Source of the DNA: a virus
Strand: one strand, 5' to 3'
Length of the DNA: 33,332 bases
Virus record (IMG/VR): IMGVR_UViG_3300014050_000085
Coordinates: 1-33,332 of that record
The position numbers and the translations under genes were made by a program. Numbering within the stretch: the first letter of the stretch is position 1; every line of letters begins with the position of its first letter. The notes under the pieces are model-generated. The model did no database searches. It worked only from the letters and a program-made list of their open reading frames with translations, and was not told where the DNA came from. Positions 1 through 33,332 of the stretch are shown piece by piece.

Positions 1-1
1 C

Positions 2-109
2 GTGGCTATTCACCCGATGCGCCCGCAGAACGTGTGCGCGATTGTCTATAAGCGTTGTCCGTTTAACGGAATCCCAACAGCTTGCTCCACATCGGCTACT
101 GGTCTGTAA
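2..109 (+). CDS. C-terminal fragment of an upstream gene (partial)
   Basis: Frame 2 is open from the window edge to a TAA at 107-109 and reads about 35 residues containing IHPMRPQNVCAIVYKRCP and ending TACSTSATGL. Frames 1 and 3 also stay open for part of this stretch, so the choice rests only on a protein-like composition. The beginning of the gene lies outside the window. No family is recognised. It precedes a hairpin and the collagen-like fibre gene, so it may belong to the same structural region. The frame assignment is uncertain. Confidence 0.3.
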   Translation: MAIHPMRPQNVCAIVYKRCPFNGIPTACSTSATGL

Positions 110-2389
<2,280 letters not shown>

Positions 2390-2393
2390 AATT

Positions 2394-2636
2394 ATGCTGA
2401 AAACATACGGAATCATATACGCTGACGGAACAAAGGAATTGCAATCTGTGCCTCTGGACGACGATGGCAATCCACGAATTGACGCGCTTAGACCTTATCC
2501 TCTTCCGGAGGATTGGGTTGATCCTAAAATTGTCGAGCTTGTTAAAATCGAGCAACCCGAAGAGGGCGAATGGGAGCCAGTGCTTGTTTGGTTCGAGGAT
2601 CGTGTTGAACGCCAATGGAAACCTATTGAGGATTAA
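2394..2636 (+). CDS. Small acidic hypothetical protein in the fibre cluster
   Basis: This is an 80-aa protein starting MLKTYGIIYADGTKELQSV. An in-frame ATG at 2358 lies inside the preceding gene. I chose 2394 because it falls five bases after that gene's stop (2387-2389), as do most starts here. The sequence is rich in Asp, Glu, Pro and Trp (PEEGEWEPVLVWFEDRVERQW). No domain is recognised. Placement between two fibre genes suggests a fibre accessory or assembly role, but that is inference only. Confidence 0.7.
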   Translation: MLKTYGIIYADGTKELQSVPLDDDGNPRIDALRPYPLPEDWVDPKIVELVKIEQPEEGEWEPVLVWFEDRVERQWKPIED

Positions 2637-2641
2637 AAACT

Positions 2642-3088
2642 ATGCCATCACCTGACAGACATTTCGCAACCGCCGCAATTTTTACGCAATCCACTGGGTT
2701 GACTCCGAATAGTGGCGATGCCTCGCTCTACATAAAAAGCGACAACAAAGCTTATATTAGAGACTCGACTGGCACAGAATCGGCGGTCTCTCCGACATCA
2801 GCAAACATTACCTCCGCTCTCGGCTACACTCCCGACAATCCAACGTCGCCACGCACGCCGACCGCGCACAAATCCACTCACGCCACAGGCGGCAGTGACC
2901 CGCTGACGGCTGCCGACATCGGCGCGGCGACCTCAGCACAGGGGGCCAAGGCCGATTCCGCTCTTCAGTCTCTAACCACTGGGCTCACTGGGGCCACTGC
3001 ACTGAGCAACATCGTCCAAATAACGCAGGCTGGCTATAACGCAATCGGAACACCATCCACAACAACTCTCTACGTTATCGTCGGATAA
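2642..3088 (+). CDS. Short tail fibre-like protein
   Basis: This 148-aa protein has the composition of phage fibre shaft segments. The N-terminal part (DASLYIKSDNKAYIRDSTGTE) resembles segments that open many fibre proteins. Residues about 60-95 contain GYTPDNP and AHKSTHATGGSDPLTAADIG, a phrase common in tail fibres and baseplate-linked fibres. The C-terminus (ITQAGYNAIGTPSTTTLYVIVG) is typical of fibre end segments. It starts five bases after the previous stop and ends directly against the ATG at 3089. Its exact place in the tail cannot be told. Confidence 0.7.
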   Translation: MPSPDRHFATAAIFTQSTGLTPNSGDASLYIKSDNKAYIRDSTGTESAVSPTSANITSALGYTPDNPTSPRTPTAHKSTHATGGSDPLTAADIGAATSAQGAKADSALQSLTTGLTGATALSNIVQITQAGYNAIGTPSTTTLYVIVG

Positions 3089-4312
3089 ATGATTTTAACT
3101 GATTCCAATACAGCTAGGGTAGGCGCAACGGCAGTCAACGCCATCGCGTCAATTGCAAACTCGCTGTATAATTTCCACGTCCTCGTAGCGACCACGATTT
3201 CGAGAGTCATCAGTGGCGCATTGGGGGTGGTAAAATCTGGTCCCGGCGATTTGACCCTCTCTGGCAACAACACGTTCACCGGCGGGCTTACCCTCCAAGG
3301 CACTGGCGCGATCAACCTCTCCCACTCCAACGCCGCCGGCACCGGCACGATCTTCCTCAAATACGCCTCGTCTTCGTTTGTCGCCAAGACCCTCGGCATC
3401 AGCGGAGGCATCGCGGTGGCCAATGCCATCAATATCGACTCCACCACGGGCCGGGAGTCCATCGTCAGCTCCGGCACCGGCGACAACTCCCTCACCGGCG
3501 GCATCACCATCACAGGAGCCGGAACCAACTCGATCGTCTTCGCCAACGAGCAATCCTCCGGCAACCTCACCGTCTCCGGCGTCATCAGCGGGGCGTCCTA
3601 CAACAACCAAATCTCCCTTCGCGGAACGCAGGCGGGGAACGTCGGCTTCCTCAATGGCACAGTCACGTTGGGTTCCCTCACCCTTCTCGATAACAACGGC
3701 GCGACGAGCTGGACACTCAACACGGCAGGAAGCACTTGGGGGCAAACCCTTGTGCGGAACACGGGAAATTTGATTCTGGGAGTTCACAACGCCTTGGCCA
3801 CCGGTGCCCGCGTTTCCTTCGACATCGCGACCTCGACCGGCGGGGTGGATCTCAACGGCTACAACCAATCGGTCGCTGGGATTACCTCCGTTACCCCGAC
3901 CACTGGCAATGGGGGGAGAGTCGTTAATAATGGGTCGGTTGACGTGACCTTGACTTTAGGCAGCATGACCGCCAACAGGAGCTATACAGGCATCATCGCG
4001 GACGGACCAACCAACAAGCTCGCGCTCGTTATGAATAGCTCAACGCGAACCCAGACGCTCAACGGCACTCTAAGCTACACTGGCTCTACGTCCATAACAG
4101 CTGGAACGCTCATCAGGACGGTCGGTAATGCAACGGCGACTTTTACGCCGACAACCCTGTCGGTCTCTTTTGCAGTTGCCCCGAACGCAGGCGACACATT
4201 CCGTTTTTATGCAGGCACGACTGTTCAGACTTACGCCTCGGTGACGCTTGTCGGTGCCACTGGCCGGACGGCAACCTACAACTCCGCAAACTCCACCCTC
4301 ACCATAGCATGA
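3089..4312 (+). CDS. Autotransporter-associated beta-strand repeat (PATR) fibre protein
   Basis: This is a 407-aa beta-rich protein. Residues 43-80 match the autotransporter-associated beta-strand repeat pattern (GVVKSGPGDLTLSGNNTFTG then GLTLQGTG). Further PATR-like text occurs near residues 320-340 (GTLSYTGSTSITAGTLI). Such repeats form right-handed beta-helices in secreted autotransporter passengers. No signal peptide and no membrane beta-barrel are visible, so it is probably used as a fibre or adhesin on the virion rather than secreted. DNA from about 3180 to 3880 is much more GC-rich than the flanks (39 of 60 bases are G/C at 3301-3360), suggesting acquisition from a GC-rich bacterial genome. 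Its stop overlaps the next start (ATGA). Confidence 0.75.
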   Translation: MILTDSNTARVGATAVNAIASIANSLYNFHVLVATTISRVISGALGVVKSGPGDLTLSGNNTFTGGLTLQGTGAINLSHSNAAGTGTIFLKYASSSFVAKTLGISGGIAVANAINIDSTTGRESIVSSGTGDNSLTGGITITGAGTNSIVFANEQSSGNLTVSGVISGASYNNQISLRGTQAGNVGFLNGTVTLGSLTLLDNNGATSWTLNTAGSTWGQTLVRNTGNLILGVHNALATGARVSFDIATSTGGVDLNGYNQSVAGITSVTPTTGNGGRVVNNGSVDVTLTLGSMTANRSYTGIIADGPTNKLALVMNSSTRTQTLNGTLSYTGSTSITAGTLIRTVGNATATFTPTTLSVSFAVAPNAGDTFRFYAGTTVQTYASVTLVGATGRTATYNSANSTLTIA

Positions 4313-4527
4313 ACATAGACCGCGACGACAACGGCTGGGCGTTCGACGAGTCCGAAAATTGGAAGCTCGTTCACAACGGGACCGAAGTGATTTTTTTTGA
4401 ACGCACGGACAAATCTATCTCGACTCAGGACACGCTCTACGTCGGCACCGAGCAGGAATGCCGAGATGAGATTGCAAGGCTGGGGTTGCCTCTGCCAGAC
4501 ACTCAACAGGAGGAAGAAGCGCAATGA
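4309..4527 (+). CDS. Small acidic hypothetical protein
   Basis: This 72-aa protein begins MNIDRDDNGWAFDESENWKL and ends in a Gln/Glu-rich tail (DTQQEEEAQ). It overlaps the preceding and following genes by four bases each, indicating translational coupling between the fibre and lysis genes. AGGAGG inside its 3' end (4509-4514) lies about ten bases before the next ATG and is one of the few clear Shine-Dalgarno-like motifs here. No domain is recognised. Confidence 0.65.
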   Translation: MNIDRDDNGWAFDESENWKLVHNGTEVIFFERTDKSISTQDTLYVGTEQECRDEIARLGLPLPDTQQEEEAQ

Positions 4528-4796
4528 GCGTTGAAAACATAAATAAAACACTTGACATGGCAGCAAAACTTGCTGCGCCAATTGGTGTAATTATCATGCT
4601 TTGGCTTCAGAGCCAATTTGTAACTCGCATGGAATTTGTAAAGGCTAACGAAAAAACAGAATCTCGATTGACAAAAATTGAAGAAGTTTTAATACGAATG
4701 GAATCAAGTTCAGAAGTTGATCGGCGTCATGACAATTTGCTTGCAGATCACGAAAGCCGTATTAGAGTAATCGAAAAATCAATTGTATCAAAATGA
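4524..4796 (+). CDS. Single-pass membrane coiled-coil protein, possible holin or antiholin
   Basis: This 90-aa protein has one N-terminal transmembrane stretch (about residues 14-31, AKLAAPIGVIIMLWLQSQ) followed by a charged alpha-helical coiled-coil region (35-90) with repeated Glu, Arg and Lys. The layout recalls XhlA-type hemolysin accessory proteins and small phage holin partners. It sits immediately before a holin-like gene and the endolysin, with four-base overlaps, so it most likely takes part in lysis. It could alternatively be an i-spanin-like protein. Function is inferred from layout and position. Confidence 0.55.
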   Translation: MSVENINKTLDMAAKLAAPIGVIIMLWLQSQFVTRMEFVKANEKTESRLTKIEEVLIRMESSSEVDRRHDNLLADHESRIRVIEKSIVSK

Positions 4797-5206
4797 TGTG
4801 GGACATTCCAGCAACCATCACAGCAGTAACTCAACTGGTAAATAAATTTGTCCCTGATCGCGACGCGCAAATCAAGCTGCAAGCGGAGTTGCAGGCCAAG
4901 TTTGTTGAAATCGAGGCTCAGCAACTTCAAGCCCAGTCTGACACTAACAAGGTGGAAGCGGCTTCAAGTTCTGTCTTCGTAGCAGGGTGGAGGCCATTTA
5001 TTGGGTGGGTGTGCGGGTCAGCACTTGCATGGTCTTATATTGTTCAACCTGTAGCGCAATGGGGTCTACTTATCGCAAAAATAGATACAAAACTTCCAGA
5101 AATTCCATCAGGAGACCTTTTCAATCTCACGCTCGCAATGCTTGGCATGGCGGGCTGGAGGACGTTGGATAAAATAAAAGCAGTAGCAACAAGTAAAATA
5201 AAATGA
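4793..5206 (+). CDS. Holin of the 3TM (gene-transfer-agent holin) type
   Basis: This 137-aa protein has an N-terminal amphipathic region (KLQAELQAKFVEIEAQQLQ), then SVFVAGWRPFIGWVCGSALA at about residues 60-79. The RPxIGW motif leading into a hydrophobic span matches the GTA_holin_3TM type as I remember it. Hydrophobic segments are at about 68-97 and 108-121. It would form inner-membrane lesions that release the endolysin encoded immediately downstream. Starts and stops overlap on both sides (ATGATG at 4793; ATGA at 5203). Family assignment is by motif reading only. Confidence 0.7.
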   Translation: MMWDIPATITAVTQLVNKFVPDRDAQIKLQAELQAKFVEIEAQQLQAQSDTNKVEAASSSVFVAGWRPFIGWVCGSALAWSYIVQPVAQWGLLIAKIDTKLPEIPSGDLFNLTLAMLGMAGWRTLDKIKAVATSKIK

Positions 5207-5718
5207 TCAACAAACTCATCTCAATAGCGCAAGCAGAAATTGGCGTTAGAGAGATTGGCGGTAATAATCGTGGAGAGCGCATCAAACAATATCAATCAGC
5301 AACAGACCTTTCTCCTGCGCCATGGCCGTGGTGCGCGGCCTTTGTAGATTGGTGTATTCGTGAATGGTTAAAAGACAAAGAAGTTTTCAAGTGGCTTAAC
5401 TTAAAAACTTCGACAGCCGAAGAGTGGAGGCCAAAAACAGCACTTGCTTATGGTTTGACTGCATGGGCAAAAAGTCGTCCAAACACAACAAGCATATTTG
5501 ACGAAACAGCAAAAGCTGAATGCGGCGATATTGTAACATTTGACTTCTCGCACGTTGGATTTGTTTTATCAGATTGCAACGATTACATTATCACTATTGA
5601 AGGAAATACAAACGGCAAGGGAGAGCGTGATTCCGAATCAGGTGATGGTGTCTGGAAAAAAGTGAGAGCAAAGCATCTTGTAAAAAATCTAATCCGAATA
5701 CATCCATACGGAAAATAA
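5203..5718 (+). CDS. CHAP-type peptidoglycan hydrolase (endolysin)
   Basis: This 171-aa enzyme is predicted to cut peptidoglycan peptides as a cysteine amidohydrolase/peptidase. The N-terminus (AQAEIGVREIGGNNRGERI) is typical of small CHAP endolysins. The catalytic Cys is C44 in WPWCAAFVDWC, the His is H117 in GDIVTFDFSHVGFV, and the third polar site lies in TIEGNTN (E133/N135). There is no signal peptide, so release depends on the upstream holin. Its length suits a single-domain lysin without a separate wall-binding domain. The stop overlaps the next gene's start (TAATG). Confidence 0.85.
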   Translation: MINKLISIAQAEIGVREIGGNNRGERIKQYQSATDLSPAPWPWCAAFVDWCIREWLKDKEVFKWLNLKTSTAEEWRPKTALAYGLTAWAKSRPNTTSIFDETAKAECGDIVTFDFSHVGFVLSDCNDYIITIEGNTNGKGERDSESGDGVWKKVRAKHLVKNLIRIHPYGK

Positions 5719-6464
5719 TGGCAAACATTACCCATAAGTGGAAAAAAGTTTTGGCAATTTCATGTAGCCACGCCAAGCACTGCGACAAGGAAGCTCTTGA
5801 TGCTGTCCTTAAATTTCAATCAAATTTCAAGCCAAATACTACAATTCATCTCGGTGACTTTGTTGACTTGACCTCTCTAATGAGCAATGCAAAGGGATCA
5901 AGCGAAGCGGAGCCACTGATCCCAGACATTGACACTGGCCTAATGCACTTAAAAATGCTAAAAGCAAATGTTGTCTTGTGTGGGAATCACGAAGATCGTG
6001 CATGGAGGCTGAGGTCACACAACAATGCCGTTGTAGCTCATGCTGCACATAAGATAGTTGAGGCAATCGAGGAATGCTGTAAGAAATTACGTGCACCACT
6101 GATCCCGTGGGATGGTGTATGGCAGATGTTTGACCTTGCTGATATTGGATTCCAGCATGGCGTTCTTTTCAACGAGATGGCGGCAAGAGATACTGCCGAA
6201 GCGTTCTGCAACAGCACAAGGCGTAAGGTTGTATTCGGCCACACGCACAAGATTTCAATGCAGTCTGGTCGCAATCTTGTTGGAGGAACTGGATATAATA
6301 TCGGTTCTCTGACAAAACGCTCATCAATGGACTACGCAAAAGGACGCAGGGCTACATTAGCATGGCAAAATGGTTTTCTTTGGGGCGAGTATTGCGAAGA
6401 ATTAAAGCAATCCAGCATCCACATTACAAGCCGCGAGCAAGGTCAGCAATGGCGACTTCCATGA
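5718..6464 (+). CDS. Calcineurin-like metallophosphoesterase
   Basis: This 248-aa protein has the ordered motifs of the calcineurin-like phosphoesterase fold: GDFVD (46-50), GNHED (89-93), a central His (FQHGVL, H147) and GHTHK (174-178). These bind two metals and hydrolyse phosphomonoesters or diesters. The first motif, normally DxH, reads ISCSH (residues 14-18), so Cys16 takes the place of the usual metal-binding Asp while His18 is kept. The gene overlaps the endolysin stop by one base, so it is co-expressed with lysis genes. The substrate is unknown; nucleic acid or cyclic nucleotide are possibilities. Confidence 0.85.
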   Translation: MANITHKWKKVLAISCSHAKHCDKEALDAVLKFQSNFKPNTTIHLGDFVDLTSLMSNAKGSSEAEPLIPDIDTGLMHLKMLKANVVLCGNHEDRAWRLRSHNNAVVAHAAHKIVEAIEECCKKLRAPLIPWDGVWQMFDLADIGFQHGVLFNEMAARDTAEAFCNSTRRKVVFGHTHKISMQSGRNLVGGTGYNIGSLTKRSSMDYAKGRRATLAWQNGFLWGEYCEELKQSSIHITSREQGQQWRLP

Positions 6465-6721
6465 CACCAAACGATTTTCTTAAAGTAATTCAAGACACTA
6501 TTTGTCCAACATACACTACCGCTCCAGATGGTTGGTATTGTGTAAAGGATTTAATGAACATTTGGAATTACAAAAAAGCCAATGTTCAAAGGAAGATAAA
6601 TGCAGGAATTAAGGTTGGCATTGTTGAATCAAAGGATTTTTTAATAAAAAAGCCAAAAGGGGCTAGGAAGGTTAGATATTATTTCTTCCATGACGAAAAA
6701 AAACGTAAAAGTAAGAATTAA
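6449..6721 (+). CDS. Small basic protein, possible winged-helix DNA-binding
   Basis: This 90-aa protein (from MATSMTPNDF) overlaps the end of the phosphoesterase gene. AAGG seven bases before 6449 favours that start; the ATG at 6461, in an ATGA overlap, is the alternative (86 aa). The middle part (WYCVKDLMNIWNYKKANVQR then INAGIKVGIVESKDF) reads like helix-turn-helix followed by a wing, and the end is lysine-rich (DEKKRKSKN). This would suit a DNA-binding regulator, but no family is recognised. A longer reading upstream to 6362 lies within the preceding gene and is unlikely. Confidence 0.6.
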   Translation: MATSMTPNDFLKVIQDTICPTYTTAPDGWYCVKDLMNIWNYKKANVQRKINAGIKVGIVESKDFLIKKPKGARKVRYYFFHDEKKRKSKN

Positions 6722-6986
6722 CGGTAAATTGTGGACGATTCGATTTGGGATGCCTGGCAAAACCGAAGGTGTCACTGATGACGGATGCTGCGATTACGAT
6801 AAACGCATTATTACAATCAACCCGAACTCGCAAAGCAATCTTCTTAATGTTTTGTCGCATGAATTGATCCATGCAAGATTGTCAGACCTTCAAGAAGAAA
6901 CGGTAGAAGAACTCGGGAACTTGATTGACGAAGTTTATTGGAAGATGGTAAAACTTTCTTTTGACAAAAACAAACAACAAACCTAA
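6690..6986 (+). CDS. Small HExxH zinc metallopeptidase-like protein
   Basis: This 98-aa protein contains LSHELIHARL, an HExxH zinc-binding and catalytic motif, preceded by a beta-strand-like segment (DKRIITINPNSQSNLLNVL). The layout resembles the core of ImmA/IrrE or SprT-like minimal peptidases, which often follow a helix-turn-helix regulator, as here. The third zinc ligand may be Glu in EETVEELGNLIDEVYW, downstream. It overlaps the preceding gene by 32 bases. Possible roles are cleavage of a repressor or a virion protein; none is shown. Confidence 0.65.
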   Translation: MTKKNVKVRINGKLWTIRFGMPGKTEGVTDDGCCDYDKRIITINPNSQSNLLNVLSHELIHARLSDLQEETVEELGNLIDEVYWKMVKLSFDKNKQQT

Positions 6987-6997
6987 AAACAAAAACT

Positions 6998-9085
6998 ATG
7001 TCTTGCGGATGCTCTTCTAACTCATTTTCAGCTTGCCCTGAAGTTCCATATCCTTCAATTTCGCCAGAATCAGTTCCATCGTTGATTGATAATTTGGTAT
7101 ATGCTCTTTACGGAACTATTGAAAAATCGGTTTCTTCTGGAAGGGTAATTTGGAATATACCCTGCGATCCTAACAACACAGCCGAAGTCCCAACCATTCC
7201 ACGCGAAGAAGGCGAAGGACTGTTGTGCTATATAATTCGTTGTTTTGATGCTTTTGTTAGCGGTGGAATTAATTTCAATCAAAACACAAATTATCTTGTT
7301 ACAAACACTCTAACTGCTCGTAATCTCGCAACCCGCGGTGGCGATATAATCAATGTTAAGGATTTTGGCGCAGTCGGCGATGGCACTGCTGATGATACTT
7401 TAGCAATTCAAGCCGCAATCACCGCCGCTACTGTTGGTGCTGCTATTTATTTTCCTAAGGGACTGTATAAGGCATCAAGAGTTCAAATTACTAAAAGCAT
7501 TACTATTTTTGGTGATGGAATTGATGTTACTCAATGGGTATATGGATTAAATACTGGCGCAACAGCAGGAGCTGAGTCATCGGATGCTTATTTTGTTGTT
7601 TCTGGGCAAAATACTAATTTTGATATTAGTAACGGAACAATAATTGATAAGTTTGGATTAAGATATGTTGGACAAGGTGTAATTACAACTGCAATTGGTT
7701 GCTCTAATGCTTACTCAACAGATTTTACGACATTTCCCAATAAAGTAAAAGTATTTAATGTTAAATTTATAGATTTTTGGGATGGTATTTGGCTTAACAC
7801 AAAGAATTTAATTGTTGAGAATTGCGAATTTATTCTTACATATGGTAAAGCAAGTATTGGACAGCCAAATGCTATTGGATCAACTATTGACTCACATCCC
7901 AATTGTTCAATTTTAGCAGTATGCGGTTCTTCAATTATTAAAAATAACAAATACGACGGATTGTCGGATTATTCGTTTTCAAATGCAAATACAGGGTATT
8001 TACCATACAGAGTAGGCGGAGATGGATTTGTATTTATTCAATTTCGAGATTGGGCGTTTAATGCTTGGAATGTAAATTTTGATGGCAAGCATGAATGTTC
8101 AAGTAATGTTATTGTTAATCATTATATTGAAGGAATACAATATAATTCTGGGGCAGTTACAATAAGTGACCTAATAAATAGTTCTTTAGTTGTTTCAAAT
8201 AATTCCATTCGTCCAATACAAAATTATTTTGTTAATGGATGGACATATATGCCATGTATTGCAATTCAAAATATAAAACTAAACTGCAAAGTTGTTTCAA
8301 ATTATATTGAAAATACGGCAATCGGAATAAATGTAACAAAAACATCTACTCAATCAAATGTTTATGGAAACATAGAAGTTTGTAATAATGTATTAAATGG
8401 AGTTATTACTGGAATAAATGCAATAAATCTTTCAGAAAAAGACATTATATCAAATAATACTGTTTTTTGTCAAAGCAGGCCAATCAAAGATGCGTCAAGC
8501 TATGTAAGGTCTCAGGGATTCGATTTAAATGGTGCTACAAATAGTTTTAGCCAATTAAAAGCATTTGATATATGGAATTGCAATCCTCTATTTACAAACA
8601 ATACTTGTTTTGCTGAATATCAATTTGATGTAACGACAACTCTTTCATCTCAAGCATCTAATGTTTTAACGCTTGCAAACGCAACTGGAATTCAAAATTC
8701 TGGATGGGCAATTTTAATTAAATATCAAAACAAATCAAGGTTTCTTCCTGTAACAAATGTATCTGGAAACAATGTAACTGTTGATTCTGCATATTTGTCT
8801 GGAACAACATTCCCTAATGGCAGTATTGTTTATGCTTCAAAAAATCTTGGACCATATTGGGGGGCAATAAATATCGTAAATCAAGGATCTGTAATACCAA
8901 ATCTAAATCAAGTATTTTACAACACAACAATCAACGGTTTTTTATCAGACATCTCTTCAACTGATGTTAATGGAAGCGGAAATTCTGCAACACTTGTAAA
9001 TACAACAGCTATCAATGTATATCAAAAAACATCTGACTTTTATGGACCATTTTACAAGGATGCTGGATTTTATTACAAAAATTAA
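6998..9085 (+). CDS. Tailspike with pectate-lyase-fold beta-helix
   Basis: This 695-aa protein is a likely depolymerase or receptor-binding spike. Residues 1 to about 100 form a distinct N-terminal anchor beginning MSCGCSSNSFSACPEVPYPS. The phrase INVKDFGAVGDGTADDTLAI (119-138) is the standard opening of Pectate_lyase_3 right-handed beta-helix domains. It is followed by many short N/S/T/I-rich coils (SNNSIRPI, NNVLNGVITG, SNNTVF). The C-terminal part (about 545-695) is beta-rich. The DNA is markedly AT-rich (16 of 60 bases G/C at 8281-8340), unlike the GC-rich PATR gene. The start has no Shine-Dalgarno, only an A-rich leader. The polysaccharide substrate is unknown. Confidence 0.85.
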   Translation: MSCGCSSNSFSACPEVPYPSISPESVPSLIDNLVYALYGTIEKSVSSGRVIWNIPCDPNNTAEVPTIPREEGEGLLCYIIRCFDAFVSGGINFNQNTNYLVTNTLTARNLATRGGDIINVKDFGAVGDGTADDTLAIQAAITAATVGAAIYFPKGLYKASRVQITKSITIFGDGIDVTQWVYGLNTGATAGAESSDAYFVVSGQNTNFDISNGTIIDKFGLRYVGQGVITTAIGCSNAYSTDFTTFPNKVKVFNVKFIDFWDGIWLNTKNLIVENCEFILTYGKASIGQPNAIGSTIDSHPNCSILAVCGSSIIKNNKYDGLSDYSFSNANTGYLPYRVGGDGFVFIQFRDWAFNAWNVNFDGKHECSSNVIVNHYIEGIQYNSGAVTISDLINSSLVVSNNSIRPIQNYFVNGWTYMPCIAIQNIKLNCKVVSNYIENTAIGINVTKTSTQSNVYGNIEVCNNVLNGVITGINAINLSEKDIISNNTVFCQSRPIKDASSYVRSQGFDLNGATNSFSQLKAFDIWNCNPLFTNNTCFAEYQFDVTTTLSSQASNVLTLANATGIQNSGWAILIKYQNKSRFLPVTNVSGNNVTVDSAYLSGTTFPNGSIVYASKNLGPYWGAINIVNQGSVIPNLNQVFYNTTINGFLSDISSTDVNGSGNSATLVNTTAINVYQKTSDFYGPFYKDAGFYYKN

Positions 9086-9102
9086 ATATAGAAATTAAAC
9101 TA

Positions 9103-9465
9103 ATGAAATACCTTTTAGCCATCACAATTCTCGCTCTTTCTGGATGTGCATTACCTCCAGCCCCAGAGCCTGAGTTTTCGGGAAGGTATAAAAACGCTTG
9201 CTTGCCGGAAGCAATAGCAATGACGCAAGCCCTCAAGAAAAGCGATATACAGGCCCGCGTATTGCGAATTAGCACTAAAGATTGGGGGCACGCAGTCTGC
9301 GTTTATCTTTATCCAACTGGCGCGAATCGTCTCTACGTATGGGATAGTTACTGGAAAAGCGTAAATCTTCGCGCATGGTTTGACAATCCTGTAAGTATTG
9401 CTAATGCTTGGCTTAAATACGCTCATCCAGACGCTCAACTTATCAACGCATCATTTCTTGACTAA
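9103..9465 (+). CDS. Lipoprotein with a possible transglutaminase-like Cys-His-Asp triad
   Basis: This 120-aa protein has a lipoprotein signal: MKYLLAITILALSGCAL, with lipobox LSGC and Cys15 as the lipidated residue. After a proline-rich linker, Cys33 starts a helix (ACLPEAIAMTQALKKS), His63 lies in KDWGHAVCVYLY and Asp81 in YVWDSYW. This order and spacing suit a small papain/transglutaminase-like cysteine peptidase fold. It would sit in the cell envelope of the infected cell. Possible roles are superinfection exclusion, an o-spanin-like lysis function or envelope modification; the triad is inferred from sequence reading. Confidence 0.65.
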   Translation: MKYLLAITILALSGCALPPAPEPEFSGRYKNACLPEAIAMTQALKKSDIQARVLRISTKDWGHAVCVYLYPTGANRLYVWDSYWKSVNLRAWFDNPVSIANAWLKYAHPDAQLINASFLD

Positions 9466-9467
9466 CT

Positions 9468-9860
9468 ATGCCATACACAAATAAAAAAGCTAACTTGCCA
9501 GAAGGATTTCACGATCTTGGCGAAGAAATCAAACCTATTCCAATGGGAGCAACGGCATCAGAAACTCATTCTGTTCACTATCCTTCTCTTTACTTTGAGA
9601 ACGCCGAAGCATTGAGCAAACTTCCAAAAGAAGGAACTGCCGTGATTCACTTCAAGAAAATCATGGAAAAGAAAGAAACTACCATGCGTGACGGAAAAGA
9701 AATCAAACGTCATTGCGTGGAACTTCAGATAAACGGAATCAAGCCAGAAGGAGCATCTGAAATGATTTCTACCGCCGAAAAAGAAGAAGATGATGAAGAT
9801 GCAATTGAAATTGGCTTGAAGGCTGCTGAAGGCGAATCAACCGAAGAAGACGAAGATTAA
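9468..9860 (+). CDS. Acidic structural-type protein, possible capsid staple
   Basis: In this 130-aa protein, residues about 37-95 (HYPSLYFENAEALSKLPKEG, then AVIHFKKIMEKKET and RHCVELQINGI) resemble small phage head proteins described as capsid staple or decoration proteins. This is from memory of the YPSLY/LPxEGTA pattern and is not certain. The C-terminal 35 residues are almost all acidic (KEEDDEDAIE, GESTEEDED). It starts two bases after the preceding stop. It is followed by another small acidic protein and then the tail adaptor gene, which suits a head or connector role. Confidence 0.6.
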   Translation: MPYTNKKANLPEGFHDLGEEIKPIPMGATASETHSVHYPSLYFENAEALSKLPKEGTAVIHFKKIMEKKETTMRDGKEIKRHCVELQINGIKPEGASEMISTAEKEEDDEDAIEIGLKAAEGESTEEDED

Positions 9861-9865
9861 AATTT

Positions 9866-10183
9866 ATGGCACAAGATAAAAATATGCCTCCGACAGAGGT
9901 TCCTACTCCAAAAACAGAAGCGATGCCTGGTGAAATGGCCGCGCCAACTCCCGATGCTGCCACGCCTACCGGTGGGCAAGTTATGGTTCAAATGCCATCC
10001 GATGCTTTTGATTCTATATACACTCTTGTCACTCAACTGGCATCTGGTCTCGAAGCATTGAAGGCTGATGTTGACGCGCAGAAAGGTGGCTCTGCCGCTC
10101 CTACATCGCCATCTGAAGCTCCTGCATCATCTGAAGATGAGGAGTTCCTTAAATCTCTTGCACAAGAAGGCTCGATGCGATAA
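9866..10183 (+). CDS. Pro/Ala-rich acidic protein, unknown
   Basis: This 105-aa protein has a disordered Pro/Thr/Ala-rich N-terminus (PPTEVPTPKTEAMPGEMAAP), a short predicted helix in the middle (AFDSIYTLVTQLASGLEALK, about 48-67) and a second disordered stretch ending SSEDEEFLKSLAQEG. Its place between the putative head protein and the tail adaptor suggests a scaffold-like or connector accessory role. No family is recognised. Confidence 0.6.
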   Translation: MAQDKNMPPTEVPTPKTEAMPGEMAAPTPDAATPTGGQVMVQMPSDAFDSIYTLVTQLASGLEALKADVDAQKGGSAAPTSPSEAPASSEDEEFLKSLAQEGSMR

Positions 10184-10192
10184 TTTCGCGCC

Positions 10193-13100
10193 ATGTTTGT
10201 TTCTCAGATTTTCGATGAATGCGCTGAAATTTTAGGGACTACCGACGAGAAAAAGATATTCCGTAAAATTTCGCAAGCAGTAGCTGCGTTGATGGAGTCC
10301 GGTCATTGGACTCACTCTGTTGCTGATGTCGATGTATGCACCGGATGGGATAAGTGCTCCATCACGCTTCCTAGAGGAATTGAAGTCCCGCTTGCGGTTA
10401 ATGTTGATGGAAGCCCAACGTATTTTCGCAATCGACTTTTCCAATATCATGTAAATAAAGGCGGAATGTTTAATTCTGTTGAGTGGGCATGGGATGATCG
10501 CGGTTACTCTGCAACACTCATGGACATTATTCAACCATCCCAACTTGTTGCTGTTGCTGAGATGGAGAATGATGTTGGCAAAACAATTCGCGTTCTTGGG
10601 ACGGATGAAAACAATCGAACAATTCGATCTCAACTTGCCAACGGAACTGGAGTAGACGGCCTAATTGTTCCAATCCATTCTCAAAGTGACTTTGCTTATG
10701 GAACGATTACCCCAGATGATGCAACAATAAAGACTCGCAGTGTTGCTATAACGCCAATCAATCTCTTTACAAGCACCACAGCGCATGGTCTAAAATCTGG
10801 TCAAGGCGGGAGCGTTACAGCCACAACTGGCACAATTCCGGTGTCTCTAGAGAATGGCCAGACATACTACATTGGCGTAATTGACGCATATACTGTCCAG
10901 CTATTCAATGATCCGCTGAATGCTCAGGCATTGGAGTATCCAATCAATCTCCAAAGCATCATTGGCGCAGGCAACTTGCAATTCAAAGACAGCCGAGACG
11001 CTCAAGTTGTCACAGCACTCCAGCTTGCTTCTGCTCCAGAATTTACCCTTGACACTGGAAATGAAATTACATTCCCAACTGGACAATCGCTTCCATCCCC
11101 TCTTAGCTCTGATAACACGTATTATGCAAATGCTGCTGATTCAACGCATTTGACTGTTTTTGGAAGCTCAGATGATGCTCAAAAGAATATCAATCCAATC
11201 TACACGACTGGAACAACATCTTCTCTTAATGTAGATATTCGCAAAAAGATTGATCCACAGACAACGCTGACATTCCCTGTTCGGCATTACTACAACGATG
11301 GTGACCAAGTTCAAGCATATACCGCATCAGGCAATCTTCCTCAGCCATTGATTGCCAATCAAAACTACTACGTCAATGTTATTGACCAATTCACAATATC
11401 ACTGCACCAAAGCTATGCTGATGCGGCTGCATCTGACCCAGTAAATCTTGTAAATCCTATTGTTCTCAAAGATTCTGGAAGTGGAACAAATTCTATTGTT
11501 AAGCTAATTCAAGCTAGTGTTACCACTGGAATAACATCGCAAATCACTGCGCCAACACTTAACATTCCCCCGCCATCTGGATCTGGAGCGCAATTTCAAG
11601 CAGTCACAGTTGGAGGCGTTGTAAGTGTATCTGTTAATAGCGGCGGAACTGGTTATTCTGTTGCTCCAAGTGTAACATTTTCTGACCCTCCAGCACAGCC
11701 TGCCGGAAGCACAATTGAGGTATCTACGGCAACCGGATACGCAATTATTGTATCTGGGTCTATAAATCAAATTGTTATTACAAACGCTGGGATGGGATAT
11801 TCATCTCCGCCAACCATTTCACTCAGCAGCAATGGCACTGGAGCGGCCCCATCATTTACTACTAAAATTCAAACCTCTTTTATTTCTGGATTTACAAAAA
11901 TAAATGGAGGATATGGATATAACGATCCTCCGCAAGTTAAAATTAGCGGAGGGGGTGGATCTAGCGCGACGGCAGTAGCAAAAATAAACAACTCTATTTT
12001 TAGTATATCTGGAATTACTGTTTCAGCTGGTGTTGCTACTGCTACAACTACAACAAACCACGGATATTCACCTGCTCAGGTTGTTATTATTTCAGGTGCA
12101 ACTGGATCAAATGCGAGTTCATACAATGGTCAGAGAACAATTATTGCTGTAACTCCAAACACATTTACATTCAACGTAAGCCCAGCAACAACGATAAACG
12201 CATCAGGTTCAAGTATTCAGGTATATTCTGGAGAGGTTATTGAGATAACTTCTGTCACAAATGGAACTGGATATACTTCCGTCCCATCAGTATCTGTCAC
12301 TCCTTCAACTGGTGTATTTGTTGCATTTACTTCAACTGGAGTATTACCATCTCCTCTTGTTGCTGGAACCGCATATCGAGCGGAAATCCCATTAACTACA
12401 TCTTCTGGAAATTTCACGGTAAAAAATACTGATTTTAGCGATGTCAACATTTCGTCTTCTGGAACTGGAACATTATATGTTTCACTGTCTCGGCCATTCA
12501 GCGTGACATTTAATAATAGGTGGTTTGGAGATTTCACCAACCTTGCAACTGGCCAACAAATTTACTGGGGAACGGATTATTTGCTGCCAAATACAAATCC
12601 AGCAATTGATAATGGAGTAACGTCATTTTATCTGAACAAAATCAATAATTCAACGGCCAAGATTTACAATACACTTTCAAATGCGAATGCAGGTGGGACT
12701 ACTGGTCTTGTTGTGGTCAATTCGTTTGGTTCTGGTCAGTCATATTACGCTTTGAGGAAATCATTTCAATCTCTTCCTTATGGAGACTCGATAATCCCAA
12801 GCACTATTGAGTATTTAAGCGAAGATGAAGTTGTTCGATTCTCTACAACAAACACACTACCATCCCCTCTTGTTGCAAACACTGATTATACAATCAAATT
12901 GTCAGGAAACTCGTTCAAGGTTTATCTTGGATCAACGCTTCAATCATTAACAACTCCAGGAAGCGGGCAATTAAAACTTGACATTATTCGCAATTTTTCC
13001 GTATCGCCATCAACAAGTATTGAGGCTGATCAATCTCAGTTAAATACCGGAGATGCCGTTGTTCCTCGCGCAAAAGAAGGTGACGTTCTTCCAACTGGGC

Positions 13101-13705
13101 TGATTTCTGGAACAACATATTATTCTCGCAGGATTGATAACAATACTTTTGAGCTTTACGACACAAAATCTCACGCAACCAATACATCTTCTACAACAGG
13201 GAGAAAAACATATACAACAACTGGAGAAACAGTTGATTCAACATTCTATGTGGATTCAGTTACGTTACCAGTTTTTGTAAAATCTGTTTATCAAATCGAC
13301 AAACCACTTACTGAAGGATACGTTTCTCTCTACGCTTACGATTACGGGCGCAGTAATGACATGACGTTGATTGGCCAGTATCACCCATCCGAAGTGAACC
13401 CTCAGTATCGCAAAATTCGCATTGGCAAGCCGTGTGCATGGGCAAGAATTTCCTACCGAATCCAAACTCCCAACGTAACAAGCACATACGATTTCATCCC
13501 TCTTGAACAAGAACGGGCAATTATTGCCGCTGTTCATGCGGTTGACTTGGAAGATAAAGATTTCGCTGATCAAGCTGCACGGTATTGGCAGATTGCACTT
13601 GCTTATCTAAAAAATCAGCAGGAAAGCATTGACGGTCATGCAATGGCAGTTCCACAGATAAATAATGTCTGCTATGGTGACGAGTCTGATCCTGTAATGT
13701 TTTAA
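10193..13705 (+). CDS. Tail tubular protein A-like adaptor with a large modular insertion
   Basis: This is a 1170-aa protein. The N-terminal ~170 residues (MFVSQIFDECAEILG) and C-terminal ~140 residues (SLYAYDYGRSNDMTLIGQYH then EQERAIIAAVHAVDLEDKDF) look like the two halves of a T7 gp11-like head-to-tail adaptor, normally about 200 aa. Between them lie about 850 residues of repeats. About six modules carry LPxPL followed by YY and an FT/FxV strand (near 195, 300, 382, 718, 889 and 966). Four GxGYxxxP modules lie near 486, 533, 572 and 692, and one HGYSPAQVVIISGATGS module at about 623-640. The insertion is probably a surface-exposed collar or whisker decoration. The next gene's ATG overlaps the stop. 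Confidence 0.7.
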   Translation: MFVSQIFDECAEILGTTDEKKIFRKISQAVAALMESGHWTHSVADVDVCTGWDKCSITLPRGIEVPLAVNVDGSPTYFRNRLFQYHVNKGGMFNSVEWAWDDRGYSATLMDIIQPSQLVAVAEMENDVGKTIRVLGTDENNRTIRSQLANGTGVDGLIVPIHSQSDFAYGTITPDDATIKTRSVAITPINLFTSTTAHGLKSGQGGSVTATTGTIPVSLENGQTYYIGVIDAYTVQLFNDPLNAQALEYPINLQSIIGAGNLQFKDSRDAQVVTALQLASAPEFTLDTGNEITFPTGQSLPSPLSSDNTYYANAADSTHLTVFGSSDDAQKNINPIYTTGTTSSLNVDIRKKIDPQTTLTFPVRHYYNDGDQVQAYTASGNLPQPLIANQNYYVNVIDQFTISLHQSYADAAASDPVNLVNPIVLKDSGSGTNSIVKLIQASVTTGITSQITAPTLNIPPPSGSGAQFQAVTVGGVVSVSVNSGGTGYSVAPSVTFSDPPAQPAGSTIEVSTATGYAIIVSGSINQIVITNAGMGYSSPPTISLSSNGTGAAPSFTTKIQTSFISGFTKINGGYGYNDPPQVKISGGGGSSATAVAKINNSIFSISGITVSAGVATATTTTNHGYSPAQVVIISGATGSNASSYNGQRTIIAVTPNTFTFNVSPATTINASGSSIQVYSGEVIEITSVTNGTGYTSVPSVSVTPSTGVFVAFTSTGVLPSPLVAGTAYRAEIPLTTSSGNFTVKNTDFSDVNISSSGTGTLYVSLSRPFSVTFNNRWFGDFTNLATGQQIYWGTDYLLPNTNPAIDNGVTSFYLNKINNSTAKIYNTLSNANAGGTTGLVVVNSFGSGQSYYALRKSFQSLPYGDSIIPSTIEYLSEDEVVRFSTTNTLPSPLVANTDYTIKLSGNSFKVYLGSTLQSLTTPGSGQLKLDIIRNFSVSPSTSIEADQSQLNTGDAVVPRAKEGDVLPTGLISGTTYYSRRIDNNTFELYDTKSHATNTSSTTGRKTYTTTGETVDSTFYVDSVTLPVFVKSVYQIDKPLTEGYVSLYAYDYGRSNDMTLIGQYHPSEVNPQYRKIRIGKPCAWARISYRIQTPNVTSTYDFIPLEQERAIIAAVHAVDLEDKDFADQAARYWQIALAYLKNQQESIDGHAMAVPQINNVCYGDESDPVMF

Positions 13706-15837
13706 TGAAAAGCGCACAGATAACTTCTGGCAGAGAAAGCAAAACCGCATCTGGATGGATTCTTGGGGTCAACTCTGTTCGTAATCCGTGGGCATTGCCA
13801 GACAATCAAATTAAATGGGGAGTAAATGTTGCCGTCCGTGGTGGCGTTGTTCAGACAAGGCCAGGCAACTCCATGCGGCTTTCATTGCCCCCTGGCAACT
13901 TCCAAGGTGGAATCTTGTTTGCATCAAACAAGCAATCCAACGCATCTGATACGATTGTTCAAAATGGCGTAACAAAGATAATCCCAGCCAAGATTTTCAA
14001 TCCAGATGGGACAAGTGTTGTGGCTGATGAATTGCCTTATGTTGTTTTTGCTGTTAATGGCAATGTTTATTATTCTCCATTTCCATTGGCTCAACCTAAG
14101 AATTGGGAAGATTATCGTTTGAAGAATATCAGGCTTGATCCATCTGTTGATCAATTTGTTTTTACTCTAGCAACTAAAACCGCTCAGGTTTCGACTGGCG
14201 GAGATGTTACCGTAACGCCATCGCATCGAATCGTTGTTATTCAAGACGGCGTATCTTCGCCTGCTTACTGGGATGGCTCAAATACAACTGGAGTCCAATC
14301 GGATTCAATTCCAATTGGATACTGGATGGCATTCAGCGGAAATCGGCTTTGGATTGCATCTAAAAACATCGTCCTTGCATCGGATATTGGTGATCCAACA
14401 TCGTTTACAGAAAGGTTGACCGGAACAGGACGGGGGGACTTTGCATTTGCTCGCGTTGTCACCGGAATGACAAATTACATCGGTCAGAACAACGAAACAA
14501 AGTTAATCGTCTTCACAGATCGTGCGACATATTCTCTCTCTAGTGGAATTTATGATCGAACATTGTGGACAAGCACTCCCAACTTTCAGACTACGCTTTA
14601 TCCAACTATCGGATGTGTTGCTGGAAAATCAATCTCATTCCAAGCTGGTCAAATCTGGTGGTATTCTCAAGGCGGATTGATTAGTTCTGACGTTGCCGCA
14701 TCAGCTTATATTACTTCGCAATCGCTCTATCGCGATGTCGAGATGGCAAGAGTAAAGTCATATATGGCTGGAGATACATCTAAGATATGCGCGATGTCGT
14801 TTGAGAACTATCTTTTGTATTCCATCCCGTATCTGGAACCATGCAATTCAGCAACCATGGTTCTTGATTACGCAGCGGCCTCTGAGTGGTCTCAAAATAA
14901 GTTTCCTGCATGGTGCGGCGTCTGGACAGGGACAAGGCCCGTAGAATGGATTTCTGGCGTAATAAATGGCACCCCCCGCTGTTTTCACTTCTCGGTTGAC
15001 TATGCGGCAACAAATGATGGTTCATACAATCATCTTTGGGAATCGTTCATGCCAAATCGAGTTGATACTTATTTTGACATTGATGTTGACGGAAATGTTA
15101 TAGAAAAAGTAAATAGAATTTACTGTCAGATGGAAACTGGGCTGCTTGGAGATGCTGTTGATTACAAGCAATTCGCTTATGGTGAAATTGAGGCTTGCGA
15201 AATTGGAGGAACGGTTGACGTAAAGGTTGCTTATCGAGGGTCAAAGGGATCTTATCAAAATATCCTTGAAACGCGATTGCTAGCAGTCACAAATGATTAT
15301 CAATTGGTGAATAGTGATTTGGCTGACGATATTGCAAAACTTGGGTTTCTTAATACTCAATATCGCAGACTTGTTACTGAAAATTCACAGCGCAGAGCAT
15401 CGACCGTAAGTTGCGAGTCGAACTTAACCAATGACATTGACAAGGCATTTTCGCTTCTTGTTGAATGGTGTGGAGAGTTTGGAGTTGAAGCTGTCAGGAT
15501 ATTCCTTGATCCATGGAGCGAAAGAAGCACAGGAGTTCCGCAGGCTCCAGAAACAAAATCATGTATCGTTTCGCAAGATGGAGAAAATCTTTCTGTTGAT
15601 CTTCTGCCGAGCCCGTATGAACAGGCCGACACAACGCAAAAGTCATGGTGGGCAAAAGAATTTAGAACAGTAACAGTTCAATGCACAAGCAATCCAAGTA
15701 AATCTATTTCTGCAACTGCATCTGCAAGTTTCTTGTCAAGCATATCGCAAATTGATGCTAAAAATCAAGCTGGCATTCTTGCTCAAAATGCAGCAAACTC
15801 GGCAGCGCAACAATATCTTGCACAAAATCCCTGCTAA
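13705..15837 (+). CDS. Tail nozzle / tail tubular protein B-like
   Basis: This 710-aa protein opens with features of podovirus nozzle proteins: residues 35-54 read QIKWGVNVAVRGGVVQTRPG, resembling the conserved N-terminal segment of T7 gp12-like proteins. Beta-propeller-like blades follow (PYVVFAVNGNVYYSPFP, HRIVVIQDGVSSPAYWDG, NETKLIVFTDRATYSLSSG). It would form the distal tube below the adaptor encoded just upstream. The last 60 residues are an Ala/Gln/Asn-rich helix. It overlaps the adaptor stop by one base. The tail type of the phage rests largely on this gene and its neighbour. Confidence 0.75.
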   Translation: MKSAQITSGRESKTASGWILGVNSVRNPWALPDNQIKWGVNVAVRGGVVQTRPGNSMRLSLPPGNFQGGILFASNKQSNASDTIVQNGVTKIIPAKIFNPDGTSVVADELPYVVFAVNGNVYYSPFPLAQPKNWEDYRLKNIRLDPSVDQFVFTLATKTAQVSTGGDVTVTPSHRIVVIQDGVSSPAYWDGSNTTGVQSDSIPIGYWMAFSGNRLWIASKNIVLASDIGDPTSFTERLTGTGRGDFAFARVVTGMTNYIGQNNETKLIVFTDRATYSLSSGIYDRTLWTSTPNFQTTLYPTIGCVAGKSISFQAGQIWWYSQGGLISSDVAASAYITSQSLYRDVEMARVKSYMAGDTSKICAMSFENYLLYSIPYLEPCNSATMVLDYAAASEWSQNKFPAWCGVWTGTRPVEWISGVINGTPRCFHFSVDYAATNDGSYNHLWESFMPNRVDTYFDIDVDGNVIEKVNRIYCQMETGLLGDAVDYKQFAYGEIEACEIGGTVDVKVAYRGSKGSYQNILETRLLAVTNDYQLVNSDLADDIAKLGFLNTQYRRLVTENSQRRASTVSCESNLTNDIDKAFSLLVEWCGEFGVEAVRIFLDPWSERSTGVPQAPETKSCIVSQDGENLSVDLLPSPYEQADTTQKSWWAKEFRTVTVQCTSNPSKSISATASASFLSSISQIDAKNQAGILAQNAANSAAQQYLAQNPC

Positions 15838-15838
15838 T

Positions 15839-16093
15839 ATGCCATCTATTTCCACAGCATCTCAACAGATAAGCGACTTCCCATTTCGGTATATCGTGCC
15901 ATTCAAAGATGATCCAGTTGTTCCATTATACTCATCTGTTCCATTATTTTCTCCTCAATCTGGATGTTTGCCATGCGCTGCTTGTGGAAATTTTGCAACA
16001 CGAAAGAAAATCATTGCACAGCAGGCAAATCGGTTTAAGGATTATGTTCCAAACGAGATTTCTGGATATAATCCAAAAGTTGGATTTAACTAA
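15839..16093 (+). CDS. Small cysteine-containing structural-region protein
   Basis: This 84-aa protein starts MPSISTASQQISDFPFRY, one base after the nozzle stop. An in-frame ATG further upstream (15752) lies inside the nozzle gene and is disfavoured. It contains CLPCAACG (Cys43, 46 and 49), a possible half zinc site or disulfide cluster, and an aromatic/Pro-rich N-terminal half. No domain is recognised. Position between the tail nozzle and the internal virion genes suggests a virion component or assembly factor. Confidence 0.6.
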   Translation: MPSISTASQQISDFPFRYIVPFKDDPVVPLYSSVPLFSPQSGCLPCAACGNFATRKKIIAQQANRFKDYVPNEISGYNPKVGFN

Positions 16094-16098
16094 TAAAT

Positions 16099-16488
16099 AT
16101 GAAAACACGAATAGATTACAAACTTATACCTAAAGACTCATTTGAATTTGGAAATTTACAAGACTTTGCTGAATCGTTTGACCACAAAATTACGGAACAT
16201 CCTAACATCAATGTTTATGCTCATTATCGGAATGGCGAGTTGTTTGGCTATTCTGACCATGTTTTTCTTCCTGTTGTCTATCCAGCTTTTCACCCAAAAT
16301 ACACAAGACCGCAAGATGTTATCCAAGTGATGAGTGATTGGAGGGCGCACGCTCAACTTTCTGGCGGGATTGGGTATATTGGAGTTCCTCTTGTTAATGA
16401 CAGACCTAACTTTAGTAATGAAGTTATGACTAAATTAGGATTGACAAAGATGGATAGGGAAATTTATTCTTACAATTCATTGACTTAA
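16099..16488 (+). CDS. GNAT-like hypothetical protein
   Basis: This 129-aa protein contains YRNGELFGYSDHVFLPVVYP and PAFHPKYTRPQDVIQVMSDW, then ends MTKLGLTKMDREIYSYN. A strand with a G-x-x-x-GY turn, a helix-starting segment and a final 'xLGLxxxxREIY' resemble the core and end of GNAT acetyltransferases. GNAT-like proteins are found beside internal virion genes in several podoviruses. The acetyl-CoA loop is not clear, so catalysis is doubtful. The start follows TAATAAAT with no Shine-Dalgarno. Confidence 0.45.
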   Translation: MKTRIDYKLIPKDSFEFGNLQDFAESFDHKITEHPNINVYAHYRNGELFGYSDHVFLPVVYPAFHPKYTRPQDVIQVMSDWRAHAQLSGGIGYIGVPLVNDRPNFSNEVMTKLGLTKMDREIYSYNSLT

Positions 16489-16509
16489 AATGGGTGGAGC
16501 AAAAACAGT
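16484..16509 (+). repeat. 26-base direct repeat, copy 1
   Basis: A 26-base perfect repeat spans the end of the preceding gene and the first codons of this MGGAKTV gene. It recurs at 17337-17362, 853 bases downstream, at the start of the paralogous gene. It marks one boundary of the tandem duplication. Confidence 0.9.
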
Positions 16510-17341
16510 AAACGCACAACAATATATCTCAAAGCGCGATCCATCGCGTGATATTGCTATTGCGATGATGATGCAGCAAGCTCAACAGCAGCAATTAGCA
16601 AATCAAGCTGAGATGTTAAAGCAATATGCTGGACTTACACCCGAAATGCAAACTTACGATCCATCTGCTGTTTCACGAAGGGCAGCAGAACTTGGGACGC
16701 AAAACATTTTAAGGCAAAGAGAATTAGATCGCCTTACAAGTCCAGAAGCAGCTGCAATGCGCCTTGCTCAATCTAAAGAGATGGATCGGTTGACAAGTCC
16801 AGAAACAAGCAATGCGTATATGAGAGAGTATATGCGGACTCAAGGCTTGCCATCGCAATATGAGACTGGTCTTGGCGATTCCACGATTGGACGTGCTGCC
16901 ATGTATGATAGAGCATTGCAAGCAAAAAAAGCATACGAAGATAGCTTGGCATTGCAACGGCAAGCTTATCTTGCAAAGACAGCAGAGCCAGTTGGCGGAA
17001 TATCACCAGAATCGTCAATCTCAGCTCAGTTAGCTGCACAATCGCAAAATATTGCAGCGCAAGAAGCATATAAACAAGGAATGTTGGGTGCTATTGGTGG
17101 ATATGGACAATCAGCAGCGGACTCGGCAATGCAGCAATTTAGGAACCTTGCAGGAGTTCAACAAGCTCAACAACAATCTCAGCAAGAATATAATCAAGCC
17201 ATGCTTGATTCTGCTCAGCAAAATGCTGCATCTAAAAATTCAGCAACCGCATCGTTAATTGGAGCGGTTGGGAAATTGGCTGGATCAGGAATGTCTGTTG
17301 CTGGCCAAAAATTTGTGCGATTACCTGAAAGGACTTCTTAA
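16490..17341 (+). CDS. Internal virion-type protein, duplicate copy A
   Basis: This 283-aa Gln/Ala-rich helical protein begins MGGAKTVNAQQYISKRDPSR. It shares its whole layout with the next gene: MGGAKTV opening, RAAELGTQNILRQRELDRLT, PEAAAMRLAQ, GLGDSTIGRAAMYDRA and a late EPVGGISPESSISAQLAAQ block. Coiled-coil and low-complexity Gln segments are typical of phage internal or ejection proteins. Residues about 78-105 carry an internal repeat (DRLTSPEAAAMRLAQSKEM then DRLTSPETS). The function is inferred from composition and from its place after the tail genes. Confidence 0.65.
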   Translation: MGGAKTVNAQQYISKRDPSRDIAIAMMMQQAQQQQLANQAEMLKQYAGLTPEMQTYDPSAVSRRAAELGTQNILRQRELDRLTSPEAAAMRLAQSKEMDRLTSPETSNAYMREYMRTQGLPSQYETGLGDSTIGRAAMYDRALQAKKAYEDSLALQRQAYLAKTAEPVGGISPESSISAQLAAQSQNIAAQEAYKQGMLGAIGGYGQSAADSAMQQFRNLAGVQQAQQQSQQEYNQAMLDSAQQNAASKNSATASLIGAVGKLAGSGMSVAGQKFVRLPERTS

Positions 17342-17362
17342 AATGGGTGGAGCAAAAACAGT
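17337..17362 (+). repeat. 26-base direct repeat, copy 2
   Basis: This is identical to 16484-16509 and covers the stop of copy A and the first codons of copy B. Recombination between the two would delete one paralog cleanly. Confidence 0.9.
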
Positions 17363-18188
17363 TGACGCTAAAAAATACTTACAGAGGCCTGACGATAGTC
17401 AAATGTTTTCTATTTTAGCTCAAAAGCAAGGAATTGGGAATCAGTATTTACAGAATCAAGCAGATTTGATCAAGGCTCAATCTCAATTTGTCCCGCAAAC
17501 TCAGACGTTTGACACATCAAGACTTTCAAAAGAAGCAGCAGAACTTGGCATTGAAAACAAAATCCGTTCTCGTGAGATTGAAGAATTAACCGATCCAGAA
17601 GCAGCAAGAATGCGGCATGAAATGGGAAGTCGCGTTGCAGAGCTTACTAACATGGCAGCAACTCAAAATGCCATGAATGATTGGGCTAAAAAGCAAGGCA
17701 TTACTTCTGGATTTACTGGTCTTGGTCAGGGAACGATTGGCAGATCAGCAATCTATGATGCTTCAACAGAAGCTGGTAGGCAGGCAAGACTTCGTAATCT
17801 TGCATTGCAACAAGGTTATCTCGCTCAGACTCCAGCCCCAGTAGGCGGTCTTGATCCAGCATCAGCAATTCAAGCTGAAATGGCAGCAAGGGCAGCAAAT
17901 CTTCAAGCAATGCAAAGATATCAACAAAACGTGCTTGCAAGTTCTCAAGGGTTGCAACAATCCACAACTGACTGGATCAATCAAAATCTTGGAGAATTGC
18001 AACAAGCTAATAATGTTGCTCAACAAAACAAACAAAATTACGAACAAGCAATGTATAACAATGCTGTTCAAAATGCAGCATCGCAAAATGCAATTTCTAG
18101 CGCATATTTAAGCGCAGGAGGAAGTATCATTGGGGCTGGATTAGGCGCAATGCTTGGAGGCCCATCAAGGGGAGGTAATCTTGGATAA
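17343..18188 (+). CDS. Internal virion-type protein, duplicate copy B
   Basis: This 281-aa paralog of the preceding gene starts at 17343 (MGGAKTVDAKKYLQRPDDS), one base after its stop. A further in-frame ATG upstream lies within copy A. Matching blocks are KEAAELGIENKIRSREIEEL, DPEAARMRHEM, GLGQGTIGRSAIYDAS and APVGGLDPASAIQAEMAAR. The end differs: a glycine-rich hydrophobic tail (GGSIIGAGLGAMLGG) that could touch a membrane. Protein divergence is high while the 5' ends remain identical in DNA, so the duplication is old with a preserved or converted start region. Confidence 0.65.
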   Translation: MGGAKTVDAKKYLQRPDDSQMFSILAQKQGIGNQYLQNQADLIKAQSQFVPQTQTFDTSRLSKEAAELGIENKIRSREIEELTDPEAARMRHEMGSRVAELTNMAATQNAMNDWAKKQGITSGFTGLGQGTIGRSAIYDASTEAGRQARLRNLALQQGYLAQTPAPVGGLDPASAIQAEMAARAANLQAMQRYQQNVLASSQGLQQSTTDWINQNLGELQQANNVAQQNKQNYEQAMYNNAVQNAASQNAISSAYLSAGGSIIGAGLGAMLGGPSRGGNLG

Positions 18189-18207
18189 TAAGCTTTTATA
18201 TTTTAAT

Positions 18208-18250
18208 TTGACATATCAAGCCATTATTATCATTTTACATAAAATATAAA
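18208..18250 (+). promoter_or_regulatory. Candidate internal promoter and leader
   Basis: TTGACA at 18208-18213 is a perfect -35 consensus in the only sizeable gap (18189-18273) among the structural genes. About 17 bases downstream the sequence is extremely AT-rich (CATTTTACATAAAATATAAA, 18231-18250), with several weak -10 candidates such as CATTTT or TATAAA. No single -10 stands out. The leader before the ATG at 18274 has no Shine-Dalgarno. Confidence 0.35.
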
Positions 18251-18273
18251 ACTAACCTAAACAATTTAATTAT

Positions 18274-18771
18274 ATGGGCGGAAGAGGCGGAAAATCTAAA
18301 CCACAACAAAAATCACAAGATACGGCTAAACAGGATCCGATTATTCCGTTTATGGCTCAAATGCAAACGCAGCAAGCAGCTCAAGCAAGGGCCGCTCAAG
18401 AAGCCCAGCGCCAAGCACTGATTGAATCTCAAAAACAATCTGCTTCATCCGCCGCTCAACAGGGGCAGCTCGGGGCTCAACAGTCGCTCGCTCAAGCTGG
18501 TATCATGCAACAAGCCCGCGATATTGCTGCAAAAGAAGCTCAACAAAAAGCTTATGGATCAATGGGGCAATCTGCCGTTGGAGATGGATTTGACATCAAC
18601 CAAGCTAAACAACAGCAAGCTGCAAATATCGCTGGAACCGGAAGTGTCCCGACTTTGGCAAAATTGCCATTTTATGGATATGGCCAAAATCAAGATTCTG
18701 GAGCTACTGGAAAATATGCAAATATGTTCAATCTCCCTAAAATGTCAGGATTAACATTCGGAGGTGCATAA
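18274..18771 (+). CDS. Gln/Ala-rich structural-type protein, pair 2 copy A
   Basis: This 165-aa protein starts MGGRGGKSKPQQKSQDTAKQ. The middle is a Gln/Ala helix (about 28-95) and the C-terminus ends FNLPKMSGLTFGGA. The next gene has the same order: MGG opening, basic Lys-rich patch, Gln/Ala helix with QRQALIESQKQ, then a short FxLPxxSGxxFGG end. The pair therefore arose by duplication. Likely a minor virion or internal protein; no known domain. It is preceded by the gap with a candidate promoter. Confidence 0.6.
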   Translation: MGGRGGKSKPQQKSQDTAKQDPIIPFMAQMQTQQAAQARAAQEAQRQALIESQKQSASSAAQQGQLGAQQSLAQAGIMQQARDIAAKEAQQKAYGSMGQSAVGDGFDINQAKQQQAANIAGTGSVPTLAKLPFYGYGQNQDSGATGKYANMFNLPKMSGLTFGGA

Positions 18772-18772
18772 T

Positions 18773-19261
18773 ATGGGTGGAAGTCGCAAGCAATCCAAAA
18801 AAGAATCGTATCAAGAACAGCCTGTTCAACAAAAAAGCATTGATCCTGTTGTGTCAATGATGATGATGCAACAGCAATCGCAAGCAAACCTTGCGGCCCA
18901 GCAGGCCAGGCAAGCCGAAGAAGCAAGGCAGCAAGCATTGATTGAACAGCAAAAGCAGGCTGGACTTGCTGCAGCGCAACAGGGAGAGGCCGCTGCTAGG
19001 CAACAGCTCGGCCAATATGCAACTCAACAGCAAGCAGCAGATCAATCGTCTCTTCTATCATCTCAACAAGCGCAATCTGCAACTGGTGCAAAAAATGTTG
19101 GAGGTTCCGTTCAAATTCCTTCGCAAGCTCAAAAGATAGCCAACCTTGGAATGGGCGCAGGAGCGGCGATTGCTGCAAACATGGGAGCCGGCGGAACTGG
19201 ACAGGCTCAAAATCAATTCAAACTGCCATCTGCTTCTGGCATTCAATTCGGAGGATCGTAA
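18773..19261 (+). CDS. Gln/Ala-rich structural-type protein, pair 2 copy B
   Basis: This 162-aa paralog of the preceding gene has its start at 18773, one base after the preceding stop; an upstream in-frame ATG nine bases earlier overlaps that gene. It carries QQALIEQQKQAGLAAAQQGE and ends FKLPSASGIQFGGS, matching the other copy's end. Methionine and glutamine runs (VVSMMMMQQQSQ) suggest coiled-coil packing. Its TAA overlaps the following ATG by one base. Role inferred from neighbours only. Confidence 0.6.
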   Translation: MGGSRKQSKKESYQEQPVQQKSIDPVVSMMMMQQQSQANLAAQQARQAEEARQQALIEQQKQAGLAAAQQGEAAARQQLGQYATQQQAADQSSLLSSQQAQSATGAKNVGGSVQIPSQAQKIANLGMGAGAAIAANMGAGGTGQAQNQFKLPSASGIQFGGS

Positions 19262-20868
19262 TGGCAGATTATTCCATCAATCCACAATTCGCTAACCTTA
19301 CTGGCTTGCAACCGCTGCAAGCACTCGATGTAACCCGTGGAGGCGCATTGCAATTTCAACCATTGCAGCAAATCCAAGTTGTATCTTCACGGCCTGAGCT
19401 TGTGGCGCAAGGGATTGCTGGTGCAATTCAAGGTATTGGTCAAGGTGCGTTGAGTGGAATTACTGCGAAATGGCAGAAAGAAGAAGACCTTTCTAAAGAG
19501 CAACGCAAGTATGCACATGAATTGGAACTTGCTGGAGCTAAGAAAAAATCTGAAGACCTCGATTTTGCACAAAAAGAACTTCTTAAGTTCGATATTGCTC
19601 ATAGCGGAGATGCTGATTATAAAGAAAGAAGGAAGCAAGTTGAAGAGGCATTAACTGGAAGAGTTTCTGCTGTTTTGCCACAAAAAGAACCATCTGTATC
19701 AGTTAAGCAATCGCAAGAAGAAGCTGATAAAGAATATGGAACTCAGCAAGACCCAATGTATCAAGCGGCATTAAAAGAAGCTCAAGCAGTTGATGCTGGG
19801 GTTAAATTGCCAGAACTTATTTCTGAAGTTCCAGTAAAACCAGAGATTGCATCTGCATCACTTGCTGATGTTAAACCTGTAAGTGAAGAAAAAGCAACTG
19901 CTGCTCCAGCACTTGCCGAAATGAAACCTCCAACAGAGCAACCGAAAGATCAACCTCAAGTAGATCAGTCAAAAAATCAACCTCCTAAGGTTGATATGAT
20001 TCCGCTTCCGCAACCAGAGTATCCGGCGGGAGCATTCCGTTCACGGGAATTAGCTGAACAAGCAAGAAAATCAATTGAAACAAATGATCATTGGGATTTT
20101 AAAATTTCTGATAAACCAGATTTAAAAGGATATTTCTATATTGAACCTATATCTAAATTTGAAACTGTAACTGATAAACAAAGGCAAGCAAGAGATGATT
20201 GGTATAAACAAAAAGACCTTGAATTAAAACAACAGAAAGCAGAGCAAGATGCTCAAAAAACATCTCAAGAAATGCAAATTCGTCAACAAAAAGTTAAAGA
20301 CGAAAATAAAGTTCTTGCTGAACATGTTGAAACAGCAGCTACATCATTAAGGGAACTTAATGACATAATTTCAAGAATTCAAAAGAATCCTTGGTCTGTC
20401 GGGAAAATAAGTGGAATTATTGCTGCGTGGCCATTTTCTACAGATGCTTACACAATAAGAAAAAGGTTAGATACAATTAAATCTAATGTAATTATTAATG
20501 CTTTAAATTCTATGAGACAATCATCTCCAACCGGTGCTGCTGTTGGGAATGTTACTGAAAAGGAAAATGAGATGTTTGCAGCAACTGAAGGTCCAATTGA
20601 TCCATCATTAGAAGCGAAAGATATATTGCCAGTTTTGAGAGAAATTAAACGCAAACGGCTTGAAATATACAACGATTCTATTGAGAAACTTAAAGCAAAT
20701 AATCCAGAATATACACCTCCTACAATTACATATCCTAAAAAACAAAATAAAAAACAAGAAACATCACAAGTTGAAAAAGTAAGCGTTGTTTCTCCGGATG
20801 GGAAAGTTGGTAAAATTCCTAAATCACAACTTGAAGAAGCTCTTTCTAAAGGATACAAACTTCAATAA
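19261..20868 (+). CDS. Internal virion-type protein, unknown function
   Basis: This 535-aa protein has a globular N-terminus (MADYSINPQFANLTGLQPLQ) and a short glycine-rich amphipathic segment (AQGIAGAIQGIGQGALSG, about 49-66), then charged helices. A Pro/Lys/Glu-rich linker follows (about 185-255). Residues about 256-297 (GAFRSRELAEQARKSIETND then WDFKISDKPDLKGYFYIEPI) resemble a small SPOR-like alpha/beta module. Further coiled coil follows, then a C-terminal signature SPDGKVGKIPKSQLEEALSK. It lies between the MGG proteins and the giant internal protein, consistent with a DNA-ejection complex. No enzymatic motif is visible. Confidence 0.65.
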   Translation: MADYSINPQFANLTGLQPLQALDVTRGGALQFQPLQQIQVVSSRPELVAQGIAGAIQGIGQGALSGITAKWQKEEDLSKEQRKYAHELELAGAKKKSEDLDFAQKELLKFDIAHSGDADYKERRKQVEEALTGRVSAVLPQKEPSVSVKQSQEEADKEYGTQQDPMYQAALKEAQAVDAGVKLPELISEVPVKPEIASASLADVKPVSEEKATAAPALAEMKPPTEQPKDQPQVDQSKNQPPKVDMIPLPQPEYPAGAFRSRELAEQARKSIETNDHWDFKISDKPDLKGYFYIEPISKFETVTDKQRQARDDWYKQKDLELKQQKAEQDAQKTSQEMQIRQQKVKDENKVLAEHVETAATSLRELNDIISRIQKNPWSVGKISGIIAAWPFSTDAYTIRKRLDTIKSNVIINALNSMRQSSPTGAAVGNVTEKENEMFAATEGPIDPSLEAKDILPVLREIKRKRLEIYNDSIEKLKANNPEYTPPTITYPKKQNKKQETSQVEKVSVVSPDGKVGKIPKSQLEEALSKGYKLQ

Positions 20869-20873
20869 AATAT

Positions 20874-23800
20874 ATGGCAATTGATTTTGTTCCAGAGGAA
20901 GATGTAAAGCCAAAAGATATTGAATTTACTCCAGAAAATGACACTGAACCAACTTCTGAAGTAAAAGAGACTCCATTTCTTGTAGAGTCTAAAAATAAAT
21001 TACAATATCCTATTCAAATAAATCCAGAGCTTTATGCTCCTATTCTTCGTGGACTTGCCCCAACAGCATCGCAAGCTGGAGCCGGAATTGCTATAGGAAC
21101 AGCTCTTGCTCCATTTACAGGAGGAGTAAGTATTCCTGTTGCTGCTGGAGGTGGAGTTCTTGCTGGTCAACTTGCTGACCTTACAATCAATCTTGTTAAT
21201 TCTAATTTTGGAACACATTACACAAACACTAAAGATGCTGTAACTCATGTTCTTGATAAGATCGGCGTTCCAGAATCAAGATCATCCGCTCAAAGGATTA
21301 CTGAAGCAGTAACTGAAGGTGCCGCTCAAATGTATGGCGGAGCAAAAGGACTAGGGGCATTGTCAAAAGCTATAAAGCCTGAAATTATCCTTCCAATGAA
21401 GGAAAGATTTGCTGCTGAAGTTGCTCAAAAATTTACAAAATTGATGGGTGAAAGACCAGTTGAACAAGCTGTCGTTGGTGGACTTGTTGGAGGTGCTGGA
21501 GAGATTGCAAAAGAATCTGGAGTTGGGCCTACTGGTCAACTGTTGACTCAATTAGCAGTAGGAACTGCAACCCCATTTGCAATTTCAACTGGAAAGGGTG
21601 CGCTTTCACTACTTCCAAGAACAGCAGCGCAAAAAGCAGAGCAAGCAGAACAACTCGCTTCTGGGGCATATCAGAAAATGGTTTCTGATAAAAAACAAGC
21701 ATTGGATGACTTGGCTCGTTCTCAAGAAGTAAGTGATTCTGAAGTTAAAATGATGACCGGCGACATTACTGGCGATCCTGGTCTTCTTGCTATGCAAGAT
21801 ATGCTTGAACGTGAATCGAATGTTCTTGCAAGTAGAAAAGCAGCAAACATTGCTGGGATGTCTAAGAAAGTTAGTGAAGCGTTGCCAGAAACCAATATAT
21901 CTCCAGAAGAAACGCAGCAATACTTCAAGTCTGCAATTGACAACATTGTTCAACAAACAGAGAAGAATAAACAATCTGCAATTGCTCAAGGAGAGACTGA
22001 GGCAGCTAAACTTATTGAAGATGCTGGGATAAAGGCCGCAGAAATCAAAGCAAAAGCTGATCAAGGCGTTCTTACTGCTCAAGACGCATTTGAAGAAATA
22101 AAAAACAAATATCAAGATTTATTTACTGATCTTTCTTCATTGAAAGAATCAACTGTTAAAGACAAGTTGAGTGAAAATGCTTTTGAAGTTATAAAAAGGC
22201 AGAGAGATCGTGAAAAAGTTTATATCAATCAACTCTATAAGGACGCTGAAAAAGAAGTTCCTAAATTCTATCAAAAAAATACTGTAGATGCAAAAGCTGG
22301 ATTAGTTAAAGAATTTGGAGAAGAAAGGCGACTTCCTACTGAGGTTCAGAAGATTCTTGGAGAAGTTCAAGATGTAAAAGGAAACATAAAATTGAGATCA
22401 TTGTCTCAATTGCGAGCAGATATTAAAGCTATCAATTCAGAGATTCGTGCGGCTCAGTCAAGCGCATCTAGACAAGCTGAAGTTCCTGCTTTGATAAAAT
22501 TTAAGGATGCCTTGAATAAAGATATTGAATCGCTTGAAGGAGTAAGCGAAAATCTTAAAAAAGCAAATAGAGCATATTACGAATACGCTCAAAGGTTCAA
22601 AGAAGGCGCATCCAGCGAAGCATTCCACCCTAAAGCATTGTCATCTAAAACGCTTGATCAATTTATCAAGAAAAGTGAAGCGTCCGCTTCTCCAGAAGAA
22701 ATTCAAAGATTGCGAGATGCTATAATTGGGAAAAAAGACATTCCTAATATGACTCCAGAACAAGTTGCCGCTGCTGATGCTGATCGAGCAAGCGCAATTA
22801 ACAATGTTTCTGATTGGGTTTTAAGCAAAATGTCTGGAGAGGTTAAGGGAACTAAAACATCTCAATCCATAGAAAATTGGTTGCAAACAAAGGGCAATCG
22901 AATTTTTGAAGTATTCCCAGAAGCAAGGAAGCGGGTATTAGATATTCAAGAGCAATTCAAATCTCTTGAAGAACAAGTTAATGCGTCTAAAAAAGCGATA
23001 CAAGAATCAAAAACGAAACAAATTGCTGAAGGGGAAAAGGCTGCTTTGGTTGAAAATCAAGCAAATGCAGCATCTAAGCTTGTTGAAAGTAGGTATAAAG
23101 AAGAAGTTAAAAAACTTCAAAACAAAATAAATTTAGAAGCAAATCCAGATTCAAATCCCGCTGCAAGATTTATTGGTGGCAACCCGTATGAAGTTGTTAA
23201 TAAAATAATGACTAATAAAGTAACTTCCGAACAAGATGTTCAAAGATTGCTTGAACAAGCCGCTCAAGACCCATCCGGAAAGGCCACAGAAGGTCTTAAA
23301 AACGCTTTTAGACGCTGGCTTAACTCTCAGTCAAGAACAACATCAAAAGAAAGCGTAGGGACTGGAATTGCAGCACATCAAGCAAATCTTGCAGACTGTC
23401 AAGTTGATCTTAAAAAGATGAATGATTTGATGGAGCAAGGTTCCGCAACAAGAAATTCTCTTGAGATGGTTTTTGGTAAAGATTCTCCAGAGCTTGAAGC
23501 TATTGATAAAGTTCGTCAGCAGCTTGATATGATTTCAAGGTCTTCTAAATTAAATGTTTCTGGAATTTTAAAAGAAGACGAAAAAAGCAAAGAGATTTCA
23601 GATACTATTTTTGGACTTATTGGTTTGTCGGCAGGTCTAAAAGGATATATGGCTTGGAAGTCAACAGACCTTGTTAGAAAAATTCAAAAACAATACGGAA
23701 ATGAAGTTATTGAGCTATTCAAAAACATGATGGTTGATTCCATGAGTGATCCAGAACTTGCTCGCAAATTGCTTTTGAAAGTGAATGAAGAAAACTTCCC

Positions 23801-23921
23801 GGCAATTCAAAGTATGTTTGCAAGATATGGAATTAAAAATCTAAAAGCATCTGATTTTGGTATAAAAGAAAAACAACCAAAAGAAGAAACAGATACTGAA
23901 ATTTCTTTTGAAGAAGAGTAA
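20874..23921 (+). CDS. Large internal virion / DNA-ejection-type protein
   Basis: This 1015-aa protein has an acidic N-terminus, then a long glycine-rich hydrophobic stretch (about 60-103: APTASQAGAGIAIGTALAPF then GGVSIPVAAGGGVLAGQLAD) that could insert into a membrane. A very long, mainly alpha-helical and coiled-coil body runs from about 250 to 900. The C-terminus is highly acidic (KEETDTEISFEEE). Size, helical content, the membrane-active segment and location after the tail genes match the large ejection proteins of podoviruses. No lytic transglycosylase motif is visible. The next ATG overlaps the stop by one base. Confidence 0.7.
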   Translation: MAIDFVPEEDVKPKDIEFTPENDTEPTSEVKETPFLVESKNKLQYPIQINPELYAPILRGLAPTASQAGAGIAIGTALAPFTGGVSIPVAAGGGVLAGQLADLTINLVNSNFGTHYTNTKDAVTHVLDKIGVPESRSSAQRITEAVTEGAAQMYGGAKGLGALSKAIKPEIILPMKERFAAEVAQKFTKLMGERPVEQAVVGGLVGGAGEIAKESGVGPTGQLLTQLAVGTATPFAISTGKGALSLLPRTAAQKAEQAEQLASGAYQKMVSDKKQALDDLARSQEVSDSEVKMMTGDITGDPGLLAMQDMLERESNVLASRKAANIAGMSKKVSEALPETNISPEETQQYFKSAIDNIVQQTEKNKQSAIAQGETEAAKLIEDAGIKAAEIKAKADQGVLTAQDAFEEIKNKYQDLFTDLSSLKESTVKDKLSENAFEVIKRQRDREKVYINQLYKDAEKEVPKFYQKNTVDAKAGLVKEFGEERRLPTEVQKILGEVQDVKGNIKLRSLSQLRADIKAINSEIRAAQSSASRQAEVPALIKFKDALNKDIESLEGVSENLKKANRAYYEYAQRFKEGASSEAFHPKALSSKTLDQFIKKSEASASPEEIQRLRDAIIGKKDIPNMTPEQVAAADADRASAINNVSDWVLSKMSGEVKGTKTSQSIENWLQTKGNRIFEVFPEARKRVLDIQEQFKSLEEQVNASKKAIQESKTKQIAEGEKAALVENQANAASKLVESRYKEEVKKLQNKINLEANPDSNPAARFIGGNPYEVVNKIMTNKVTSEQDVQRLLEQAAQDPSGKATEGLKNAFRRWLNSQSRTTSKESVGTGIAAHQANLADCQVDLKKMNDLMEQGSATRNSLEMVFGKDSPELEAIDKVRQQLDMISRSSKLNVSGILKEDEKSKEISDTIFGLIGLSAGLKGYMAWKSTDLVRKIQKQYGNEVIELFKNMMVDSMSDPELARKLLLKVNEENFPAIQSMFARYGIKNLKASDFGIKEKQPKEETDTEISFEEE

Positions 23922-24271
23922 TGGCAAGAATTGTCACCATTGATCGGGTTCATTCAAAACCTACTAACTCGGAAAAAACAAAAAATTCCAAGAAGATAGG
24001 TTCTGACGAAGAAATTGTTTCTGCGACATACACTGATCCAGAGACAAATAAAGTAAGTGAAGGAGAAGATCATATTGAAGCAAATCCGAATGCGCCAAAA
24101 AAACAAGAAGATCGAGAAACACCGGAATATGGGCTCAAAACATCTAAGGGACGCATCGTAAGCCGTAAAGAAGCATACAACATTGCGAAGAAGGCCAATC
24201 AACTAAAATCATTGCATCCTAAGAAAATTTTGCATACAAGCAATCTAAAAAAACCAAAAAGAAAGAAATAA
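23921..24271 (+). CDS. Small protein with a basic C-terminal half
   Basis: This 116-aa protein is polar and probably disordered (residues 1-75, rich in Asp, Glu, Lys and Thr). A helical, basic end follows: KTSKGRIVSRKEAYNIAKKA at about 79-98, ending LKKPKRKK. The part GRIVSRKEAYNIAKKANQL resembles a segment I associate with phage proteins annotated as putative structural or peptidase-like, but I cannot name the family. Its A-rich 3' end forms the leader of the next small gene. Confidence 0.6.
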   Translation: MARIVTIDRVHSKPTNSEKTKNSKKIGSDEEIVSATYTDPETNKVSEGEDHIEANPNAPKKQEDRETPEYGLKTSKGRIVSRKEAYNIAKKANQLKSLHPKKILHTSNLKKPKRKK

Positions 24272-24272
24272 T

Positions 24273-24413
24273 ATGCCAATCCGTAAATGCGCCTCACAGA
24301 ATTGCTTTAACAGAAATGTAGCAGCAGAAGTTCGTTCTGGGAAACCAATTAAGCAAGCCGTAGCTATTGCATATAGTGTTAAACGCAAAGCAAAATCTAA
24401 AAAGAAAAAATAA
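24273..24413 (+). CDS. 46-aa lysine-rich small phage protein
   Basis: A short reading frame begins MPIRKCASQNCFNRN one base after the preceding stop and ends KRKAKSKKKK, with its TAA overlapping the next ATG (TAATG). It contains SGKPIKQAVAIAYSVKRKAK, matching a recurrent small phage motif of the type GK-x-x-KQAVAIA-x-S. Two Cys residues (C6, C11) are near the start. The tight junctions on both sides and this motif argue that it is a real gene. Nucleic-acid binding is plausible from the charge. Confidence 0.65.
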   Translation: MPIRKCASQNCFNRNVAAEVRSGKPIKQAVAIAYSVKRKAKSKKKK

Positions 24414-26764
24414 TGGATAAATCAAGTCTCAAGAATCCGTCAGAAGTGACGGCATTGTTCATCGACCACGGGCTTTTCATCTCGCAGGCATTGCGTTTGG
24501 CTCAGACATTCAAGAAGGTTTATTGCTATACGCCTTGGGAAACTGCATTCCCAAAGATGACAAGCATGATTGGTTATGGCTATGATGAGCTTGAGCTTGT
24601 TGATTCTATCTTTGGGCCACATTTTGACGAAATCGACATTTTTATATTTCCTGACATCAATTCTGGCCCGTTGCAACAATACTTGGTTGACCAAGGAAAG
24701 ATTGTTTGGGGATGCAGGCTTGGAGAATGCTTGGAGCTTGATCGTGAAGGAATGAAAGACATTTTGAAGGCACTTGATTTGCCAGTCGGGAAGTTTGAAC
24801 ACATCAAAGGCATGGATAACCTTCGCTCTTACTTGAAAGAGAAAAAGAATGTCTATGTGAAGATCAACAAGTGGCGTGGAACCTTCGAGACATTCAAGAG
24901 CGAGAACTACAATCAAGTTGAGCCAAAGCTGGATGAGGTTGAACATAAGCTGGGGCCATTGAAGCATATTATTGAGTTCACAGTTGAAGATCAGCTTGAA
25001 GAACCGAATATGTTTGAAGGAGGAACAGATGGATTCGTTATTGATGGCGAATACCCATCTCAGCTTATGTCTGGAATTGAAGTGAAAGACTTGGCATATG
25101 TTGGAGTATTTACGAAATATGCGGAGATTCCAGAGCCTATTCGCCGCTTCAATGATCGAATGAAGAATGTCTTCAAGGCATACAACTATCGAGGATGGAT
25201 GTCCACGGAGGTTCGCATTGGAAAAGATCACAACCCATACATGATCGATGCGTGTTTTTCTGAAGACACAGAAGTTCTAACAAAAAATGGATGGAAGAGG
25301 TTTCCAGAAACAACAAGCGAAGATGTTTTTGCAACAATGAACCTTGAGTCTGGCGATCTTGAATATCAGAAAGCCACAAGATATATTGAATATCAATATC
25401 AGGGTGACATGGTTCGCATTTCAAACAGAAAGAAGACCATTGATTGTTTGGTGACCCCGGATCACGACATTGTTAGAACAGACAGAAACAAGAAAACAGT
25501 TTTTAAACAAAAGGCCGATTCCCTTACAGATAAAGGATTCATTCCGCGCATTGCCAAGTATTCCGGCGGGGACGAATCTGATTTCATATTGCCAGCATAT
25601 AGCTACGAGTGGGATTTTATTGGTCAATATGGACACCATATTTGCAAAAAAGAAGTTAATTTGCCTGAAATAAAAATTCCGCTCGCTGACTGGGCTTCTT
25701 TTATGGGGTGGTATCTTTCAGAAGGAAGCACATCTGGAAGTGGAGTAACACAAATCTCACAAGAAAAATTTGTTGAGCAGCTTCAAAAAGACCTTGATCC
25801 ATTGCCATTTGATTTTAAATATACAGGCAAGGGATTTAGGTGCTGCAATACGCAATTAACATCTTATCTTAAAAAATATGGATTGTGTAATGAGAAGCGG
25901 GTTCCTCAATATATTAGAAATTCATCTCCTTTCGTAATTCAAAAATTCCTTTCCTCATTTTTCTTTGGAGACGGAAGCGCGGGTGACGCACAAGGAAGGG
26001 AACGATATTTTACAACTTCAGAGGTAATGGCTGGAGACTTGCAAGAAATGCTGTTTAAGGTTGGAAAGGTTGCAAATATTCACAGAAAGAAAATCTCTGG
26101 AACAAAAATGAGTGTTGGTTTGGGAAAGACATATGTTCGCAACCACGACATTTTTGTTGTTGAGGCTGTTGAAAAATCTGATTTTTGGTTTGAAACAGGA
26201 ATCAGAAAGGACAAATACATTACAAATGTTCCTTATGACGGAATGGTTTACTGTGTTTCCGTTCCAAATGGAACGCTTGTTGTTAGGCGCAATGGAAAGT
26301 GCTTCATTTCTGGAAACTGCACGCGCAGCCCATCGCCGCCCAACGAGTTATGGCAAGAACTTTACAGCAACTTTGCTGACATTGTATGGTATGGGGCGAA
26401 TGGCATTGTTGTTGATCCAGAGCCTACAGCAAAATATGGAGCGGAAGTTTTAATCCACAGTTCATGGGCATCTGGAAATTGGCAACCCGTGGATATTGAT
26501 CCTGCAATTCGCCAATGGGTGAAGCTACGGAATGCAATGAAGATCAATGGACGTGAATACATCTCACCAATGGGCGATGGATTGCCTGAGATTGGCGCAG
26601 TAATTGGTCTGAGTGACAAGTCGATTGAAGATGCTATTGAAGTCGCAATCAAGCATTGTGATGGCGTTTCTGGCTATTATCTCGAAATGCCAACTGCTGC
26701 CACTGACAAAGCGATTGCGGCGATTGAAAAAATGGATAAGCTCGGATTGAACTATTTTACTTAG
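24413..26764 (+). CDS. ATP-grasp ligase-like enzyme containing an intein
   Basis: This 783-aa precursor should give a 428-aa spliced protein. The N-terminal extein (1-280) resembles ATP-grasp ligases of the PurD/carbamoyl-phosphate-synthase type: FPDINSGPLQQYLVDQGKIV, then LELDREGMKDILKALDLPVG, an ATP-binding strand NVYVKINKWRGTFETF (146-161) and the active-site region YRGWMSTEVRI to PYMIDA. After splicing the motif becomes MIDA-CTRSPSPPNELW, the counterpart of the metal-binding E-x-N-x-R motif, with Asp and Cys in place of Glu and Asn. The C-terminal extein (636-783) completes the fold. The reaction is unknown: it would join a carboxylate to an amine with ATP. The gene overlaps its upstream neighbour by one base. 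Confidence 0.75.
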   Translation: MDKSSLKNPSEVTALFIDHGLFISQALRLAQTFKKVYCYTPWETAFPKMTSMIGYGYDELELVDSIFGPHFDEIDIFIFPDINSGPLQQYLVDQGKIVWGCRLGECLELDREGMKDILKALDLPVGKFEHIKGMDNLRSYLKEKKNVYVKINKWRGTFETFKSENYNQVEPKLDEVEHKLGPLKHIIEFTVEDQLEEPNMFEGGTDGFVIDGEYPSQLMSGIEVKDLAYVGVFTKYAEIPEPIRRFNDRMKNVFKAYNYRGWMSTEVRIGKDHNPYMIDACFSEDTEVLTKNGWKRFPETTSEDVFATMNLESGDLEYQKATRYIEYQYQGDMVRISNRKKTIDCLVTPDHDIVRTDRNKKTVFKQKADSLTDKGFIPRIAKYSGGDESDFILPAYSYEWDFIGQYGHHICKKEVNLPEIKIPLADWASFMGWYLSEGSTSGSGVTQISQEKFVEQLQKDLDPLPFDFKYTGKGFRCCNTQLTSYLKKYGLCNEKRVPQYIRNSSPFVIQKFLSSFFFGDGSAGDAQGRERYFTTSEVMAGDLQEMLFKVGKVANIHRKKISGTKMSVGLGKTYVRNHDIFVVEAVEKSDFWFETGIRKDKYITNVPYDGMVYCVSVPNGTLVVRRNGKCFISGNCTRSPSPPNELWQELYSNFADIVWYGANGIVVDPEPTAKYGAEVLIHSSWASGNWQPVDIDPAIRQWVKLRNAMKINGREYISPMGDGLPEIGAVIGLSDKSIEDAIEVAIKHCDGVSGYYLEMPTAATDKAIAAIEKMDKLGLNYFT
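25253..26317 (+). mobile_element. Intein with LAGLIDADG-type homing endonuclease (in frame)
   Basis: Residues 281-635 of the precursor (355 aa). Block A starts at Cys281 (CFSEDTEVLTKNGWKRF). Block B is LVTPDHDIVRT (346-356) with the conserved Thr and His. Two dodecapeptide-like motifs of a homing endonuclease follow, FMGWYLSEGS (430-439) and FLSSFFFGDGSAGD (512-525), each with an acidic residue at the catalytic position. Block F is YDGMVYCVSVPNGT. The end is RRNGKCFISGN, with Asn635 and then Cys636 as the +1 nucleophile. The residue before the final Asn is Gly, not the usual His; I recall this from some phage inteins. Both splice residues and the endonuclease motifs look intact. Confidence 0.92.
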
Positions 26765-26766
26765 CC

Positions 26767-26868
26767 ATGACACATGATTATTGGATTATTACTATTCTTG
26801 CTGTTTCTACTTTTATTGGAGGTGGATTTTGTATTGCAGCGGCGTTATGGTGGGATGACTTGTTTTAA
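26767..26868 (+). CDS. 33-aa single-pass membrane peptide (overlapping frame)
   Basis: This reading frame begins two bases after the ATP-grasp stop with MTHDYWIITILAVSTFIGGG, a single hydrophobic helix ending LWWDDLF. It lies almost wholly within another small frame starting seven bases later. There is no Shine-Dalgarno. Either this or the other frame, or both, could be expressed. It is listed because it is the first ATG after the stop and clearly membrane-like. Confidence 0.35.
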   Translation: MTHDYWIITILAVSTFIGGGFCIAAALWWDDLF

Positions 26869-26911
26869 GCCATTCGACAAAGAGAAATCTGATAAAAAAC
26901 CAAAGAAATGA
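26774..26911 (+). CDS. 45-aa membrane peptide with basic tail
   Basis: This is MIIGLLLFLLFLLLLEVDFV followed by a Lys-rich tail (KEKSDKKPKK). One N-terminal transmembrane helix with a positive C-terminus would place the tail in the cytoplasm. Its TGA (26909-26911) overlaps the next ATG (26908) in the ATGA form seen at other real junctions in this phage, which favours this frame over the one at 26767. No family is recognised. Confidence 0.5.
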   Translation: MIIGLLLFLLFLLLLEVDFVLQRRYGGMTCFKPFDKEKSDKKPKK

Positions 26912-27603
26912 GATTTGAAGCGAAGTCGGTTGATCCGTCATTGATGAGGTATGTCACAAGCGGAGATTGGGAAATTATAGGAGATTTGGTGAGCATTACA
27001 GTCGCAGATTATGGGATGAAAGATGAAAATGCTTTTTTGGTTGCTCTCCATGAACTCGTCGAAAGTTATCTATGCTTGAAAGATGGCGTATCTGACGAAT
27101 CTGTGACAAAGTTTGACATTGAAAATCCAGACCTTCCAGAGCCAGGCGATTCTCCAGATGCTCCATATCACAAACAGCATGCCGTTGCAACATTTGTTGA
27201 AAGGGTCGTCTGCGGTGCTCTCGGTATTAACTGGGACGAGCATAACAAGTGGGTTCAGAGGGCCGGAGACGAAGTTGAGCGAATGCAAGGAGAAACTCAA
27301 TCTCCAATTTTGAGGGAAGGCCCTAGACTATGGGCCGAGTTGCATCTTTTCTCACTTCGCAATCGTAACTGCGAGGATCGTGCATTCGTTAAAAATTGGT
27401 TTGACAATTGGGTAAAATCAATCCCATGGAATGGTTGTCCGTGCCAACAACATTTTGAAGAGTATTGCAAGCAATTTCCACCTAACTTCAATGACCTTTG
27501 GAATTGGTCTGTTCAACTGCACAACGATGTCAACAAGAGAATAGGAAGAAAGGTTTTGAGTATTGAGGAAGCGGAAGCTTTATGGAGAAAAAGACTACTA
27601 TAA
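26908..27603 (+). CDS. HELVE-domain protein fused to an Erv/ALR-like sulfhydryl oxidase domain
   Basis: This 231-aa protein has two parts. Residues 1 to about 115 contain LHELVESYLCLKDGV (H48, E49, E52) and DAPYHKQHAVATFVERV (H88, H91), which together could bind a metal. From about 138 on, the text follows Erv1/ALR FAD-linked thiol oxidases: LWAELHLFSLR, SIPWNGCPCQQHFEEYCKQF, then PPNFNDLWNWSVQLHNDVNK with the HNxVN FAD-side motif, and RIGRKVLSIEEAEALW. The redox motif reads C177-P-C179, a CxC rather than the usual CxxC; Cys187 is nearby. It would oxidise thiols to disulfides in the cytoplasm. Family placement is by pattern reading and needs a profile search. Confidence 0.7.
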   Translation: MRFEAKSVDPSLMRYVTSGDWEIIGDLVSITVADYGMKDENAFLVALHELVESYLCLKDGVSDESVTKFDIENPDLPEPGDSPDAPYHKQHAVATFVERVVCGALGINWDEHNKWVQRAGDEVERMQGETQSPILREGPRLWAELHLFSLRNRNCEDRAFVKNWFDNWVKSIPWNGCPCQQHFEEYCKQFPPNFNDLWNWSVQLHNDVNKRIGRKVLSIEEAEALWRKRLL

Positions 27604-27782
27604 AAGATTCAGCATTTGATCACAGGACATCTGGATTTGAAGAAACAGATTACGACCCATGGTTTTATGAAACTTGCAGAATGGTTTCGATTGCTTGCGA
27701 TAAATTCTGGACAAAAACAGATAATCGCATTATGTTGAACGAACTTTACTATAAATCGAGAAATAATAGATATGGCTATTAA
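27582..27782 (+). CDS. Small hypothetical protein
   Basis: This 66-aa protein begins MEKKTTIKDSAFDHRTSGFE. It overlaps the end of the sulfhydryl oxidase gene by 22 bases and the next gene by 11, fitting the dense packing of this stretch. It is aromatic-rich (YDPWFYETCRMVSIACDKFW) and may fold as a small helical domain. No family is recognised. Confidence 0.5.
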   Translation: MEKKTTIKDSAFDHRTSGFEETDYDPWFYETCRMVSIACDKFWTKTDNRIMLNELYYKSRNNRYGY

Positions 27783-28023
27783 ATCAAATATACTTAATAA
27801 CAATCATCCCGCATTTCCCGTGCAAGCGTATCCTGGCGATGCAGCAAACCCCAAGGTTCGTCCTAATACAGGAATGAGCATGAGGGATTATTTTGCGGCG
27901 AAAGCAATGGAAGGAATCTTGTCTAATCCTGAAGAGTTTGGCGATACCGTCCCAGCAGAAGAAATTGCAGATTTTTCTTTTCAAATGGCAAACGCAATGC
28001 TTGAAAGAAGGGAGAAACTATGA
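27772..28023 (+). CDS. Small conserved-type phage protein (AAKAM motif)
   Basis: This 83-aa protein carries GMSMRDYFAAKAMEGILSNP and ends FSFQMANAMLERREKL. This combination (MSxRDYFAAKAM ... A-x-AML-x-R) is a familiar small protein in many phages and prophages, of unknown function. The N-terminal part (NNHPAFPVQAYPGDAANP) also matches that family's layout. It ends in an ATGA overlap with the next small gene. Confidence 0.7.
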   Translation: MAIKSNILNNNHPAFPVQAYPGDAANPKVRPNTGMSMRDYFAAKAMEGILSNPEEFGDTVPAEEIADFSFQMANAMLERREKL

Positions 28024-28163
28024 AAAAACAATCGTCGGCGAGTATTAAATATGACTCTCCAACCATAACAACAAGTGCAGTAGCGAAACCGCAAAAAACA
28101 AATATTCGCGTTTCCATGATGAAGCCGAAAAAGCCAAAAATAAATATCAAACGAAAGAAATAA
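28020..28163 (+). CDS. 47-aa lysine-rich protein
   Basis: This begins MKKQSSASIKYDSPTITTSA and ends VSMMKPKKPKINIKRKK. Start and preceding stop overlap as ATGA, and the next ATG follows the TAA after one base, as in real gene junctions here. The strongly positive C-terminal half suggests nucleic-acid contact. No family is recognised. Confidence 0.5.
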   Translation: MKKQSSASIKYDSPTITTSAVAKPQKTNIRVSMMKPKKPKINIKRKK

Positions 28164-28164
28164 T

Positions 28165-28413
28165 ATGAGCGAAGAAAATAAAAACCAACTAGAGCAAATC
28201 ACAGAAGATCACGCCAAAGCCATTGACCATGTGTTGAATGGCATCGACATCACTAACGTCACTCCTCACGATGTTTTTGCTGATCTAATCAACCGAGCAA
28301 AACGATTTAATTTTGAGTTGATGGTTGCCTGTTCTTTAATGGAAAAAGTTCTTATTAAAGAAAAAAGCGAATCTGTTGAACAAAATGAAAGCGAAGAACA
28401 GCCTCAGTCGTAA
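28165..28413 (+). CDS. Small helical acidic protein
   Basis: This 82-aa protein begins MSEENKNQLEQITEDHAKAI. The centre (VTPHDVFADLINRAKRFNFE then LMVACSLMEKVLIKEK) looks like two or three amphipathic helices; the end is Glu/Gln-rich. The start is one base after the preceding stop. No domain is recognised. Confidence 0.6.
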   Translation: MSEENKNQLEQITEDHAKAIDHVLNGIDITNVTPHDVFADLINRAKRFNFELMVACSLMEKVLIKEKSESVEQNESEEQPQS

Positions 28414-28570
28414 TACATCAAAGCAAAAATTATCCGGCAGGATTGCAGCGGCCAGAAAGCACGTTGGAAATAAAGCTCCTAGCCATGCCTCTGGTGAAAC
28501 CGGATCGGTTAATTCCGGCTTGAGGAAAGCATTTTTATTGAAACGACACGAACTGACTACTCGCAAATGA
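28385..28570 (+). CDS. 61-aa basic hypothetical protein
   Basis: This begins MKAKNSLSRNTSKQKLSGRI and overlaps the previous gene by 29 bases. A TTG nine bases upstream is an alternative start. It is Arg/Lys/Ser-rich with a conserved-looking middle (AARKHVGNKAPSHASGETGS). Its stop overlaps the next gene's ATG as ATGA, which supports reality. Function unknown. Confidence 0.45.
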   Translation: MKAKNSLSRNTSKQKLSGRIAAARKHVGNKAPSHASGETGSVNSGLRKAFLLKRHELTTRK

Positions 28571-28731
28571 AAATGAAGGATAGTGATTGGAGTCGTAATG
28601 GCAAGGGCGACAAGCCTCGAACCAAAACATGGGAGAAGGCTTGGCAAGAAAACTACGACGAGATTGATTGGTCATCGCATCGTAAAAAGAAAAAGAACTT
28701 TGATCGAAATAAACGAAAAAACAAAGTTTAG
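28567..28731 (+). CDS. 54-aa basic hypothetical protein, last late gene
   Basis: This begins MKMKDSDWSRNGKGDKPRTK and continues TWEKAWQENYDEIDWSSHRK into a Lys-rich end. The Trp- and Asp-rich middle (WEKAWxxNYDEIDW) looks like a genuine small folded protein. The ATGA overlap with the preceding gene supports translation. It is the final gene of the plus-strand run before the convergent boundary. Confidence 0.5.
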   Translation: MKMKDSDWSRNGKGDKPRTKTWEKAWQENYDEIDWSSHRKKKKNFDRNKRKNKV

Positions 28732-28794
28732 TGAAACTTCCCGTCACGCCTCTGGATTGCCATGCGCCTCTTGACATTCTGAATTAACAGATGA

Positions 28795-28958
28795 GTCCCA
28801 AGGACGCTTGGGCGTAGGGACATAATTTCGGTGGAGCATTGAGGGCGGATCGTCACTAAGACGTCAGCGCGGGGAGGTGAATAACCTGACTTGGCTGAAA
28901 TAAACCAAGGAATAACATCGCGCAGCCGAGCGACCTGAACTCCACCGAACCTTTTTTT
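28795..28958 (+). ncRNA. Candidate structured RNA ending in an intrinsic terminator
   Basis: There is no gene between 28732 and 28956. A perfect 10-bp stem, TTCGGTGGAG (28827-28836) with CTCCACCGAA (28940-28949), closes a large loop and is followed by seven T residues (28952-28958), as in an intrinsic terminator. Inside the loop are CGTC/GACG (28851-28854/28860-28863), GCGCG/CGCGC (28867-28871/28919-28923), AGGT/ACCT (28875-28878/28884-28887) and CTTGG/CCAAG (28890-28894/28905-28909), nested to give a multibranched fold. A 5' hairpin CCCAAG-GACG-CTTGGG lies at 28797-28812. The stretch is richer in G and C than nearby genes. TTGACA at 28771-28776 could be a -35, but no good -10 follows at normal spacing. 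It could be the 3' end of the late transcript or an independent small RNA. Confidence 0.55.
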
Positions 28959-29334
28959 AATCAACAAACTCCTTTATTTCAATTTCCGTGCGTTCTTCTT
29001 TTTTGTTTTTGACTTTGATTTGATCAAGGATGATTTTTGTTGATTCGGGGTCATCGTTAGGTATGATTCCAGCATATCGAAGTTGATCAATTGTGAGTTT
29101 CGCCCCGGAAAGGTTATCCTCATCAAGTAGTCGCGTTGCATACCTTGTAATGCGCAGACTAATGCGTTTCTTGCTTCCTTCTTGTGTTTTATCAGTATTC
29201 GGAAATGTTTTCCGAGTAACCGGTTTAGGCTTGGAGTCAGATACCCGTGGAGAGTTAGTTTCAGTTCTTGAGTAGTTTCCATCAGAATCTAATTTGTATC
29301 CCATCTGCTGGAGAATGGAATGAGTGAAGTTCAT
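28957..29334 (-). CDS. RusA-like Holliday junction resolvase
   Basis: This is a 125-aa protein from MNFTHSILQQMGYKL. The ATG at 29334 overlaps the upstream gene's stop (ATGA) and is chosen over the in-frame ATG at 29346. The C-terminal half has the RusA pattern of acidic active-site residues: RYATRLLDEDNLSGAKLTID, then QLRYAGIIPNDDPESTK, with catalytic Asp candidates in DEDN, IDQL and NDDP. It would resolve branched recombination or replication intermediates. The first ~55 residues look polar and disordered. A different frame of the same DNA reads a RusA-like N-terminus (see the overlapping entry), so the gene may be frameshifted or unusually built. Confidence 0.7.
   Translation of the reverse strand: MNFTHSILQQMGYKLDSDGNYSRTETNSPRVSDSKPKPVTRKTFPNTDKTQEGSKKRISLRITRYATRLLDEDNLSGAKLTIDQLRYAGIIPNDDPESTKIILDQIKVKNKKEERTEIEIKEFVD
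28974..29282 (-). other. Overlapping frame reading a RusA-like N-terminal segment
   Basis: In a second minus-strand frame the first ~45 residues read METTQELKLTLHGYLTPSLN, then RLLGKHFRILIKHKKEARNA. This resembles the N-terminal strand and helix of RusA-family proteins (g-x-x-PSLNxL ... KKEARNAL). Beyond that the frame loses the active-site acids, which lie in the main resolvase frame. It may be the remnant of the original N-terminus split off by a frameshift, a sequencing indel, or coincidence. It is probably not a separate gene. Confidence 0.25.
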
Positions 29335-29519
29335 TGTTTGAACCAATCTTTGAAATGTCCGAAATCACGGACTTCAGTTATTTCTTTGTCTTTTTCACAA
29401 ACATCACACCTTCCGTAATGCCATGTTGATATTTGTTTTTGATATGATCCATGCTTGAGTCCGCATTCAATGCAACACCACGATGGATAGTCTTTTATTT
29501 TTCTTTTTGAGGTTGGCAT
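29331..29519 (-). CDS. Small zinc-ribbon protein
   Basis: In this 62-aa protein two Cys pairs, CIEC (within WCCIECGLKHG) and CDVC (within HYGRCDVCEKDKE), are separated by about 20 residues, forming a probable zinc ribbon. The end (TEVRDFGHFKDWFKQ) matches a small zinc protein type I have seen in many phages, of unknown function. Basic N-terminus MPTSKRKIKDYP. It overlaps the downstream resolvase start by four bases, indicating coupled translation. Confidence 0.7.
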   Translation of the reverse strand: MPTSKRKIKDYPSWCCIECGLKHGSYQKQISTWHYGRCDVCEKDKEITEVRDFGHFKDWFKQ

Positions 29520-29656
29520 ACTTTACCTTCAGAAGTCCACTTGTTGCTTGATAGTTCATCAAATTGCTTGCTCCATTCTTCACGGGTTATTTTTCCATTA
29601 ACATAGAGGTCATCAATTCGCTCCTGCATTTCCATTCTTGTAGGATTATCACTCAT
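29495..29656 (-). CDS. 53-aa helical hypothetical protein
   Basis: This begins MSDNPTRMEMQERIDDLYVN; the ATG at 29656 overlaps the upstream gene's stop as ATGA, so it is preferred to the in-frame start at 29689. The core (QERIDDLYVNGKITREEWSK) looks like a helix-turn-helix-shaped helical hairpin typical of small proteins with an 'xITxEEWxxxxDEL' pattern. It overlaps the zinc-ribbon gene by 25 bases. Function unknown. Confidence 0.55.
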   Translation of the reverse strand: MSDNPTRMEMQERIDDLYVNGKITREEWSKQFDELSSNKWTSEGKVCQPQKEK

Positions 29657-29889
29657 TTCCCGCCATCCTTCAGTATTTTTGATAACCATTTGATTACATC
29701 TTTTCGTATAAGCGAATCATCTGTTGGATTATACACGAATTCTTTTCCTTCAATTTTGCATCCCCCAAAGTGTCGTGCTACAGATAATTGCGTGTTGCTC
29801 ACATTTGCGTATGCAATGCTTTCGTTTTCTGGGAATTTTTCCTTGAGTATGTCTTTGTTCTGCTCAAGTGTGTTCAATGTGATATTCAT
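29653..29889 (-). CDS. Small hypothetical protein
   Basis: This 78-aa protein begins MNITLNTLEQNKDILKEKFP. The ATG at 29889 overlaps the upstream stop (ATGA) and sits eight bases after an AGGA, a fair Shine-Dalgarno; the ATG at 29895 is too close to that site. The C-terminal part (FVYNPTDDSLIRKDVIKWLS) suggests a small alpha/beta fold. No family is recognised. Confidence 0.6.
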   Translation of the reverse strand: MNITLNTLEQNKDILKEKFPENESIAYANVSNTQLSVARHFGGCKIEGKEFVYNPTDDSLIRKDVIKWLSKILKDGGK

Positions 29890-30074
29890 ATCCATGTTCC
29901 TTTCTCAAGATGCTGAACCTCTACACGGAAACTCCATAAATGATTCCAAACATCTTGTTGTTGTATCCATTGAAAGAATTTGCTCATAGCTTCAGGACTA
30001 TTGCTTGCTTCCGTGAACAGCTCGCCTTTGAATAAATTTTTAGGAGATTCGTATGTTATTTTGTATGTATTCAT
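29886..30074 (-). CDS. Small hypothetical protein heading the coupled minus-strand genes
   Basis: This 62-aa protein begins MNTYKITYESPKNLFKGELF and contains FFQWIQQQDVWNHLWSFRVE, rich in Trp and Gln. It is the first gene after a 147-base leader (30075-30221) and is followed by four genes linked through overlaps. The start is preceded by AATAATAAATAT, without a Shine-Dalgarno. Function unknown. Confidence 0.6.
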   Translation of the reverse strand: MNTYKITYESPKNLFKGELFTEASNSPEAMSKFFQWIQQQDVWNHLWSFRVEVQHLEKGTWI

Positions 30075-30077
30075 ATA

Positions 30078-30148
30078 TTTATTATTAGTTGTTAAAAAAT
30101 TTATTTATTAGTTGTGAGAGATTCCGCTTTTATGCGGTTACGGAACCG
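30078..30148 (-). promoter_or_regulatory. Leader with near-direct repeat and two mutually exclusive hairpins
   Basis: The 147-base gap at 30075-30221 holds two near-copies of TTTATT(T)ATTAGTTGT (30078-30092 and 30100-30115, plus-strand reading) just before the gene start at 30074. Further upstream, CCGC/GCGG (30124-30127/30134-30137) and CGGTT/AACCG (30135-30139/30144-30148) form hairpins that share bases 30135-30137 and so cannot form together. This could be an attenuator or protein-binding leader. No clear promoter was found in the rest of the gap. Confidence 0.35.
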
Positions 30149-30221
30149 GAGATCTATTTAACCAGATAATCCACCATTTAGGACACCCGCCGCAATCCCG
30201 CGTTATTGCTCTCAAATTGAA

Positions 30222-30713
30222 TTAAAATGGAATAGGATCATTGTCCTCGTCAACGGTCTTGCCTTTGTAGGTTGAAGGAATTTTACCTTCTGCCTTTAGT
30301 TGCTCAAGAACCATGTTGCGCTTCTTGTCGAACTCCTCGCGGTTCTTCTCACGTTTTGTCGTGAATGAATTGAGCCATCGAGCTTTGACTTGCTTTTTTC
30401 CGTTCCATTGCGACTCGTCGCATTGAAGTCGAACTTTTCGACCAATGAACGCATCAAACCCCGCTTCATTGTCCCAATTGCCGTCCCATCCGAAAACTTC
30501 TTTAAGAGTCTCTTCGGTGCGCTCACGACTCTTCTCTGTTAGGTAACCATACCAAACAGATTCATGGCCGTGTTGCGGGCTTTCTGGCATATCCACTATG
30601 CAGGGTATGCGAATGAATGGAGCCTTGCCTTCTGGCTTATCGAGCCATCCGTTTCCTGGCTCCTTGACGGTGCAGACATATTTTCCGGGTTGATCGATGT
30701 ATTTTTTATCCAT
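30222..30713 (-). CDS. Single-stranded DNA-binding protein-like
   Basis: In this 163-aa protein the central region (residues 30-115: KAPFIRIPCIVDMPESPQHG, GWDGNWDNEAGFDAFIGRKV, then RLQCDESQWNGKKQVKARWL) looks like an OB-fold with several aromatic residues. The end is DEDNDPIPF, the acidic tail plus Pro-Phe typical of SSB proteins that recruit replication partners. It would coat single-stranded phage DNA, working with the DnaB-type helicase upstream. The start has only the A-rich leader AAATAAATACAC. The exact SSB family is not clear. Confidence 0.7.
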   Translation of the reverse strand: MDKKYIDQPGKYVCTVKEPGNGWLDKPEGKAPFIRIPCIVDMPESPQHGHESVWYGYLTEKSRERTEETLKEVFGWDGNWDNEAGFDAFIGRKVRLQCDESQWNGKKQVKARWLNSFTTKREKNREEFDKKRNMVLEQLKAEGKIPSTYKGKTVDEDNDPIPF

Positions 30714-30756
30714 GTGTATTTATTTTTTGTGTTGTTGTTTTCTACTACGCGAGGAA

Positions 30757-30942
30757 TCAAAACTCAAAATCATCATCCTCGCAAATCTTTTTTTCAACAA
30801 AATTCTGTTGATAGATTTCAATTCCTTTTTGGTATGCCCTCTCAGCATCGTGGAACCTATCTTTCTGGCCTGATGCCCATATTTGATTGGCAAATCCAAA
30901 GCAATTCATTGCTTCAATATACGCCTCGTCATTTTTGCTCAT
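30757..30942 (-). CDS. 61-aa acidic hypothetical protein
   Basis: This begins MSKNDEAYIEAMNCFGFANQ and contains a TPR-like helical stretch (AERAYQKGIEIYQQNF), ending in an acidic tail (CEDDDFEF). The ATG overlaps the upstream gene's stop as ATGA. The tail resembles an SSB-like end, so it might bind the same partners; this is speculative. No family is recognised. Confidence 0.55.
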   Translation of the reverse strand: MSKNDEAYIEAMNCFGFANQIWASGQKDRFHDAERAYQKGIEIYQQNFVEKKICEDDDFEF

Positions 30943-31403
30943 TTCGTTTCTTGCAATTCTTTTTTCATCTTTTCAAGGCATTTTATTGCCATGTCGATTC
31001 CAACCTCTGTCCCTCTTCTTGCCCCTTCAATCCATATTGGTTTTTCGTCACGCCGAAGCAACTCAATCAATCTGTTGTTCTCTTCTCGCAATGCGTTGAT
31101 TTCCTCCCTCGCCTCGTCGCGCTCGCGTTCAGTTTGCACGCCTTTCTCAATAATGGAATTCCTCGTGGCTTTTTCGGCTGCGAGTAATGCGGCCAGATCG
31201 TCCAGCTCGCGTCTTGCCGTTTCAAGGTATTGTTCTTGAACCTTGTAAAGCTCGCGACGAAACTCCAAATCATTTATCGCATTGTCGCGCTCGCGTTCCT
31301 TCTCTTGGCAATACGCCTTCATTTTCTCCGCAATGCGATACCAACTGATATCGGCGCAACATAATTTTTCCCATTCCGCATCCGTCTCTGGTGTGTCACT
31401 CAT
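30939..31403 (-). CDS. Coiled-coil protein with ERERDEAR segments (A)
   Basis: This 154-aa protein begins MSDTPETDAEWEKL, a start type frequent among phage hypothetical proteins. Residues about 32-125 are a long charged coiled coil with ERERDNA (36-42) and TERERDEAREE (91-101). The C-terminal part (EGARRGTEVGIDMAIKCLEK) may be a small globular helix pair. It is related in style and partly in sequence to the next upstream gene, with which it overlaps by four bases. Function unknown. Confidence 0.6.
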   Translation of the reverse strand: MSDTPETDAEWEKLCCADISWYRIAEKMKAYCQEKERERDNAINDLEFRRELYKVQEQYLETARRELDDLAALLAAEKATRNSIIEKGVQTERERDEAREEINALREENNRLIELLRRDEKPIWIEGARRGTEVGIDMAIKCLEKMKKELQETK

Positions 31404-32119
31404 TTCCCGCCCTCCTTCAGCGATGTATCATCGGCGCACTCCCAGCATTTTTGCTCAGGTGTGCAAACGTAACATTTCGCGCCCTGCTTGAGTTGGTCGA
31501 GTTCGGCGCGTAGCCTTAATCCTTCTGCCTTAATTGCGCGGACTGCACTTGCATCTGGCAGGCAAACTCCATTCACCGCTCTCCAAATCGCCCTCTCCGC
31601 GATGTCGCGGAGTCTGGCGTTTTTCTCACGCGCCTCGTCACGCTCCTTGGAAGCAACTGTGTGCATATCGCACCAATGATCCGAAAGGCGTTCGAGTTCT
31701 TGGCATCGCTGCCGTAAAGGGGTTTTTTTCAAAAGTTTTGCCTCTGCGCTCGCCTCGTCTCGCTCGCGTTCAATCCTCTTCATTACTTTCATTGCAAGGT
31801 CAAGCCTGTCTTGCATATCATCTAAATTAACAAGAACTTGAGCAAGGTTCCGACGAAGATCAACGGCAGCGTTGATTTCATCTGTTCCGTATTCTTCTAT
31901 TTCTTTCAAGTGCTGCCTCGCCTCGTCGCGTTCACGCTCCAATTTGCGAGCTAAAGCTGCGTGTTCTTTAACCCATCGCATCGCTCGAATGTCGTTCCAT
32001 TGGGGGCATCCTTCGCTTGATTGCTTCTGCTCAAGCGCATCCGTCTCTGGTGTATTTGATGGCGATGAGAAAGACTCTGCTGCAGGATTCTCGTCACCTT
32101 TAATAATTTCGATTTTCAT
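31400..32119 (-). CDS. Coiled-coil protein with ERERDEAR segments and CxxC ends (B)
   Basis: This 239-aa protein has SNTPETDALEQ (21-31) echoing the start of its downstream neighbour. Coiled coil runs from about 50 to 215 with ERERDEAR (61-68), ERERDEAS (117-124) and KERDEARE (158-165). Residues 216-228 read CYVCTPEQKCWEC, two CxxC pairs suited to a compact zinc site. The DNA of the ERERDEAR segments is GC-rich (plus-strand CTCGCCTCGTCGCG type) compared with the surroundings. The start is preceded by AAATAAATAA without a Shine-Dalgarno. Function unknown. Confidence 0.6.
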   Translation of the reverse strand: MKIEIIKGDENPAAESFSSPSNTPETDALEQKQSSEGCPQWNDIRAMRWVKEHAALARKLERERDEARQHLKEIEEYGTDEINAAVDLRRNLAQVLVNLDDMQDRLDLAMKVMKRIERERDEASAEAKLLKKTPLRQRCQELERLSDHWCDMHTVASKERDEAREKNARLRDIAERAIWRAVNGVCLPDASAVRAIKAEGLRLRAELDQLKQGAKCYVCTPEQKCWECADDTSLKEGGK

Positions 32120-32123
32120 TTAT

Positions 32124-33332
32124 TTATTTCTTTTTTGTTTGTTGTTTTTCTCCTTGTTCAAATCGAGAAATTTCACCTCGCATGACAACGGGGAATGATA
32201 CTCCCCTTTGCCCTCGCCGATTTTTCTCGATATTGATAAATGATCCGCTTTTGTCATGGATGATATTCAGCACATGGTCGGCGTGATGGCCGATTGCACG
32301 TGACTCTCTTAGCTTTCCATCATCATTGAGTTGACTTGCTGTGATAACTAAAGATTGAGTTTTGTTGGCTGTCAACTTTAATCTGCGAGTCAATTCAGAA
32401 ATCGCCTGCTCTCGGTTGTCTGCGTTCGGGAGTGTTACAATCTGCAAGTAGTCAACCACAATGACATCTGCTTTTCCATTGCAAGATAGGCGTTGAGCCT
32501 CAGCATCAATTATGCCAACTTCTGATAAATCATCACGCAATGTCAGCTTTAGTTTTGCGAGCACTTTCAATGCTTCAGCAACTTCCTTGTGAGATGCCAC
32601 GAATGATGTCCCATCTCCAAAGTCTCCAGCATTCACAATTCGCTTCCCAATTAGATTTGCTGCCATGCGTCTCAAGATTGACTTACTTGGCATTTCAAGA
32701 CTGAATATGGCAACTGCCTTATCGTTCAGCAATGCTTCAAGAGCAATTTGATAAAGCAAGATTGACTTGCCGCCTGATGTTTGCGCTCCCACAACAACCA
32801 TCTCGCCTCTCTGGAATCCACCGCCAAAGTTCTGATCCAAGTCAAACATCCCTGTTGAAAATGTGTCCAACTTCGTCTTGTTTTCAAGATCATCCACAAT
32901 CTCCAGAATGTGCTGCTTGATTGTCTTGACTTGAGTATCAGCAATAACGCATGAGCAAATCTTTTCTCCGATTTCCGATAGGTCTGCTCTCATGTTGCGG
33001 ATGTCTCTATCTGATTCAGAGATTACCTTGATGGCGTCGCGATACGCTTTCGCCTTGATCAACTGCTGGCGATAGTCATCTGCAATCTGGATCGCTACTG
33101 GGCCGGGAGTCATAAAAATTGTCTGGCACATTTCAAGGAATCCATCCTTGCCTCCGACATCTTCAAGTTTGCCTTTAGACTCAAGTTCTGAAATGACAGA
33201 AATTCCAGTTATGATACCTGTTCGTCTATACACGCCTTCAATTGCCTCAAAAACGCTTCTGGTGTCATTCTGGAAGAAATACGATGGTTCCCAGTGAAGC
33301 TGTGAATAGATATCAGGATCAGAGATGATGAG
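32124..33332 (-). CDS. DnaB-type replicative DNA helicase (5' end beyond window)
   Basis: 402 residues are visible; the frame is open to the window edge. A GTG at 33233 is internal: the 33 upstream codons read LIISDPDIYSQLHWEPSYFF, then QNDTRSVFEAIEG, a normal DnaB N-terminal domain. Walker A is GAQTSGGKS (visible residues 182-190), Walker B VIVVDYLQ (290-297), followed by ITASQLN, LRESRAIGHHADHVL and the arginine-finger region KNRRGQRG. It would unwind phage DNA at the replication fork as a hexamer, with the SSB-like protein downstream. The C-terminus ends in EKQQTKKK. No DNA primase domain is visible in this part. Confidence 0.9.
   Translation of the reverse strand, partial: LIISDPDIYSQLHWEPSYFFQNDTRSVFEAIEGVYRRTGIITGISVISELESKGKLEDVGGKDGFLEMCQTIFMTPGPVAIQIADDYRQQLIKAKAYRDAIKVISESDRDIRNMRADLSEIGEKICSCVIADTQVKTIKQHILEIVDDLENKTKLDTFSTGMFDLDQNFGGGFQRGEMVVVGAQTSGGKSILLYQIALEALLNDKAVAIFSLEMPSKSILRRMAANLIGKRIVNAGDFGDGTSFVASHKEVAEALKVLAKLKLTLRDDLSEVGIIDAEAQRLSCNGKADVIVVDYLQIVTLPNADNREQAISELTRRLKLTANKTQSLVITASQLNDDGKLRESRAIGHHADHVLNIIHDKSGSFINIEKNRRGQRGVSFPVVMRGEISRFEQGEKQQTKKK

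Follow-up and report, generated by a model that had tools for sequence, protein, structure and literature searches.

A class-1-type LAGLIDADG intein at the metal-binding motif of a phage PurD-like ATP-grasp gene

Results

An intein inside a phage ATP-grasp gene

We analyse a viral record from IMG/VR (33,332 bases, referred to throughout as the window) and find that a mobile LAGLIDADG intein of class-1 type has very probably invaded a phage ATP-grasp gene resembling PurD, the GAR synthetase, at its metal-binding motif. The open reading frame named in the original prediction, made from the sequence alone, is present as described there, and the viral source of the record bears out the phage origin. 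The features are collected in Table 1. In the mechanism that we propose, Cys281 and Cys636 would carry out the N-S shift and the transesterification after translation, Asn635 would cyclise, and the exteins would be joined as MIDA-CTRSPSPP, yielding an active enzyme of 428 aa in which the +1 residue, Cys636 of the precursor, is position 281. Because the metal-binding strand is interrupted until splicing occurs, the precursor should be inactive, and the endonuclease would spread the intein by cutting intein-free alleles in related phages. Splicing, endonuclease activity and precursor inactivity are what we infer from the sequence. While the mechanism is already known, the intein is apparently an unrecorded allele in an unrecorded host family and at an unrecorded insertion site, and in this respect host family and site enlarge the intein catalogue.

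Table 1. Positions of the interrupted gene, its parts and the gene downstream, in window coordinates.
Feature	Position	Strand	Description	Evidence
Precursor ORF	24413..26764	+	783 aa, without internal stop; PurD-like ATP-grasp enzyme split by intein	
N-extein	24413..25252	+	Residues 1-280, ends ...PYMIDA	Continuous alignment with intein-free alleles
Intein	25253..26317	+	Residues 281-635, 355 aa (Cys1 ... Gly-Asn); Hint splicing domain and LAGLIDADG homing endonuclease	Boundaries from intein-free alleles
Block B motif of intein	25454..25465	+	TPDH (TxxH)	Read in translation
First LAGLIDADG-type motif	25700..25726	+	FMGWYLSEG, acidic residue Glu	Translation, carrier alignment
Second LAGLIDADG-type motif	25946..25975	+	FLSSFFFGDG, acidic residue Asp	PF14528 match, carrier alignment
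C-extein	26318..26764	+	Residues 636-783 and stop, starts CTRSPSPPNELWQ	Intein-free alleles, PurD profile alignment
Downstream gene	26908..27603	+	231 aa; conserved N-terminal HExxE domain and C-terminal Erv/ALR-like domain	Motif and profile matches

Empty sites fix the insertion point

Searching viral contigs with the spliced 428-aa query returns nine intein-free alleles, of which the nearest (L002) is 91% identical to the window protein and the others follow at 84-88% (L003-L006), 73% (L007-L009) and 43% (L010). All nine run unbroken over residues 280 and 636, reading MIDG/CMRSPSPP where the window reads MIDA/CTRSPSPP (a slash marks the insertion point here and below); continuity of homologs across this junction was the test that the original prediction had named for itself. 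The insertion point is the codon boundary that precedes the third residue of a conserved D-x-[C/T]-x-R motif. A wider scan gives 181 relatives, the best 80 of which were retained; the 85 retrieved sequences (a few fetched twice) span the enzyme as a single uninterrupted piece, and about 80 intein-free relatives on viral contigs, 35-91% identical, form one family. Searches with the spliced host find no homolog among annotated phages and none among plasmids, and in the bacterial genome collection they find one contig, in a Verrucomicrobia MAG, which is possibly viral. Co-conversion was considered since the window residues MIDACTRSPSPP match those of the empty alleles L019 and L020; because the nucleotides differ, we make no such claim.

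Domains and splicing motifs of the intein

Residues 281-635, searched alone against Pfam, match PF14528 (LAGLIDADG_3) at 7.9e-6, which exceeds the gathering score, and PF14890 (Intein_splicing) at 1.5e-5, which is under it, while the alignment of TIGR01445 (intein_Nterm) starts at residue 281. The insert thus has the Hint and LAGLIDADG matches whose absence the original prediction had offered as counter-evidence. Across about residues 280-637, essentially the intein alone, the precursor is matched by many annotated phage inteins, among them those in ribonucleotide reductase, terminase and thymidylate synthase, at only about 23-30% identity.

The claim that all intein hallmarks are present holds for Cys281, TPDH, the two LAGLIDADG-like motifs, Asn635 and Cys636, but not for block G, whose penultimate residue is Gly and not His. 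Every carrier of a related intein (see below) has Cys at intein position 1 and a terminal Asn followed by Cys at +1 (N/C). The window and L014 share TPDH as their TxxH motif, whereas L012 and L013 have TPEH and L098 has TPNH; the T, P and H are conserved across the four carriers aligned. From Cys1, TPDH, the terminal Asn and the +1 Cys we assign the intein to the class-1 type, and it carries a LAGLIDADG endonuclease domain as well. In both LAGLIDADG motifs the acidic residue is retained in every carrier, which makes endonuclease activity plausible. The usual penultimate His is missing throughout (the window and L014 have Gly, L012 and L013 Cys, L098 Ser), leaving the efficiency of splicing uncertain. 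The penultimate residue varies in mycobacteriophage class-1 inteins too, Gly at this position does not keep a phage intein from splicing, and the Bethlehem RDF intein has Gly there just as the window intein does (Kelley and colleagues, PMC5050341).

With the phage class-1 LAGLIDADG inteins, whether in ribonucleotide reductase, terminase and thymidylate synthase or in mycobacteriophages (PMC5050341), the window intein shares Cys1, TxxH, two LAGLIDADG motifs, the C-terminal Asn, the +1 Cys and an insertion at the active centre; it differs in that low identity and in its host protein, a PurD-like ATP-grasp enzyme. Its position supports the general preference of inteins for codons of the active site.

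Carriers are scattered over the host tree

With the intein as the query we find four further carriers, L012 and L013 (about 61%, pairwise), L014 (50%) and L098 (50%), all of which interrupt the same enzyme. Including the window there are five carriers in four host lineages, four of them at the identical site: the insertions of L012, L013 and L098 fall on the window's codon boundary (D-F/C-A-R, D-P/C-M-R). In the remaining lineage (L014:4155-6503) the related intein sits one codon later (D-M-T/C-R-Q), after the codon supplying the +1 Cys, and empty relatives such as L058 (D-A-T-C-R) have Cys there too. This one-codon shift among related inteins lends itself to studying how insertion sites move.

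We placed 85 host sequences (80 empty and the 5 carriers) on a maximum-likelihood tree, where the carriers require 4 state changes, at least 3 of them forced by well-supported branches; the placement of L014 and L098 is unsure since their terminal branches are long. All carrier pairs show higher similarity in the intein than in the extein, e.g. 0.50 against 0.37 for the window and L014. Since the carriers are scattered, share a site and are closer in intein than in extein in every pair, the pattern fits homing between phages at one gene site. For the L012/L013 inteins we obtain dN 0.013 and dS 0.254, a dN/dS of about 0.05, and for the window/L002 exteins dN 0.057 and dS 1.24, again a dN/dS of about 0.05, values that are approximate with dS near saturation. 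As judged by these ratios, both the inteins of L012/L013 and the host enzyme are under purifying selection, so that the interrupted enzyme is still constrained.

The patchy presence of the intein could also reflect loss from one old insertion, in which case it would be a vertically inherited element of the gene family, lost from most lineages and no longer mobile. All four carrier lineages do have related inteins at the same or an adjacent codon, and parsimony on the host tree cannot tell gains from losses. We nevertheless consider this history unlikely, because it sits poorly with inteins that are more alike than their exteins in every pair, with endonuclease acidic residues kept in all carriers, and with an empty site in the window's nearest relative.

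The host enzyme is PurD-like in fold

The spliced host, scanned against Pfam and PHROG, gives no convincing family and only a weak match to Dodecin. Structure prediction is more informative. An AlphaFold2 model of the intein-free L002 protein, built on a 54-sequence alignment, reaches a mean pLDDT of 94.1 and a pTM of 0.92 (with 7 sequences an earlier AlphaFold model had reached a poor pLDDT of 61.6). Against the PDB, this model has 632 matches at E <= 0.001, and the best among the matches listed are all ATP-grasp enzymes; the 15 best are all GAR synthetase (PurD), with a best E of 1.8e-18, and the TM-scores to PurD structures are 0.64-0.73 over the full length at 12-15% identity. Independently, the family sequence profile reaches PurD chains at E 1.1e-5 to 1e-3. 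The host predicted to be an ATP-grasp enzyme is thereby upheld, and by its modelled structure it is clearly PurD-like, a statement about fold that falls short of showing a true PurD.

In PurD, the Asn of the motif E-x-N-x-R binds metal, and the enzyme's signature is R-[LF]-G-D-P-E. The family's IDaCaR aligns with E-x-N-x-R, and the profile alignment to three PurD structures pairs D279 with the acidic residue, position 281 with the Asn and R283 with the Arg. The intein accordingly comes directly before the position that this alignment equates with the metal-binding Asn, which agrees with the predicted insertion inside the metal-binding motif. Within the family the acidic residue of the motif (Asp) is invariant, and the Asn position is occupied by Cys, Thr or Met, so that the metal chemistry usual for ATP-grasp enzymes may be changed. 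The PurD signature is absent, with R-x-x-[ST]-P-P in its place in nearly all members.

These features bear on whether the host could be a true GAR synthetase that boosts purine synthesis by the phage. PurD is the top full-length structural match (2yw2, 3lp8, 5vev and 1vkz share the whole fold, and D279, R283 and their flanks match E-x-N-x-R), and phosphoribosylamine-glycine ligase genes are reported to be virus-enriched in the ocean (PMC11360552). We regard a true PurD as rather improbable all the same: the signature is replaced (with few variants) and so is the metal Asn in the members examined, TM-scores are only about 0.7 at the low identity given above, and the neighbours are virion genes, none of them for purine synthesis. 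The host enzyme probably uses ATP to couple an amine with a carboxylate. The peptide or amine ligation raised in the original prediction is plausible; its nearest relatives by structure are amine ligases of the PurD type.

The host is thus a member of an environmental phage enzyme family of at least 80 members that is PurD-like by structure and is matched by models of neither Pfam nor PHROG. This family, in which the metal ligand is replaced and a decarboxylase-like gene can lie next door (below), is a more open question than the intein. In the open-access literature we find no paper pairing inteins with phosphoribosylamine ligases, an absence there being no proof of novelty, and of the open-access papers naming both ATP-grasp and intein none appears, in the portions available, to describe such an insertion.

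Gene neighbourhood

In 42 of the 85 loci the ATP-grasp gene has a small gene of one family, the HExxE family, nearby, mostly directly adjoining it. Its N-terminal domain, with the motif HExxE...D...EPGD..PY..QH..A..xE, has no convincing match in Pfam. Many copies, that of the window among them, add a C-terminal Erv/ALR-like domain, while at other loci the HExxE domain stands alone. The profile of the added domain matches the ASFV oxidase 3gwl at 3.3e-13; the CxxC redox pair expected next to FAD is absent, and every copy with this domain has CPC, then xxH.

At ten loci (L070, L071, L074, L080, L082-L085, L090 and L093) there is an AdoMet-decarboxylase-like gene of about 120 aa (PF02675 at 3.5e-4, under the gathering score), which in most of them is immediately upstream of the ATP-grasp gene and in several overlaps its start. 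The Glu-Ser processing site is retained in 9 of the 10. These loci sit in a different part of the tree from the HExxE loci, and L070 has the HExxE gene and the AdoMet-decarboxylase-like gene in a row. The decarboxylase-like gene upstream in some relatives suggests amine ligation, and from this gene context amine ligation by the host enzyme is a reasonable guess. It also points to a phage pathway, of metabolism or of modification, that can be tested.

Combining these observations, we put forward tentatively, as a reading somewhat less probable than its alternatives taken together, an undescribed system for amine ligation in phages: a PurD-like ligase with Cys or Thr at the metal Asn would act with an HExxE partner or with an amine-supplying AdoMet-decarboxylase-like one, and the active-site codon would be the shared homing target of an intein family. 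LUZ24-like phages likewise encode an ATP-grasp ligase with small partner genes (PMC3890496), as at the window locus; there the partners are Amidoligase_2 and GATase and the ATP-grasp protein has 291 aa, whereas here the partners are HExxE or AdoMet-decarboxylase-like proteins and the enzyme is PurD-like. Phage ATP-grasp/amidoligase gene sets such as these, with the amidoligase survey of Iyer et al. 2009 as cited by other papers, are among the nearest comparison classes.

The Erv/ALR-like domain is also behind the suggestion that a neighbouring thiol oxidase controls the intein. The domain is real, as a C-terminal extra of the window's downstream gene, but intein and oxidase do not co-occur, and the redox link is for this reason unsupported. 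That the intein is kept as a regulatory switch, with splicing under redox control tuned by the adjacent oxidase-like domain, is very improbable: Cys1 and the +1 Cys are redox-sensitive in principle, the next gene encodes the domain, and stress-responsive splicing is known for M. smegmatis DnaB inteins (PMC6195587), yet the domain adjoins many intein-free alleles (L002, L006, L007 and others), is not found beside L012, L013, L014 or L098 in the flanks examined (short for L014 and L098), and homing alone predicts that several lineages gain or keep an endonuclease-bearing intein.

The predicted placement of the host gene among virion genes is confirmed, with virion and polyvalent-protein genes adjoining it. 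Terminase and portal genes are near the enzyme in some loci, and large upstream proteins carry polyvalent-protein domains, e.g. ART-PolyVal and PBECR5. Two of these proteins, very large and encoded 5' of the enzyme (L048:162-7637 and L012:357-4013, with ART-PolyVal and the PBECR5 nuclease), are likely virion-borne. Elsewhere in the window, positions 176-2389 encode a tail fibre protein with collagen repeats (Pfam Collagen, 4e-22).
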